A stretch of 64,000 bases of DNA from an uncultured Methylococcaceae bacterium (GTDB lineage Bacteria; Pseudomonadota; Gammaproteobacteria; Methylococcales; Methylomonadaceae). Each line of letters opens with the position of its first letter. Within the stretch, counting starts at the first letter, position 1. The position numbers and the translations under genes are program-made. Positions 1-64,000 of this stretch are shown here, in pieces. The notes beneath the pieces were generated by a model, which did no database searches, had not been told where the DNA came from, and was given only the letters and a program-made list of their open reading frames with translations. Location: positions 1 through 64,000 of the forward strand of contig CAIPPE010000180.1 in NCBI GenBank assembly GCA_903866825.1. Reading direction: 5' to 3'.

Positions 1-60
1 AAGAAATACTTGCAGGGCGCTATTTTAAAGCCACCCGATTTGACTAATAGCGTGTGCTAA
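1..60 (+). CDS. 3' end of an ORF entering from the left edge (..KKYLQGAILKPPDLTNSVC*), product unknown
   Basis: Open frame from base 1 to TAA at 58-60; too short to identify. Confidence 0.25.
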   Translation, partial: KKYLQGAILKPPDLTNSVC

Positions 61-292
61 ATACCATCAATACTTAGAAACATGTTGTCAAGTTTATGCT
101 GAATTTTTTTGGCAGAGTTAGACTCAACTGATTTTTTTAGGATAATGATCTGTGGCTGTTTTTATAGTTGATAGCCTGCAAACGATATAGTCGGCGATTT
201 CTTAAAGCTATCCGTGGACTTCATTTGATCAGAAACCATCAGATAGCCCGAAGAAACACCAGATCTATCTGACAGCTTTAAACAAACGGGGT

Positions 293-988
293 TTAAATAC
301 CTATCAAGGCAGTTTGCACGTTACTCCATTCGCCATGAGGAACTCTATTATCCCACCAGCGTAAACGATACTCCCGAGTTTCGTGGATATTACCTTCAGC
401 AAGAGGGCGTTCATCGTAATAGGGCTTGAGGGTATCAATAGCAAGAAAAGTCCACTCCCCACCATTAATACGACATTCTATCCAAACCCCGTCATGACCA
501 TACAGATTAAAACTTATCACGGCACGTTGACCCGAATTACCCAGTTCTACTAACACATCAGGAATGGGGACTAAATGTTCTGTTGTATTCATTGAAGAAA
601 TAATACCTAAATCATAACCCATCGCATCAGTGTAGCCAAGGCTCACTTTAATACGGTTAATCTGACTTGTTAAACGGTTTTTAATGCCCGGCTTAGGTGC
701 TGCCGGAGCATTAGGAAATACAGAAGGTAGAGGGTAATTAATCGTCTCATTACCAGAACCTGATACCATCAGGGTTTTATAAACGGTGGAGTCCTTAGCG
801 TCACGTTGAACGCTCGGATGCCAGTGTTGCAGCATCCAGATGTAATAAGTAAGATCCGTTTGCGATTGTTGAATTTCCTGATCACTAATGCCGCAAACAG
901 CCCCGTATACCGGTAATTTTAAACTGTAGTGCGAAAGCCAGACAATTTGTTGGTCATGCGTTGTTGGAAAATAAGAATTTATAGTCAT
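293..988 (-). CDS. Hypothetical protein (likely start MTINSYFPTTHDQQ at 988 rather than 1033)
   Basis: ORF track; MTINSYFPTT start looks more natural than the upstream extension. Confidence 0.6.
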   Translation of the reverse strand: MTINSYFPTTHDQQIVWLSHYSLKLPVYGAVCGISDQEIQQSQTDLTYYIWMLQHWHPSVQRDAKDSTVYKTLMVSGSGNETINYPLPSVFPNAPAAPKPGIKNRLTSQINRIKVSLGYTDAMGYDLGIISSMNTTEHLVPIPDVLVELGNSGQRAVISFNLYGHDGVWIECRINGGEWTFLAIDTLKPYYDERPLAEGNIHETREYRLRWWDNRVPHGEWSNVQTALIGI

Positions 989-1194
989 AATAAGAAGAGC
1001 TTCGGCTAGGTTAAGTTGCCCGCACAACATCATGAGTAATCAATGCTGCGATGAGTTGGCAGAAAATATAAGCTATTAACCGATAAGTTCTAATCCATAA
1101 GCTACTCGCCCAATTGAATGACTGTCAACATAAATATAATTTAATTGGAGCAATGTTAAATTCCAAACTCTAAGACTCAATAAGCCTGTTGGAC

Positions 1195-1416
1195 GCGGTC
1201 GCTAACACCGATGACTAGCTCACTATCTCCGGCAGCGAGGTCGCTAGCACTGATGACTAGCTCAATATCCCCGGCAGCGAGGTCGCTAGCACTGATGACT
1301 AGCTCAATATCCCCGGCAGCGAGGTCGCTAGTACTGATGACTAGCTTAATATTCTCGGCAGCGAGGTCGCTAACACCGATGACTAGCTCGCTATCTCCGG
1401 CTGAGAATTCGCTATC
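1195..1416. repeat. Tandem repeat, 42-bp unit, 5 copies plus partial sixth
   Basis: Units beginning at 1195, 1237, 1279, 1321, 1363, partial 1405; consensus gaggtcgctagcactgatgactagctcaatatccccggcagc. Confidence 0.9.
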
Positions 1417-1489
1417 AACCCTATTTTTGTCAATATAGTCGGCAACGACAATAGCAAAGGTATATCAATCATGCTTTGAAGCAATGTTT

Positions 1490-1655
1490 TTAAACAGCCC
1501 AATCTTCTATTCTCAAATCAGTAATGCGTTCAAATTTACGTACATTATGCGTAATGATTGTCGCGTTTATCGATAATGCCTGGTAGGCAATCCAAAGATC
1601 ATTGCATCCAATAGGTGTTCCAGCAGTTTTTTTTATCAACTTACAAGTTATCATT
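1490..1655 (-). pseudogene. C-terminal remnant of a VapC-type PIN-domain toxin
   Basis: Reverse strand reads ITCKLIKKTAGTPIGCNDLWIAYQALSINATIITHNVRKFERITDLRIEDWAV*, the canonical VapC C-terminus; no N-terminal half or VapB visible. Confidence 0.75.
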
Positions 1656-1773
1656 AATCCGCTTAAACAGGTATGACTTTATCCCTCAGTTCAGTTACTC
1701 TATATCCGGTTATAGTTTTTCGCTTTACATTATTAATCTATGCATTTAGCAACCACTTAATGACTATCCCAAA

Positions 1774-3321
1774 ATGCCACTGAAAAGTGCTTGCCCTCTG
1801 ATTACTGCTTTAACCAGTGCTGAAGCCTATCAACATCCGGTTAAATCTGTCAGTCTTGTTGAGACTCATATTTCCTGGGTGTTATTGACAGGCGATTACG
1901 CCTATAAAATCAAAAAGCCGGTCAACTTTGGTTTTCTGGACTTCTCCACTTTAGACAAACGTGCATTTTTTTGTCATGAAGAAATAAGGCTTAATCAACG
2001 TTTCTCACCTGACTTGTATCTTGAGGTCGTCGCCATTACAGGGACGCTAGACAAACCCCAAATGGGTGGAAGCGGAGATGTTCTAGATTACGCGGTTAAG
2101 ATGCTTCAGTTTCCTGGCGGACAGACACTCAGTGAACGCGCTGAACAGGGACAGTTAGCTGTTGATGAAATTGATCAACTGGCTAAGAGTGTTGCAGATT
2201 TTCATCTTACTATAGGAAACGCCACAGAAATATCTGCTTATGGACAGAGTACAGAAATTAAATATTGGTTTGATGAGAATTTTACTCAGATCAACCCTAT
2301 ATTGATCGAGGCAAAACACAAAACGCAATTGCAAAAGATCCAGCTTTGGGGGGACCATGAATGGAGCAACAAAGCGGATTTAATGCAACTGAGAAGGGAG
2401 CAAGGTTATATCCGTGATTGTCACGGCGATTTGCATTTAAGTAATATAACCCTAATCAATAACAAAGTCAGATTGTTTGATTGTATTGAATTTAATCCCA
2501 TGTTTCGTTGGATAGATGTCATCAGTGAAGTGGCCTTTTTAATGATTGACCTACTACATTTGGGCTATGAAAATTACGCGCACCGTTTTCTTAATCATTA
2601 TTTGCAAGTGACTGGCGATTATAAAAGCGTTGCCTTGTTAAGATACTATCTCGTTTACCGTGCACTGGTCTTTGCTAAAATCGCTTTATTGCGGGATACG
2701 CAACTATCCAATACTGACGACTCCAATAAACTCCGCTATAGCAGCTTTGCTAATCTGGCTGAACGTTACACCGAAGTCACAACACCTAAATTAATCATTA
2801 CGCATGGCTTTTCTGGTTCCGGTAAATCAACCTTTTCACAAAAACTGGCAGAAAAAATCGGTGCCCTGCAGATACGTTCAGATATAGAACGTAAACGACT
2901 GTTTTGTCATCAGGCAACTAAAAATGAGGATAGTAAAGTGGGGGCAGGACTTTATACACCACAAATAACACAAGAACTTTATCGCTATCTTGCCCAGTGT
3001 GGGAAAACAATAATGCTGGCAGGATTTTCTGTCATTATTGATGCAAGCTTTCTTAAAAGAGAACAAAGAGACCAGTTTCAACAACTGGCTATTGAGTGTA
3101 ATGCACAATTAATAATTCTTGATGTTCAAGCGTCTAATGAAGAATTATGTCGTCGCATAGTCAATCGCCAAAATGACTCATCAGAAGCGACTATTGACGT
3201 TTTGCATCATCAGTTACAATCAGTAGAACCCCTATCTATTGAAGAACACCCCTATGTTATTGCGATTGATACCGAAGCCAACAACACATTCGAAACACTC
3301 ATAGGCCAGTTGATAAAATAA
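1774..3321 (+). CDS. Bifunctional aminoglycoside phosphotransferase-like / P-loop AAA kinase protein
   Basis: DCHGDLHLSNI kinase-like catalytic motif in N-half and GFSGSGKST Walker A in C-half. Confidence 0.8.
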   Translation: MPLKSACPLITALTSAEAYQHPVKSVSLVETHISWVLLTGDYAYKIKKPVNFGFLDFSTLDKRAFFCHEEIRLNQRFSPDLYLEVVAITGTLDKPQMGGSGDVLDYAVKMLQFPGGQTLSERAEQGQLAVDEIDQLAKSVADFHLTIGNATEISAYGQSTEIKYWFDENFTQINPILIEAKHKTQLQKIQLWGDHEWSNKADLMQLRREQGYIRDCHGDLHLSNITLINNKVRLFDCIEFNPMFRWIDVISEVAFLMIDLLHLGYENYAHRFLNHYLQVTGDYKSVALLRYYLVYRALVFAKIALLRDTQLSNTDDSNKLRYSSFANLAERYTEVTTPKLIITHGFSGSGKSTFSQKLAEKIGALQIRSDIERKRLFCHQATKNEDSKVGAGLYTPQITQELYRYLAQCGKTIMLAGFSVIIDASFLKREQRDQFQQLAIECNAQLIILDVQASNEELCRRIVNRQNDSSEATIDVLHHQLQSVEPLSIEEHPYVIAIDTEANNTFETLIGQLIK

Positions 3322-3345
3322 TCAATTTAACTTCGGGAATACCTA

Positions 3346-4305
3346 ATGCATATTGATGTCTTTAATGGTGATGCCGATGGAATTTGTGCCCTTATTCAAT
3401 TACGATTGGCAGAACCCGTCATTAACGCAACGCTTGTTTCAGGCGTAAAAAGAGAGACAGCGCTTTTAAACAAGGTATCAGTACAAGCCAATGATTTTGT
3501 CACAGTGCTCGATGTTTCTTTAAAAAAGAATCGCCTTGCTCTTGATACTATTTTGCAACAGGGTGCTTTTGTGTTTTATGTTGACCATCATGAAACAGGA
3601 GAAATCCCGGCATATCCCAACCTTAAAATGATTATCAACACGGCAGAAGACACCTGCACCAGCCTGCTAGTTGATCATTACTTATCAGGGAAGTATCGAG
3701 CGTGGGCATTAACGGGAGCTTTTGGTGATAACTTACTGGCTAAGGCCGAGGAGCTTGCTAAAATATTATCATTAACTACAAAACAATTTGAGCAATTAAA
3801 GTCATTAGGTACTTGCCTTAATTATAATAGCTACGGAAGTTCTATCGCTGATCTCCATTTTGCGCCTGATAGACTATACCAGTCATTAGCCATCTATAAA
3901 TCGCCCTTTGAATTTATCAATGACAACCCAGTGATTTATGAAAAACTATTATGTAGCTACTATGATGATATGACCCAAGCCCAACGTATTCTCCCTGAAT
4001 ACCTAACAAATAAAGTAAGTGTCACTATACTGCCAGATGACGCCTGGGCAAGACGTGTGAGTGGCGTACTAGGCAATCATTTAGCTAATCTTTATCCTGA
4101 ACAAGCTCATGCTGTTATGAGCGTAAATTCCCAAGGGGGGTATCTAGTCAGTGTTAGAGCGCCTTTAATAAATCCGGTTGGTGCTGATGAACTGTGTTCG
4201 TTATTCAGTACTGGAGGCGGTAGAAAAAGAGCGGCTGGCATCAATCATTTACCTTCTGATCAACTGGCATTTTTTATGAGTACTTTCTCGGCTAAATACA
4301 AATAA
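3346..4305 (+). CDS. DHH-family phosphoesterase-like protein
   Basis: MHIDVFNGDADGICAL N-terminus, VDHHETG motif, C-terminal GGGRKRAAG (DHHA1-like). Confidence 0.75.
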   Translation: MHIDVFNGDADGICALIQLRLAEPVINATLVSGVKRETALLNKVSVQANDFVTVLDVSLKKNRLALDTILQQGAFVFYVDHHETGEIPAYPNLKMIINTAEDTCTSLLVDHYLSGKYRAWALTGAFGDNLLAKAEELAKILSLTTKQFEQLKSLGTCLNYNSYGSSIADLHFAPDRLYQSLAIYKSPFEFINDNPVIYEKLLCSYYDDMTQAQRILPEYLTNKVSVTILPDDAWARRVSGVLGNHLANLYPEQAHAVMSVNSQGGYLVSVRAPLINPVGADELCSLFSTGGGRKRAAGINHLPSDQLAFFMSTFSAKYK

Positions 4306-4418
4306 GGGGTGGCTTATCCTAGCCCACGCTATCCAGTTTGACAATCGCTCGAAATCAGCTACCTTGTTTAATTAAAGCATCAATAACTACTATAACAACA
4401 ATACGCTGAGGACTCCTG

Positions 4419-4805
4419 ATGAAACGATATAATTACTTTTGGATTTTTGTTTTAATGCTGGCTTCCAGCACTTCCTGGGCTTACGGTGGCGGCAGTAGCA
4501 GCTCAAAAGCCTGTGCCAAACCCACCTTTAGTGATTTTGTTCCTGCAGAAAATGCCGAAGTTGCGGCGGGTGCAGAGTTCTCATTTACGGCATCTGCAAA
4601 CACTCACCCCGAGAGCATTAAGGTGTCCGTAAAAGGACAGCCAACTGATATCAAGGTATCACCCAAAAATGGGGGCAGTGCTTTTGAGGTCAGCGGAACG
4701 TTACCCGCTTCATTAAAAGCCACTTACGCCAGAATTGCCATTGAAGCGGATGCCCAAAGCAATTGCAATGGCGGAGGTGGTTGGCTGGTGAAAATTAAAG
4801 ACTGA
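4419..4805 (+). CDS. Secreted hypothetical protein with Ig-like fold
   Basis: Signal peptide MKRYNYFWIFVLMLASSTSWA, downstream beta-rich domain. Confidence 0.55.
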   Translation: MKRYNYFWIFVLMLASSTSWAYGGGSSSSKACAKPTFSDFVPAENAEVAAGAEFSFTASANTHPESIKVSVKGQPTDIKVSPKNGGSAFEVSGTLPASLKATYARIAIEADAQSNCNGGGGWLVKIKD

Positions 4806-5042
4806 CTTTTTTGAAGCATCTGGGGGGTTGTTGGTTCAACGTCGACTTTTCCCTAGCATTTCGGCATAAGGAAATGCCATAAAAACCCGCAAGATGTTTT
4901 ATTCATTGATGCCAGTCAGTATTCAGAGTCAGCTATTGATCGAGAAGTTCTTAAGTAAGGCGAACCTCAAATTCGCATTTAAATATGCAGAATAAGATTC
5001 TGATCATTGATGTTTGGGGGCAGGGGGTACCTGGTCTGTTGT

Positions 5043-5420
5043 TCACAAATGCCATAGCACCACTGTATGTTCCTGGCAGATTTTTTCACTATCATTTTGG
5101 GAGAGCAGTTCTTTGGTTACACCACATAAAAAACTGTCATCCATGGTCGTAAAATAATGGCAAGTCTTGCATAGACCAAACGATTGTGACTGATTAGCTT
5201 TCTCCAATAACGACAAGCTCTGAGAAACCGTGCCTTTGGTCATACCTAGATAATTTGTCAGTGCTGCTGGAGTATCGCTGTATTTATTGCAACGCGATAA
5301 GTAGTTTAGGGCTTGTAAATGCACTGTTTGCAAACCAACTGCCGTACATTTTTTTCGTTCTTCTGAACGAATTAAAGCCGCAATACGCTCAATCAAATCG
5401 AACAAGTCTACTTTTTCCAT
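5043..5420 (-). CDS. MarR-family winged-helix regulator with Cys-rich C-terminus
   Basis: MTKGTVSQSLSLLEK recognition-helix-like segment; LCKTCHYF..LCG..ICQEH cysteine cluster. Confidence 0.65.
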   Translation of the reverse strand: MEKVDLFDLIERIAALIRSEERKKCTAVGLQTVHLQALNYLSRCNKYSDTPAALTNYLGMTKGTVSQSLSLLEKANQSQSFGLCKTCHYFTTMDDSFLCGVTKELLSQNDSEKICQEHTVVLWHL

Positions 5421-5752
5421 AGCGGCTATAGCTTATATAATTAGCGAAACGGCTTAGTTAGAACGCTTGCCTTGGCCCGTTGTTTCTCCTCGTCAATTTA
5501 ATTGACAAGATTTGCAACATTATAGCAAATCCATTTTTTCTGGTGAAATATTGCAACGGTCAGTACTGTTACTAGATGCGCTTTAAATGTTCACCCTTTG
5601 CTTCTGGTAAATAAAAAAGCTACATTCCACTATCACAACGCTTTTCTTATTTGCATTATTTGAATCGCAGTCATAGGCTTTGGCTATTGCAACTCCATTG
5701 AAACCGCCTACAGAGTAGAGTTGATCCCAGACTATGTAAAGTACCGAACCAT

Positions 5753-5776
5753 ATTCGATATTTATTAGTATCGAAT
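5753..5776. promoter_or_regulatory. Inverted repeat ATTCGATA-N8-TATCGAAT upstream of a TTGACA/TATAGT promoter
   Basis: Seen directly; the putative promoter follows at 5787-5792 (TTGACA) and 5811-5816 (TATAGT), 18-bp spacer. Confidence 0.6.
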
Positions 5777-5850
5777 CAAAAATTAATTGACATTGCCTTT
5801 AGATTATCTATATAGTATCGACTCGAAATAAATATTAAGAGGTAATTAAT

Positions 5851-6043
5851 ATGAGTACTGCAATTTTTTATCATCCGGGTTGCCGTGTTTGTTTAGAGGC
5901 GGAGCAAAGGGTAGTCGAAGCTATTGATCGTTCAAAATATCAGGTTGAAATAGTGGAAAGAAAAAGTGCCATCTTGAAGATGTGGTTGTTACCTGCAAAC
6001 GCATTAAACCGGGATCGGTAGGGATGTTGCCAGGTAAAAGCTA
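5851..6043 (+). pseudogene. Truncated/frameshifted thioredoxin-fold protein
   Basis: MSTAIFYHPGCRVCLEAEQRVVEAIDRSKYQVEIVE.. with CxxC, then frame change; 57-codon ORF ends 6021, other frame continues KCHLEDVVVTCKRIKPGSVGMLPGKS* to 6043. Confidence 0.45.
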
Positions 6044-6149
6044 ACCAAACCTTTTTAACATTTGACTCCTATCTTTAGGGTCGATAAAAACAATCAATAA
6101 TAGCGAATCAATACCTGTAGCGACTTATCAAACTGCGAGGAAGTAAATA

Positions 6150-6470
6150 ATGAAAATAAAAAAAATCGCAATCTGCATCTGCATATCAGCATTCCTTTTC
6201 TCACTTAATGCCTTTGGACTTGAAAACCAGGAGCACACCAGAAATGGTAACCCAAATCAAATGCCTGTGAACAATCAGGTCGCCTTTAATCCAGTAAATA
6301 AAGAGGGTACAAGATTAGTAGGTACAGATACTGCTCAACATAAAATATTAAATGAATCACCCATTAAAACTCAAGATGTCGATTTTTTTACTAAATTTTG
6401 TATCCTTTTGGGTATCACGATGTTTTATTGGATACATTGGCTAATAAGCACTAAGCCTCATAAAAATTAG
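6150..6470 (+). CDS. Hypothetical secreted/membrane protein
   Basis: N-terminal signal-like segment and a C-terminal TM (FCILLGITMFYWIHWLI). Confidence 0.45.
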   Translation: MKIKKIAICICISAFLFSLNAFGLENQEHTRNGNPNQMPVNNQVAFNPVNKEGTRLVGTDTAQHKILNESPIKTQDVDFFTKFCILLGITMFYWIHWLISTKPHKN

Positions 6471-6480
6471 CCTAAAATAA

Positions 6481-6673
6481 CAAGAAATCGTTCATGCCCG
6501 ATTCAAAACAATTTCTCTTGTCTTCCACAAAAGCGTTGGCGGTCATCGCCAAAATGGGAATATCCATGCCGTCAACCAGAAAGTACTACCCCAACATCCA
6601 GAGCTTCTTGAAGTTTCTGACGCTGAATGATTTCTTGGGTCAGTTGCACGGTGCGTTGCGCGAGCTTATCTGA
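6481..6673 (-). pseudogene. Remnant of a hybrid sensor kinase / response regulator
   Basis: Reverse strand reads SDKLAQRTVQLTQEIIQRQKLQEALDVGVV (kinase linker) then, in another frame, DGMDIPILAMTANAFVEDKRNCFESGMNDFL (receiver C-terminus). Confidence 0.7.
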
Positions 6674-7174
6674 CTACGTTACACTGCCACTCCTTAAAAT
6701 ATCTATTATTTCAGGGTGGATAAAAATAAATCAGATAGTTATATATACGAAAGACACCGGTTTAGATATCTTATCCGTTCGTCCTGGTATCAAAAACTGC
6801 CTTATTAAGACCTTAAGCGGTTCTTTTAATATCCAAATTTTGTATACTGTTAACAAAATTATTGATATTTGCCAAGCGGGACATGTTAAATCAGGTTTCA
6901 AGGATTATCAGGTGTTTGACTTTAATGGCACTGAAGCCATTAAACATAAATTGAATGAAGTACAGCTAGCAGAAGCCATAGCACAGTGTAATGCTAAGTC
7001 GGCAATGACTACACTGTTACTTTAAAAAGAGGATATTAGTTGCCAAATACCATAAGCTGAAACTTAAGAAATTCAGGTGTTCCGGATCCTTGGTTTAAAA
7101 TTTCAACAGCAGGTAAGCCCTATCAACAGAACACAAATTATCAAATCAATATCTTTATCAATCTTGAAGCAGGA

Positions 7175-10000
7175 ATGACAGTGAGTCTTATTCAATATGG
7201 CTTTCAAAAGCTAGTCTTACTTAATAGTGCGGGTTATAGTCGTGCCGAATTACCGCTGGATGATTCGGTATCTATTATTGCCCCCAATAACACTGGCAAA
7301 ACCAGCTTGATTAATGCCTTACAATTTCTGTTAATCCTTAACAAGCAGCACATGGACTTTGGGGCGCATAGTTTTGAAAACACCAAGCGCTTTTATTTTC
7401 CGGATAACAGCGCTTATATCTTATTAGAGATATTATTGCCCTCTGGTATGGCAGTGATTGGTTGTGTGGGTAAAGGGTTAAGCCATGATTATGAATACTT
7501 TGCTTATCAAGGCAGTCTTGACTTAGACGATTATCGTTTAGACGATGGCAAATTAGTCGCACAACCTAAATTAATGGCCCGTTTATTTGAACGCGGTAAA
7601 CCCGCCAAGATTTATCCACAGGCAGAGTTACGTGCCTTACTTTATGGAAATAAACAAAAACAACGTTCCGATGAACCCGATTTAACGATATTCCCTTTAG
7701 AGTTCACCTCGCAAGCGGCCACTTACCAACGCATCTTAACGCGCACTTTACGCCTGGATCGTTTAGACAGTCGAGAAGTTAAAAACTACTTACTAGAGAT
7801 CTTTAAAAACGACTTACAGGATCGTAATGTTGATTTTAAGAACGAGTGGGATAAATCCTTTGCCGATGTAAATTATGATAAATCCCAGTATGATGTGGTG
7901 TTTCGCAATCAAGGACGTATTGCGAACATGGAAGACAGCCAGCAACAGCAACGCGGTTTAAGAGGTAAATTAATTGCCTGGCGTCCCACCCTAGAACAAG
8001 GCCTTAATGAGTGGGAAGCGTACTATCATAAAGAGAATGACCAATTCACTCAGCAACAACAGGCTTTAACACTGACTGTTCAAAACCTGGAAAGCCGTCA
8101 AAAAGCCATTTACAAAGAACAAGCCGGGGTAGATGCTACTTTAAAAGAACAACAGAAAATTGCTCAGCAGCATCAAGAACTCAGTATTCGTTTTGAGTTT
8201 GTGAGTGACTTAAAACAACTGCAAACTCAACGCGAACTATTGCAAGAGCAACGCGATGAGCTAGTTAGAGTAATTAAAAATGCCGAACAACAAACCTCCA
8301 CCGACGCGATTAAACGTACGATTGCAAAACTGGAACAAGAGCAACAGGCGCTTAAACGCCAATTAGCCAGTCTGCATAATAATTTGTATCTACAACTGCA
8401 AAACTTATTACCGGCTCATCAGTTTGAGTTACTGACCCGTTTATTAGCTAAATCGGTTTTAAGCTTGCCTGTAGGGACAGATACTGCCGCGCAATTAACG
8501 GATAGCTCTGCCTTCAAAGAGTTTGCTGCTTTGCTAGGCAAACACTTAACAGCAGAACAGTTAATATTACCGGGCTTATCCTTAAATTTATCGTCCTTAG
8601 AACCCAATCTACTGATTAAAACCGCGCAAGAACTGGAAACAGAGCTTGATGATATCGCGCGTCAATTAGCCGAGTCTCAACAGTTACTGCAAACGCTGGA
8701 AACCTTAGCGAAACAAAAAGCCGAACAAACTCGCTTAGAACAACAAATAAACCTGTTAGATACCGATATAAAAGACTATCAACTCTGGCTATCTTTACAA
8801 GAATCAGCTTCAGCCAGACAGCAGCAACTCACCGACTGCACAGCAAAGCTTGCAGAATTAACAGACGAAGAAGCCAACCTGGCTGATCAGAAGAAACTTC
8901 TAACTCAGCAACAAGAACACAGTAAAGGCGGCCAAAAAGAGCTACTTAATCAGCACCAACGTATTCATCAAGCTCGGCAACAACGCTTGGATCAGCAAGC
9001 GCCGTTTACATTTCTGAAACAACTCCCCTTTATACCCTACATGGAAACCGCCACGTGGGTGATGTCTAGCTTAGCGGATCATATTGAGATTTATAATAAA
9101 GATTGCCGCCGCCTCAGAGATTTAGATGATGTACTGCATCGTCAATTGAGTGATTTACATATCGACGGCGTGAATAAGTTTCAAAACCAGGATTCTATTG
9201 AACAAGAGCTAGAAGCCTTATTTGCCTACACCGCTAATTTAAGTAAAGAACAAGCGGCCATAGAACGTAAAGCCCGTTCTGCCGTGGTACAAGTGGCGGC
9301 TATTTTACGTGATTTACGGGACAGCCTGGAAACCCTTAAACGTCGGATGCGCGAGTTTAATCATAAGATCAACAAACGTCAGTTGTCTGATTTAAAGGTG
9401 TTTAAAATAGAACCCAGAGAAGAAGAATCGCTGGTTAAAGCCATACAAATTTTAATCTCCACCTCTGAATTAGTCGAGTCGGGAGATTCATTTGATTTAT
9501 TTGACCAAAACACCGTACTGGATGATAAAGAGCTGAATCGCGCTAAAGATATTCTAATTAAAGAAGGTGAAGCACGAGGCGGCTTGCGGGTAGAGCATTT
9601 ATTCAGGTTGGTGTTTATTATTGCCAAAGAAAATCAAGCCCCCGCAGAATTTGAAGATATGGACAGTGCCGCGTCCAATGGAACCGTATTAATGGCAAAA
9701 CTCATCACCGGCTTAGCGATGTTGAACCAAATGCAAGATCCTCGTAAAGCTATTAAGACGGCTTGTTATCTGGATGAGGCGGCCTCATTGGATCAACATA
9801 ATCAGCGCAATCTGATAGAAATTGCCACTGAGTTTGGTTTTACGCTTATCTTCGCTTCACCTGAACCCCAAATCACTGCACGTTATTGTGTGCCGATTGG
9901 CACTACAAACGGTAAGAACTATATTAGCCGCATCAATTGGCAAATTTTAGAACCCCTGAGTAATGAAGCGCTCGATGAACTGGTTAATGAACCAGCATGA
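7175..10000 (+). CDS. SMC/JetC-like coiled-coil ATPase
   Basis: Walker A-like IIAPNNTGKTSLINAL; very long Gln/Glu-rich coiled coil; C-terminal SNGTVLMAKLITGLAML (signature-like) and TACYLDEAASLD (Walker B). Confidence 0.8.
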   Translation: MTVSLIQYGFQKLVLLNSAGYSRAELPLDDSVSIIAPNNTGKTSLINALQFLLILNKQHMDFGAHSFENTKRFYFPDNSAYILLEILLPSGMAVIGCVGKGLSHDYEYFAYQGSLDLDDYRLDDGKLVAQPKLMARLFERGKPAKIYPQAELRALLYGNKQKQRSDEPDLTIFPLEFTSQAATYQRILTRTLRLDRLDSREVKNYLLEIFKNDLQDRNVDFKNEWDKSFADVNYDKSQYDVVFRNQGRIANMEDSQQQQRGLRGKLIAWRPTLEQGLNEWEAYYHKENDQFTQQQQALTLTVQNLESRQKAIYKEQAGVDATLKEQQKIAQQHQELSIRFEFVSDLKQLQTQRELLQEQRDELVRVIKNAEQQTSTDAIKRTIAKLEQEQQALKRQLASLHNNLYLQLQNLLPAHQFELLTRLLAKSVLSLPVGTDTAAQLTDSSAFKEFAALLGKHLTAEQLILPGLSLNLSSLEPNLLIKTAQELETELDDIARQLAESQQLLQTLETLAKQKAEQTRLEQQINLLDTDIKDYQLWLSLQESASARQQQLTDCTAKLAELTDEEANLADQKKLLTQQQEHSKGGQKELLNQHQRIHQARQQRLDQQAPFTFLKQLPFIPYMETATWVMSSLADHIEIYNKDCRRLRDLDDVLHRQLSDLHIDGVNKFQNQDSIEQELEALFAYTANLSKEQAAIERKARSAVVQVAAILRDLRDSLETLKRRMREFNHKINKRQLSDLKVFKIEPREEESLVKAIQILISTSELVESGDSFDLFDQNTVLDDKELNRAKDILIKEGEARGGLRVEHLFRLVFIIAKENQAPAEFEDMDSAASNGTVLMAKLITGLAMLNQMQDPRKAIKTACYLDEAASLDQHNQRNLIEIATEFGFTLIFASPEPQITARYCVPIGTTNGKNYISRINWQILEPLSNEALDELVNEPA

Positions 10001-10875
10001 GTATGCTTACAGAAGCTTTAAGGCGTCTGATAGCGGAGGATGAGTTCTCTTTAACAACGTCTGCTTTTACAAAAAAGCAACGTCAAGCCTTAGAGCAATT
10101 TGCTCGGGATACCCGGTTACTAGAGCTGGTTAAACAAGGTAGAAGTACGGTTTATAAAGTGCTTAATCGCCAAAGTATACTCAACTATCTACAACAACAG
10201 CACCCGATAGCTGCGAGTGACTTACCGGCTGATATTCCAGAACGCAGTCGTAATATAGGCTTGGATAGAAATAGTAAAACCGGAAAGACCCGACACGCTT
10301 GTTACTATCTGCTTATGAAAGCGTGGGATGCCAAGGTCGTTTGGCAAGATAACACCCACTGCTTACAAGTGGCGGATTTAACCGAACGCTTTGGGGTAGC
10401 CAGCCTGCAAATTAAAGCCGAGTCAACGTGGCAGTGTACCGGCGCCCCAATCCTCTTAGTCGAAAATCAGGCTTTGTTTGATCAATGTGACTGGTTGCCT
10501 GCCGACTTTAGCGGTTGCCTTATTTACTACGGCGGACAATTATCCGACTTATTATTACACTGGTTCTCAAGCTACAAACGTGCAGATACTGTGATCTTAT
10601 TCCCTGATTATGATGGTGTGGGGTTAAGTAACTATGTACGCTTAAAACAAGCGCTATCTCCTGAGACGACTTTACAGTTTTATTGGCTATCGGATTGGGA
10701 AGATAAATTACAACGCTACGGTAATGCAGAAGTGTGGTTAAACACCCGTCAGGTCTTTGAAAACGCCTTTCAAAAACTCACCACGTTGCAACTCTTAACT
10801 GAAGACTTTATTAAGCTGGGACAGTTATCCCAACGCTACGGTAAAGTGTTAGAACAAGAAGCGATCTGGTTATAA
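9997..10875 (+). CDS. wHTH plus TOPRIM-like protein (JetD/MksG/TopoVI-A-like)
   Basis: ILLVEN conserved Glu, IYYGGQLSDLLLHW, VILFPDYDGVGLSNYVRLKQ (DxD..G); ATGA overlap with the upstream ATPase. Confidence 0.7.
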   Translation: MSMLTEALRRLIAEDEFSLTTSAFTKKQRQALEQFARDTRLLELVKQGRSTVYKVLNRQSILNYLQQQHPIAASDLPADIPERSRNIGLDRNSKTGKTRHACYYLLMKAWDAKVVWQDNTHCLQVADLTERFGVASLQIKAESTWQCTGAPILLVENQALFDQCDWLPADFSGCLIYYGGQLSDLLLHWFSSYKRADTVILFPDYDGVGLSNYVRLKQALSPETTLQFYWLSDWEDKLQRYGNAEVWLNTRQVFENAFQKLTTLQLLTEDFIKLGQLSQRYGKVLEQEAIWL

Positions 10876-10880
10876 AGATA

Positions 10881-13091
10881 ATGAAACCGCTGATTTTTAA
10901 AGTCGCCCTTCCGGTGCCTCTTTACCGATTATTTGATTACCTTCCCCCTGAAGGCGTTGATGGTGCTTTGATTAAACCAGGGGTTCGCTTAGAAGTGCCT
11001 TTTGGAAAAGATACTAAGACAGCTGTGCTGATTGAAATTTGTGAGCACAGTGAGTTAAGCACGGATAAATTAAAGCATGTGCTGAGTGTGTTAGATGATA
11101 AGCCGTTGTTGTCAGCCAAAGATTTACAGCTATTGCAATGGGCGAGCCATTATTATCATCATCCCTTAGGTGAGGTGATTAGTACGGCTATTCCCAATGC
11201 ACTTCGTCAAGGCAAAGCGATGACGATCAAGGCAGAAAAGCATTATGCCTTGACTGAGTTAGGGCGAACAACTGATAGCAATACTTTAAAGCGCAGCCCT
11301 AAACAAAAATGTGTCCTGGATAAGTTTCAATCTAGTACGCTTGACTTATCAGAGGCTGAGTTAACCGCGTGGAATAATCACTGGCGTCCTGCTGTGACGG
11401 CATTAATCCGTAAAGAGTTAGTAAGTATTGAACTGACCGAGTCGGTGTCTGCTGAGTCTAAAGCAATTATTCGTAATCCTCCACTGAATTGTAATTCTCA
11501 GCAACAGCAGGCGATTGATAGCGTTTGTCAAAAGCTGGGGCAGTTTGGGGTATTTCTATTAGAAGGAGTAACGGGCAGCGGTAAGACTGAGGTTTATTTA
11601 CAGATTATCCAGTCGGTATTAGCGCGAGGGCAACAAGTATTAATTCTGGTGCCAGAAATTACCTTAACCCCTCAACTCGAAGATCGTTTTAAACAACGTT
11701 TTGCTGTTGATATCGCGCTATCACATTCCAATCTGACCGATAAGCAACGACAAGCAGCATGGGTGCAAATGAAACAAGGCACTTGTTCAATTATGTTAGG
11801 CACCCGTTCGGCTTTATTTACACCGTTAAAAAACCCAGGCTTAATTATCTTAGATGAGGAGCATGATGCTTCTTTTAAACAGCAAGAGGGTTTTCGATTT
11901 TCTGCGCGGGATATTGCTGTGGTCAGGGCAAAACAGTTACATATTCCTGTTCTGTTAGGTTCGGCGACACCGTCTCTGGAAAGTTTGTATAACGTCGATA
12001 AGCAACGCTATCAATTATTGCATTTGCCCGAACGGGCAGGTACCGCACTGGCCCCCGTCTTACAATTAATGGATATTCGCAATAAGAGAATTCAGGAAGG
12101 CTTGTCTGAAGCGTTGGTAGTGGAGATGCATAAAACCCTCGCGAAAAATGAACAGGTCTTACTGTTTTTAAATCGACGGGGGTTTGCACCGACGTTAATT
12201 TGTCATAGTTGTGGTTGGGTGGCCCGTTGCCAGCGCTGTGATGCTAATATGGTGATCCATTTCGATGAAGCGCATTTAAAATGCCATCATTGTGGTCAAG
12301 AACAGGCTTTGCTTAAACAATGTCCGGCGTGTAAGGCGGGTGAGTTAATTCCATTAGGACTTGGAACTGAGCGAGTTGAAAAAGCACTTGCAGACATTTT
12401 TAAAGATAAGGTGACTGTTCGATTAGATCGTGATTCCACGCAACGAAAAGGCTCCTTAGAGAATTACTTACAACAAATTAATGTCGGGCAAGTTGATATT
12501 ATTTTAGGCACTCAAATGTTAGCTAAGGGGCATCATTTTCCTAATGTGACCCTGGTCGCTATTCTGGATGTGGATAGTGGCCTGTTTAGTATTGATTTTC
12601 ATGTGGCTGAAAAACTGGCCCAAATGATTGTGCAGGTGTCTGGGCGTGCAGGCAGAGCCGAGAAGCCAGGAAAAGTCATTATGCAGACCCGACAACCTGA
12701 TCATCCGCTGTTGGTGACGTTAATACAACAAGGTTACCGTAGTTTTGCTAAATCAGCTTTACAGGAAAGAAAAGCAGCGGCCTTACCGCCTTTTAGTTAT
12801 CAGGCTTTGTTAAGAGTACAATCGGTAGATATCAAGATGCCACAAGATTTTTTTAAAGCATTGGCTGGTTTGATAGAAAAACATAATACCGGACAGACTC
12901 AGATACTAGGTCCTGTCTTTGCTCCTATGGCCCGGCGTGCTGGTCTTTACCGATATCAATTGTTGTTTCAAAACGTAAGGCGTCAGGAGTTGCATGTTTT
13001 GCTTGATGCCTTAATAACAGAAATTGCGAAGCTTAAACAGGCAAAAAAAGTACGCTGGTCTTTAGATGTTGATCCTGTCGATTTATATTGA
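10881..13091 (+). CDS. priA: Primosomal protein N' (PriA helicase)
   Basis: LLEGVTGSGKTEVYLQ, LDEEHD, zinc-binding CxxC pairs, GTERVEKALA. Confidence 0.95.
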   Translation: MKPLIFKVALPVPLYRLFDYLPPEGVDGALIKPGVRLEVPFGKDTKTAVLIEICEHSELSTDKLKHVLSVLDDKPLLSAKDLQLLQWASHYYHHPLGEVISTAIPNALRQGKAMTIKAEKHYALTELGRTTDSNTLKRSPKQKCVLDKFQSSTLDLSEAELTAWNNHWRPAVTALIRKELVSIELTESVSAESKAIIRNPPLNCNSQQQQAIDSVCQKLGQFGVFLLEGVTGSGKTEVYLQIIQSVLARGQQVLILVPEITLTPQLEDRFKQRFAVDIALSHSNLTDKQRQAAWVQMKQGTCSIMLGTRSALFTPLKNPGLIILDEEHDASFKQQEGFRFSARDIAVVRAKQLHIPVLLGSATPSLESLYNVDKQRYQLLHLPERAGTALAPVLQLMDIRNKRIQEGLSEALVVEMHKTLAKNEQVLLFLNRRGFAPTLICHSCGWVARCQRCDANMVIHFDEAHLKCHHCGQEQALLKQCPACKAGELIPLGLGTERVEKALADIFKDKVTVRLDRDSTQRKGSLENYLQQINVGQVDIILGTQMLAKGHHFPNVTLVAILDVDSGLFSIDFHVAEKLAQMIVQVSGRAGRAEKPGKVIMQTRQPDHPLLVTLIQQGYRSFAKSALQERKAAALPPFSYQALLRVQSVDIKMPQDFFKALAGLIEKHNTGQTQILGPVFAPMARRAGLYRYQLLFQNVRRQELHVLLDALITEIAKLKQAKKVRWSLDVDPVDLY

Positions 13092-13169
13092 GATTGATTG
13101 AATGGATAATCCGCTTATTTTAATGGATAATGTGCAAATATTTATCCGATTTAACTACGCAGTGAAGCA

Positions 13170-14930
13170 ATGAAAAAGAAATTAGAAGAACTCATTCTGC
13201 AAGCCATTGAAAGTCTTAAAGCAGAAGGCGTTCTGGATATAGAAACTATTCCACAAATAACCATAGACCGCACTCGTGACGCTTCGCATGGAGACTTTGC
13301 TTCAAATCTGGCTTTGTTGTTGGCAAAACCAGCAAAATCAAATCCAAGAGAGCTTGCTGCCAGGATTATCGCGGCATTACCGGCCCATGATGCGGTTACA
13401 AAAGTAGAGTTGGCAGGCCCAGGCTTTATTAATTTCTTTATTAATCCGAATACTCAGTACCAGGTTGTTAGTCAGATTCATGCTCAAGGTTCTGAGTATG
13501 GATTAAGCAAAGTGGGTGCGGGTAAAAAGGTTCAGGTCGAATTTGTTTCTGCCAATCCTACCGGACCTTTACATGTAGGACATGGTCGAGGGGCCGCTTA
13601 TGGTTCTGCTGTTGCTGATTTGCTGCAAGCCGTTGGTTTTGATGTCAGTCGTGAGTACTATGTTAATGATGCTGGTCGCCAGATGGATATCTTGGCAACG
13701 AGTGTTTGGCTACGGTATCTTGAAGAATGTGGTGAAGAAGTTGTTTTTCCTAGCAATGGCTATCGAGGTGTGTATGTGCGTGATATTGCTAGAGACATTT
13801 ACCAAAATGCGAGCAATGATTATCGTAGACCCATTGAGTTAGTCTTTGAAAACATAACGCCTGATGAGCCACAAGGTGGTGATAAAGATTTGCATATTGA
13901 TGCGCTTATTCATCGCACCAAGACATTGCTTGGAGCCTTGCAATACCGCGATTTCTTTCAGATTGGCTTAGATAGTATTCTGGATGATATTAAAGTTGAT
14001 TTAAAAGAATTCGGTGTTGAATATCAGGAATGGTTTTCAGAGCGTCACTTAATGGATGATGGTTCTGTTGAAAAGGCGTTGACCCGTCTCCGTGAGAAAG
14101 GCCATCTTTATGATCGGGATGGTGCTATCTGGTTTGCTTCTAGTCAATTGGGCGATGAAAAGGATCGGGTCGTCGTTAGAGAAAATGGGCAATATACATA
14201 TTTTGCTTCAGATATCGCTTACCATATGAATAAACTCGATCGGGGTTTTGATCAGATTATTGATATCTGGGGTGCGGATCATCATGGTTACGTGCCCAGA
14301 GTAAGAGCCGCCATTCAGGCCTTAGGAGCTGATGAATCCAAGTTAAAAGTGTTATTGGTTCAATTTGCTGTGCTTTATCGTGGCGAAGAAAGAGTGCAAA
14401 TGTCTACCCGTTCGGGCGAGTTTGTGACATTACGGGAATTAAGGGATGAGGTGGGTAAAGACGCTGCACGCTTTTTTTATGTGATGCGCCGATCAGAACA
14501 GCATATGGATTTCGATTTGAAATTAGCGACATCTAGGTCTAATGAAAATCCGGTGTTTTATGTGCAATATGCGCATGCACGGGTATGTAGTGTATTACGC
14601 CAATTAGAAGAGAAAGGGCTGGAAAGAAATGTTGAGCAGGGAATGGAACATTTAAATAAATTGACCGAAGAGCATGAAAATGCTCTATTAGTAAGCTTGG
14701 CGCGTTACCCTGAAGTTCTTGAAAAAGCCGCGTTGCAATATGAGCCGCATCAATTAGTGCTTTATTTGCGTGAGTTGTCGCATGAGTTTCATACTTATTA
14801 CAATGCTCATCAGTTTCTAGTTGATGATGGGAGTATTCGTAATGCCAGATTAAACCTAATCTGTGCAGTGAGACAAGTGTTGGCTAATGGCCTGGGTATT
14901 TTGAATATTAACACACCTGAATCCATGTAA
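13170..14930 (+). CDS. argS: Arginine-tRNA ligase
   Basis: [23 protein letters not shown]; class I HIGH-type motif. Confidence 0.97.
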
Positions 14931-15511
14931 TGTCCAGAGACTATAAACCAAGAAATCTAGATAAAAATACAGGGCGACGTCGTCAGGAGTTTGATGATAA
15001 GCCACGTATTGGTTTGTGGAAATGGATGTTGATTACCGCGATCATTATTTTATTTGCGGTTTTTTTAGTGTATTTACGTAGTAATGGAGCGAAGCACGCT
15101 TCGGAGGTTGCGAATACTGAAAAGCAGAATGCACCAAAAGAAGCGCCAAAGCCAGAAGTTAAGGCGGGGCCACAATTTGATTTTTACACCATACTTCCTG
15201 AAAAAGAAGTAGTGGTGCCTGAATATGAGATTAAAACGCGGGCAAGGGAAGAACGGGTTGGTAAGGCAAAAGCCACGCACTATATTATACAAGCCGGTAG
15301 TACCTTCAATTCATTTAAAGAAGCTGACCAGTTAAGAGTTAAACTGGCTGCAATGGGTCTGGAGTCGAAAGTCGAGAAGGGCAAAGTCGGCACAGTAAAT
15401 TGGTATCGGGTTAAAATGGGCCCCTACGCCAAGACTGATAGTATGAATACTATCAGTGCCAGATTAAAACAACGCGGAATTACTGCTATTATTACAGAAG
15501 TTAACGACTGA
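14930..15511 (+). CDS. SPOR domain-containing protein
   Basis: Single TM plus C-terminal YIIQAGSTFNSFKEADQLRVKLAAMGLESKVEK SPOR repeat. Confidence 0.88.
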   Translation: MSRDYKPRNLDKNTGRRRQEFDDKPRIGLWKWMLITAIIILFAVFLVYLRSNGAKHASEVANTEKQNAPKEAPKPEVKAGPQFDFYTILPEKEVVVPEYEIKTRAREERVGKAKATHYIIQAGSTFNSFKEADQLRVKLAAMGLESKVEKGKVGTVNWYRVKMGPYAKTDSMNTISARLKQRGITAIITEVND

Positions 15512-15518
15512 TTTTCTA

Positions 15519-17906
15519 TTAACCGTCTTCCTCTTTATCATCATCTGTCGCCATATCAGAAATTTCTTTTAGGCGGGATATGGCTTTAAAGTTGATACTG
15601 TTTTCCGGGTATTGGCCTTCTTCGTTTACTTCACCGGCAAGGTGCCCGGTTAACAATTCTAACGTTTCATTAACACTTGCTACTGCATAGACAGTAAATA
15701 AGCCCTTAGCAACTGCATCAATGACTTCCTGCTTTAACATCAGGTTGCGCTTATTGGCCGCTGGAATAATAACCGCGTGTTGACCCTCTAAGCCTCTGGC
15801 TTGGCACAGTCTAAAATATCCCTCTATTTTTTCATTAATACCGCCAACTGCCTGAACTTCACCGTATTGATTAACCGAGCCGGTAACCGCAAACGATTGC
15901 TTAACAGGCGTGCGTGTTAAGGCAGAAATTAGGCAACACAGCTCGGCTAGTGATGCGCTATCACCATCGATATAACCATAAGATTGTTCAATCGCAATAC
16001 TTGCAGATATCGCTAGTGGGAATTGTTGTGCATAAGAATGTCCCAGATAGCCTGTTAAAATCATCACGCCTTTGGAATGAATCGCTTGACCCAGTTCAGC
16101 TTCACGTTCAATATCCACAATACCTCGGGAGCCTGGGTAGACCGTGGTGGTAATTCTTGCTGGCGCACCAAAGCTACTGCCACCAATTTCTAGCACTGTT
16201 AAGCCATTGATTTTTCCAATGGCTTCTCCTTGAGTATCAATCAGGATAGTGCCGTCCAGCATTTCTTCAAGAATAGCTTGAGATAAGCGGCCATTCCGGT
16301 GTTCTCTGGCACTTAAGGCTTGTTCAATATGATGCCGGTCAATATGATGATGCTGCGCTTGCTTACAAAACAAATTAGCTTCTGCAATAATGTCTAAAGA
16401 ATCTTTAATATGAGCGGAAAAATGATGCTGATTTTCTGCCAGGCGACAGCTATGCTCAATTAAACTTTCAATAGCTGCATGTGACAAGGGTTTTGCGCCT
16501 GAATCGGCGGCTTGTTTCTGCATCAGTAGGGCAAAGCCTTGCATTGATTCATCAGTACGTGGAATGTAATTATCAAAATCAGCCAGGATTCTGAACATTT
16601 CATTAAACTCACTATCCATCTCTTCCAAGAGATAATAAATATCGCGTGAGCCCACGAGGATTACTTTTACATTAAGTGGAATGACTTCAGGCTTTAAGGT
16701 AATGGTATTGACACCTAACTCCGAATACGGTGATTCAATTTCAATACGACTGGATTGTAATGCACGTTTAAGCCCTTCCCAGACAAAGGGATAAGTGAGT
16801 AGCTTTTCAGCATCAAGAATTAAATAGCCACCATTGGCTCTATGCAATGAACCCGCACAAATTTTTTGATAATTAGTGACTAAGGTGCCTTGATCACTGA
16901 CATACTCAATTCGACCAAACAGGTTTTGATAGATGGGATGGGGTTCATAAATAACAGGCGCTCCGTTTTCCAGTTTATTATCAACCAGAATGTTGGGTGC
17001 GTAGAGTTCGTTAAGAGCAAGACGTCTGGTCGCTGTCTCCCGGGGTTCAAGTGTACGCCCTGGCATTAAATAATCAGAAATGGTCAGACTTAAGTTCTTT
17101 TTAACTTCTGCTAAATAGGTAATAATGTCATCTATATTTTGATATTTCTCATTCAGTTCAGAGAACAAGGGATCAATCGCCAGACTAATGGTGTCATTAT
17201 CTAGCTGTTTTATCTTTTCGACCATGGTTCGGCGCCATTGGGGTAATTCCAATAACACGTCACTTAAGTATTCTTCCAAGGCCTCAACATGACTATGAAA
17301 AGTCTCACGTTCAGTTTGCGGCAATTGGGTGAATTGTTCTTCATTCAGCGACTTGTTGTCTCTGATGGGCGCAAAAGTAATAGATTCGCTTTCTCTGAAT
17401 AAGGCAATGTTTTCACTTTGAGCTTTTTTATCAACCAGATCAATCGCAGCATTATAACACTGACTAAATTGTCGTTCGATAGCGGATTTCTTTTGCTGAT
17501 AAGTTGGACTTTCAAAAGCCGCTGGAAAAGTAGCCAATAAGTTATCTAATAACTTTTCAATATCTTTACAAAGCACCTGGCCATATTCAGCCGGTAATTC
17601 TATGGCTACAGGCTCTCTGGCATTTTCAAAGTTATCAACATAGGCATAAGACGAGGGTGCTGGCTGTAAGTGAGCCAATAGATCCAAATGATTGGTAATC
17701 ATTGAAAGACGACCCAAACCAGGCTCACCCATTACAAAAATATTGTAGCCAGGGTTTGGCATGGCAATGCCAAATTCTAAGGCGGACTGCGCTCTGGGTT
17801 GTCCTAAAATTCCGCTTTGTGAGCGGGGAGCTTCCGGGAAGTCAATGCCTGTTAAATCGACACTCAGTTTCAGTGACTCGATGGGAAGCTTTAAAGTAGT
17901 CGTCAT
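15519..17906 (-). CDS. Lon-family ATP-dependent protease (LonB/YcbZ-like)
   Basis: GEPGLGRLSM Walker A region; GDSASLAELCCLISALT proteolytic Ser motif. Confidence 0.9.
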   Translation of the reverse strand: MTTTLKLPIESLKLSVDLTGIDFPEAPRSQSGILGQPRAQSALEFGIAMPNPGYNIFVMGEPGLGRLSMITNHLDLLAHLQPAPSSYAYVDNFENAREPVAIELPAEYGQVLCKDIEKLLDNLLATFPAAFESPTYQQKKSAIERQFSQCYNAAIDLVDKKAQSENIALFRESESITFAPIRDNKSLNEEQFTQLPQTERETFHSHVEALEEYLSDVLLELPQWRRTMVEKIKQLDNDTISLAIDPLFSELNEKYQNIDDIITYLAEVKKNLSLTISDYLMPGRTLEPRETATRRLALNELYAPNILVDNKLENGAPVIYEPHPIYQNLFGRIEYVSDQGTLVTNYQKICAGSLHRANGGYLILDAEKLLTYPFVWEGLKRALQSSRIEIESPYSELGVNTITLKPEVIPLNVKVILVGSRDIYYLLEEMDSEFNEMFRILADFDNYIPRTDESMQGFALLMQKQAADSGAKPLSHAAIESLIEHSCRLAENQHHFSAHIKDSLDIIAEANLFCKQAQHHHIDRHHIEQALSAREHRNGRLSQAILEEMLDGTILIDTQGEAIGKINGLTVLEIGGSSFGAPARITTTVYPGSRGIVDIEREAELGQAIHSKGVMILTGYLGHSYAQQFPLAISASIAIEQSYGYIDGDSASLAELCCLISALTRTPVKQSFAVTGSVNQYGEVQAVGGINEKIEGYFRLCQARGLEGQHAVIIPAANKRNLMLKQEVIDAVAKGLFTVYAVASVNETLELLTGHLAGEVNEEGQYPENSINFKAISRLKEISDMATDDDKEEDG

Positions 17907-17984
17907 GGATAATTTTGCAGGTGTTCATAATGTAAATAACCGTGCATTCTAACATTTATTCTCTTCAATAACCGACCCTAGTTT

Positions 17985-19505
17985 TTAGTTTTCAGATCCG
18001 TTTTTAGCCAGATATGAAAATAGACTATTGGGTAGTAACAGAATTAAAAATAATATCATTAAGAAGATTAAGACAGGTTTTTCTCCTAAGCGGGCATAAG
18101 GCGTTAAACCTTGCATGGGGGTTATTCTATCTGTGAGTGCAGTCGCTTCGAATAAAGGGATTTGACTGAGTATTTTGCCCTTGGGGTCTACTATCGCAGT
18201 GGCACCGGTATTGGTAGCTCGTAACAAATAACGTCCTGTTTCTAATGCTCGCATTCTGGCAATTTGTAAATGTTGATACGGTTCAATGGACCGACCAAAC
18301 CAACCATCATTTGTAACATTAATCAGGAAGGCTGCTGAGGATAATTGGTTAAGTACTAACTCGTCAAAGGCATCTTCGTAACAAATCGTCGTGATAACGG
18401 GATAGCCAGCAGCTTTTAAAAGGGGTTGATCAATCGAGCCTTCGGTAAACAGGCCTAACCTCATGCCGAGATTATTTAAGATTAAACCAGAGATGGGTTG
18501 CCAAGGCAAGTACTCACCAAAGGGAAGTAAATGGGTTTTTTTATAGCTGCCTGTCTCTTTCCCTAAGGTCATAACCGCATTGTATTTTTCATTCAGCTCA
18601 GTATTTTTTATCGGCAGACTGACGATGATACTGGTGTTATGCTCTTCAGCGGCTTTGTTTAAGGGACGTAAGAACCAATCATTAACGTCTGATAGATAAG
18701 CGGGTATGGACGTTTCAGGCCATACAATAATAGCTGAATCCCAATGTGCCTCAGTCATGCTTTGATACCACCGTAAGGTATTAAGCATATTTTCAGGTCG
18801 CCATTTTTGATCTTGGGACAGATTACCTTGTAGTAAAGAGACCTTGATGGGTTCACCGATTGTTTGAGTCCATGAGATAGATTGCAAATAACTTCCTACT
18901 CCCCAGATGCTTAATAAGGCAAACATCAGAAAGTATCTAAAACGGGATTTTTGAACAATAGCCAGTAATCCTGATGCGGTCAAGGCAACTAAAAGCCCGG
19001 TACCGTAACCACCAACAAGTGGAATATAACCAGCCAAGGGGGTATCTAATTGAGAATAGGCACTTTGCAGCCAAGGAAAGCCATTAAGGATGAGTTTTCC
19101 CCGTAAGTATTCAACGAGTATCCACACGACGGGCATTTCAAGATATGAACGGTTATTAATGTTAAGTGGTTGTATTTTCACTGAGAGATAACTAGCAAGT
19201 GCTGGGAATAAAGCCCAGAAACCGACAAATAATAAAGTAAGTGAAGCAGCAATCAGTGGACTGCTGCCACCAAAATCATGAATACTGATATAGACCCAGG
19301 AAACTCCCAAGCCAAAAGATCCCAGGCCAAATAAATAACCTCTGAGCAAAGCCTGTTTAGGATTTGCATTTTGCCAGGCAGCAAACAGTAAACTCAGTGC
19401 TAAGGGGGCTAAGTAAGGGAAATTAAAAGGCGCGAAGGCGAGGGTGAATAAAATACCCGAAAATACTGAAAGCAACCCCAAAAATATATTTATGTTCCGT
19501 TGCAT
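17985..19505 (-). CDS. lnt: Apolipoprotein N-acyltransferase
   Basis: Multi-TM N-half and nitrilase domain: WPETSIPAY, TTICYEDAF, NVTNDGWFG. Confidence 0.95.
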   Translation of the reverse strand: MQRNINIFLGLLSVFSGILFTLAFAPFNFPYLAPLALSLLFAAWQNANPKQALLRGYLFGLGSFGLGVSWVYISIHDFGGSSPLIAASLTLLFVGFWALFPALASYLSVKIQPLNINNRSYLEMPVVWILVEYLRGKLILNGFPWLQSAYSQLDTPLAGYIPLVGGYGTGLLVALTASGLLAIVQKSRFRYFLMFALLSIWGVGSYLQSISWTQTIGEPIKVSLLQGNLSQDQKWRPENMLNTLRWYQSMTEAHWDSAIIVWPETSIPAYLSDVNDWFLRPLNKAAEEHNTSIIVSLPIKNTELNEKYNAVMTLGKETGSYKKTHLLPFGEYLPWQPISGLILNNLGMRLGLFTEGSIDQPLLKAAGYPVITTICYEDAFDELVLNQLSSAAFLINVTNDGWFGRSIEPYQHLQIARMRALETGRYLLRATNTGATAIVDPKGKILSQIPLFEATALTDRITPMQGLTPYARLGEKPVLIFLMILFLILLLPNSLFSYLAKNGSEN

Positions 19506-19680
19506 AAATTACAGTGACCGGTTAGAAGAAGTTTTTAACATTATCTTTATGATTTCTTAACAAAAACTGATATTTTAAAGCAACTGACTAAACATTAACC
19601 CAAAACCCGTTGAACATAAAGCACCAAAAGCGTCTGGCTCTTAGAGCCAGGTAATACTATCACTTTAAAGAGACACTTTT

Positions 19681-20946
19681 ATGATGGCTCAAACTCAAAC
19701 TGCACCACCCAATCGTCAAACGCTTTATGTTGCAATTGCTTTGGTATCAGGAATCATTGTGGGGGAGCTTCTTAATGTAACGTTGGGTAGTACTGATACG
19801 GTGCAGACACAGTCGTTATTCAAGCAAATTATCGAAATCTTTTCTGTTTTAACGGATATTTTTTTAAGACTGATAAAAATGATTATCGCCCCGCTGGTGT
19901 TTTCAACATTGGTAGTGGGTATGGCTAAGATGGGTGATATTCAGACTGTAGGGCGCATTGGCATAAAAGCGCTTACCTGGTTTTTCTCTGCATCTGTGGT
20001 CAGTTTATTATTAGGATTGCTGTTGGTGAATCTGTTTGAGCCGGGCCAATCTTTACACATTGCCTTGCCAGCCATAGGAACGGAAACAGGGCTTCCGCAG
20101 GTTAAGCCAACCTTAGGCAATTTTATCGCTCATATCTTTCCAAAAAGCATCACTGAAGCAATGGCGACCAATGAAATTTTACAAATTGTAGTGTTTTCCA
20201 TGTTCTTTGGTATAGCGTGCGCTGCCATAGGTGATGTAGCCAAGCCAACGGTTAAACTGCTGGATTCATTAGCGCACATTATGCTAAAAATCACCAGCTA
20301 TGTGATGCATTATGCACCGGTTGCAGTATTTTCGGCGATAGCTTCGGTAGTTGCGCAGCAGGGTATTGGTGTTTTGTTGTCCTACAGTAAATTTATTGGG
20401 GAGTTTTATTTAGGGCTTTTGTTATTATGTCTTTTACTGGGTTGCGTTAGCTTTTTATTTTTAGGGCGCAGGACTGTCTCTTTGCTAGGATATATCCGTG
20501 AGCCTATGCTATTGGCTTTCGGAACTGCTAGTAGTGAGAGTGCTTACCCTAAGTTACTACAGCAACTTGAGCGTTTTGGTTGTGATGAAAAGGTATGCGG
20601 GCTGGTCTTGCCTTTGGGGTATTCATTTAACCTGGATGGCAGCATGATGTATATGACCTTTGCCGTCTTATTTATCGCTCAAGCCTACGGTATCGACATG
20701 CCTGTAGCCGATCAACTGATTATGTTATTTGTCCTGTTATTTACCAGTAAAGGTGTTGCAGGTGTGCCAAGAGCCTCATTAATTGTAATTGCAGCAACCC
20801 TGTCCATGTTCAAAATCCCGGAGGCGGGATTATTGCTGTTATTGGGTATTGACCAAATTCTGGATATGGGCCGGAGTGCGACCAATGTATTTGGTAACAG
20901 TATGGCATCAGCATTGGTCAGTAAGTGGGAAAAAGCCTTACGATAG
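19681..20946 (+). CDS. Dicarboxylate/amino acid:cation symporter (DAACS)
   Basis: LGYSFNLDGSMMYMTFA, SSESAYPKL, LGIDQILDMGRSATNVFGN. Confidence 0.93.
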   Translation: MMAQTQTAPPNRQTLYVAIALVSGIIVGELLNVTLGSTDTVQTQSLFKQIIEIFSVLTDIFLRLIKMIIAPLVFSTLVVGMAKMGDIQTVGRIGIKALTWFFSASVVSLLLGLLLVNLFEPGQSLHIALPAIGTETGLPQVKPTLGNFIAHIFPKSITEAMATNEILQIVVFSMFFGIACAAIGDVAKPTVKLLDSLAHIMLKITSYVMHYAPVAVFSAIASVVAQQGIGVLLSYSKFIGEFYLGLLLLCLLLGCVSFLFLGRRTVSLLGYIREPMLLAFGTASSESAYPKLLQQLERFGCDEKVCGLVLPLGYSFNLDGSMMYMTFAVLFIAQAYGIDMPVADQLIMLFVLLFTSKGVAGVPRASLIVIAATLSMFKIPEAGLLLLLGIDQILDMGRSATNVFGNSMASALVSKWEKALR

Positions 20947-21066
20947 GGAATCGAACGATACCTTGATAAATTTAATGTTACTGTTATAGTAATTCCTTTT
21001 ACCGACTTAATGGCATGGGAAAAATATTAAAAAACATCAAGCTATCGATGAACGAAGGAATTTGCA

Positions 21067-23793
21067 ATGGTAATCCTTAAAAAACCGCTAAGGATCACAC
21101 TGTCGGTTCTTCTACCGTTTTTGGCGTGCGAACTCCAGATTTTGCTCTGGGATGTAGTTCGGCCCTATGCATGGTTCTTTTTCTATCCTGCTGTATTTTT
21201 CAGTGCCTGGTTGAGTGGTTTACGCGGAGGCCTGATGGCGACGCTGATTTCAATCTTATTGGTAGATTGGTTTTTTCTGGAACCTATTCACTCTTTTGCA
21301 CTGTCAGATAATAGCAAAGGTCTTTCGATAGTCTTGTTTGGTATTATGGGGGTGGTATTTTCTTTATTGGTGAGTAAACACAGAAACTTCTCAATGATTG
21401 AGGATATCACAGAACGTTTCCGCAGAGAAAAGCAAGAGCTGGAAGTCAGTGAGCAACGCTTCAATCTGGCGACTAATGCCGCAAAGCTGGGTGTTTGGGA
21501 TTGGAACCTTACTTCCAACATTATTATCTGGTCGGACTTTATGTACAGGCTTTTCGGCTTGCCTATCGGTACGCCGATGAATTATGAGACCTTTTTGGCT
21601 ACGTTACATCCTGATGATCGGAAGCCTGTTGAGCTAGCGCTTCGTAAAGCGATGGATGAAAGAAATGATTACGTCAAGGAATACCGGGTTATTTGGCCTG
21701 ATGGCTCAGAACATTGGATAGTCGGTATAGGCCGAGTTTTTTGGGGGACGGATGGAAAACCCAAAAACATGGAAGGGGTTGTTTATGATGTGACTGAGCA
21801 TAAGCAAATGGAGTTAAAATTACAGGAAAGCGAACAGCGTCACCGACTTGCGCTGGAAATTATGGATATCGGCGAGTGGCAGCTTAATCAGATTGAGCTT
21901 GTCTCGTTTCAATCAGTGATTAATGCAAGCATTTTTGGTTATAACGGGCAGTTGCCAGACTGGGGGCATGAGATTTTCCTGAAACATGTAATTCCCGAAG
22001 ATCGTGAATATGTAGATAGTATTTTTCTTAACCCGAGTACAGATCATGCTGTCAGGAAAGCTGAGTTCCGCATCAGGCGTAAGGATGGAGAAATACGCTG
22101 GGTTCAGGGTGCTGCGTTACCTTATATCAATGCCAGCGGGCAGAAGATGCTTGTCGGTATCACCATCGATATCAACGAACGGAAGGAAAACGAGCTTCGA
22201 CTCATTGAAAGTGAGGGGCGTTTCCGTGAGTTGTTTGAACACTTACCGATTGCTTATCAATCTCTGGACATAGACGGGCGTTGGTTAGATGCTAACCAGA
22301 AACTGGCAGATCTTTTAGGGTTTAAGGAACCAGAAGCAATGTTGGGATTGGATTTTGCCGACTATTGGGATGATTCGAACTACACTAAATTCAACGATCA
22401 CTATGGTGACTTTAAGCGAACTCATAACATTGATAAGGATTTAGTCTTACGGCGTAGGGATGGGTTGTTAATTGCAGTGCAGGTTTCTGGTTGTATACAG
22501 CGTGATGCGCAAGGATGTTTTGTTCGGAGTCATTGTATTCTGTTTGATGTGACAGAACGTCGCTTATTGGAAAAGGAAATACGTGCCCTGAATGCCGGGT
22601 TGGAACAGAAAGTTGAAGAACGAACCGAGCAGTTAGTCGCTGCCAATGCAGCTAAGAGCGAGTTCCTTGCCAATATGAGTCATGAAATCCGTACGCCAAT
22701 GAATGCAGTATTAGGGTTGACCCAACTTTTAGAGAAAGAAACACTGTCAGCTGATCAATTGAATATTGTGCGTCGAATTAGTTCGGCAGGTCGTTCCTTG
22801 CTCAATATTATCAATGACATTCTGGATTACTCTAAGATAGAGGCAGGCCAATTAGCCATTGTAAGGCAGCCATTTACGCTAAGGGAATTACTTAGCCACA
22901 TTGAGTCTTTGATAGGTAGTATTGCCCACGAAAAAGGTTTAACACTGAGGATATATGAGCCTTCACCTGTTAGTGGGCGATTAATAGGTGATGACAGTCG
23001 ATTAGAACAAGTGTTTATTAACCTGATCGGAAATGCCATTAAATTTACTCAACAGGGTGAAATTCTGATTCGGGTTTTACCGCTTTCAGTAACGGAATTA
23101 TACACTCGTTTAAGATTTGAAATTAAGGACCCAGGTATTGGTATCGCCGAAGAGGTGATGTCTACGTTGTTTACACCTTTTACTCAAGCCGATGGCAGTA
23201 TTACTCGACGCTTTGGTGGTACAGGATTGGGGTTATCTATTAGTAAACGGCTAGTGGAACTGATGGGGGGGGAGATTGGTGTGGATAGCAAAGTAGGCGT
23301 GGGAAGTACCTTCTGGTTCGAATTACCGTTTGATCGTATTGAAAGTGACGTGAATACTTCAGATGGGAGCAATACCAAAGATAAAGTCATTGGACCCCGA
23401 CTGACCGGTATTAGAGTTTTGGTGGCCGATGATAATCAACTGAATCTGTTTGTTGCTGATCGAATTTTACAGAGAGAAGGTGCAATCACTACGCTAGTCA
23501 AAGATGGTCAACAGGCAGTTGATTGTCTGACGGCTAATCCACATGGCTTTGATGCTGTGTTGATGGATGTGCATATGCCAATCCTGGATGGACTTACTGC
23601 CACACGCCTTATTCGTAAAGAACTCATGTTGGACAAGCTACCCATTATTGCGCTGACAGCTGGCGTTTTCCCTGATGAACAACAGAATGCACTGGATGCA
23701 GGGATTAACGGTTTTTTGAGTAAGCCGATGAATGTGGATAAGTTGACTACAATGATCCGAGATCATCACGACTTATTATTTGCTGGTGGCTGA
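21067..23793 (+). CDS. Hybrid sensor histidine kinase (DUF4118-like TM, PAS repeats, HisKA, HATPase, REC)
   Basis: SEFLANMSHEIRTPMNAVLG, RRFGGTGLGLSIS, REC DAVLMDVHMPILDG. Confidence 0.93.
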   Translation: MVILKKPLRITLSVLLPFLACELQILLWDVVRPYAWFFFYPAVFFSAWLSGLRGGLMATLISILLVDWFFLEPIHSFALSDNSKGLSIVLFGIMGVVFSLLVSKHRNFSMIEDITERFRREKQELEVSEQRFNLATNAAKLGVWDWNLTSNIIIWSDFMYRLFGLPIGTPMNYETFLATLHPDDRKPVELALRKAMDERNDYVKEYRVIWPDGSEHWIVGIGRVFWGTDGKPKNMEGVVYDVTEHKQMELKLQESEQRHRLALEIMDIGEWQLNQIELVSFQSVINASIFGYNGQLPDWGHEIFLKHVIPEDREYVDSIFLNPSTDHAVRKAEFRIRRKDGEIRWVQGAALPYINASGQKMLVGITIDINERKENELRLIESEGRFRELFEHLPIAYQSLDIDGRWLDANQKLADLLGFKEPEAMLGLDFADYWDDSNYTKFNDHYGDFKRTHNIDKDLVLRRRDGLLIAVQVSGCIQRDAQGCFVRSHCILFDVTERRLLEKEIRALNAGLEQKVEERTEQLVAANAAKSEFLANMSHEIRTPMNAVLGLTQLLEKETLSADQLNIVRRISSAGRSLLNIINDILDYSKIEAGQLAIVRQPFTLRELLSHIESLIGSIAHEKGLTLRIYEPSPVSGRLIGDDSRLEQVFINLIGNAIKFTQQGEILIRVLPLSVTELYTRLRFEIKDPGIGIAEEVMSTLFTPFTQADGSITRRFGGTGLGLSISKRLVELMGGEIGVDSKVGVGSTFWFELPFDRIESDVNTSDGSNTKDKVIGPRLTGIRVLVADDNQLNLFVADRILQREGAITTLVKDGQQAVDCLTANPHGFDAVLMDVHMPILDGLTATRLIRKELMLDKLPIIALTAGVFPDEQQNALDAGINGFLSKPMNVDKLTTMIRDHHDLLFAGG

Positions 23794-24356
23794 TCGATTA
23801 AAACAAACATTAGCTCAAGCAGAACGAGCTAATGGTATGTTATCTCGACCTCGATGGATTTAAACCGGTTGTTAATGATAAATACGGACATGCCGCTGGC
23901 GATAAATTGTTGATAGAAATTGCCCATAGAATGCAAAAGTTAGTGCGGGCAAATGATACGGTGGGTCGTTTAGGCGGTGATGAGTTTGTACTGCTTTTAA
24001 CAAATCTTGAAACAACTGACGAATATCGCCTCGTATTGAATCGATTGATAGAGGTAATAAATGCTCCCTTTGCTATTGATATTTCAACAATGGTCTCCGT
24101 GGGTGTCAGTATTGGAGTTATGTTGTTTCCCAATGTTAGTGATGACCCAGATATTTTATTACGTCACGCCGATCAAGCCATGTATCAGGCAAAAAACTTG
24201 GGACTAAACCGCATTTGCGAATACCTTGGTAAAAGCATCGGGTTTGCTGTTAGCAAGAAATGGGATGCTCTCAGGGGAATAAGATTTGGAATTAAGGTAA
24301 TGCTGTTTAGAGTTAACGAATCTATGTTTAGAGTGGGAAGGATACGATTGTTGTAA
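23781..24356 (+). pseudogene. Truncated GGDEF (diguanylate cyclase) remnant
   Basis: ORF from 23832 reads VCYLDLDGFK..GRLGGDEF..YQAKNLGLNR; the linker LVADRLKQTLAQAERAN is upstream in a different frame and the N-terminal GGDEF start is missing. Confidence 0.65.
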
Positions 24357-24379
24357 AGTAGACCTTTTTTGGAGCATTC

Positions 24380-25120
24380 TTAAACCTTAACTGCAATCAT
24401 GCAAGCAAAGTTAAACCACTGAAAGTAAGTGCCAATCCTGCCAAAGCCGGCTCTTTCTAATAACTCGTAGTTTTCATCGAGGCGATAAGGGATTAAAACA
24501 TTCTCTAGTGCTTCACGTTTTCTCTGATTTTCAATATCCGTGTAATGACTTTGAGACACTTTAAACTGTAGATAATGATCGATGTACAAGCGATTTAAGA
24601 CCGGATCATTGACCAGAATCTTTTCAGACAATAAGACGATACCACCGGGTTTAAGCGCTTGATAAAGAGCCTTAAGCAATTGTTCTCTGCCAATGGGTCT
24701 GACAAATTGTAACGTCCAGTTAAGAATGACAATATCGCAGGCAGGTAAAGGCGGAAGGGCACTCAGGTCAGCAGTAATGAGAGTGACCTTACCTGTATTA
24801 ATCTGTGAAGATAATTTCTCTCTGGCTTTATCCAGCATCGATTCTGAATTGTCATACCCTATAAATTGGGTGCTGGCGGGGCATTTTGGATGCTGGGTTA
24901 AATACGCTAAGGAAGTGCCTGTTGAACAGCCTAAGTCACAAACAATCCCGTTTTCTTCAGGTAAAAAATCCATAATGAGATCCGACTGAATACGCTGAAT
25001 CTCATTATAAAAAGGGACACTCCTTGATACCATGTTATCAAAAACTTTAGCCACCTTTTCATCAAAAGCAAAGTCTTCTATACGAGCGACTTGCTGAAAT
25101 ACTCTATCTTGTTCGGTCAT
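24380..25120 (-). CDS. cmoA: Carboxy-S-adenosyl-L-methionine synthase
   Basis: VSRSVPFYNEIQRIQSDL, CDLGCSTGTSL. Confidence 0.92.
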   Translation of the reverse strand: MTEQDRVFQQVARIEDFAFDEKVAKVFDNMVSRSVPFYNEIQRIQSDLIMDFLPEENGIVCDLGCSTGTSLAYLTQHPKCPASTQFIGYDNSESMLDKAREKLSSQINTGKVTLITADLSALPPLPACDIVILNWTLQFVRPIGREQLLKALYQALKPGGIVLLSEKILVNDPVLNRLYIDHYLQFKVSQSHYTDIENQRKREALENVLIPYRLDENYELLERAGFGRIGTYFQWFNFACMIAVKV

Positions 25121-25147
25121 AGCGTGTGCAAATTGATGGGGTAAAAA

Positions 25148-26242
25148 CTAAGAATCATCAACCTGATCAGCCAGTGCTGCTAATTGTTTAACAAGAGAAT
25201 CCAGTTGCTCTGTGGTTTCTGCTCTTACCGTGGCATGCGCTACTTTACGACCTTTGCGGGGGGCTTTATCGTAAAGATGGACATGCACATTAGGGATAGC
25301 TAGGATTTCTTCAGTCGTTGGAACATTACCAATAAAATTAACCATGGCTGCTTTACCCACCGCAGATGTTGAGCCCAAAGGTAAATCCAGGATAGCCCGT
25401 AAATGATTTTCAAACTGGCTGGTTTCTGCACCTTCAATAGTCCAGTGTCCCGAATTATGAACCCGAGGCGCAAACTCATTAGCAACAAGCTTGCCTTCAA
25501 CATCAAATAATTCAAGTGCTAAGGTGCCCACGTAGTTCAACTCATTCATTAAACGTGAAACATACACTTCAGCTTGTTGTTGCAGGGGATCATCTTCCCG
25601 GCAAGTAGCAATGCGAAGAATGCCACCACGATGGACGTTTTCTGAAAGAGGATAAAAAACAATGGCGCCAGTAACACTCCGAGCGGCCACGATAGAGACT
25701 TCACGATTAAACGGCACAAAACCTTCTAAAACACCCGGTGCTCCAGCTAATTGTTCCCACGCGGGTGCTAAGTCTTCAATGGATCTAACGAGTGATTGGC
25801 CTTTACCGTCATAGCCCATGGTGCAGCTTTTTAATATTGCAGGAAAACCAATGTGTGAGATGGCTAGTTCCAGACCTTCTAAGCTGTCTACGGGTGCGTA
25901 AGGCGCGGTAGGAATGCCCAATTCTTTAAAATAAGCTTTTTCGACCAAGCGATCCTGAGCAACGGCTAACGCTTCGGGTGCAGGATGAACCTGGGTATGT
26001 GATGCTAAAAATTCAGCGACATCCGCCGGTACGTTTTCAAATTCGTAGGTGACAACATCTGCTCGCGCGGCAAGTTCGGCGAGTAAACGTGGATCATTAT
26101 AATCACCCAGTAAGTGTTCACCTAAAGGGTTAGCGCAAGCATCCGCAGAGGGGTCAAGAAATACAAAATTTACGCCTAAAGGGTAGCCGGCCAAGGCAAT
26201 CATTCTGGCCAGTTGTCCGGCGCCAAGTATGCCGACTTTCAT
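25148..26242 (-). CDS. purK: 5-(carboxyamino)imidazole ribonucleotide synthase
   Basis: ATP-grasp; [32 protein letters not shown]. Confidence 0.96.
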
Positions 26243-26736
26243 AATACTTCCTCACGAGGGTCTGGGTGTGCAAGCACTGCTTCGGTTTGATCGTTTCTAA
26301 AAGTATTGAGTGCGCTACGGTATTGCGTGTGTTTATTACTGATAATCGCGGCGGCTAATAAAGCCGCATTAATAGCGCCTGCTTTGCCTATGGCCAGCGT
26401 ACCAACGGGTATTCCAGCGGGCATTTGTACGATCGATAAGAGTGAGTCCATGCCATTAAGGGCTTTGGATTGCACCGGTACGCCTAATACAGGGAGTGCT
26501 GTCTTGGCTGCAGTCATGCCCGGAAGATGCGCAGCACCACCCGCTCCTGCAATGATCACTTCTAAGCCTTTTGATTCAGCGGTTTCCGCGTACTGGAAAA
26601 GTTTATCTGGCGTTCTGTGCGCTGATACGACTTCAACTTGATGAGGGATACCCAGGCGCTCAAGTGTTTCAACTGCAAAACGCATGGTTTCCCAGTCAGA
26701 GGTTGAACCCATAATGATGCCAACCAGTGCGGTCAT
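26239..26736 (-). CDS. purE: 5-(carboxyamino)imidazole ribonucleotide mutase
   Basis: [30 protein letters not shown]. Confidence 0.97.
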
Positions 26737-26916
26737 GTATTACTCCTTAAAAGATACTATCAGTACAATCTGGACTATTTAAAAGCTGCGTAGTATCGCA
26801 TAAATGACGAGAGGATGTTTTCAATTATGACGTTTTCAAATGGAAGATAACTAGAACTAGTCCTTATTAAATGATAAAGTTACCGCAATTTTACCAGTAA
26901 CAATTTAACCTTTGCG

Positions 26917-27426
26917 ATGCAGCTTATGAAAATACACAGCTTAACAAAAAACTTATTTCTTGCCGCTTTGACCAGTTCAATTTTTGCACTCTCTGTTACT
27001 GGTTGTTCTGATACCGATAAAGAACAGAAAAAGGCTTCTGCTACTCCAGCTAAAACTGTTTTTAATCCCTTTGATCATTCTCAGGATGCGCCTGTCACTG
27101 TGGCTGAAAAGCATAAGTTTCATGATGCGTTTGCTGCACAATGCGTCACCAGAGAACTTAAAAATTCGGTTAACGTAGAAGAAGATAAGGTGCGTTTTAC
27201 TAAATCATGTGAATGCGTTACTACATTTATGCTTAAAGATTTAACGGATGAAGAGGTTGAGAAATATTTGGATGAACATGAAAATCCACGTTCCTTACAA
27301 ATCAAGTTTAATAGTGCGGCTTATCATTGCGCACAGCAGCAACCTATAGATAAAGGCTTTAAGACCTATCAAGCGCCCCAAGCTCCTGAAGCCAAGAAAG
27401 AAGGCTTCTTTAGCAAAATATTTTAA
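26917..27426 (+). CDS. Hypothetical lipoprotein
   Basis: Signal peptide with lipobox VTGCSD. Confidence 0.65.
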   Translation: MQLMKIHSLTKNLFLAALTSSIFALSVTGCSDTDKEQKKASATPAKTVFNPFDHSQDAPVTVAEKHKFHDAFAAQCVTRELKNSVNVEEDKVRFTKSCECVTTFMLKDLTDEEVEKYLDEHENPRSLQIKFNSAAYHCAQQQPIDKGFKTYQAPQAPEAKKEGFFSKIF

Positions 27427-27447
27427 CGCTTGATTTGAAGCTGGTCA

Positions 27448-27487
27448 GTGTCGGGTTGGAGCATTAACCCGACACGGCAAGTTTTTT
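27448..27487 (+). terminator. Intrinsic terminator
   Basis: GTGTCGGGTT-ggagcatt-AACCCGACAC followed by T-run. Confidence 0.75.
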
Positions 27488-27498
27488 CCAGTTGACCT

Positions 27499-27897
27499 TT
27501 ACCTGAGATAAACAATATTTTTTTCAGCTAAGTCCGTAATAATTTGTAGGCCCCCTGCAATCACTGTGTCCGGTTTAGGGTGATTCATTTCCTTTGCTAC
27601 TTGTTTTAAACAAGTCTCAAGATCCGCGTGCTCCTGTTCCTGAATGATTTCAAGTAATCGATAGGTCATTGCTGTTATCTCAATAAAATTGACGTCATCT
27701 TCTGTATTTCTATAGACAATTAGAAAAGTGGCTTGTGTGGGTGCTTTTGTAGGTAAAAACTCCGGTGCAATTTTATGGACTGGATATTGATAAGCCAATG
27801 GCCAGGCTAAAGGCGATATGCTGAGTGTTTGCTTAAGCAGGTTATCGAGCTTGGGTGTCACTGGACTGATTTGATCTCTTGAGATAGATAGCGCCAT
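27499..27897 (-). CDS. hvfC: C-terminal half of HvfC/BufC-like protein (in frame with 27907-28272)
   Basis: MALSISRDQISPVTPKLDNLLKQ continues the HvfC fold after the in-frame TAA. Confidence 0.7.
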   Translation of the reverse strand: MALSISRDQISPVTPKLDNLLKQTLSISPLAWPLAYQYPVHKIAPEFLPTKAPTQATFLIVYRNTEDDVNFIEITAMTYRLLEIIQEQEHADLETCLKQVAKEMNHPKPDTVIAGGLQIITDLAEKNIVYLR

Positions 27898-27906
27898 TTC
27901 TACCCA

Positions 27907-28272
27907 TTAATAATGCGCAAGCTCTAACATAAAAGGATAGTCTTCCGAGCTATTACATTCATTTTGTAGATAGTCTAGAAATTCTTCTGGAATCTCCGAA
28001 AAATGGGGTGTTTGACATTGGTGTTTAGCGAAGAAATCTTCAGCCAATGTTAACCATTGCGATTCACCGAGTATCTTTTTTAAAACTGGAAAGTTGCCAG
28101 ATAGAAAGCCTTCAATATTGTTAAAGAACAGTTCTCTATACATCTGTACGCGTTGTTCTTTAACATCCGCAGGAGGCGGATTTTTATCAGGGTCTCTGAT
28201 ATAGGCGGCAAATTCTGCTTGTTTAGCTTTAAAGTCAACAGGCTCTAGCGTTTTATGCATAGCGTTTTTCAT
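27907..28272 (-). CDS. hvfC: N-terminal half of HvfC/BufC-like protein (DUF2063)
   Basis: QAEFAAYIRDPD..YRELFFNNIEGFLSGNFPVLKKILG DUF2063 pattern; ends ELAHY*. Confidence 0.75.
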   Translation of the reverse strand: MKNAMHKTLEPVDFKAKQAEFAAYIRDPDKNPPPADVKEQRVQMYRELFFNNIEGFLSGNFPVLKKILGESQWLTLAEDFFAKHQCQTPHFSEIPEEFLDYLQNECNSSEDYPFMLELAHY

Positions 28273-29104
28273 GCTGGGTTTGCCAAGTACTTTGCATCGA
28301 TCTGATGATATTAACTTCTGTTAATAAGTCAGCTAAAGGCGGAAGATTAAAGTCTCGCTCTAATAAGGTAGGAAAAACACCATAGAGTTCGTAAGCTTTG
28401 CCTAAAAGCCGCCATACGGGATCAATAATATCAGCGCCGTGGGTATCGACTAAAAAATCCTCGGCAACTTTATAGTGTCCTGCAATATGTGCATAAGCAA
28501 TCCGTTGAGCAGGGATGGCTTTTAAGAAAGTCTCGGCGTCATACTGGTGATTAACGCTGTTGACATAGATGTTATTAATATCGATCAAGATATTGCAGTC
28601 CGCTTCTTCAACGACCGCATTAAAGAAATCAATTTCAGACATCTCTTGGCCAGGTGCTGCATAATAAGAGACATTTTCAACCGCTATCTTTTGCTCCATA
28701 ATCTCTTGAACGCGTTTAATGCGTTCAGCAACATGACTGACAGCTTCTGAGGTAAAGGGGATTGGCATAAGATCATATAAGTGTCCATTTTTGCTACAGT
28801 AACTGAGATGCTCACTGTAAAGTTTAATGTTATGTTCCTTCATAAATTGTTTTACTTCCAGGATGAACGTTTTATCCAGGGGATCGGTGCTGCCCAGTGA
28901 TAAAGATAAACCATGACAAATGAAATTAAAGCGATCGGTCATCGCTCTAAAAGCTTTACCGTATTTACCACCAATGGTGATCCAGTTCTCAGGAGCCACT
29001 TCAAAAAAACTGACTTCTTGGGGTTGTGCTTCGAGAAACTGATGGATAAGCTGTCTTCGAAGACCTAAGCCAGCCCCTTCAAATAAAAATGAGGTTGTGT
29101 CCAT
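28253..29104 (-). CDS. hvfB: DUF692/MNIO multinuclear iron oxidase (HvfB/BufB-like)
   Basis: FFEVAPENW, HGLSLSLGSTDPLD, NVSYYA, DINNIYVN, HIAGHY; RBS AAAGGTG before the internal MDTTSF start. Confidence 0.9.
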   Translation of the reverse strand: MDTTSFLFEGAGLGLRRQLIHQFLEAQPQEVSFFEVAPENWITIGGKYGKAFRAMTDRFNFICHGLSLSLGSTDPLDKTFILEVKQFMKEHNIKLYSEHLSYCSKNGHLYDLMPIPFTSEAVSHVAERIKRVQEIMEQKIAVENVSYYAAPGQEMSEIDFFNAVVEEADCNILIDINNIYVNSVNHQYDAETFLKAIPAQRIAYAHIAGHYKVAEDFLVDTHGADIIDPVWRLLGKAYELYGVFPTLLERDFNLPPLADLLTEVNIIRSMQSTWQTQHEKRYA

Positions 29105-29178
29105 ATGAACACCTTTTGAGTGATTAAAATGGGAATTGGAGGGCAAATAATTGCCCTCCGGGGTCAGTATGTCAAAGC

Positions 29179-29574
29179 TTATTTAGCAGGAGTTGCTGGA
29201 GGAGTCTCCATGCCACAAGCACCTTCTTTACCCTTCATCATAGCACCACATACATGTTCCATGCCTGGCTTCATTTTGCCATCTTTCATCATATTGCCAC
29301 AAGACGCTTCGGTCGCTTTTGCATCAGTTGCTTTTTTTGCTGGGGTTACACTACCTGCACAAGCGCCTTCGGGGGTTTTAGGCTTAGCCATGTTCATTGA
29401 TGCGCCACAAGCCATTTCAGCTGTTTTGCCTGCTTCAGCAACTTGCATATAGCCGGTAGATAGTTCAGTCATACCAAAAGGATTTGCTTCTGCATTAGCT
29501 ACATTGACTGACAAAGTAGTAATTAAAGCGGCACCCATAGCCGCAGCTAAAGGTGTTTTGTTGATTTTTTTCAT
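29179..29574 (-). CDS. hvfA: HvfA-like RiPP metallophore precursor
   Basis: Signal peptide, NPFGMTELSTGYMQVAEAGK conserved leader, Cys motifs MACG/EGACA/ASCG/HVCG/EGACG; directly upstream of the MNIO gene. Confidence 0.8.
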   Translation of the reverse strand: MKKINKTPLAAAMGAALITTLSVNVANAEANPFGMTELSTGYMQVAEAGKTAEMACGASMNMAKPKTPEGACAGSVTPAKKATDAKATEASCGNMMKDGKMKPGMEHVCGAMMKGKEGACGMETPPATPAK

Positions 29575-29600
29575 GTTGGCTCCCAAATATTATTATAAAT

Positions 29601-29625
29601 ATTCGATAAATTATTCCTATCGAAT
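29601..29625. promoter_or_regulatory. Inverted repeat ATTCGATA-N9-TATCGAAT upstream of hvfA-like gene
   Basis: Same half-sites as 5753-5776. Confidence 0.6.
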
Positions 29626-29736
29626 GTAACTATCATACCAAAGACCAAAAAATAAAGAAGGAATATACTTTTATTTTAGAGGTTCTACGGGTATGCTCAC
29701 ATTAACTATTTTTGCAGAATTGGAGTAAGTAATCAT

Positions 29737-30375
29737 TCATTTATCATTGAGTTTTTCTTTAAAATCACACAAGTCTTTGATGATACAACTGTGGCATTTA
29801 GGTTTTCTGGCAAGGCAAGTATATCTGCCATGTAAAATTAGTAAATGGTGAGCATCTTGTTTATGTTGTTTAGGCACCCATTTATTGAGTTTGTGCTCTA
29901 CTTCTAAAACAGTTTTACCTGGGGCTAATCCGGTTCGGTTGGACACTCTAAAGATGTGTGTGTCTACAGCAATAGTCGGTAATCCAAAAGCGGTATTAAG
30001 AATAACGTTGGCGGTTTTTCTGCCGACTCCAGCCAGCGCTTCAAGTTCTTCTCGGGTTTTTGGCACTTCGCCTTGATGGTGTTTCAATAATTGCTGACAA
30101 AGTGTAATAATGTTTGTCCCCTTAGTATTAAATAGGCCAATAGTTTTGATATAGTCTTTTAAGCCTGCTAAGCCGAGTTCTAAAATTGCTTGGGGCGTAT
30201 TGGCAATTGCAAATAGGGCTGAGGTAGCTTTGTTGATACTTTTGTCCGTGGCTTGTGCCGATAAGACTACCGCGATTAATAATTCAAAGGGGCTACTATA
30301 AATAAGCTCTGTTGTGGGTTCTGGAATCGCCAGTGATAGTTTGTCAAAAATGGCTAGGCGCTTTTTTTGATTCAT
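29737..30375 (-). CDS. nth: Endonuclease III
   Basis: HhH LEALAGVGRKTANVILN, VDTHIFRVSNR, C-terminal Cys cluster CLARKPKCHSCIIKDLC. Confidence 0.96.
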   Translation of the reverse strand: MNQKKRLAIFDKLSLAIPEPTTELIYSSPFELLIAVVLSAQATDKSINKATSALFAIANTPQAILELGLAGLKDYIKTIGLFNTKGTNIITLCQQLLKHHQGEVPKTREELEALAGVGRKTANVILNTAFGLPTIAVDTHIFRVSNRTGLAPGKTVLEVEHKLNKWVPKQHKQDAHHLLILHGRYTCLARKPKCHSCIIKDLCDFKEKLNDK

Positions 30376-30483
30376 GTTGAGTAATATGCTGGTATTCGTC
30401 TGGAGTCACTATTATGCCAAAGATTCCATTGAGGGTCTTATTTTGTAGTGTGACATCGTTTACTTCATTACTAACAGGATACA

Positions 30484-31383
30484 TTGATGATTAAACAAAA
30501 ATATATCAATCATTTACGTGTTTCATCAGGTAAAAAGATTCATCTTAAAGATTTTGATACAGGGTGGGATCAGTTTGAAGAGTTTAAAGAATATGGTAAA
30601 GATAAGTTAAAGGAGCATGCAAATATTCTTTTGCAGCAAAATTTAGTGGATTTAACCTCAGCTCAACAGTTGTTGTATGCGGATGATCGTTATTCATTGT
30701 TAATTATTTTTCAGGCAATGGATGCAGCTGGAAAGGATGGCACCATTAAGCATGTGATGTCGGGTGTGAATCCCCAAGGATGCCAGGTTTTTAGTTTTAA
30801 AAAGCCTTCGGAAGAGGAGTTAAGTCATAATTTTCTTTGGCGATATATGAAGAATTTGCCTGAAAGAGGTCGAATTGGTATTTTCAATCGCTCATATTAT
30901 GAAGATGTATTAGTGGTTAAAGTTCATCCTGAGTTAATTAAAAACTTACCGGATGCTAATAGAAATAGTGAGTTTTGGGGGGATCGTTACGAAGATATTA
31001 ATTCCTTTGAGCGTCATTTGGTTCGAAATGGTACAGTTGTTTTAAAGTTTTTTTTGAATGTTTCTAAAGTAGAACAAAAGAAACGATTTATGGAGAGATT
31101 ACTGCGTCCAGAGAAGAATTGGAAGTTTTCTGCTGCTGATCTTTCTGAAAGAGCCTATTGGAGTGATTATATGCATGCTTATGAAGAGGCTATTAGAGCA
31201 ACTAATACTGAGTCGGCACCTTGGTATATTATTCCCGCTGATAATAAATGGGTAACACGAGCTTTAGTAGCAGACATTATATGTTCGACCTTAAGGGGCT
31301 TGGATCTAAAGTTTCCAAAATTGTCCGACGCCCAATTAAAAATATTAGATGAGGCACGCAAAATTCTTGAAGCTGAGGGGTAA
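30484..31383 (+). CDS. PPK2-family polyphosphate kinase
   Basis: FQAMDAAGKDGTIKHVMSGVNPQGCQV, GRIGIFNRSYYEDVLVVKVHPE. Confidence 0.93.
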   Translation: MMIKQKYINHLRVSSGKKIHLKDFDTGWDQFEEFKEYGKDKLKEHANILLQQNLVDLTSAQQLLYADDRYSLLIIFQAMDAAGKDGTIKHVMSGVNPQGCQVFSFKKPSEEELSHNFLWRYMKNLPERGRIGIFNRSYYEDVLVVKVHPELIKNLPDANRNSEFWGDRYEDINSFERHLVRNGTVVLKFFLNVSKVEQKKRFMERLLRPEKNWKFSAADLSERAYWSDYMHAYEEAIRATNTESAPWYIIPADNKWVTRALVADIICSTLRGLDLKFPKLSDAQLKILDEARKILEAEG

Positions 31384-31418
31384 AAGTATTTTCAGTAATG
31401 TAGTTCTTTTATAGGGAT

Positions 31419-31476
31419 ACCGATATTTACACAAAAAAAATTTGATTTCTGTAAGTTATAAATATCGGTGCTTTTT
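31419..31476 (+). terminator. Probable intrinsic terminator
   Basis: ACCGATATTTA ... TAAATATCGGT then gcttttttac; long loop. Confidence 0.5.
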
Positions 31477-31486
31477 TACACGCAGT

Positions 31487-31858
31487 CTAGATTTTCTTAT
31501 TAATGATTACTTTATCATCGATAATTAATTCTGATATTCCACCTAAAGCAGTTAACAAAGTGCATGAAGCTTTTTTGAAACCACCCGTTTTAGCATTTTC
31601 ACCTAACCAAATTAAAGTAATGTAAGTTTCTCTATCACTTTTTGTTTCTGATGGGAAATATACCTGTTCACCGGTTTCTTTTTTAATCAATACAGGACAT
31701 TTCTCACTCGCCATTGTTTGAATAGCGACGTAGTTTCTTATGCCTGCTGCAGCTTCTTTTTGTGCAATACTGGGCTCATCTTTACTTAAGCCAACCATGA
31801 TAAATCCTATTACAAAAACCCCGATAATAGCGAGTCCGACCTTTGTTGTTTCAGTCAT
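31487..31858 (-). CDS. Hypothetical single-TM protein
   Basis: N-terminal TM segment VGLAIIGVFVIGFIMVGL. Confidence 0.5.
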   Translation of the reverse strand: MTETTKVGLAIIGVFVIGFIMVGLSKDEPSIAQKEAAAGIRNYVAIQTMASEKCPVLIKKETGEQVYFPSETKSDRETYITLIWLGENAKTGGFKKASCTLLTALGGISELIIDDKVIINKKI

Positions 31859-32060
31859 TATATGTTCCTCTTTTTCTCTGTTGCACCTAAACTTATGAGA
31901 AGGTGCTTATAACCTGATTGATTTTATGCTAATTAATCAGGTTCAGCAATGAAAGTTATATGCCGGGACTAATAACCTACCCATAGCTTATAGCTCTATT
32001 AGTTACTGATGTTACGCAGCCTGTAATTGAACAGAGGAGTGATAAATAGGCGGGATTTTA

Positions 32061-32090
32061 TGGGATAAATTGATTTTTAGTGGGATAAAT
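32061..32090. repeat. Direct repeat TGGGATAAAT x2 (20-bp period), candidate transposase-binding end repeats
   Basis: Perfect 10-mers at 32061-32070 and 32081-32090 at the phage/host junction. Confidence 0.45.
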
Positions 32091-32130
32091 TTTAATTTTT
32101 ATTTAAACTAAAAAAAATCTATTTTATATA

Positions 32131-32679
32131 TCAAAACAAAGAAATTTGGACAGGTAAGTCAATTTTTGTGTTTTTATCCTTAGTAATCCAGAATGATAAT
32201 CCTGAAAAATCATTAATAATTTTTTGGGCAACTTTCTTAGAAATAACCAGGGAGTATTCTTCGTCTATGCCGTTTTTTTGTAATTCAATAGGGAGATATT
32301 CTTCCAAAACGGTTATCAAGATGGGTTTTAATTTTTCTTTTACTGGTGGAAGAGGAAAAAGATCATTTTGATCATTTTTAACCAAAGATTTACGAATTTT
32401 TTTAGTAATATTGTAAATCTGTTGGACGCTTAAGTTATACTTAATAGCCAGTTCATTTTTATTGTTACCGTCGAAATCTTGCCAGATAAGCTGATGTTTT
32501 TTATCACAGTTATCACGATAAGAGGTAGGAATATAAATGAGCTGACAGTTGAAATTAAGCTGTAAAACATCGAGTAGCGCTTTAGATGCCGCTACAGCTT
32601 TTATTTCAGGATATTTTTTGATTACCTCCTTATATATATACGCTTGCAAATCATGCAAGATATGATCAGTTGATATCAT
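32131..32679 (-). CDS. Mor-family transcription activator with C-terminal extension
   Basis: LIYIPTSYRDNCDKKHQLIWQDFDGNNKNELAIKYNLSVQQIYNI. Confidence 0.8.
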   Translation of the reverse strand: MISTDHILHDLQAYIYKEVIKKYPEIKAVAASKALLDVLQLNFNCQLIYIPTSYRDNCDKKHQLIWQDFDGNNKNELAIKYNLSVQQIYNITKKIRKSLVKNDQNDLFPLPPVKEKLKPILITVLEEYLPIELQKNGIDEEYSLVISKKVAQKIINDFSGLSFWITKDKNTKIDLPVQISLF

Positions 32680-32747
32680 CTAGCTAGCCATCTCTTTAGT
32701 TGCTCGATTAAAATAATTTTTTGTTGCGTATTAAACCATTGCAGTGC

Positions 32748-33173
32748 CTAAATTCCCTGAGTCGTTTTAAATTGTCCTTTCGCCCAATTAATAAGAGCAC
32801 GTTCACTAGGGTCATTGACTTTTTTAGCATCATGTAATTGCAACCATAAAGCCCTTATTTTTTTGCTTTGCCCATCATCAGCCAGTTTTCTAACACTGGC
32901 TGTGGTGTCGACCATATCGGGCTTAGACTTGGGCTTGACATTAAAGCCCAAGTTTTTCATGGTTTGCAATGCAGAGCGTAATTGGGCGTTAGAGAGTGAC
33001 GTTGCCGAATAACGCCCATGCTGATCAGGGACAGCACCCTGACGTGGCAACCAAATACCCCGATAAAACTCATCATCCCAGCCAAGCGCGTTCTTCCCGA
33101 TTTGTAGCAATTGATAATGATGCTTCCGGTCAAAGGGCTTAGCGACCCAGTTGCGTGAGTTACCGTTGCTCAT
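32748..33173 (-). CDS. GemA-like phage regulatory protein (DUF1018)
   Basis: KHHYQLLQIGKNALGWDDEFYRGIW; context in Mu early module. Confidence 0.8.
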   Translation of the reverse strand: MSNGNSRNWVAKPFDRKHHYQLLQIGKNALGWDDEFYRGIWLPRQGAVPDQHGRYSATSLSNAQLRSALQTMKNLGFNVKPKSKPDMVDTTASVRKLADDGQSKKIRALWLQLHDAKKVNDPSERALINWAKGQFKTTQGI

Positions 33174-33874
33174 GACTGACTCGCATCAATCGATAAAAAA
33201 TCAAACTCAAACCCATTGGGAAAATCAACTGCCGATATGGACAGTGGTATTGATACCTTATCCTGATTGTCGTTGATGAAAAATGCCTCTATAAACCAGC
33301 AGGTTCTAACGGGCCGATAGGCATCCATAATGATTTTAACGCCGTCGGTAAAATCAGCATTATGAAAGTCGTCGGACATTTTTGAAAGTTCCAGAACCCG
33401 ACCTGCCCTTAAGTTACCCTTAGCATCTTTTTTAAGTAGCCTGAATATGGTGCGCACCAATTTAGAGGATGATTCGTCCTTAGCTAGAGATTGGATAAAG
33501 GTATTTACCTTGCAAATACCCTCATGTACCGTATCATCCCAGCCGTCATTAGTACGGTACCCGAGGGTAATGGAATATTTATCAGTAGAGAAGGTATGGC
33601 TTTGTTGTGGCGTTTTTTCTTTATCTTTGGTACCAAAGACTTCAGCTTTAAGCTCCAGCACATCTTTAAAATAAGCAAATGTCTCTTTTTTTGTCTGGCT
33701 TAGGCTGTCCGATAGCTGCATCAACTTACCTACAGCATGGGGCACCGTGCTATTGATGAGAGCTTTATAGGCATTACGATTATCTTGCACAGTTTGTTTT
33801 TTTGCGGCCAATAGCTCTATCAACTGTTGTTCAGTGAGACTGCTAGGGTCTATCAAGTTTTTATTTGGCATCAT
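33170..33874 (-). CDS. DUF3164-family phage protein
   Basis: YKDVLELKAEV..GYRTNDGWDDTVHEGI pattern; Mu early context. Confidence 0.75.
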   Translation of the reverse strand: MMPNKNLIDPSSLTEQQLIELLAAKKQTVQDNRNAYKALINSTVPHAVGKLMQLSDSLSQTKKETFAYFKDVLELKAEVFGTKDKEKTPQQSHTFSTDKYSITLGYRTNDGWDDTVHEGICKVNTFIQSLAKDESSSKLVRTIFRLLKKDAKGNLRAGRVLELSKMSDDFHNADFTDGVKIIMDAYRPVRTCWFIEAFFINDNQDKVSIPLSISAVDFPNGFEFDFLSIDASQS

Positions 33875-33952
33875 TTATCCTTAATTAATAGGTTCGTTAA
33901 TTTTTTTAGCGCCCATACCACTTATTTAGGATGGGCGTGATCTTGATCAAGA

Positions 33953-34474
33953 TTAATACCTTCTATAGCTCCGAAACCTGGGCGGAAATCGGAACTTCAT
34001 TGGCTGGATATAGCGGTTATCATGCACTGCCGTTAGCGTAGTACCTGACAACTCATCATCTACCCTGTTTTGTAATAGATCGGCATAGTCAGTCATAAAT
34101 TTATTACAGGCCTCAATATTTTCTTTCTGTTCGATATCGGCTTTTACCGCCAACTGCCTATCCATCAATGGATAAAAATTAAAGGTTAATGGGGGCGGCT
34201 CCATAAGTGCCGTTAGAAGCGCCTCAGGGTCATTCCCTAAAAAATGACTTAGCGAAATAGAAGCGTCCGATTTGAGATGAACAAACAGTGTAGGATTATT
34301 AAAATAAATAGGTATGTACTGCTCAAATAGTGCCGCATTATGATAAAAATACATCTTCGATATGCTGTGACTGAAAGCAAGATCATATTTATCATCCAGA
34401 TAGTCATAAATATCGAATCGAGTGAAGCTGAAATTCTTTATGCCCATAAATAGTGCTCTTTTAGAGATTACCAT
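33953..34474 (-). CDS. Hypothetical phage protein
   Basis: ORF in the early operon. Confidence 0.5.
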   Translation of the reverse strand: MVISKRALFMGIKNFSFTRFDIYDYLDDKYDLAFSHSISKMYFYHNAALFEQYIPIYFNNPTLFVHLKSDASISLSHFLGNDPEALLTALMEPPPLTFNFYPLMDRQLAVKADIEQKENIEACNKFMTDYADLLQNRVDDELSGTTLTAVHDNRYIQPMKFRFPPRFRSYRRY

Positions 34475-34475
34475 C

Positions 34476-35633
34476 TCACGCCTCCAAAATTAGTTCGGAG
34501 CTGACCTTGGGAAAGCCCAGTTCAGATGCGTGATTCATGGCCGTCGAGACTAGATTATTAATCATGAGCGGATACATCAAGCTGATCGTTTCCCGTTTAG
34601 AGCGTTCATTTTTAGAAAAAATGAGCCGGGTACGGATAGCGTCCAGGGCGGATTTATCCAGAATAACATCCAGATCGGATCCGACCCGGGCGAACTTAAA
34701 CCTTAAATAGTCTTCCAGTTGGGTGTCCAAAGGGTTTAGCTTTATGATTTCGCACCGTTGCGACACCTCGCGAACATCACCGGTATGACCGGCCAGTTTA
34801 AGTTGTAGCTCAGGTTGGCCGATCAGCACGATACTGAGTAGCGTTTTAAAACCGTCACGTATTTCATAAAATCGTTTCAAATGTTTTAACGTAGGGATTG
34901 ACAGACTGTGCGCCTCCTCGATAATCAGACAATGCGTGTAGCCCGCACGGCGGCTGTCAGTTAGCAGACGCTGAACTTGTCGCGATTTGGCTTCTGGCGA
35001 TTGTCTAGGGGTGCTGAGTGGATCCAGGCTATAGATAATGGCATCTTCAATCGCAGACGATTTCAGAGTCTTGCCTTTTTTATCATTGTCCTCAGAGCGT
35101 CTTACCGATGGCTCTATAATAATGATGGGAGCATTTTCCCGTGCGATGCGGTCGATCAAATCCATGCGCAACGTCGATTTACCGGATCCAGATTCGCCGA
35201 CCACCGCACCGAAACCACCAAAACGGGCAGTCGACCAAAGCCACTCACGAACATTGCGAATGTCGGGACTGCTGAAGACATCCGCTGCATCATTCAGATC
35301 ATCGGCAAACGGATCGCGAAAAATATTAAAATGTTTTTTTGTAAAAGGGGTAATTCCGGTTTTTTGTAGTAACATAGTTATGACCTCCTCGGTCAGGATC
35401 GGTGTGTTTAAAGTAGCGATGATCGCTGGTTCGAACATCGCCGCGTCAACGGTGATGTCTTTATCTGTCAGAGCCTCGGTGATGAGACCCTTCAGATGTT
35501 TTTGGTTTGGTTCGGTCGGCCACTGCTCATGATTGAGCAGTTGGGCGACTGTTGCAGTACTCAAGTTTATCGCCCGTGATAGCTCAGCTTGACTAATACC
35601 GTTAGCTCGCAGGATAGCTTTTAATGCAAGCAT
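34476..35633 (-). CDS. MuB-like AAA ATPase with N-terminal HTH
   Basis: GESGSGKSTLRMDL Walker A, LIIEEAHSL Walker B, N-terminal LSRAINLSTATVAQLLN HTH. Confidence 0.87.
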   Translation of the reverse strand: MLALKAILRANGISQAELSRAINLSTATVAQLLNHEQWPTEPNQKHLKGLITEALTDKDITVDAAMFEPAIIATLNTPILTEEVITMLLQKTGITPFTKKHFNIFRDPFADDLNDAADVFSSPDIRNVREWLWSTARFGGFGAVVGESGSGKSTLRMDLIDRIARENAPIIIIEPSVRRSEDNDKKGKTLKSSAIEDAIIYSLDPLSTPRQSPEAKSRQVQRLLTDSRRAGYTHCLIIEEAHSLSIPTLKHLKRFYEIRDGFKTLLSIVLIGQPELQLKLAGHTGDVREVSQRCEIIKLNPLDTQLEDYLRFKFARVGSDLDVILDKSALDAIRTRLIFSKNERSKRETISLMYPLMINNLVSTAMNHASELGFPKVSSELILEA

Positions 35634-36349
35634 GATTTTTCGCCTTTTATTTTCTTTACCTTAGCGGCATCACCGCCCATACCACGATTTAGCGTAGCCG
35701 ACTTGCCGTCTAAAAAACCCGCTTCAGCATCTTTATAGGTCAGGTTGCGGCGGAGAGGAGCTTTATTAGAGCGCGGCGTTAGAGGAGTTAAATAACTGTA
35801 ATTTTTATCGATATAGGCAGCAATCGCGCTTGTGGTGGCTTCATCTGGAACCATTGCAGATATTTTTTTAGTTGCCGCAACTACCCAACTGCAGCAATAT
35901 AAATTGGTGCGAGTTTTTTGGGTCGCCGGTTTACAGCGTTTCAGATGTATTTTTGTATACACAGAACGACATTTTTTAAGCTGACGACTCAATACCTGAT
36001 ACGTATAACAGGCCAGCTCTGGCGAGGACCCCACACCGATAAACAGCCATGATCCGGGTTTCCCAAACCAGTCTATGTTAAATAAAACCTCACAGCCGAA
36101 CGCTTTGGCCACCGCTTTGGCCAGATACGATTCCCAGTCTGACGGATTGGTTTTTACGCTGGATTTTGCGTAAGAGCTACTGACCTCTGCGGCGATCACA
36201 TCGTCCATACTGATGTTGTACTCAGCCATCATCGCTTGTGCCTGGCGGAGTGCTATTGCAGCTTCATTAGCGTTGCTACTGGCCGATAGTTTTAAGCATT
36301 TTTTTATTTTTACCAGAACACGAGCCTGGCTAGTTATTTTCGAGACCAT
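35621..36349 (-). CDS. DUF2786 domain phage protein
   Basis: LVKIKKCLKLSASSNANEAAIALRQAQAMMAEYNIS. Confidence 0.8.
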   Translation of the reverse strand: MVSKITSQARVLVKIKKCLKLSASSNANEAAIALRQAQAMMAEYNISMDDVIAAEVSSSYAKSSVKTNPSDWESYLAKAVAKAFGCEVLFNIDWFGKPGSWLFIGVGSSPELACYTYQVLSRQLKKCRSVYTKIHLKRCKPATQKTRTNLYCCSWVVAATKKISAMVPDEATTSAIAAYIDKNYSYLTPLTPRSNKAPLRRNLTYKDAEAGFLDGKSATLNRGMGGDAAKVKKIKGEKSCLH

Positions 36350-36358
36350 GATTTTTCC

Positions 36359-38197
36359 TTAATTAACAGTTTTTAAGCGGGCCGTTCCGGCAACGGTTCT
36401 GCCTGCGTTAAGATCGGCCAGCACACCAGCCAATTCCGGTTCAGTCGGTCCGTCTGGGTATCTTTTTTGCAACTCGGCGAGCAACGTGTGGCGGTAATCA
36501 TCGCCTAGACTGTCGCGCAGCCACTTGGCAGCGGTGACCAGCGACATCCGTTGTAACTCAACCGGTGTTGTGGCGGCGATCGTGATAGCAGACGTTTCCA
36601 GGTCTTTTCCGACTGGGACTAGGCGAGTCGGCAGGTCTTTTTTACCCAAATGGGTATGGGAGACGATGCCCTTGCCGTCGTTCATAGCCTGGAAGGGTCG
36701 AACGTTTTTACGTAATAGCTCTTCAGCGGCTTCCAAAGACACATCACCGAAGGCGGTCTTTGCGATTTGTTTAGCCGCGCGTTCAGCAACTGTGTCTTTA
36801 GCCCGGTCAAAGCCCTCACCGATCACCTGCGCTTCAAGTTGACGACCAAAAGCATCAAAATCAACAGCAGGCATTACCTGGATAGTCAGCGGGGCTTTGC
36901 CAAATTGATCAATTTCTACGCGGATAGCGCCTTCTGCCAGCAATAGGGGGCTAACCTTGACCTTATCGTTTTGGCTATAAAATTCGGCCCACTGGCGTAG
37001 ATTGTATTTTTGACTTTTGCCCATTTCAGGATGCACATAACTAATCAGATTGTCACGAATGTGACGGGTTTCATCCTTTCCGGTGAGAAACCATTTGCAA
37101 ACGTGCGCTTCCGGCATTTTTATTAAATTCTCTGGGGTACGTAGTATCAGTTGCCAAAGCTCATCACGAATTAACTTGTCGCCGCTAGCGCGTTGGATGC
37201 GACTGTCCACATGTGTAATAGCATTCGCGTTATAGTCACGTACCCATCGCTCAGCACTGGCATTGAGCTGCTCAACGTTATCGACCGGTTGATCACGTAA
37301 TCGGCTTTCAAAGTGCATTTCGATAATCCTATTACCGTTTTCTACGCCGCCTTTAGCCCAGGCATGATGGGTGGCATGGACCTGGTGATCAACGCCTAGG
37401 GCATCCAGCAGGCGCACAATAGCGGCACTGGTATTTGCGCTGCCCTTATCCCAGAGTAGAATTTTTGGGACGCCATGACTGAGTCGATGGGGTTGCTCGC
37501 CCCAGGTATAGAGCAAAAAATCAAACAGGCTGCGCTGGTTTTCGCCTGCAGCTTCGTAATACCTAACATCCAGTGTGCCGCTAGCATGGTCATAGCGGAC
37601 ATAGCGCCATACTTTCAGTTTAACCTTGTCATGACTGGCAGGCTTGTTTTTATTAAACTCAGCCTCTGTCATCAGCATTTGTTTTTTGCCCAGGTAATAG
37701 ACCAGACAGAGAGATGGATCTATCTCATGGACATGGTTAGGAAATATGCTACGCATCGGGATATGATTGCGGGCGTTGGCCTGGGTTGGGGTATCGAGTT
37801 TTCGGCTCCGAAGCATACGATTAATCTGGCTGGCGGTGATGGGTATTTCGATACCATTGGCATCGGCGATATTCATCGCGACGCCGGTGGGTTTAGTCGC
37901 GATACCATTAGCACGCACACTGACCGATTTGGTGGCAGCGATAAATCCGAGCGCCTCATCTGATAGACTGCTTTTACCGGCGTCATTGCGTTTTTTACGC
38001 TTGGAGTCAAAACCTGCAAACGCCGTCAACCAGCGCCATATGGTTTGTTTACTTTTGCCATGCAAATCAGCAAACGCCGTAATCAGTGCGCCACCATGGC
38101 CGTGTTGTGCAGCATCAAGCTGATGGCGTAAGGCCATGAGCAGCTCAAGCATATCGGCGTTGGGTTTATTCATAGCGATCCAGTCTATATAATTCAT
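36359..38197 (-). CDS. Mu-like transposase A (DDE integrase)
   Basis: HEIDPSLCLVYYL, LLWDKGSANTSAAI, HHAWAKGGVENGNRI DDE core; adjacent to MuB. Confidence 0.9.
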   Translation of the reverse strand: MNYIDWIAMNKPNADMLELLMALRHQLDAAQHGHGGALITAFADLHGKSKQTIWRWLTAFAGFDSKRKKRNDAGKSSLSDEALGFIAATKSVSVRANGIATKPTGVAMNIADANGIEIPITASQINRMLRSRKLDTPTQANARNHIPMRSIFPNHVHEIDPSLCLVYYLGKKQMLMTEAEFNKNKPASHDKVKLKVWRYVRYDHASGTLDVRYYEAAGENQRSLFDFLLYTWGEQPHRLSHGVPKILLWDKGSANTSAAIVRLLDALGVDHQVHATHHAWAKGGVENGNRIIEMHFESRLRDQPVDNVEQLNASAERWVRDYNANAITHVDSRIQRASGDKLIRDELWQLILRTPENLIKMPEAHVCKWFLTGKDETRHIRDNLISYVHPEMGKSQKYNLRQWAEFYSQNDKVKVSPLLLAEGAIRVEIDQFGKAPLTIQVMPAVDFDAFGRQLEAQVIGEGFDRAKDTVAERAAKQIAKTAFGDVSLEAAEELLRKNVRPFQAMNDGKGIVSHTHLGKKDLPTRLVPVGKDLETSAITIAATTPVELQRMSLVTAAKWLRDSLGDDYRHTLLAELQKRYPDGPTEPELAGVLADLNAGRTVAGTARLKTVN

Positions 38198-39168
38198 ACG
38201 TTCAGGAGCTTTAAACGGGTTTCAGTGTACGCGCCCAGGGTTTTGTCAAAGGTCAGGCCGATGGCAGTGAGAATTTCAGCGGTCTCATTATGGATACCAA
38301 CCAGCTCCTGAGCCAGTAATTCACGGGCCGAGGTTAATGCATCCTCTTCGGCTTCTGATTCCGCTGTAATTTTCATAGCGCTGCTACGAATAACGTCCAG
38401 TGACCCCAGCGCGTGTTTAAGATTTTTGCGCGTGATGGCAAGCTGAGTCAGATAGCCCTCAAACGCCACTGGCCAATTCACATGTGCGCTGACCGGTCTA
38501 TCCAGTTTTAACGATTCCAACTGAAGATCTAGTTCGTTTAGTTTTTCATCTTTTTTAGCAATAACCGAGTCTCTGGCAGTCAGTGTCTTGGTTAATTCAT
38601 CGGCATGTGATTTCAGTATTAGCTTTTCGTTTTGATGCTTGGCGGCGAGTTGCTGCATTAGATCCAGAGCATTCTCAAGGCTTTCTGACTCGATGGCCTG
38701 GGCTATCAGGGCTTTATCGTCGGCAGGTAACGACTTAAGGGCGTTGTAATCGCGTTGTCGGAAGCCCAGCTTTTCAGATTGCTCGTAGAGTTCTGGGCCG
38801 AGTTGGTTGTAATTACTCATCAACTCTTGGACTCGCCGAGCTGATTTACCTAAAAATTCTATGCAAAACTCCTCAAAATGCGCGACGTGTCGCGTAATTC
38901 CATTTTCATCTTGGTATGGCAAGCCCTTGTATTTCTTGCCTTCCCTTAAATTTATGGCCGTTTCGGCGATTAGCTTTTCCGCGACCGTCGCGTAAAATTG
39001 TGCTGTTTCAATGCGACCAATCGCCTTGATAGCATCAAAGCTGCCCATAATCACGGCATCCGCTGCCGCTACGTCATTATTCTCTTGCTGTATCAGCTTC
39101 AATTCAGCATTCTCGGTATCGGCGTCGCGGTATTGTTTAATTCCTATCAGGGTTTCTTTACGTGACAT
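38194..39168 (-). CDS. Phage early coiled-coil protein
   Basis: ORF in the early operon, 4-nt overlap with transposase. Confidence 0.6.
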   Translation of the reverse strand: MSRKETLIGIKQYRDADTENAELKLIQQENNDVAAADAVIMGSFDAIKAIGRIETAQFYATVAEKLIAETAINLREGKKYKGLPYQDENGITRHVAHFEEFCIEFLGKSARRVQELMSNYNQLGPELYEQSEKLGFRQRDYNALKSLPADDKALIAQAIESESLENALDLMQQLAAKHQNEKLILKSHADELTKTLTARDSVIAKKDEKLNELDLQLESLKLDRPVSAHVNWPVAFEGYLTQLAITRKNLKHALGSLDVIRSSAMKITAESEAEEDALTSARELLAQELVGIHNETAEILTAIGLTFDKTLGAYTETRLKLLNV

Positions 39169-39171
39169 GGG

Positions 39172-39480
39172 TTAACCTCTATTTAAGTGATCTTGAGATT
39201 CTTTTATCCGGTCAGCTGCGGCTTCCAGTGATTTTGTGATTTGCAATGAAAATTGTGCAAAACGGTGGCTGGGCCTAATGCGGCCTGTTTCCGGGATGCG
39301 CTCAGCAAAGTTGGATTGCACTAGGGTAGCCACATAGCGGGTGATGTCGCTGGCGCTGTAGCCCGTTTCTTTAGCCAATTCAGTCGGGCTAAAGCCGTGG
39401 GCAAAGTTGCGTTGCAGTACATCGAGAACAGCCAGTACCTTAGCGGCGCTGGAGTTAGTTTTTCCAATCATAAATTTCAA
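39172..39480 (-). CDS. IclR-type HTH protein
   Basis: AAKVLAVLDVLQRNFAHGFSPTELAKETGYSASDITRYVATL. Confidence 0.75.
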   Translation of the reverse strand: MKFMIGKTNSSAAKVLAVLDVLQRNFAHGFSPTELAKETGYSASDITRYVATLVQSNFAERIPETGRIRPSHRFAQFSLQITKSLEAAADRIKESQDHLNRG

Positions 39481-39588
39481 ATCTCTAATATCAGTAAGTT
39501 GGTTGAAAATAAAAACACGTTTGCATCATGTAAAAATTTGTTTTAATGTGTAAAAATGTAAGCATCTTTAATTAATAGCGAAAACATC

Positions 39589-39828
39589 ATGAGCAACGAG
39601 CAATACCATGAGCTAAACGGAAAAATACAAGGGCTAATCGATATTGTTTTAACGCTGGTTATAACGTTGGATAAAAAACAAATTATTGATGCCAATGACT
39701 TCACCGATGCATTAGAGCAGGTGTCCATCAAGCGCGATCTGCCTCCTGAACTAAATTCGGGCCTGGAGTTGATCGATCATTTTGTTGAGATGCTGGACAG
39801 TTATGCCGAGCATAACGAATCGAAATAG
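39589..39828 (+). CDS. Small hypothetical protein encoded against the early operon
   Basis: 79-aa ORF with protein-like helical composition; RBS weak. Confidence 0.4.
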   Translation: MSNEQYHELNGKIQGLIDIVLTLVITLDKKQIIDANDFTDALEQVSIKRDLPPELNSGLELIDHFVEMLDSYAEHNESK

Positions 39829-39931
39829 GCTTGGTAGACGCAATAAACTGTATCGTTGACTCATCGAGACAGCTTTGGCCGCGTGTTGTAGGGCGTTTGT
39901 GGTTAGGGTGATTACGTTTCATGACAGGCTC

Positions 39932-40129
39932 CTAAGCAGCTTGTTGATTGGGGGATGATTTAAGGCCCAGCGCCACAGCGATAGCATGGCCCTTGCCGTG
40001 ACGACCCTTAATTTGGCCGTTGAGCACTAAGCTGACTTCACGGGGCGTGAAGTGGTGGTCACGCGCCCATTGGCTGATAGTGACGCCATTAGCCAAAAAA
40101 TCGGCTTTGACTTGTTCGGGTGTTTTCAT
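39932..40129 (-). CDS. Ner-like phage DNA-binding protein
   Basis: VKADFLANGVTISQWARDHHFTPREVSLVLNGQIKGRHGKGHAIAVALGLK. Confidence 0.75.
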   Translation of the reverse strand: MKTPEQVKADFLANGVTISQWARDHHFTPREVSLVLNGQIKGRHGKGHAIAVALGLKSSPNQQAA

Positions 40130-40144
40130 TGTTGTCTCCTGGCT

Positions 40145-40166
40145 TGTTTAGTCATTGTTTAGTCAT
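40145..40166. promoter_or_regulatory. Perfect tandem 11-mer TGTTTAGTCAT x2, candidate repressor/Ner operator
   Basis: Located between divergent ner-like and repressor genes. Confidence 0.55.
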
Positions 40167-40230
40167 TAAATAATATGTGTTAATTCGGGTTTAATTATGA
40201 GTACGAATGTTCCCATTGTCAAGGATATTT

Positions 40231-40614
40231 ATGAGTAAATTTTTACCCATTGGAGAGCGATTGCGTGAAGAGCGGGAAAGGCTTGGATTGAATCAGGCAG
40301 ATTTTGCAGCTATTGGAGGTTCTACGCGAAAGACACAATATAATTATGAAGCTGGGGAACGTGCGCCAGATGGCGGATTCCTAGCAGCCATCGCCGCAGC
40401 CGGTGCCGACGTACAATACATTCTGACTGGTATACGCTCTGCTGTTGTACCGGGTGCGGTCGTACTTAACCGCGAAGAAGCGGCGTTACTCGACAACTTC
40501 CGTCACATCGCTGACCAGGAGGATAAAAGCGCCGTGACTAAACTGGCGTTACGGAGCGCGGAGGCCGCGACCAGGGAGAAGACGCAACCAAGGACTGAGA
40601 AAAAAATCGGTTGA
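40231..40614 (+). CDS. XRE-family phage repressor
   Basis: LREERERLGLNQADFAAIGGSTRKTQYNYEAGERAPDGGFLAAIAAAGADVQYILTG. Confidence 0.8.
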   Translation: MSKFLPIGERLREERERLGLNQADFAAIGGSTRKTQYNYEAGERAPDGGFLAAIAAAGADVQYILTGIRSAVVPGAVVLNREEAALLDNFRHIADQEDKSAVTKLALRSAEAATREKTQPRTEKKIG

Positions 40615-40639
40615 TTTTTAATTTTAAAAAGGAAAAACT

Positions 40640-40853
40640 ATGAACAAATTGATTTGGCTATTGATTTTATTGGCTCCCCTCCCTGCGATGGCAGTAGAAT
40701 GGACCGGCGCAGTAGTCGGTATTTCTGATGGCGATAGTTGAAAATACATCATCTAACAGCGCTTTTGAATGTGAATTGTATTTAACTAAATGTGATATGG
40801 ATAACCTTGACCGGGATCATGACGGAATACCGTGCGAGTCTATCTGTCAGTAA
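40640..40853 (+). pseudogene. Remnant of a thermonuclease-like (SNase) protein with C-terminal Excalibur domain
   Basis: Signal peptide then GAVVGISDGDS* (34 codons), next frame ECELYLTKCDMDNLDRDHDGIPCESICQ* (Excalibur motif). Confidence 0.65.
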
Positions 40854-40864
40854 ATGGAGAGCAA

Positions 40865-41254
40865 ATGAAGATTATTTTGGTTTTGTTGTTATCGGGTTGG
40901 ACGTTTTTGGGCGTAGGAAATGTGTTTGCTCAGGAAAATGGGTCGGCTATTTATCAGCAGGCTAGGGATTTATTAAAAAAGGGCTATAGGATGGAGCCGT
41001 TGAGGATGAGCACTCGATTAGAAGACGGTACTCAATGCATGAATCTTATGCATGAATATAGGGAGAAAGCGCAATATTTAAGGCAACAAGCGCAAGATTT
41101 GTTTGATAAAACGCAAGATTTGAATAAACTTCATTTGGGGACGGCTACGGTTAACCTATTGACTTGCGTGACCTGTTCAACCCAGGCGACAGAATATTGT
41201 TTGAGAACCGAGATTGATTTGATTAAATATAGAAATCCGGGGCTAAAAGAATAA
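40865..41254 (+). CDS. Secreted hypothetical protein
   Basis: Signal peptide MKIILVLLLSGWTFLGVGNVFA; internal start preferred over 40832. Confidence 0.5.
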   Translation: MKIILVLLLSGWTFLGVGNVFAQENGSAIYQQARDLLKKGYRMEPLRMSTRLEDGTQCMNLMHEYREKAQYLRQQAQDLFDKTQDLNKLHLGTATVNLLTCVTCSTQATEYCLRTEIDLIKYRNPGLKE

Positions 41255-41270
41255 ATATGCGCATCTGCGC

Positions 41271-41304
41271 AAAAAGGGCCATACACTGCATGGCCCTTTT
41301 TTTT
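41271..41304. terminator. Bidirectional intrinsic terminator between convergent genes
   Basis: AAAAAGGGCCATacactgcATGGCCCTTTTTTTT. Confidence 0.9.
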
Positions 41305-41307
41305 GCC

Positions 41308-41901
41308 TTACACCCCGCAAAGCCCCGCATAGTATTGCGCCCGCGCCCAAACATCGTTGGAGTAATCGTTATGAGTTGTACCGATATCGATACCCTCAAC
41401 CGTTTTAATATTGCCACAACCGACATTATAGGCCGCAATGGCACCTTGTAATTGGATAGCTTCGGACCAATTGGGATGATGTTGTCGAATGTAATTTAAA
41501 TTGGAGAACAGAATGGTTGCGACCTGGTTTAGGTGGCATTGGGAATCTGGCGCACCCGTATGGATGGGGTAGGCTCGTTTGTCGATTTGACAGATGCCGT
41601 AGGCATTGCCATTATCTCCATAGCCTTTTTTATCAAGCAATAGCCCACAGTGGGATTCGCGGCTGGCGATGGCGGCAAGTACAGCCGGAGGTAAGGCACT
41701 GATAGCACTAGCGGCTTCAAAGAGGTGTTTGAGCGCTATTATCCGGTTATAGTCACGCTCGGCGAGTAAGGTTGATACATGCGGCCCATGTGCAGAAATG
41801 CCTTCAGCGCTACTGGTTTGATTCGATGCACCTGTAGGCGTGTAGTTTTTCAGAATATCATTTTGTTGTGCTGTGCCGATGAAAATCATGTTAGTGCTCA
41901 C
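41308..41901 (-). CDS. G-type lysozyme/lytic transglycosylase-like endolysin
   Basis: LAAIASRESHCGLLL..GYGDNGNAYGICQIDKRAYP. Confidence 0.8.
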   Translation of the reverse strand: MSTNMIFIGTAQQNDILKNYTPTGASNQTSSAEGISAHGPHVSTLLAERDYNRIIALKHLFEAASAISALPPAVLAAIASRESHCGLLLDKKGYGDNGNAYGICQIDKRAYPIHTGAPDSQCHLNQVATILFSNLNYIRQHHPNWSEAIQLQGAIAAYNVGCGNIKTVEGIDIGTTHNDYSNDVWARAQYYAGLCGV

Positions 41902-42565
41902 TCAGTCTGTGGTTGTCAAGTTGCGTCTCCCAGTGGGTTACGCCTTCAAGTACGGTAGCCATTAAATGTCGATGTATTCGTTCCAATCCCCAGGGAGCCG
42001 GAGGCTTGGTATTTATATCAATCAATGTGTGTTGCACAAGCTTTTTGTGCCAAGGCAGATAGGGTACTGGATCGCCTTCTAATTTGCTGCCGTTACAAAA
42101 TGCCCTAAAGCGCAGCGTGTTATCTCTAACGAAATCAACTAAATATTGATCTGAATTTAACGGCGGTTCAAAAATATCGATACATGCTATCGATTTTTGT
42201 TCATAAATAACCAGCCCCGCTAAGTCTAATGCCCTAGCACAACCCGCACTATGCGCTGCAAAAGCCACCTGTTGAACCTTGGCAATTAATGGCTTTAAAA
42301 ACGCAAAAGCATCATCTACACCTTCATAAAAGCTTTCAACGATTAAGCCCAGGATTGGATGCTGGTGAAGATTAAACTGCGACTCAAAATCGATTATTAC
42401 ATCGCGTTCTTTTTCAGTGCCTGGCAATACGATATAGAGGGTATCGCCTACCGTCTTTGTACAAACGGTGATCGCCTGATTACGATAGATCGTATCGAAT
42501 ACATCGGGTGGTATTGGGTCATAGGATGCTGCTACGAGTTGAGCAGCATAAGTTGAATTAATCAT
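41891..42565 (-). CDS. Class 3 lipase-like alpha/beta hydrolase
   Basis: YIVLPGTEKERDVIIDF and AHSAGCARAL nucleophile elbow. Confidence 0.6.
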   Translation of the reverse strand: MINSTYAAQLVAASYDPIPPDVFDTIYRNQAITVCTKTVGDTLYIVLPGTEKERDVIIDFESQFNLHQHPILGLIVESFYEGVDDAFAFLKPLIAKVQQVAFAAHSAGCARALDLAGLVIYEQKSIACIDIFEPPLNSDQYLVDFVRDNTLRFRAFCNGSKLEGDPVPYLPWHKKLVQHTLIDINTKPPAPWGLERIHRHLMATVLEGVTHWETQLDNHRLSEH

Positions 42566-42720
42566 TCTAAAATTCCTGTACAGCTACATCCAATAACCAT
42601 CCCGTCCAGGCGGGTTTGGTTAATTGGAGTGGATAGGGTTATAAGAGGCTCTAAGGTGGGCTTACAATGGGTGTCCGCACTGCATCCAGACAAAACTAAA
42701 AGGATGAGTGCGAACTTCAT
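42562..42720 (-). CDS. Small lipoprotein, o-spanin/Rz1-like (52 aa, not in ORF track)
   Basis: MKFALILLVLSGCSADTHCKPTLEPLITLSTPINQTRLDGMVIGCSCTGILE*, lipobox LSGC; stop overlaps the next gene's ATG. Confidence 0.6.
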   Translation of the reverse strand: MKFALILLVLSGCSADTHCKPTLEPLITLSTPINQTRLDGMVIGCSCTGILE

Positions 42721-42856
42721 TTTCTAAGGGCCTGTGGTAGGAGCACTGGGTGAGTCTATTGCTGTCGCTGGCGGTATTAGGATGAGTGCGAACTTCATTT
42801 TCTAAGGGCCTGTGGTAGGAGCACTGGGTGAGTCTATTGCTGTCGCTGGCGGTATT
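42701..42856. repeat. Perfect tandem duplication of 78 bp
   Basis: aggatgagtgcgaacttcattttctaagggcc...ctggcggtatt at 42701-42778 and 42779-42856, identical on reading. Confidence 0.95.
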
Positions 42857-43203
42857 GGCTTGGGTGTAGCAGCTGCTTGACCTCGTTCGATAATCGCGGC
42901 TGCGGTATCGTTGAGCGGCACAAATGCGCCTTTTCCGGTCACGGTAAGCCCTATATCCACTGCCGTGTTGATGGCAGGTGTAGCCTTGACGATGTCGGCC
43001 TGTACAACGGGTGCGGCTTTATCGACATTAGCCTGGATGGCCGCTGCCGTAGTATTGATGTTGGCTTGTGTTGCGGCGATTTTTTGTTGTTGCGCTGGCG
43101 TACAGGCATATAGGAATAAGATCTGTAAGACGAGTGCAAGGATTAGCAGATAGCTAAAGTGTGTTTTCATGATGTGTCCTGATTCTAACGTTAATTGGCT
43201 CAA
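42802..43203 (-). CDS. Lysis-cassette lipoprotein/spanin-like protein
   Basis: Signal with LYACTP lipobox-like segment, Ala-rich repeats. Confidence 0.5.
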   Translation of the reverse strand: MSQLTLESGHIMKTHFSYLLILALVLQILFLYACTPAQQQKIAATQANINTTAAAIQANVDKAAPVVQADIVKATPAINTAVDIGLTVTGKGAFVPLNDTAAAIIERGQAAATPKPIPPATAIDSPSAPTTGP

Positions 43204-43224
43204 AAATTGAGCGGGTGGGTTGGG

Positions 43225-43512
43225 TTAAGCAATCGCAGCATTGCGTGGCTTTATCCCGATTTTGCAGCTAGTTGCCACGGTTAAGAAGCTGTTGGCACTA
43301 GCAAGGAGTCCCCCCGCTACCGAACCAATCAGCGTAATTTGGCTTTGATCCAGCGGAATGTTGTAACCCAGGCTATGCGCTACAAAAATTAACGCTGCTA
43401 AGAGTGCAGCCAGATGATTGCCTAGCAACTGGCGGTTTTTCCAGGTTGCCGAATTTTCAAGTGCTTTGCCCTCATGAAAAATGGTGAGGGCTGCATCTTT
43501 AATGTCGCTCAT
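43225..43512 (-). CDS. Holin-like protein
   Basis: Two hydrophobic segments (LAALLAALIFVAHSLG; LIGSVAGGLLASANSFLTVA), lysis cassette context. Confidence 0.55.
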   Translation of the reverse strand: MSDIKDAALTIFHEGKALENSATWKNRQLLGNHLAALLAALIFVAHSLGYNIPLDQSQITLIGSVAGGLLASANSFLTVATSCKIGIKPRNAAIA

Positions 43513-44111
43513 GATAGTGTCCTAAGTTGTGAGAGTTTTTCAGTGAGTTTGATGACTTCTTTTATCCAGAACTCATCGGTGGTTTTTTCTGTCATCGATT
43601 TGGCATGGTTTAGATGGCCGGTGATTTGGCGAATTTCATGTTCTTTTGCACTGATCATCTGCCGGGTTTTTTCGGTTTGCGAGGGGCGTTTATCCAGCCA
43701 GCGGCGCTGGCTTAACCAGCCTTGGGCCATAATTGCTACTTGTCCTTCCGGTAACTGTTTTCTATCCAAAGCGGTTTGTTTAGCGGCTTTTAGTATTTCA
43801 TCCAGTTCAGTTTTTTCGATATCGCCGAGTTTCAGCCAGCTTAATGCGGCTTTGTCTTTGCCCTCTTTATAGTCAAATGCCAACCAAAACAGATCGAAAC
43901 CGGTTTTTTGTAGCGGGTTCAGTTTGTCATAGGCTTTTTCCAGTTCTCTGGGACCGTTAGCCTTTATTTCACCGTACCCACGTTCGTTTAAGCGCTTCCA
44001 CAGCTGCTCGGCATAGCTGATCGCCTTGTTTAAATCCCAGCCGGTTTGCGGCAAAAAAGTAATGGCCGCCGTTTGTATAAAGTCTTTTTTTTGCAAAGCT
44101 GCTCCCGCCAA
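43509..44111 (-). CDS. Hypothetical phage protein
   Basis: ORF with 4-nt overlap with holin-like gene. Confidence 0.5.
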   Translation of the reverse strand: MAGAALQKKDFIQTAAITFLPQTGWDLNKAISYAEQLWKRLNERGYGEIKANGPRELEKAYDKLNPLQKTGFDLFWLAFDYKEGKDKAALSWLKLGDIEKTELDEILKAAKQTALDRKQLPEGQVAIMAQGWLSQRRWLDKRPSQTEKTRQMISAKEHEIRQITGHLNHAKSMTEKTTDEFWIKEVIKLTEKLSQLRTLS

Positions 44112-44276
44112 AAAACCAAGAAGGGGTCTTGGTATGGGGCTATTGTCATAGGGATTTATAGGTTTTTGTTTTAAAGGGATTTAAAGTTAATTAATAGTGA
44201 AGAACGGTAGACTTTCCCCAGCTTCTCGGCATGGCCGAGGAGTTTTAATCCGTTAATTACCTTTTTAGGACATACA

Positions 44277-44687
44277 ATGAACAAAAAAATCTCGATTTTG
44301 CTTTCCGCGATAATTGTCAGTTTTATCGGCTTGACGGTCGATGGCGTTAAAGCTGCTATTGAAGGCGCATTGACTGTTACGTCCAGTAACCCCGGTGTTT
44401 TAAGTGTTGAGGCATTGCCTGATGGCACATATCAAATCACCGTAGTTACCCTGGGTACTGCCGATATTACGGTATCGTCGTTAGATGCAGCCGGTAATCC
44501 GATTACCACTACATTTAATTACGAAGTCTATGATCCGGCTGTGTTGGCCAACCATTTCGACGAAACTATTGTCAGTCAAACTTTACGGGTTACCCCTGCG
44601 TCTGCTGCTGCCGATGCTACTAACACGACTGAAACATCGGGTTCAGCAGTTGGTACAGCTGACCCAGCTAAAGATGCTGCTGCATAA
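44277..44687 (+). CDS. Hypothetical protein with signal-like N-terminus and Ig-like (BIG2-type) domain
   Basis: VTSSNPGVLSVEALPDGTYQITVVTLGTADITVSSLDAAGN. Confidence 0.5.
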   Translation: MNKKISILLSAIIVSFIGLTVDGVKAAIEGALTVTSSNPGVLSVEALPDGTYQITVVTLGTADITVSSLDAAGNPITTTFNYEVYDPAVLANHFDETIVSQTLRVTPASAAADATNTTETSGSAVGTADPAKDAAA

Positions 44688-44703
44688 AAATTATCGCTCG
44701 TTG

Positions 44704-44731
44704 AAAGGCTGGATTTTTTCAGCCTTTTTAG
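44704..44731 (+). terminator. Intrinsic terminator
   Basis: AAAGGCTG-gatttttt-CAGCCTTTTTA after the 44277 ORF. Confidence 0.65.
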
Positions 44732-44759
44732 CAGCCTATCCTTGAAGGGGTGCGACATT

Positions 44760-45050
44760 ATGAATAACTCTATATTATTGCCCCCTGAGCGGGAGCTGGA
44801 TGCACTACATGCCCCAGACGGGCATTTGAGCAAAGATGAGCAAGCTTCGGCGGTCGAGGATTTTTACCAAAATTTAGCCCTATTGCAGCATGTCCAGAAA
44901 CAGACTAAGCCCTCCGGCTTAGCATCGGCAGCACAGTGCATAGGCTGTGGCAACGACATTCCAGCAGGGAGAAAGTTAGCGTTGCCAGGCGTACAGTTAT
45001 GCGTAGAGTGTCAAACAGCATACGAATGGTGTGAGAAGGTACATGGGTGA
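44760..45050 (+). CDS. TraR/DksA-type C4 zinc-finger phage protein
   Basis: CIGCGNDIPAGRKLALPGVQLCVEC. Confidence 0.8.
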   Translation: MNNSILLPPERELDALHAPDGHLSKDEQASAVEDFYQNLALLQHVQKQTKPSGLASAAQCIGCGNDIPAGRKLALPGVQLCVECQTAYEWCEKVHG

Positions 45051-45369
45051 TGTGATTAATTGGGTACATATAGCTCTGAGCGTAGGCGCGTTATCGCTAT
45101 CCGGTTTTAGCTTGTTGGACCGGCGGAATCAGGTAGAACAAAAAGACTTTCATCGCAAGTTAAATGAAATGGCAAGGCGAGTGGGAGAGGCTGAAGTCAA
45201 ATTGGCTTCGATGCCGACGCGAAATGAAATTGATAGTAAACATGAGCAGTGGCGTCTGGAAATGGCGCGTATTCATCAACGTATTGACGAAATTAATACA
45301 GGGATTAAAGATTCTCAGCTCATGTTAGGCGAGCTGATCGGTTTAAGCAAAGGAACAAAACATGGCTGA
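45043..45369 (+). CDS. DUF2730-like phage protein (Mu gp25 position)
   Basis: Single TM plus coiled coil; syntenic position. Confidence 0.65.
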   Translation: MGDVINWVHIALSVGALSLSGFSLLDRRNQVEQKDFHRKLNEMARRVGEAEVKLASMPTRNEIDSKHEQWRLEMARIHQRIDEINTGIKDSQLMLGELIGLSKGTKHG

Positions 45370-45649
45370 TTTAACGATAGAAGCAAGACGGCTGACTATT
45401 TTACAGTTGCTGGCGCAAGACACTAATTACTCAATCAATGATGTCCTGCTAAAAGATCTACTACGAAAATTCGGCTTTAATGTCGCCTTGCATGTTGTCA
45501 AGGCCGATCTGGCGTGGCTGGAGTCCGTAAATCTATTGGCTACTACGGATTTAACGCAGTGTCTGGTTGCTGTGCTTAAATCGGATGGTCTGGATGTATC
45601 CAACGGCGACTTAATCGTGCCGGGTGTGGCACGACCCAGGCCGACCTGA
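45362..45649 (+). CDS. Mu gp26-like small phage protein
   Basis: wHTH-like; synteny. Confidence 0.6.
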   Translation: MADLTIEARRLTILQLLAQDTNYSINDVLLKDLLRKFGFNVALHVVKADLAWLESVNLLATTDLTQCLVAVLKSDGLDVSNGDLIVPGVARPRPT

Positions 45650-46191
45650 TGGGGTCATCAATTACCGCCTTACCGCCGGACATTTTAGAGCAGTTGCAGG
45701 CCTTACTGCGTGATCCACGTGTTACTCAGTTGGATGCAACGACCCGGATTAATGCCATTTTAGCTGAGCAGGGCGAAGCACCGGTCAGTAAATCGTCGGT
45801 TAACCGTTATGCTATCAAAATGTCAACAATCGGAGCTAAGCTCACCCAATCCCGACAGATTGCCGACATGTGGATTGGAAAACTGGGCAACGAACCGGCT
45901 GGAAAAGTCGGGGCGCTGTTGAATGAAATGATCCGTAACCTGGCATTTGAGTCTGCCATGCATCTGGCCGATGGCGATGAGCCACCTGACCCCAAACTAT
46001 TAAAAGAGCTTTCAGTCGCCGTCGAGCGCCTGGAACGGGCGTCAGCGACCAATGAAAAAACCCAGCGCGATATTGAACAACGTGCTCTGGCTAAGGCCGC
46101 AGAGCGCGTATCACAAGCGGCCAAGGCACAGGGGCTGGATGAGGACCAAGCACAGTTCTGGCGAGAAAAAGTCTTGATGGGCGGTGTTTAA
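45649..46191 (+). CDS. DUF3486-family protein (Mu gp27, small terminase-like)
   Basis: LPPDILEQLQALLRDPRVTQLDATTRINAIL; synteny. Confidence 0.75.
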   Translation: MGSSITALPPDILEQLQALLRDPRVTQLDATTRINAILAEQGEAPVSKSSVNRYAIKMSTIGAKLTQSRQIADMWIGKLGNEPAGKVGALLNEMIRNLAFESAMHLADGDEPPDPKLLKELSVAVERLERASATNEKTQRDIEQRALAKAAERVSQAAKAQGLDEDQAQFWREKVLMGGV

Positions 46192-47843
46192 TGCCTAATT
46201 TAGCACCGCTGGCTGACACGCAGCGGATTGTCGAATGGGATGAACTACCGGAGTCTGTGCGCTCATTACCTGCCAGTTTTAATCCGTTAGCCGAGGGCGT
46301 ATTTATGGCCCATCAAACCGCCTGGGTACGGATAATCCATATCTTTGACTTGGCGATTGCCGAAAAGAACCGGCGCTCCGGCATTACTCTGGCTACCGCA
46401 CTGGACGATACCATTACGGCAGCCTCTAAAAAATCAGCGGGTGGAAGCAACGTTTTTTATATTGGCGACACCCGAGAAAAAGGTCTTGAGTTTATTGGCT
46501 ATGTGGCCAAGTTCGCCAAGTTGATCGTTAAAGCGCAGGGCGATGGTGTCTCATCTATCGAGCAGTTTATTTTTGAAGACCAGGACACGCGCGGCGAGGC
46601 AACCCAGCAAATCACGGCATTCCGCGTGCGGTTTAGCTCCGGTTACCGGATTGTAGCCTTGTCCAGCCGTCCCGAGAATGTCCACGGCTTGCAAGGCATT
46701 GTCAATATCGATGAAGCGGCGTTGCATAAGGATGTTCGCAAAGTCATTGAGTCCGCTACCGCACTGTTAATCTGGGGTGGACGCATTCGCATCATCAGCA
46801 CCCACCGAGGGCTTAAAAACCCTTTTAACGAATTAATTCGCGATGTCCGCCAGGGCTTGTATGGCGCCAAGGCCGGGATATTCAAAATTACTTTTGACGA
46901 ATGTGTCGCCAACGGACTCTATGAGCGCGTGTGTTTTATGTCCGGCAAAACCCCGACGCCAGAAGACAAAAAAGACTGGTATCTACGCATACGTAAAGCC
47001 TATGGGCCGAGAAAATCGGCCATGCTGGAAGAGCTGGATACTATCCCGCGCGATGGCGAAGGCTCGGCGATACCAGGACCCTGGATTGAACGGGCGATGC
47101 GTGAAGTGCGCCCGGTGTTGCGTCTGTCCTTCGATGAAGATTTTAAACATTGGTCTGTGGACGCCAGAACAGCGGAGATTACCGCATTGATAAGTCGGGT
47201 CTTGTTGCCGTTGCTGCTTAAATTGCCAAGGGATTTACGGCATTATTTTGGAATGGACTTTGCGCGTAAAGGCCATTTGACCGTGATTACGCCTATTACG
47301 TTAAAGTTGGATTTGCAGCGCTTTGTGCCATTCGTAATCGAGTTGCATAACTGCCCGATCTTACAGCAACAACAAGTACTGTGGTATTTAATCCCTAAAC
47401 TGCCCCGCTTTTGCGGCGGCGCAATGGATGCCACCGGTCCCGGACAGAATATAGCTGAATTAACCTGGGAAAGTTTTAAAGCGGTAGAGCAGGTCAACCT
47501 ATCGCGACATTGGTACAGGGATAATATGACCGGCTTCGTGCAGGATTTTGAAGATGATATGTTTGATATTCCGCGTGATGCCGAGCATGAATCTGATCTA
47601 CGTGATTTAGAGCGTATCGATGGCATTATCATGCTACCTAAAACGGCGACTGAAAATGAAGAAGGCATTGCCCGGCATGGCGATTATGCCATTTCCCTGG
47701 CGCTTGCCGATTTTGCTGTGCGGACATGCAAGCCGTCACCGATTGAGTTTGAGTCTGATGGTGAGCGGGTGGCAATCGAGTTCGACAAACCGGATGGATT
47801 GGATGATTACAAAGCGGGTACGCCCGATTTTAGAGGTTTTTAA
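46191..47843 (+). CDS. Mu-type terminase large subunit (gp28-like)
   Basis: Length, synteny; GLQGIVNIDEAALHKDVRKVI, RIRIISTHRG. Confidence 0.85.
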   Translation: MPNLAPLADTQRIVEWDELPESVRSLPASFNPLAEGVFMAHQTAWVRIIHIFDLAIAEKNRRSGITLATALDDTITAASKKSAGGSNVFYIGDTREKGLEFIGYVAKFAKLIVKAQGDGVSSIEQFIFEDQDTRGEATQQITAFRVRFSSGYRIVALSSRPENVHGLQGIVNIDEAALHKDVRKVIESATALLIWGGRIRIISTHRGLKNPFNELIRDVRQGLYGAKAGIFKITFDECVANGLYERVCFMSGKTPTPEDKKDWYLRIRKAYGPRKSAMLEELDTIPRDGEGSAIPGPWIERAMREVRPVLRLSFDEDFKHWSVDARTAEITALISRVLLPLLLKLPRDLRHYFGMDFARKGHLTVITPITLKLDLQRFVPFVIELHNCPILQQQQVLWYLIPKLPRFCGGAMDATGPGQNIAELTWESFKAVEQVNLSRHWYRDNMTGFVQDFEDDMFDIPRDAEHESDLRDLERIDGIIMLPKTATENEEGIARHGDYAISLALADFAVRTCKPSPIEFESDGERVAIEFDKPDGLDDYKAGTPDFRGF

Positions 47844-49465
47844 TGGCGCAATATATTAAGTTAAGCGATTCTGGTGTAATTATTCCAGAACGCGAATATG
47901 CCGAAATGCAGTCGTTGGGTAAAAAACCGTACCTCGGCGAAATTGCTACCGAGGAAATCGGCATGGACGTGATTAATCCCTGGTTTGTATCGGATATGAT
48001 CAAGCCGCCGAGCGATACAGTGTTGCGTGACAAAGGCAATTATTTTAATTACCGGCTCTATGACGATATTGCCCGCGATGACCAGGTTAAAGCCGCCCGG
48101 CAACAACGCGAGCTGGCGTTAATCAGCAAAGAGTGGGGAGTAACGCCGGGTGATGATAGTAGGACGGCGAAAAAAGCTGCCGACTTGCTGAGCGATGTGC
48201 TCAATAATAATCGGGTAGTATCAGACTGGACGCGGGAAAATATTTTGGGCTGGGATGCGACGACACAAAAAATGTTGGCAGCTGTGCTGTATGGTTATGC
48301 CGTTGCCGAAATTATGTGGGCGACGGATGGTACTAGCATCACTATCAGCGACATTAAAGTGCGCCATCGGGCACGGTTTGGGTTTTGGCCCAATGGCGAA
48401 CTGCGCTTAAAAACCGCTTACAACATCTCCGCTGGTCAAGCGCTGGACCCTGGTAAATTCTGGGCGTTTAGCTGTGGTGCAGATCATGATGATGAGCATT
48501 ACGGCTTGGGTTTGGGGCATTATCTGTATTGGCCGGTATTTTTTAAAAAATCTGGACTGCGCACCTGGCTGACTTTTTTAGATAAGTTCGCACAACCGAC
48601 TACTGTAGGCAAATACCCTGCGTCTGCGACAGATATCGAAAAAACCCGGCTCATGCAGGCGTTAAGAGCAGTACATAGCTCTACCTCGATCCGCATCCCC
48701 GATACTATGTCCGTTGAGCTGATGCAGGCTGCCCGTTCTGGCACGGCAGACTATACCGCGCTGTATGACCGCATGAACGCTGCTATCAGTAAGGTGTACG
48801 TCGGGCATACCGGATCACTGGATGCCACGCCCGGCAAGTTAGGCGGAGAAGATACCGCCGATCAGGTACGCGAGGATTTAATCCGCGCCGATGCGGATTT
48901 GGTTTGTGGATCATTTAACCGCACTGTTGCCCGCTGGCTAACGTATTACAATTTCGGCGCTAATGTTAAGCCGCCGAAAGTCTGGCGAAAAACTGACCCA
49001 CCTGCTGACTTAATGGCGCTGGCGAATAAGGACAAAGTGCTTTTCGATATGGGTTATAAACCCACTCTGAAGTACATTTGCGAAGCCTACGATGGCGATT
49101 ATCAAGAGATAACCCCGCCTGGCACGCCGATTTCTGATGGCACGGCTAACCTCAAAGAGACTGCCAAGGGCACCAATACCCCAGTTTTGTACAGTGAGCC
49201 GACCACAGCAAAGCTCAAGGATATCGACCCAACGCCGGTATCGTCTGAGACTGATATTTTAGCGAATGCTGCAGGCGCACCCGTCCACGCCATAATAAAT
49301 ACCGTGCGCGGCATGTTGGAGTACGCGGAATCATTAGAGGACTTCAGGGACAGGCTATTAAACGGTTATGGCCAGCTGGATAGTACCGAGCTGGAAAAAG
49401 TGATGGCACTGGGCTTTTCGGTAGCTAATTTGGCGGGGCGCTTTGATGTGAGCGAGGGCGGTTAA
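47843..49465 (+). CDS. Mu-type portal protein (DUF935)
   Basis: ILGWDATTQKMLAAVLYGYAVAEIMW; synteny. Confidence 0.87.
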   Translation: MAQYIKLSDSGVIIPEREYAEMQSLGKKPYLGEIATEEIGMDVINPWFVSDMIKPPSDTVLRDKGNYFNYRLYDDIARDDQVKAARQQRELALISKEWGVTPGDDSRTAKKAADLLSDVLNNNRVVSDWTRENILGWDATTQKMLAAVLYGYAVAEIMWATDGTSITISDIKVRHRARFGFWPNGELRLKTAYNISAGQALDPGKFWAFSCGADHDDEHYGLGLGHYLYWPVFFKKSGLRTWLTFLDKFAQPTTVGKYPASATDIEKTRLMQALRAVHSSTSIRIPDTMSVELMQAARSGTADYTALYDRMNAAISKVYVGHTGSLDATPGKLGGEDTADQVREDLIRADADLVCGSFNRTVARWLTYYNFGANVKPPKVWRKTDPPADLMALANKDKVLFDMGYKPTLKYICEAYDGDYQEITPPGTPISDGTANLKETAKGTNTPVLYSEPTTAKLKDIDPTPVSSETDILANAAGAPVHAIINTVRGMLEYAESLEDFRDRLLNGYGQLDSTELEKVMALGFSVANLAGRFDVSEGG

Positions 49466-50655
49466 TGCCGTTAATTTTAAGCCCTACTCAGGTCGGCTTT
49501 AATGCCCGGGAGGACGGCAAGTTTAACCGGACTTTTCCCGAGCAGGCGGTCTTTTTTAAAAATAAGCTGAATATGCCCACCGAGCATTATCAGGATGTGC
49601 TAGCGGCTGGGCATGATCGGGCCTTTATGGTCGCAGGCGCAATGAAAGCAGATCTGTTGACCGATTTGAAGTCAGCAGTGGACAAAGTGATTAGGGATGG
49701 TAAAAGTTTTGGCGCTTTTCAAAAGGACTTCGAGGCTATCGTACAAAAACACGGCTGGGAAGGCTGGACGGGGTCAGACACCCAAGCAGGTAGAGACTGG
49801 CGTGCTCGGGTAATTTACCAAACCAACCTGTCAACCAGCTATTCCGCAGGACGCTATCAGCAAATGATGGATCCCGGTGTATTAGCGGCACTCCCGTACT
49901 GGAAATATCTACATAATGATTCCGTGCATCATCCACGTCCTTTACATGTCGAATGGAACAGCACCGTGTTGCCACATGACGATCCCTGGTGGGATGTTCA
50001 TTTTGCACCCAATGGCTACGGCTGCCGATGCCGAATTATCCCTGTGGATGCTACCGAGTATGAGGGAAAGCCAGCTCCAGATAACGGTACGTATACGTTT
50101 GTCGACAAACAGGGCGTATCGCATCAAGTACCTATGGGCATCGATTACGGCTTTGGTTATACGCCAGGTAAGAGCGTCGCCCAGCAGGATGTGCCGTTAC
50201 GCGAGATGATGCAGACTAAACTGGCAGGCTATGAGCCGCCGATCGGCAAGGGTCTGGCGCAAGCAGTTAACGCCTATCTGGCCGACGAGAAAAAAGGCTC
50301 GGCGATGGCCACGCAGGTTTTAGCGCATAGCGAGACCGATAAAGCCCCTGCCTGGGTGGGTCTAGTAGCGGAGCCTGCCCGGCTACAACGGGTGACCGGT
50401 ATCGATACCAAGGGTTTTGCTATTCTGTTACCTGCCGCTGCTATTCGCCATTCAGCCACGCATGGGGCAACGGCAACCGATTTTGATCAGGTGGCGCACG
50501 TGATAAACACTGGCGAATTGTCGCAGTCCATTGACGAAGCTGCCTTTGTAGCCGTGCTGGCCTTGGGTGATGCCGTGCTGCATGGTGAGTTTACTGTAGA
50601 TACGGCATTGCAGGCCGTGCTATTAAAATCATTATTGAGCCATAAAAAACCATGA
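49465..50655 (+). CDS. Phage minor head/MuF morphogenesis protein with C-terminal extension
   Basis: RARVIYQTNLSTSYSAGRYQQM, GYGCRCRIIPV; extra domain after about residue 250. Confidence 0.85.
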   Translation: MPLILSPTQVGFNAREDGKFNRTFPEQAVFFKNKLNMPTEHYQDVLAAGHDRAFMVAGAMKADLLTDLKSAVDKVIRDGKSFGAFQKDFEAIVQKHGWEGWTGSDTQAGRDWRARVIYQTNLSTSYSAGRYQQMMDPGVLAALPYWKYLHNDSVHHPRPLHVEWNSTVLPHDDPWWDVHFAPNGYGCRCRIIPVDATEYEGKPAPDNGTYTFVDKQGVSHQVPMGIDYGFGYTPGKSVAQQDVPLREMMQTKLAGYEPPIGKGLAQAVNAYLADEKKGSAMATQVLAHSETDKAPAWVGLVAEPARLQRVTGIDTKGFAILLPAAAIRHSATHGATATDFDQVAHVINTGELSQSIDEAAFVAVLALGDAVLHGEFTVDTALQAVLLKSLLSHKKP

Positions 50656-51101
50656 TCGAATTAACTTGGGATGATAGCGGTATTCAACGAGCTTTGCATA
50701 ATCTGCAACAGGCTACCCAACAGTTAAATACGCCCTTGAATGTAATCGGACTGAAACTGGTCGAGTCGACCAAGCAGCGCTTTGAAACCAGTACTGCGCC
50801 CGATGGGACGGAATGGAAGGAAAATAGACCGGTCACAATAGCCCGCAAGGGTACAGGTAAAAAACCATTGATCGGCAAAAACGGTAAGCTGATGGATCAG
50901 ATCAGCTATTCAGTATCAGGCAATGAATTACTGGTGTACTCGACGATGGAGTATGCCGCTATGCAGCAATTCGGCGGCACTAAAGCTGAGTTTAACCATT
51001 TGTGGGGTGACATTCCGGCACGCCCTTATTTAGGGCTATCGAGCGCTGATGAGTTGATGATTCAACGCATTCTGGACAACTATCTAAAAAATGCGTTTTA
51101 A
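50652..51101 (+). CDS. Phage virion morphogenesis protein (Mu gpG-like)
   Basis: STKQRFETSTAPDGTEWKEN. Confidence 0.83.
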   Translation: MIELTWDDSGIQRALHNLQQATQQLNTPLNVIGLKLVESTKQRFETSTAPDGTEWKENRPVTIARKGTGKKPLIGKNGKLMDQISYSVSGNELLVYSTMEYAAMQQFGGTKAEFNHLWGDIPARPYLGLSSADELMIQRILDNYLKNAF

Positions 51102-51233
51102 GGCGCGTTTTTAATACCCTCCGCATAACCACCACACTTTTTATTTAAAAACCCGCAGTAAAATCCATAAACCGTTTATAAACGTACTTCATCACTTGTT
51201 TTAAACCCCTTTAAAAGTCTTTTGTCAGGTCGC

Positions 51234-52274
51234 CGCTTACACTACGGCCCTATGATGACAAATACAAAACCTTTATCCATTTTTAAACCGGGCACGCATA
51301 TTTCTGCGGCGGGCACGGAGTTGTCTTTTTCAGAAGCGGATTTAGCGGCGACGGCGGCGGCCTATAATTGTGCATTGCATAAAGCACCGTTGGTGCTCGG
51401 TCATCCCAAAGACAATACACCGGCCTACGGCTGGGTTAATACTTTAGCCTTTGCCAACGGGTTTTTGCAGGCGCTGCCAGAAATGGTAACTGCCGAGTTT
51501 TCTAACTGGGTAGCGGCGGGGCATTACAAAAAAATGTCTGCCGCGTTTTATCCGCCCGACAGTCCGGTAAACCCCGTACAGGGTGTTTATTATTTACGCC
51601 ATATCGGTTTTTTAGGCGGTCAACCACCGGCTGTAAAGGGCTTGCCTGAGCCTGAGTTTGCAGTTAGCACCGGCGAAATGACGATGTTTGCGTTTGCGGA
51701 CGGCGACACTGAGTTTATAACCATTGATTTTAGAGAGGATTTACCGGCGATGAGTACACAAACCGAAGAAGATAAAGCAAGGCTGGCTGATGAAAAATCT
51801 CGGCTTGAAATAGAAAAGGCCGCACTGGAACAGAGTAAAGCTGAGTTTAGCGAACAGCAACTGCAATTTAATACCCAAAAGGTAGAGCTGGAAGCGCAAA
51901 AGCGGGTTGCTAAAAAGCGAACGTTAACGGAGTTTACCGAGGCATTGGTTAAACAGGGACGCCTATTACCCAAAGATAAGCTGGGCGTGATTGAGTTTAT
52001 GGATACCTTGAATGACAGTGCTATTGAATTCGGCGAAGGCACCGAGAAAACTAAAACCCAGCCAGTAGACTGGTTTAAAAATTTCCTGTCAGGCTTGCCT
52101 AAGCAAGTGGATTTTACTGAAAAAACCCCAGGTAGCGAGAAATCGCTGGAGTTTACTGAAGATGCCCAGGCTATCGCCCAAGCAGCGTCTGAATATCAGG
52201 AAGCACAAAAGAAGATCGGTCGCATTGTTGATGATGTAACAGCGGTGCAATTCGTTTTAAAAAACACGAGATAA
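51234..52274 (+). CDS. Phage protease/scaffold (Mu gpI-like)
   Basis: APLVLGHPKDNTPAYGWVNTL; C-terminal coiled-coil scaffold-like region. Confidence 0.83.
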   Translation, partial: RLHYGPMMTNTKPLSIFKPGTHISAAGTELSFSEADLAATAAAYNCALHKAPLVLGHPKDNTPAYGWVNTLAFANGFLQALPEMVTAEFSNWVAAGHYKKMSAAFYPPDSPVNPVQGVYYLRHIGFLGGQPPAVKGLPEPEFAVSTGEMTMFAFADGDTEFITIDFREDLPAMSTQTEEDKARLADEKSRLEIEKAALEQSKAEFSEQQLQFNTQKVELEAQKRVAKKRTLTEFTEALVKQGRLLPKDKLGVIEFMDTLNDSAIEFGEGTEKTKTQPVDWFKNFLSGLPKQVDFTEKTPGSEKSLEFTEDAQAIAQAASEYQEAQKKIGRIVDDVTAVQFVLKNTR

Positions 52275-52277
52275 GTC

Positions 52278-52676
52278 ATGTATCAAAAACATTTGCTCAA
52301 TAAATCGTATTATTCGAATTACGTAATTCCCCCCTATACCGCTGTCAAATTCGATACCTCGCAAGCTGCGGATTATGTCATGCCAGCTGTGGCCGCTACT
52401 GATCTGATAATCGGCGTCGTTAATGAGTTGGGGTTTACCGCTCTGGATGTTACCAACGGTAGCAATGTAGATGTAGTGCTGGATGGCATTGTCCAGCTGT
52501 CGATTGGTGCAGCTGTTATTGAAGGCCAGCGGTTGACTATCAATGCGAGCGGTCAGGGCATTCTGGCTGCTCCAGCGGCTGGTGCTAATGCGCAAGTGAT
52601 CGGGATTGCTCTGTCTTCGGGTAGTGCAAACGATGTGATCCCTGTGCTGCTGAGACAGTCGGTGATGCAGGGCTAA
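52278..52676 (+). CDS. Head decoration/fiber-like protein
   Basis: Position between protease and capsid; VDVVLDGIVQLSIGAAVIEGQRL. Confidence 0.65.
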   Translation: MYQKHLLNKSYYSNYVIPPYTAVKFDTSQAADYVMPAVAATDLIIGVVNELGFTALDVTNGSNVDVVLDGIVQLSIGAAVIEGQRLTINASGQGILAAPAAGANAQVIGIALSSGSANDVIPVLLRQSVMQG

Positions 52677-52716
52677 TCTGCCGCTATTACATTTTTTATT
52701 TTAAGAGGATTTTTTT

Positions 52717-53652
52717 ATGGCTGACGCTAATAGTCCATTATTTATCAGACCGGATTTAATCGCAATTGCGATTAAATTCCGGCAAGACGACATGATCGCG
52801 GATGAGGTTTTACCGCGCATTCCTACAGACAAGCAAGAATTTATATACCTAAAAGACCGTATCCAGGATTGGATTACGCCGGTAGACACCGAAGTAGGCC
52901 GCACCGGGGCTGTCAATGTGTTGTCCAATGACTTTCAGGATCCGGTTTATCTGGCGACGCGCAACCAGGGGTTGGATGAAGTAGTGCCGAATCAGGATCA
53001 AATGAATGGCCCGACCGAATCTGCATTGATGCGAGCGACTCAAAAGGTGATGTCACTGGTTGAGCTGAAGCGTGAAATGCGGGCTTCGGCTATTTTTATG
53101 AATGCCAATAATTTCGGATTTTCGGTGGCTTTGACTGGCACTGCGTTATTTTCTGTGTATGCGGGATATGTTTCGCCGCTAATCACCCTGAAATATTATC
53201 TGGATCAATGTTTCAAGCGCCCTAACAGGCTAGTGATGGGGCGTGCAGTATGGACACAGTTGAGTCAGCATCCGGCGATTTTGACAGCGGCCTTTGGTGG
53301 TGTTAATCCCCAGGGGGGGCAAAGTGTCTCCAAGCAACGGCTCGCTGATATTTTAGAAATTAAGGATATTGTGGTCGGTGATGGCTGGATCAATATTGCT
53401 AATAAAGGTCAGCCCGTTAACATGCAGCGGATCTGGGGCAATATGTTGGCCGGTATTTACCAGGGCGATGCCGCGACGCGTGAAAGCGGCAATACCTGGG
53501 GCTATACCGCCCAATTCGGTGACCGCATAGCCGGTACGATTCCAACCATGGATGTAGGTCTGTTCGGTGGTGTTAAGGTGCGGGCAGGCGAATCAGTGAT
53601 TGAGGTGGTATCTGCACCACAATTCGGTTTTCAGCTTGCACCGTGTATTTAA
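52717..53652 (+). CDS. Major capsid protein
   Basis: Length, synteny; IAIKFRQDDMIADEVLPRIPTDKQEF. Confidence 0.8.
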   Translation: MADANSPLFIRPDLIAIAIKFRQDDMIADEVLPRIPTDKQEFIYLKDRIQDWITPVDTEVGRTGAVNVLSNDFQDPVYLATRNQGLDEVVPNQDQMNGPTESALMRATQKVMSLVELKREMRASAIFMNANNFGFSVALTGTALFSVYAGYVSPLITLKYYLDQCFKRPNRLVMGRAVWTQLSQHPAILTAAFGGVNPQGGQSVSKQRLADILEIKDIVVGDGWINIANKGQPVNMQRIWGNMLAGIYQGDAATRESGNTWGYTAQFGDRIAGTIPTMDVGLFGGVKVRAGESVIEVVSAPQFGFQLAPCI

Positions 53653-53666
53653 TTAAGGAAATTGTC

Positions 53667-53915
53667 ATGTTCTTAAAATTACTTAAAGATTTAATGCATC
53701 AAGATGGTTTGTTTAAATCCGGAAATGTTGTAGATACAGATGAGTTGCAGATATCGGATAAAGAATTAGCCACTTTGCGTGAGCATAATGTGTTTATTGA
53801 ACTCACCGAGGATGAGACAGAGTTCCACTCGTTTAAAATACTGAGTGGCTACTCGGAAGCGGATGATAAAATCGTTGGCGGTGCAACCAGTCAAGACGGC
53901 GGCGCTAATAAGTAA
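53667..53915 (+). CDS. Hypothetical small phage protein
   Basis: Internal ATG preferred. Confidence 0.5.
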   Translation: MFLKLLKDLMHQDGLFKSGNVVDTDELQISDKELATLREHNVFIELTEDETEFHSFKILSGYSEADDKIVGGATSQDGGANK

Positions 53916-53933
53916 GATCGGTAAAAAGGAGGA

Positions 53934-54398
53934 TTGATGAGTTATTGTACGCAAAATGATTTAGTGCTTCGGTTTGGAATCGATGAGATGGTGCGCTTAA
54001 CCAACATTGATAACCCGTCGGCAACGACGATAAATACTACCGTACTGGCCGTAATGCTGACTGATAGCGATGCCTTGATCAATGACTTCTTGTGCAATTA
54101 CTTGCCATTACCCGCGATACCGGCACGCCTGGTGCGTGCCGCTTGTGATATTGTCCGCTACTATTTATACAAAGATACGCCCACAGAGCATGTTATTAGT
54201 CGTTATGATGAGGCCTGCCATTATCTCAAGCACATTGATCTGGATCAGATGGGTATAGGCGCAGATGATAACGGCGTAGCAGTACTCGATATTAGCGATT
54301 CAATTGCTATCGATCAGGGGCAGACGCTTTTTGGTCAGCGCCAGATGCGTGATTACCTGTATGATGATGACGAGCCTTTCAGGCTCGGCAATCTTTAG
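53934..54398 (+). CDS. DUF1320 protein (Mu gp36-like)
   Basis: YCTQNDLVLRFGIDEMVRLTN; C-terminal region; synteny. Confidence 0.82.
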   Translation: MMSYCTQNDLVLRFGIDEMVRLTNIDNPSATTINTTVLAVMLTDSDALINDFLCNYLPLPAIPARLVRAACDIVRYYLYKDTPTEHVISRYDEACHYLKHIDLDQMGIGADDNGVAVLDISDSIAIDQGQTLFGQRQMRDYLYDDDEPFRLGNL

Positions 54399-54403
54399 TT
54401 TTT

Positions 54404-54425
54404 GGCCCTTCGGGGCCTTTTTTGT
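54404..54425 (+). terminator. Intrinsic terminator inside the late operon
   Basis: GGCCC-TTCG-GGGCC followed by TTTTTTG. Confidence 0.8.
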
Positions 54426-54494
54426 TTTTAAATCCCTTTAAAGCATTCCATCCTTAACGCCTTGTAACATAGCCTCATCATTAAAGGAGGGCGT

Positions 54495-55061
54495 ATGTCG
54501 AGTGTGATTGCCAATGTAGAAGATACCATCCTGGCTGCGGTTCAGTCCGGGTTGCCGGGATTGCTACGTGATACCGGCTCTTTGCCTGGATCTTGGTCGA
54601 TTGATCTGTTAAAGCTTTTGCTGCAAAGAGCGCCTGCGGTCTATGTAGCTTTCAACGGCGGTGATCTCGAATCATCTACGTTAACCCTGCTCAATGCCCG
54701 CTTTGATGTTTATGCTGTAGTCAAAGAGCCGACCGATTTTACCCGTCGTCGTGGTACGGCTACAACGATCGGCGCGTATGAAATCATTGAAGCGGTGATG
54801 CCATTGTTGAACGGCCTGACCATTACAGACTGTGGCAGTCTGCGTGGCAAAGCGATTACCAATTTATTTTCTAACGTACTGACCGATCTCGGCGGTACTG
54901 TTTACGCTATGCAATTACTGTTGCCACGCCTGCCGATCGCTGCAGCGATCGACGCTACAGCCCTCGCTAAATTTGAAATACTCTCTATCGACTCTTCGCT
55001 CACTGTTCCGGGCGCGGATGATTTTTCAACGCTTATCAATCTTCCCCAGGAGGGCGCTTAA
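54495..55061 (+). CDS. DUF1834 protein (Mu gp37-like)
   Basis: synteny; VIANVEDTILAAVQSGLPGLLR. Confidence 0.8.
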   Translation: MSSVIANVEDTILAAVQSGLPGLLRDTGSLPGSWSIDLLKLLLQRAPAVYVAFNGGDLESSTLTLLNARFDVYAVVKEPTDFTRRRGTATTIGAYEIIEAVMPLLNGLTITDCGSLRGKAITNLFSNVLTDLGGTVYAMQLLLPRLPIAAAIDATALAKFEILSIDSSLTVPGADDFSTLINLPQEGA

Positions 55062-55283
55062 ATGTACTTGAAACCTGCTATTAATCCCGATACCGGCCAG
55101 CCGTATGTGATACGCCAGCCGGAACGACGATATCGGCGCATGCCTGATGAGGGCGATGAAATTCGATCCCTCAGTCATTATTACCGTCGACACATTAACG
55201 ATGGATCGTTAATTGTCGGATCCCCCGTTGCCAACGCCAGAACCCTGGATGTTGAAATCTTATCTGAAAAGGTCCGCGTATGA
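55062..55283 (+). CDS. DUF2635 protein (Mu gp38-like)
   Basis: MYLKPAINPDTGQPYVIRQPERR..PDEGDEI. Confidence 0.75.
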   Translation: MYLKPAINPDTGQPYVIRQPERRYRRMPDEGDEIRSLSHYYRRHINDGSLIVGSPVANARTLDVEILSEKVRV

Positions 55284-56752
55284 GCATAGCGTTTGATTCA
55301 ATTCCAGGCCAAAATCTGCGGCTCCCAGGCGTTTATATCGAGTTTTCTGGAAACAACGCGGGCAGCTCAGGATTTCAGGGTAAAGCGCTGCTGATCGGCC
55401 AGTCATTTAATAATGGATCAGTTACCCCGGGCGTTATCACTAACATCAGCGGCACCAGCGCTTCGCCGGATAGTTTGTATGGCGCAGGCTCTATGTTGTC
55501 TGAAATGGTTAAAGCCGCCCAGAATGCTAGTCCCTGGCTACAACTCTATGCGGTTGCACTAGCTGATAATCCGGCAGGCATTCAGGCGGTCAAGTCTATT
55601 TTATGGGCTGGCACGGCTTTAAATCCAGGTACACTCAACTGCTATATCGCAGGCTATCAAGTGCAGATTGCCGTACTACAGGGTGATACAGCGGTAAACG
55701 TAGTCAGCCATCTGGTAGCGGCCATTAATGCTCTAACGGCGGTACCTGTAGTAGCATCAATCCATGCGGGTGTCCCAGCTCAAATTGATTTAACGTGCAA
55801 ATGGAAAGGTGCGACCGGAACGGCTATTGATGTACGTTTTACTTATTTTGTTGGTGATTTAATCCCTACTGGACTGACGTACACTATCACCCAAACTGTA
55901 GCCGGTTCGGGTGATCCAGATATTGCGGCGGCATTAGCCGCTATGGGCAGTCAATGGTACAACTGGATTGGGTGCCCATACTCCGGCTCATCCGATTTAG
56001 CAGAATTAAACACGATGCTGGGTGCGGCTTTCGGACCGATGGAAGCTATCGGCGGCACGGCGTTTGGAGCGTTTACCGGAAACCTGGCGCAAACCAGTTC
56101 TTTTGGTGCGACTGTCAATCTGGTCAACATGACTATTATCTCGACTGGTTTAAGCCCGACGGCCCCCTGGTTGTGGAGTGCGGTGTATACGGCCATTGCG
56201 GGGCAAGCGTTATCAAATGACCCGTCGCGACAATTACGCGGGGCGATACTGCCAGGCATATTGGCACCCGATGCGGGTGACCAATTTGGTAAATCTGCAC
56301 GCAACAGCCTGCTGTTTGACGGCATTGCAACCCATACCGTTGATGCAGCCGGTAATGTGGTGATCGAGTGCGAAATCAGTACCTATCAAACTAATGCTCT
56401 TGGTGTGCAGGACAGCACCTGGCTGTATATCCAGACTGCTGAAACACTGTCGCGCATCCGCCTGGCACAAGTAGAGTTTTTTACCCAACACTACCCTAAT
56501 TGGAAGTTGGCAGACGATAGCTATGTAGTGCCTACCGGTCAACCGATCATGCAGCCCAAGAAAGTCATTGCCGAGATGCTAGTGCTCTATATTTACTTTA
56601 TGGATTTGGGCTGGGTTCAGGATTATGACGTCTATAAAGCGGGTATTGCGGCGCAAATCAATAGCAGTAACGCTAATCGGTGCGATGTGCTTGACGATCC
56701 TATTTTAATCAAAAATATGCGCATCCTTGCGGTGCATAGCGAGTTTCAATAA
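55280..56752 (+). CDS. Tail sheath protein (Mu gpL-like)
   Basis: LRLPGVYIEFSGNNAGS; length and synteny. Confidence 0.88.
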   Translation: MSIAFDSIPGQNLRLPGVYIEFSGNNAGSSGFQGKALLIGQSFNNGSVTPGVITNISGTSASPDSLYGAGSMLSEMVKAAQNASPWLQLYAVALADNPAGIQAVKSILWAGTALNPGTLNCYIAGYQVQIAVLQGDTAVNVVSHLVAAINALTAVPVVASIHAGVPAQIDLTCKWKGATGTAIDVRFTYFVGDLIPTGLTYTITQTVAGSGDPDIAAALAAMGSQWYNWIGCPYSGSSDLAELNTMLGAAFGPMEAIGGTAFGAFTGNLAQTSSFGATVNLVNMTIISTGLSPTAPWLWSAVYTAIAGQALSNDPSRQLRGAILPGILAPDAGDQFGKSARNSLLFDGIATHTVDAAGNVVIECEISTYQTNALGVQDSTWLYIQTAETLSRIRLAQVEFFTQHYPNWKLADDSYVVPTGQPIMQPKKVIAEMLVLYIYFMDLGWVQDYDVYKAGIAAQINSSNANRCDVLDDPILIKNMRILAVHSEFQ

Positions 56753-57117
56753 TGGCTGGTAATAATCAAATAGTCGGCATGGCTAAAATATCCCTTGGTG
56801 CGTTAGGTATCATGGCAACGGAGCATGGAGCGACCCTCGACCCAGGCGGCATTAAACGCACGCCAAAACCCGCCGACGACGGCAAAGTCTATTTTACGGC
56901 GGAAACGGGCACTCCGATGCTGGAATGCAAAGTCATGGCGACGGCAGATGTCAATGCGAAGTTGCTTAATTTCGACAGCGCGACGGTAACATTTGAGACC
57001 GATACCGGTCAGACTTACTTACTGGTCAACGCGTTTACTACCGACCCAGCACCACTGGATGCCGGTTCTGGCACCTATGATTGCAAAATATCCGCACAAT
57101 CGTGCACGCCGATCTGA
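56752..57117 (+). CDS. Tail tube protein (Mu gpM-like)
   Basis: synteny, size; LLVNAFTTDPAPLDAGSGTYDCKISA. Confidence 0.82.
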   Translation: MAGNNQIVGMAKISLGALGIMATEHGATLDPGGIKRTPKPADDGKVYFTAETGTPMLECKVMATADVNAKLLNFDSATVTFETDTGQTYLLVNAFTTDPAPLDAGSGTYDCKISAQSCTPI

Positions 57118-57494
57118 TGGCCATCCACGAATTCGATCTGATTAATGGGCTGTCAGTTGGCGACGACGATGCTAAGATCGTGCATAAGCACGTGAAGCTG
57201 AGAACGTTGACCGCAGGCGATCTGGAAGATGCAGCGTTGGTATCAGAACAAATGCTTAGGATTGGCAGCGAGGCTATTTTAGTGATGTCACCTACCCGCA
57301 TGGCGAATGCTATTTTAAAACGACAGATTTTACAGATCGGCGACATTAATGGCCCGTTGCAGGATGTATTTTTTAGACGTTTATCGGCTGCAGATTTAGA
57401 ACTTTTACAGGCTGAAGCCGATATTTTAGATTCGGCGGCACGGGCAGCGGTGGAGGCTGCTTTAACGCGGGGGCGATCTACTGAGCCAACATAG
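57117..57494 (+). CDS. Tail assembly chaperone (Mu gp41-like)
   Basis: Position between tube and tape measure; start at 57117 fits ATG after the tube stop. Confidence 0.75.
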   Translation: MAIHEFDLINGLSVGDDDAKIVHKHVKLRTLTAGDLEDAALVSEQMLRIGSEAILVMSPTRMANAILKRQILQIGDINGPLQDVFFRRLSAADLELLQAEADILDSAARAAVEAALTRGRSTEPT

Positions 57495-57612
57495 GGAATT
57501 GCCCAATTTGTTGGCTCGGTTATCGGGTTTGTCGCATTGGACACGTACAGAAATTTTGCAACTCAGTCTGTTGCAGATTATCAAAATGATTTTTACTTTT
57601 AGGGCGTTGTGA
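57469..57612 (+). other. Frameshift extension ORF of tail chaperone (-2/+1 frame), candidate slippery site GGGGGCGA at 57469-57476
   Basis: Alternative frame reads GGDLLSQHRELPNLLARLSGLSHWTRTEILQLSLLQIIKMIFTFRAL* with no start codon of its own. Confidence 0.6.
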
Positions 57613-57616
57613 GCGT

Positions 57617-59449
57617 GTGACGAATATTAAAGCCAAACTTAGTGTTGATCTGGGCGGGGATTTTATCCCTCAGGCACAACGCGTGGCCGAACGTATGAAC
57701 CGTTTTTCGCTGTCAATGACGCGCAGTATGCGGGTGTTACGTGCCGAGGCGCATCTGACGACAGCCGCACTAGGTGCGCCTATCGGCCACCTTGATACGG
57801 GTGCGGTACGGACAGATCTCACCGCGCTGGACCATGCCGTTCATACGTTGACCTCTGAATTGAGGCACATGCATGAACAGATGCATGTGAGTAGCTTTAA
57901 TCCTGGTGCGGCACGGGTGGAAATTACCGCGATTGATCATGCGGTGCATTCGTTGACATCGGGGCTAGGGCGTATGGATAGCCAGTTGCATTTGAATACT
58001 CAGGCCTTATCGCAGTTTCGGCGCGAAGCTACTCAAACTGGTACTGCCGCAGTGCAATTGCAAGGCCGTATGTCGAGGATGGGTGCCCGCATGGGCATGA
58101 TGGCAGCGGGAACGGCGGCTATAGCGACCACTGCTTTTTTACGTAAAGACATCCAGCTCGAAGATGCCATGCTGCAAGTTAAATCAAATCTGGTTAGCGG
58201 TGCTAAAGATGCACCTGACCTCAATAGGAAACTAAAAGAGGTTCGCGATACCGCACGGGATTTGTCTGAGATGACGACGTTCAGCGACGCTGAAATGATA
58301 CAGTTAACCAATCAATTATTAAAATCCGGGGTCAATCCAGAATTTATTTCCGGAAAGCAAGGGGCCGCAGCTGGGACGGCGGCCTTAGCACAACTTAATG
58401 GCTTAGATCCGGTGACAGCAGCGGAGTATATGGGCGCATTAGGGAATGCATTTTCGTTTAAATCAAAAAAAGAATATATGGATTTGGCAAATTATATCGG
58501 TAAAGCCGATGACGCTTCGGCAATGAATAGTACTAGTATTTTATATAACGTTAAGCAAGGATCTGCTAATGCAGCTGCATTGCATATCGATCCTCGAAAA
58601 CTGGTAGCTATGAATGCGTATATGGATTCACTCGGCGATGAGGCGGGCACGTCTATTAATCGGTTTTTGGAATCATTGGCCGGGGTTTCTAAGATCAAGC
58701 GTAAAGAAATCGCTAAATCAGGGATGGATTTCTGGGATGAGGGAAAAAATGGAGTCGTTACGATGAAACCGATTGATAAAATTGTTGATATTGTGCGTGA
58801 CCATTTCAGGCCGATGAAAAACGAGCAACAAAAAATAAATCAAAGTCATCAGATATTTGGGGAAGAAGGCGCACGCGCAGCGCTTTTATTTTCGTCAAAA
58901 GATCAATCATTTACAGATTTTCAAGCCTCCGTCGACCAATCGACTGGATCCTTCGATAAGCTTGAGATACAAATGGGCGGCCTAGGTTCTGCGGCTAGCC
59001 GCTTAGGTAATACAGTGCTGTCATTAGCTGATGAACAGTTCGCAGGGCTGCGTGTTGCGATTACAGACGTGATCAATTACACCAACGAAAACTTGCAGGG
59101 TAAAAAATCTGCCTGGCAAGACACGAAAGAGTTTGCTATCAAGAACGGTGCAGGTATTTGGGAAGCGACTAAAGAAGGCTCGTCGTCACTGTTTAACGGC
59201 TTGTCGTCAACCCTGGGCTTAAGCGATGAGCGGTTATTATTTCCGAGTTCTACATCTGGATTAAGCGATAAGCAGATTTTGCCTCAGGGTGCAGCACCCG
59301 TGTCGCCCCCGCAAAAAATCGAGGTGACGCTGAAAAATTTAAGCGATACGCCGTTAAAGTTGCAAAGCACGGCCACTTTTCCCAATAGTGATGTCTCGCT
59401 TAAAAATACCAATAACCAAACTAGCAAACGCGCCGGGGCACATTACTGA
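57617..59449 (+). CDS. Tail tape measure protein
   Basis: GTG start; long helical; FLRKDIQLEDAMLQVKSNL..MTTFSDAEMIQLTNQLLKSG. Confidence 0.83.
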   Translation: MTNIKAKLSVDLGGDFIPQAQRVAERMNRFSLSMTRSMRVLRAEAHLTTAALGAPIGHLDTGAVRTDLTALDHAVHTLTSELRHMHEQMHVSSFNPGAARVEITAIDHAVHSLTSGLGRMDSQLHLNTQALSQFRREATQTGTAAVQLQGRMSRMGARMGMMAAGTAAIATTAFLRKDIQLEDAMLQVKSNLVSGAKDAPDLNRKLKEVRDTARDLSEMTTFSDAEMIQLTNQLLKSGVNPEFISGKQGAAAGTAALAQLNGLDPVTAAEYMGALGNAFSFKSKKEYMDLANYIGKADDASAMNSTSILYNVKQGSANAAALHIDPRKLVAMNAYMDSLGDEAGTSINRFLESLAGVSKIKRKEIAKSGMDFWDEGKNGVVTMKPIDKIVDIVRDHFRPMKNEQQKINQSHQIFGEEGARAALLFSSKDQSFTDFQASVDQSTGSFDKLEIQMGGLGSAASRLGNTVLSLADEQFAGLRVAITDVINYTNENLQGKKSAWQDTKEFAIKNGAGIWEATKEGSSSLFNGLSSTLGLSDERLLFPSSTSGLSDKQILPQGAAPVSPPQKIEVTLKNLSDTPLKLQSTATFPNSDVSLKNTNNQTSKRAGAHY

Positions 59450-60882
59450 TGGCAAGCGTACCGCCTATCTTGTCGGGGTTATTACCGCATGCTACGCCAT
59501 CGACCAAGCTGCCTGCCCCACCGGCTTGGCTAGCTAAGATGCATACGCAACCAGGCTCCCTTAACGGTGTAAAATTCTTTGTCGAGTCGGGCGCTGGAAA
59601 ATTTGGCCGCCGGACGGTGATACATGAGTTTCCCGGTCGGGATATGCCGTATATTGAGGATATGGGCCGCAAAGGCCGACATTTAACATTACAGTTGTTT
59701 GTAATTGGTGCAGATTATATGACTGGCCGAGATGCATTGATTGCTGAGATCGAAAAACCGGGGCTTAAACGCATCGTACACCCCTGGCTAGGCCGCATGA
59801 ACATGATAGTGCTGGAATTCGAACTGTCGGAGTCCACGCGGGAGGGCGGTGTAGCCATCTTTACAGTGGTGATGTCCGAATCGGTGGGAGAGGTGTTGCC
59901 TGCAGCTGTCGTTAATACCCAAAGCGCAACGCTGGCTGCTGTTAAAACGGCACATTTATCCGTAATCGCTAATATGAGCGCAACGGTAATGAGTGCCGCA
60001 ACCTACGTGCAAACGACGCTGGGTAATGCTATCGATGATTTAAACATCGGTTATCAAAATATGATAGCAGGTTTGCCAATTCCAGCGGGGGCATTGACCG
60101 CTGTAGTTTCCGGGGCTGAAGCTGCGATTCGTGGACAAAATCCATTGTCTGCGATTCTGGGTCAATGGTCTACGCCTGCGGGCATCGTGTCGTCGGTTGT
60201 GAGCTTAGCGTCAGGGAGTACAGGCTTGCTCTGTAACCTTGTGCAGCTGTCCTATTCAGGGCTATTACGGGGCGGCGCGTTGACTAATTTAGGCGTGTCT
60301 ACTAATTATTTTGGTGGCTCTCCCGTTACGCCACCCAATTTAGTGCGTGCTGTGCAACCGGCCCCGATAATGCCGTTGCCTTATACGGTAAGGCCATTGA
60401 CGCCTTTGAGACTAGTCCAGGCGCTAAACCCGCAGATTATTTGGCCGCTATTACCCCAAAATACCCCAACCCAGATCCAGGCGGCCACTCATGTGTCGGC
60501 ACTTCAAACTGCTGTCGCACAAGTGGCTGCGATTGAGCAGGCACGACTTTCATCGGCTCTGGCCTATGCGCGTCGCCAGGATGCATTTGCGGTGCGCGAT
60601 TATGTCTGCGGCCAGTTGGCGAAGATCGTACTGACGGCTGATAATAACGTATATAGTCCGATTAAATTATTGCAAGCGGCGGTGTATGCTGATCTGACAG
60701 CCATCGGTAACAGTGATCCACAAGTCAATTTGTTTACACCGTCATCGACGTTACCTGCGCTTGTGATTGCCTATGGATTATATGGCGATGCATCGCGAGA
60801 AGTAGATATTTTGGCACGCAATCCCGGTATTGATCCGGTATTTGTACCGGGTGGCCTGCCACTGGAGGTATTGAGTGTCTAA
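59449..60882 (+). CDS. DNA circularization protein (Mu gpN-like)
   Basis: SLNGVKFFVESGAGKFGRRTVIHEFPGRDMPYIEDMGRKGRHLTLQLFVIG. Confidence 0.87.
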   Translation: MASVPPILSGLLPHATPSTKLPAPPAWLAKMHTQPGSLNGVKFFVESGAGKFGRRTVIHEFPGRDMPYIEDMGRKGRHLTLQLFVIGADYMTGRDALIAEIEKPGLKRIVHPWLGRMNMIVLEFELSESTREGGVAIFTVVMSESVGEVLPAAVVNTQSATLAAVKTAHLSVIANMSATVMSAATYVQTTLGNAIDDLNIGYQNMIAGLPIPAGALTAVVSGAEAAIRGQNPLSAILGQWSTPAGIVSSVVSLASGSTGLLCNLVQLSYSGLLRGGALTNLGVSTNYFGGSPVTPPNLVRAVQPAPIMPLPYTVRPLTPLRLVQALNPQIIWPLLPQNTPTQIQAATHVSALQTAVAQVAAIEQARLSSALAYARRQDAFAVRDYVCGQLAKIVLTADNNVYSPIKLLQAAVYADLTAIGNSDPQVNLFTPSSTLPALVIAYGLYGDASREVDILARNPGIDPVFVPGGLPLEVLSV

Positions 60883-61936
60883 CGTACAGTTGTTGATAAA
60901 CGGGCAGTTGTGGGGCGGCTGGAAAAAGGTAAAAGTCGTGCAATCGATTAAAACTGCCTCTAATTGGTTTGATTTTAGTCTGGCAGATCGGTGGATATCC
61001 GACGTTACGCCGATGCCGATTTTAAAAGGCCAGCCATGCCAGGTGTTGATTGATTCTATACCCGTAATTACCGGTTATGTCATGGATGTGTTGCCCTCGT
61101 ATGATGCCGAATCACATACTATCAATATTGGCGGTTTAAGCAAAGCAGTCGATTTGGTAGATTGCTCAACCAGCGGTTTACAGTTTAGCGGTCGTACCTT
61201 ATTGCAAATCGCGCAGGCGCTTGGTGCTCCTTTCGGCATTGCAGTAACCTCTGCAGCCGATGTCGGTGCGCCGTTCCCCGCTGTTGCGCTGGAACCTGGC
61301 CAATCGATATTCGATTTTTTAAATGAATTGTCGCGGGTGCGCGGTGTACGCCTGATTAGTTTGCCCGACGGCTCTATCAGTTTTGTTAATACCGGTACCC
61401 TGGTGTCACCGACGCCCTTAATCTATGGCGATAACATTCTTCGGGCTAGCGCAAGATTTTCAGCCGAGGGAGATTTTAGTCAGGTTACTGTGGTCTCTCA
61501 GACGCGGGGTACTGATACTGATTTTGGGGCGGCTGTTTCGCTAAACGGGGCGACCGCTTTCAGCTCTGGAAGCCGCTATAGGCCTTTGACAGTGATTGCC
61601 GACGGTCCAGCCAATACGGCAGATTGCAAAGTGCGATCACGGGCAGAATTAAATCGGCGTAGTGGTGAAGGGCAACTGATTTCATATACCGTTCAAGGCT
61701 GGTATAACGCCGGTGGGTTATGGACACCGAATACGCTAGTAGATATATTCGACCCCATTTTAAATATTAATGATCGACTATTGATTACGCAAATTGGATT
61801 TGAAGTAGATGATCAAAGCGGCTTTACTTGTACTCTGGAAGTACAGCCGTCTGCTGCATTTGATCTGTTGCCGTTAGAGATCGCTGCTATCCCGGACGCT
61901 GTCAAAATCAACACCAAACGGAGTAAGCGAGCATGA
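60875..61936 (+). CDS. Baseplate hub protein (Mu gpP-like)
   Basis: Synteny; phage late control D/gpP pattern. Confidence 0.85.
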   Translation: MSNVQLLINGQLWGGWKKVKVVQSIKTASNWFDFSLADRWISDVTPMPILKGQPCQVLIDSIPVITGYVMDVLPSYDAESHTINIGGLSKAVDLVDCSTSGLQFSGRTLLQIAQALGAPFGIAVTSAADVGAPFPAVALEPGQSIFDFLNELSRVRGVRLISLPDGSISFVNTGTLVSPTPLIYGDNILRASARFSAEGDFSQVTVVSQTRGTDTDFGAAVSLNGATAFSSGSRYRPLTVIADGPANTADCKVRSRAELNRRSGEGQLISYTVQGWYNAGGLWTPNTLVDIFDPILNINDRLLITQIGFEVDDQSGFTCTLEVQPSAAFDLLPLEIAAIPDAVKINTKRSKRA

Positions 61937-62442
61937 TGCGTATGGTTAAGGGCATGATTATGCGGGGGTTGGTCACGCTGGTAAATTCATCGCTTAAAAT
62001 GCAGGCCATGCAGTTGCAGGGATTAGGCGCAATGACGCTAGATAGTGTAGAAAATTTTGAACCCTATGGGTTTACTGCTGCCGCTTTGCCAGGTGCTGAG
62101 GGCATTATTTTGAATGTGGGTGCGCATGCCGGTAATGCAGTGGTTATTTGCGTTGCGGATCGACGCTATCGATTGTCCGGTTTGGCTGGAGGCGAGGTGG
62201 CTGTCTATGATAATCAGGGGCAATCGGTAGTGTTATATGCCGATCATATCGGGATTACCAGTCCTTATAAAGTGGTCGTTTCTGCGCCGGAAACCGACAT
62301 CGACTGCCCCATTGTCAACATTAACTCATCAACTATTAATCTGGGCGGAGCCGACGGTCATCCTGTAGCGCGGGTGGGTGATTCAGTAGATCCGACGACA
62401 ATGAAAATTGTTAGCGGCTCAACAGTTGTCAGCGCTCTCTAA
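61933..62442 (+). CDS. Baseplate assembly spike protein (Mu gp45/gpV-like)
   Basis: Synteny; VARVGDSVDP C-terminal segment. Confidence 0.8.
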   Translation: MMRMVKGMIMRGLVTLVNSSLKMQAMQLQGLGAMTLDSVENFEPYGFTAAALPGAEGIILNVGAHAGNAVVICVADRRYRLSGLAGGEVAVYDNQGQSVVLYADHIGITSPYKVVVSAPETDIDCPIVNINSSTINLGGADGHPVARVGDSVDPTTMKIVSGSTVVSAL

Positions 62443-62520
62443 CGAGTGTGATTTTAAATTGATTTAAATTAAAATCATGATCATCCATTGTTTAATAGTC
62501 AAAACAATTTGGAGAGAATT

Positions 62521-63021
62521 ATGAAGAAAATCACGAAATTATTGATGGCGTTGGTCTTGGTACTCAGCATAGTGCCTGTGCATGCAGCGTCATTATCAAA
62601 TTATGCTCAAAATCTGTTTATCGACCATATCTTGCGAGGAATAACGGCATCAGCAACGACGCCAACCTCGTATTATGTGGCGCTGTATACTACTCCCTGT
62701 ACTCAGGCAGGTCCTGGTACCGAAGTGAGTGGTGGCGCGTATGCAAGGCAACCGATAGCACGCTCGCAGGCAGCGTGGACGAGCACACAAGGTGTGGCGG
62801 GCGTACCCAGCACCGGCACTAGCGGCACTGTGAGCAATGCTAATGCTATTACCTTCCCGACTGCCACTACCAACTGGGGCATAGTGAGTCATTTTGGCAT
62901 TGTGGATACCAGCACGGCAGGCAACATGATTCTCTGCATTCCACTTACTACGCCTATTTCAATTACTATCGGCTCATCTGATTCATTCAGTATAGGTACG
63001 TTAAGTTGGTCTATTAATTAA
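62521..63021 (+). CDS. Tail-fibre-like structural protein with Sec signal peptide
   Basis: MKKITKLLMALVLVLSIVPVHA then ASLSNYAQNLFIDHILRG..YYVALYTTPC..GTEVSGGAYARQPI. Confidence 0.65.
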   Translation: MKKITKLLMALVLVLSIVPVHAASLSNYAQNLFIDHILRGITASATTPTSYYVALYTTPCTQAGPGTEVSGGAYARQPIARSQAAWTSTQGVAGVPSTGTSGTVSNANAITFPTATTNWGIVSHFGIVDTSTAGNMILCIPLTTPISITIGSSDSFSIGTLSWSIN

Positions 63022-63033
63022 AAGGATCCTATC

Positions 63034-64000
63034 ATGGCTTTTATAAAAACCTGGACTACATCGGTTAATCAGGCCCCGCAATCTGCAGCGAGTTTAACAA
63101 CAGTCAGTCAGTCGTTTGTGGTGCAGCTGATTGCGTTTTTAGTGGCGAACGGCTGGACGATGGTGCAGTATACCAACGGCACGGGGGCGGTGGTCACTGG
63201 CAGTGAAGTACCGACGCTGGCGAATGTTATCTGGGCGGCTGCGGGTACGAATCACTCGTGGTTTGTACTGGTATCTCCGGTGGGGATGGTGCCGGGGCCA
63301 AATGGTCTGGGTACCGGAGCGCAATCACAGACCTGGTTTGTAATTGACTGTAACAGTGCGGCAGTCAATACTTTATCGTTCTCCTTTCATAATACTTTGC
63401 CGGCGTATGGGACAGCGACAGCAGCGCCCTATACACCCAACCAGAACCTGTATGCCGCTCAACAGTTTATCGCCGCCGCGTTTACGTTAACATTCCCGTT
63501 TTTTCATTTTCTGGCGAATAGCCAGGGCGGATTTATGGCTATGGTAACGTTAAACGGCTCTGGCTATGTGCCGTTTTTGCTTGGTCATTTGCTGACAGTA
63601 GGCTCACCTGTTTTAGCCGCCAGTGGCCTGGCCTATCCCTATCCAGTGGTGCAGTTCTGCAGTTATATAGCCGCTAGTGGGGGGGTATTCGGGTTTGATG
63701 CCATCGCGATAATCCAAACATCAAATATTGCTGATACTGTCACTAATAATATTGGGCATTTTATTGCAAGTTATAACGTGTGGGTTGCTACCGCTGGCAA
63801 CCCTACGTTACCCAGCAATTATAATGCTTTCAAAGGCTGGAATAGCGATGGTACGTCTGCCAGTATATTGCCACAGTATGTTGGGTCTTTTATAAATTAT
63901 CAGTTTACTGAAAACTGGGGTCAAAATTTCTCATCACCTGCTGTGCAAACGCAAATAGCCGGTGCAGGTATGCCTTTGGTGGGCGATAGTGCAGCTGCAG
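63034..64000 (+). CDS. Phage structural-like protein, incomplete at right edge
   Basis: Open frame MAFIKTWTTSVNQAPQSAASLTTVSQSFVVQLIAFLVANGWT... runs to the end of the window. Confidence 0.6.
   Translation, partial: MAFIKTWTTSVNQAPQSAASLTTVSQSFVVQLIAFLVANGWTMVQYTNGTGAVVTGSEVPTLANVIWAAAGTNHSWFVLVSPVGMVPGPNGLGTGAQSQTWFVIDCNSAAVNTLSFSFHNTLPAYGTATAAPYTPNQNLYAAQQFIAAAFTLTFPFFHFLANSQGGFMAMVTLNGSGYVPFLLGHLLTVGSPVLAASGLAYPYPVVQFCSYIAASGGVFGFDAIAIIQTSNIADTVTNNIGHFIASYNVWVATAGNPTLPSNYNAFKGWNSDGTSASILPQYVGSFINYQFTENWGQNFSSPAVQTQIAGAGMPLVGDSAAA

What the first reader, a model, noticed from the sequence alone, without database searches (positions are those of the whole stretch)
7175..10875. Two-gene SMC-like ATPase plus TOPRIM protein cassette without kleisin/KITE partners
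The 941-aa protein has SMC/Rad50-type architecture: N-terminal APNNTGKT P-loop, about 500 residues of coiled coil, and a C-terminal signature-like SNGTVLMAKLITGLAML with Walker B CYLDEAASLD. Its stop overlaps (ATGA) the start of a 292-aa protein with an N-terminal wHTH and a JetD/MksG/TopoVI-A-like TOPRIM pattern (ILLVEN ... IYYGG ... FPDYDGVGL). Wadjet (JetABCD) and MksBEFG also contain kleisin and KITE subunits; neither is visible here, as the next gene is priA and upstream is remnant DNA. The N-terminal P-loop glycine is replaced by Ala and the signature is not LSGG-like. This could be a minimal plasmid/phage-defence or DNA-topology-sensing nuclease system related to but distinct from Wadjet.
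Basis: partly seen in the sequence, partly recalled or inferred. Interest (0 to 1): 0.75.

Follow-up and report, generated by a model that had tools for sequence, protein, structure and literature searches.

The report
Half of a split Wadjet-like operon
The two genes are the DNA motor and the probable DNA-cutting subunit of a four-part plasmid-defence-type machine (Mks/Wadjet group); the two parts reported missing are present elsewhere in the same genome, because an insertion has split the operon in two.

Summary
In detail: window 7175-10000 encodes a 941-aa SMC-type ATPase and 9997-10875 a 292-aa wHTH+TOPRIM protein, overlapping by ATGA. The 'two-gene cassette without kleisin/KITE' reading does not hold. 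In every related locus with enough upstream sequence, except three close relatives, a 414-aa kleisin and a 188-aa KITE lie directly upstream. In the window's own genome both are present and intact on another contig (C83:14817-16615). In a close relative (G032) they lie on the same contig, about 8.1 kb upstream, separated from the SMC gene by an insertion that carries a complete Gabija system. Among 35 same-genus genomes, exactly the same 13 have the KITE and the SMC. All four genes stay open with dN/dS 0.01-0.12. The 'odd' Walker A and signature are shared by close family members. The kleisin model matches MukF and JetA; the TOPRIM model matches topoisomerase VI-A. Most likely this is an MksFEBG/Wadjet-group four-subunit system: SMC loop extrusion senses circular DNA and activates a TOPRIM nuclease. 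It is a divergent, largely unannotated member, also found as four-gene operons on large plasmids. The notable point is the split operon with defence genes nested inside it.

The parts
7175..10000 (+). SMC ATPase subunit (MksB in the literature's naming, JetC-like; NCBIfam calls this protein 'MksF'), 941 aa
7280..7303 (+). Walker A, APNNTGKT (residues 36-43); the Ala is shared by all Methylococcaceae members aligned and by G209, L022, L023 and G069
9674..9703 (+). ABC signature region SNGTVLMAKL (residues 834-843)
9764..9793 (+). Walker B region CYLDEAASLD (residues 864-873)
9997..10875 (+). TOPRIM nuclease subunit (MksG/JetD-like, Pfam DUF7281), 292 aa: N-terminal wHTH, C-terminal TOPRIM
10462..10464 (+). 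TOPRIM glutamate E156 (LLVEN), invariant
10606..10614 (+). TOPRIM D204-x-D206 (FPDYDG), invariant
7136..7183 (+). right junction of the insertion: sequence shared by the three split genomes, followed by what may be the relic of the 3' tail of the KITE gene (a weak, inferred match to intact loci)
1..7135 (.). foreign or rearranged DNA upstream of the SMC gene, not part of the ancestral operon; only ~6900-7175 is shared with G032, and 1658-4805 lies on a different contig in G032

Best explanation
The pair is the motor and nuclease half of a complete four-subunit MksFEBG (Wadjet-group) complex. Its operon was split between the KITE and SMC genes by an insertion, most simply in the ancestor of three close Methylococcaceae genomes. 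Shown: the kleisin and KITE are encoded elsewhere in the same assembly, all four genes are open and under purifying selection, and KITE and SMC co-occur perfectly in the genus. Inferred: the SMC dimer, bridged by the MukF/JetA-type kleisin and KITE, extrudes DNA loops with ATP; when a small circular DNA is fully extruded, the TOPRIM subunit is activated and cuts both strands, removing plasmids. This mechanism is taken from the experimentally studied JetABCD and MksBEFG (PMC10586767, PMC10123090). No activity was tested here.
For: Kleisin and KITE genes intact in G000 at C83:14817-16615, and in G027 and G032. In G032 one 77-kb contig carries kleisin-KITE, ~8.1 kb of insert, then SMC-nuclease-priA; G018 has the unbroken operon with matching flanks. 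13 of 35 genus genomes have the SMC and the same 13 have the KITE. dN/dS: SMC 0.05-0.06, nuclease 0.10-0.12, kleisin 0.03-0.07, KITE 0.01-0.08 among the split genomes, no internal stops. Kleisin model: best PDB matches MukF and JetA. KITE: Pfam MksE 8.6e-30. Nuclease model: topoisomerase VI-A, E 6e-4; invariant E/DxD. Every genome tested has its own canonical SMC, while Mks is accessory (13 of 35), which fits defence better than an essential condensin. Related operons also sit on large plasmids of 76-904 kb.
Against: The three split genomes are draft assemblies (G027 and G032 match records titled MAG). In G000 the halves are on different contigs; C83 is 96.6% identical to G032 while the window region is 91.6%, so C83 could be mis-binned from a related strain, or the genome could be mosaic. 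No promoter-like site stood out on the + strand upstream of the SMC gene. Purifying selection cannot be dated fully to after the split. The nuclease's link to JetD is weak by sequence (PADLOC JetD1 6e-5; no match to a JetD1 profile built here). No functional data.
Confidence: 0.78

Rival explanations
1. A true minimal two-gene SMC+TOPRIM defence system that works without kleisin and KITE.
For: In the window the pair stands alone and both genes are intact and constrained.
Against: Kleisin and KITE are present, intact and constrained in all three genomes of this arrangement, with perfect KITE-SMC co-occurrence in the genus. Every other relative with enough upstream sequence has the four-gene operon.
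Confidence: 0.05
2. A decaying remnant: the insertion inactivated the system and the genes are drifting.
For: The operon is broken and the KITE gene's last ~9 codons are replaced; no obvious new promoter.
Against: All four genes lack internal stops and have dN/dS 0.01-0.12 at dS 0.18-1.1, like priA (0.069) and like the intact-operon pair L030/L031 (0.09-0.16).
Confidence: 0.12
3. A chromosome-organising condensin of MksBEF type rather than a defence system.
For: The core subunits match the NCBIfam Mks condensin models best; Pseudomonas MksBEF contributes to chromosome organisation and lacks the nuclease (PMC10586767).
Against: The nuclease gene is retained with invariant catalytic residues; presence is patchy (13 of 35) beside a universal canonical SMC; plasmid carriage.
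Confidence: 0.15

Closest known systems
MksBEFG (mksFEBG operon, Corynebacterium glutamicum; PMC10123090)
   Same: Four subunits in the order kleisin-KITE-SMC-TOPRIM nuclease; kleisin MukF-like; TOPRIM related to topoisomerase VI-A
   Different: Nuclease is the shorter DUF7281 type (290 aa); in this clade the operon is split; no activity shown
Wadjet type I (JetABCD)
   Same: Same subunit kinds and gene order; weak matches to PADLOC JetB1, JetC1 and JetD1
   Different: SMC 941 aa versus profile lengths of 1097-1140 for JetC1; nuclease 292 aa versus 409 for JetD1; PADLOC matches weak and partial
MksBEF condensin of Pseudomonas (NCBIfam NF040857/8/9)
   Same: Near full-length matches of kleisin, KITE and SMC
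   Different: All matches are below the curated cut-offs; this system retains a nuclease
Gabija (GajAB)
   Same: Also an ATPase plus TOPRIM defence system; a complete Gabija lies inside the split operon of relative G032
   Different: Different architecture; a neighbour, not this system

Membership tests
MksFEBG / Wadjet group (broad) | SMC subunit with Walker A/B and coiled coil, homologous to MksB/JetC | tested here: met
   NF040859 full length, E 1.2e-112, below the equivalog cut-off; motifs conserved
MksFEBG / Wadjet group (broad) | MukF/JetA-type kleisin in the system | tested here: met
   414-aa gene in the same assembly; NF040857 2.6e-44 for its intact homologue; Foldseek best matches MukF and JetA, low-confidence C-terminus
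MksFEBG / Wadjet group (broad) | KITE subunit | tested here: met
   Pfam PF21980 MksE, E 8.6e-30; own genome 4.4e-30
MksFEBG / Wadjet group (broad) | TOPRIM nuclease subunit with E...DxD | tested here: met
   nuclease activity itself not tested
MksFEBG / Wadjet group (broad) | Contiguous four-gene operon | tested here: not met
   Met in relatives, but split in the window's clade. An organisational feature, not a subunit requirement
Wadjet type I | Strong match to type I Jet models and JetD1 with DUF3322/DUF2220 | tested here: not met
   Only weak partial PADLOC matches; no match between the nuclease and a JetD1 profile
Wadjet types II/III | Match to type II/III Jet models | tested here: not met
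   No such matches for any subunit in PADLOC-DB at E<=1
Wadjet / MksBEFG function | Restriction of small circular plasmids | not testable with these tools
   Needs transformation and cleavage assays

The most novel reading that the evidence does not exclude
In this methanotroph clade the site between the KITE and SMC genes of a working Wadjet-group operon has become a place where other defence genes collect (Gabija in G032, a type I restriction hsdM in G027), so that the two halves are expressed separately and the motor-nuclease half is controlled independently of its kleisin-KITE half.
Probability: 0.15. Interest if true: 0.5.

Novelty: new member of a known kind. Interest (0 to 1): 0.35.

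Why it matters
It removes a claim of a kleisin-free SMC defence system and replaces it with a concrete case: a Wadjet-group complex apparently kept functional although its operon is split. Operon-based surveys that require adjacent genes, and the PADLOC models, would miss it. The DUF7281 proteins in such operons can be annotated as probable MksG/JetD-type nucleases; they are 'hypothetical protein' in the annotated plasmid records seen here.

Tried and rejected
Two-gene cassette: rejected after finding kleisin and KITE in the genome. PDB sequence search with single proteins and with profiles: nothing meaningful. Profile comparison of the nuclease with JetD1 homologues: not significant. Direct overlap of contig C83's end with the window's start: none found. 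Repeats of 25 bp or more flanking the G032 insertion, as a sign of a mobile element: nothing at the junctions. Promoter upstream of the SMC gene: no + strand candidate by the simple scan. Viral fold library: no significant match. Literature on DUF7281: no paper in the held library.

Full report
Observation. The window carries ORF 7175-10000 (+, 941 aa) followed, with an ATGA overlap, by ORF 9997-10875 (+, 292 aa), then priA at 10881. The first is a full-length relative of the NCBIfam Mks SMC subunit (NF040859, E 1.2e-112, 377 bits, below the 1900-bit equivalog cut-off). NCBIfam calls this 926-aa protein 'MksF' and the 412-aa one 'MksB', the reverse of the literature, where MksB is the SMC and MksF the kleisin (PMC10123090). 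The second matches Pfam DUF7281 (1.5e-6, just over its cut-off) and weakly PADLOC JetD1 (6.3e-5).

The motifs are not peculiar to this copy. APNNTGKT and SNGTVLMAKL are identical in all Methylococcaceae members aligned and in the more distant G209, L022 and L023 (44-47% identity); in still other relatives the P-loop varies (GENNKGKT, GANNLGKS, APNNRGKS). The TOPRIM E156, D204 and D206 are invariant in 16 homologues. The AlphaFold model (mean pLDDT 76; a central stretch is poor) has topoisomerase VI-A as its best PDB match (E 6e-4).

Kleisin and KITE. In relatives whose contigs reach far enough upstream, a 414-aa gene and a ~188-aa gene lie directly before the SMC gene, often overlapping. The 188-aa protein is a KITE (Pfam MksE 8.6e-30). 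The 414-aa protein matches NF040857 (2.6e-44), and its model, although of low confidence in the C-terminal part, finds MukF and JetA structures as its best matches. The exceptions are the window's genome and its two 95%-identical relatives, G027 and G032.

These three genomes have both genes as well: G000 C83:14817-16615, G027 C128, G032 C236. In G032 everything is on one 77-kb contig: kleisin-KITE, ~8.1 kb of insert, SMC-nuclease-priA, flanked as in G018, where the operon is unbroken. The KITE reading frames of all three diverge from the intact version right after the codons for AQAER; all three SMC genes are preceded by a shared short stretch. A single ancestral insertion with later turnover of the cargo is the simplest reading (inference). 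G032's insert carries GajA (1.5e-195) and GajB (6.8e-271), that is, a complete Gabija, plus a PIN-domain gene; G027's carries the start of hsdM and a short transposase-like ORF recognised by eye. In G000 the DNA upstream of the SMC gene is different again: a 3.1-kb block (1658-4805) that in G032 sits on another contig.

Is the split system alive? Among G000, G027 and G032, dN/dS is 0.05-0.06 (SMC), 0.10-0.12 (nuclease), 0.03-0.07 (kleisin) and 0.01-0.08 (KITE), with no internal stops, similar to priA (0.069) and to the intact pair L030/L031 (0.09-0.16). Of 35 genus genomes, 13 have the SMC and the same 13 the KITE; the chance of this under random placement is about 7e-10, ignoring shared ancestry. 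All seven genomes tested have a canonical SMC besides, so Mks is accessory.

Spread. Homologous nucleases occur together with the SMC in G209, G210 and G069 in the class. G221 has kleisin-KITE-SMC-like genes and no recognisable nuclease. Six plasmid records carry both SMC and nuclease relatives. Of the five loci fetched, the four annotated ones have two genes of kleisin and KITE size before the SMC gene; sequence matches confirm kleisin and KITE for Polaromonas and Halioglobus and the kleisin for Neptuniibacter. Annotated records call them 'hypothetical protein'.

Mechanism. From JetABCD and MksBEFG (PMC10586767, PMC10123090): SMC-kleisin-KITE motors extrude DNA, and the TOPRIM subunit cleaves small circular DNA once extrusion is complete. 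Applying this here rests on subunit homology and is not shown. A condensin role (MksBEF type) remains possible.

Novelty. The Wadjet group as a whole has been surveyed by iterative profile search for co-directional neighbouring genes (PMC7617805), so the four-gene family may already be in that survey; its supplementary list was not read. The split arrangement would be missed by such a search. I found no description of it in the held library, a limited search.

Caveats. The three split genomes are drafts. In G000 the halves are on separate contigs with different divergence from G032 (96.6% for C83, 91.6% for the window region), so mis-binning or recombination is possible; the conclusion rests mainly on G032's single contig and on all three genomes agreeing.

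Noticed in passing
G032 C236, L029:1645-5624: A complete Gabija (GajA-GajB) lies inside the split Mks operon of a close relative.
   Followed up: partly
window 293-1033 (-) and L064:16659-17354 (-): Two unknown proteins, 40% identical to each other and without Pfam match, one near the start of the window's contig and one just after the KITE gene on contig C83.
   Followed up: partly
window 1197-1401: Tandem array of a 42-bp unit, 4.9 copies.
   Followed up: no
window 1658-4805: Block with a 515-aa AAA_33 kinase-like protein, a DHH-like protein and a 128-aa protein; 88.5% identical to a block on another contig in G032, with unlike flanks in both.
   Followed up: partly
NCBIfam NF040857 / NF040859: The names MksB and MksF appear swapped relative to the literature (the 412-aa model is the kleisin, the 926-aa model the SMC).
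   Followed up: yes
G022 C667 (L016/L037): The SMC gene there is broken in frame near residue 40 (one TAA): a pseudogene or an assembly error.
   Followed up: no
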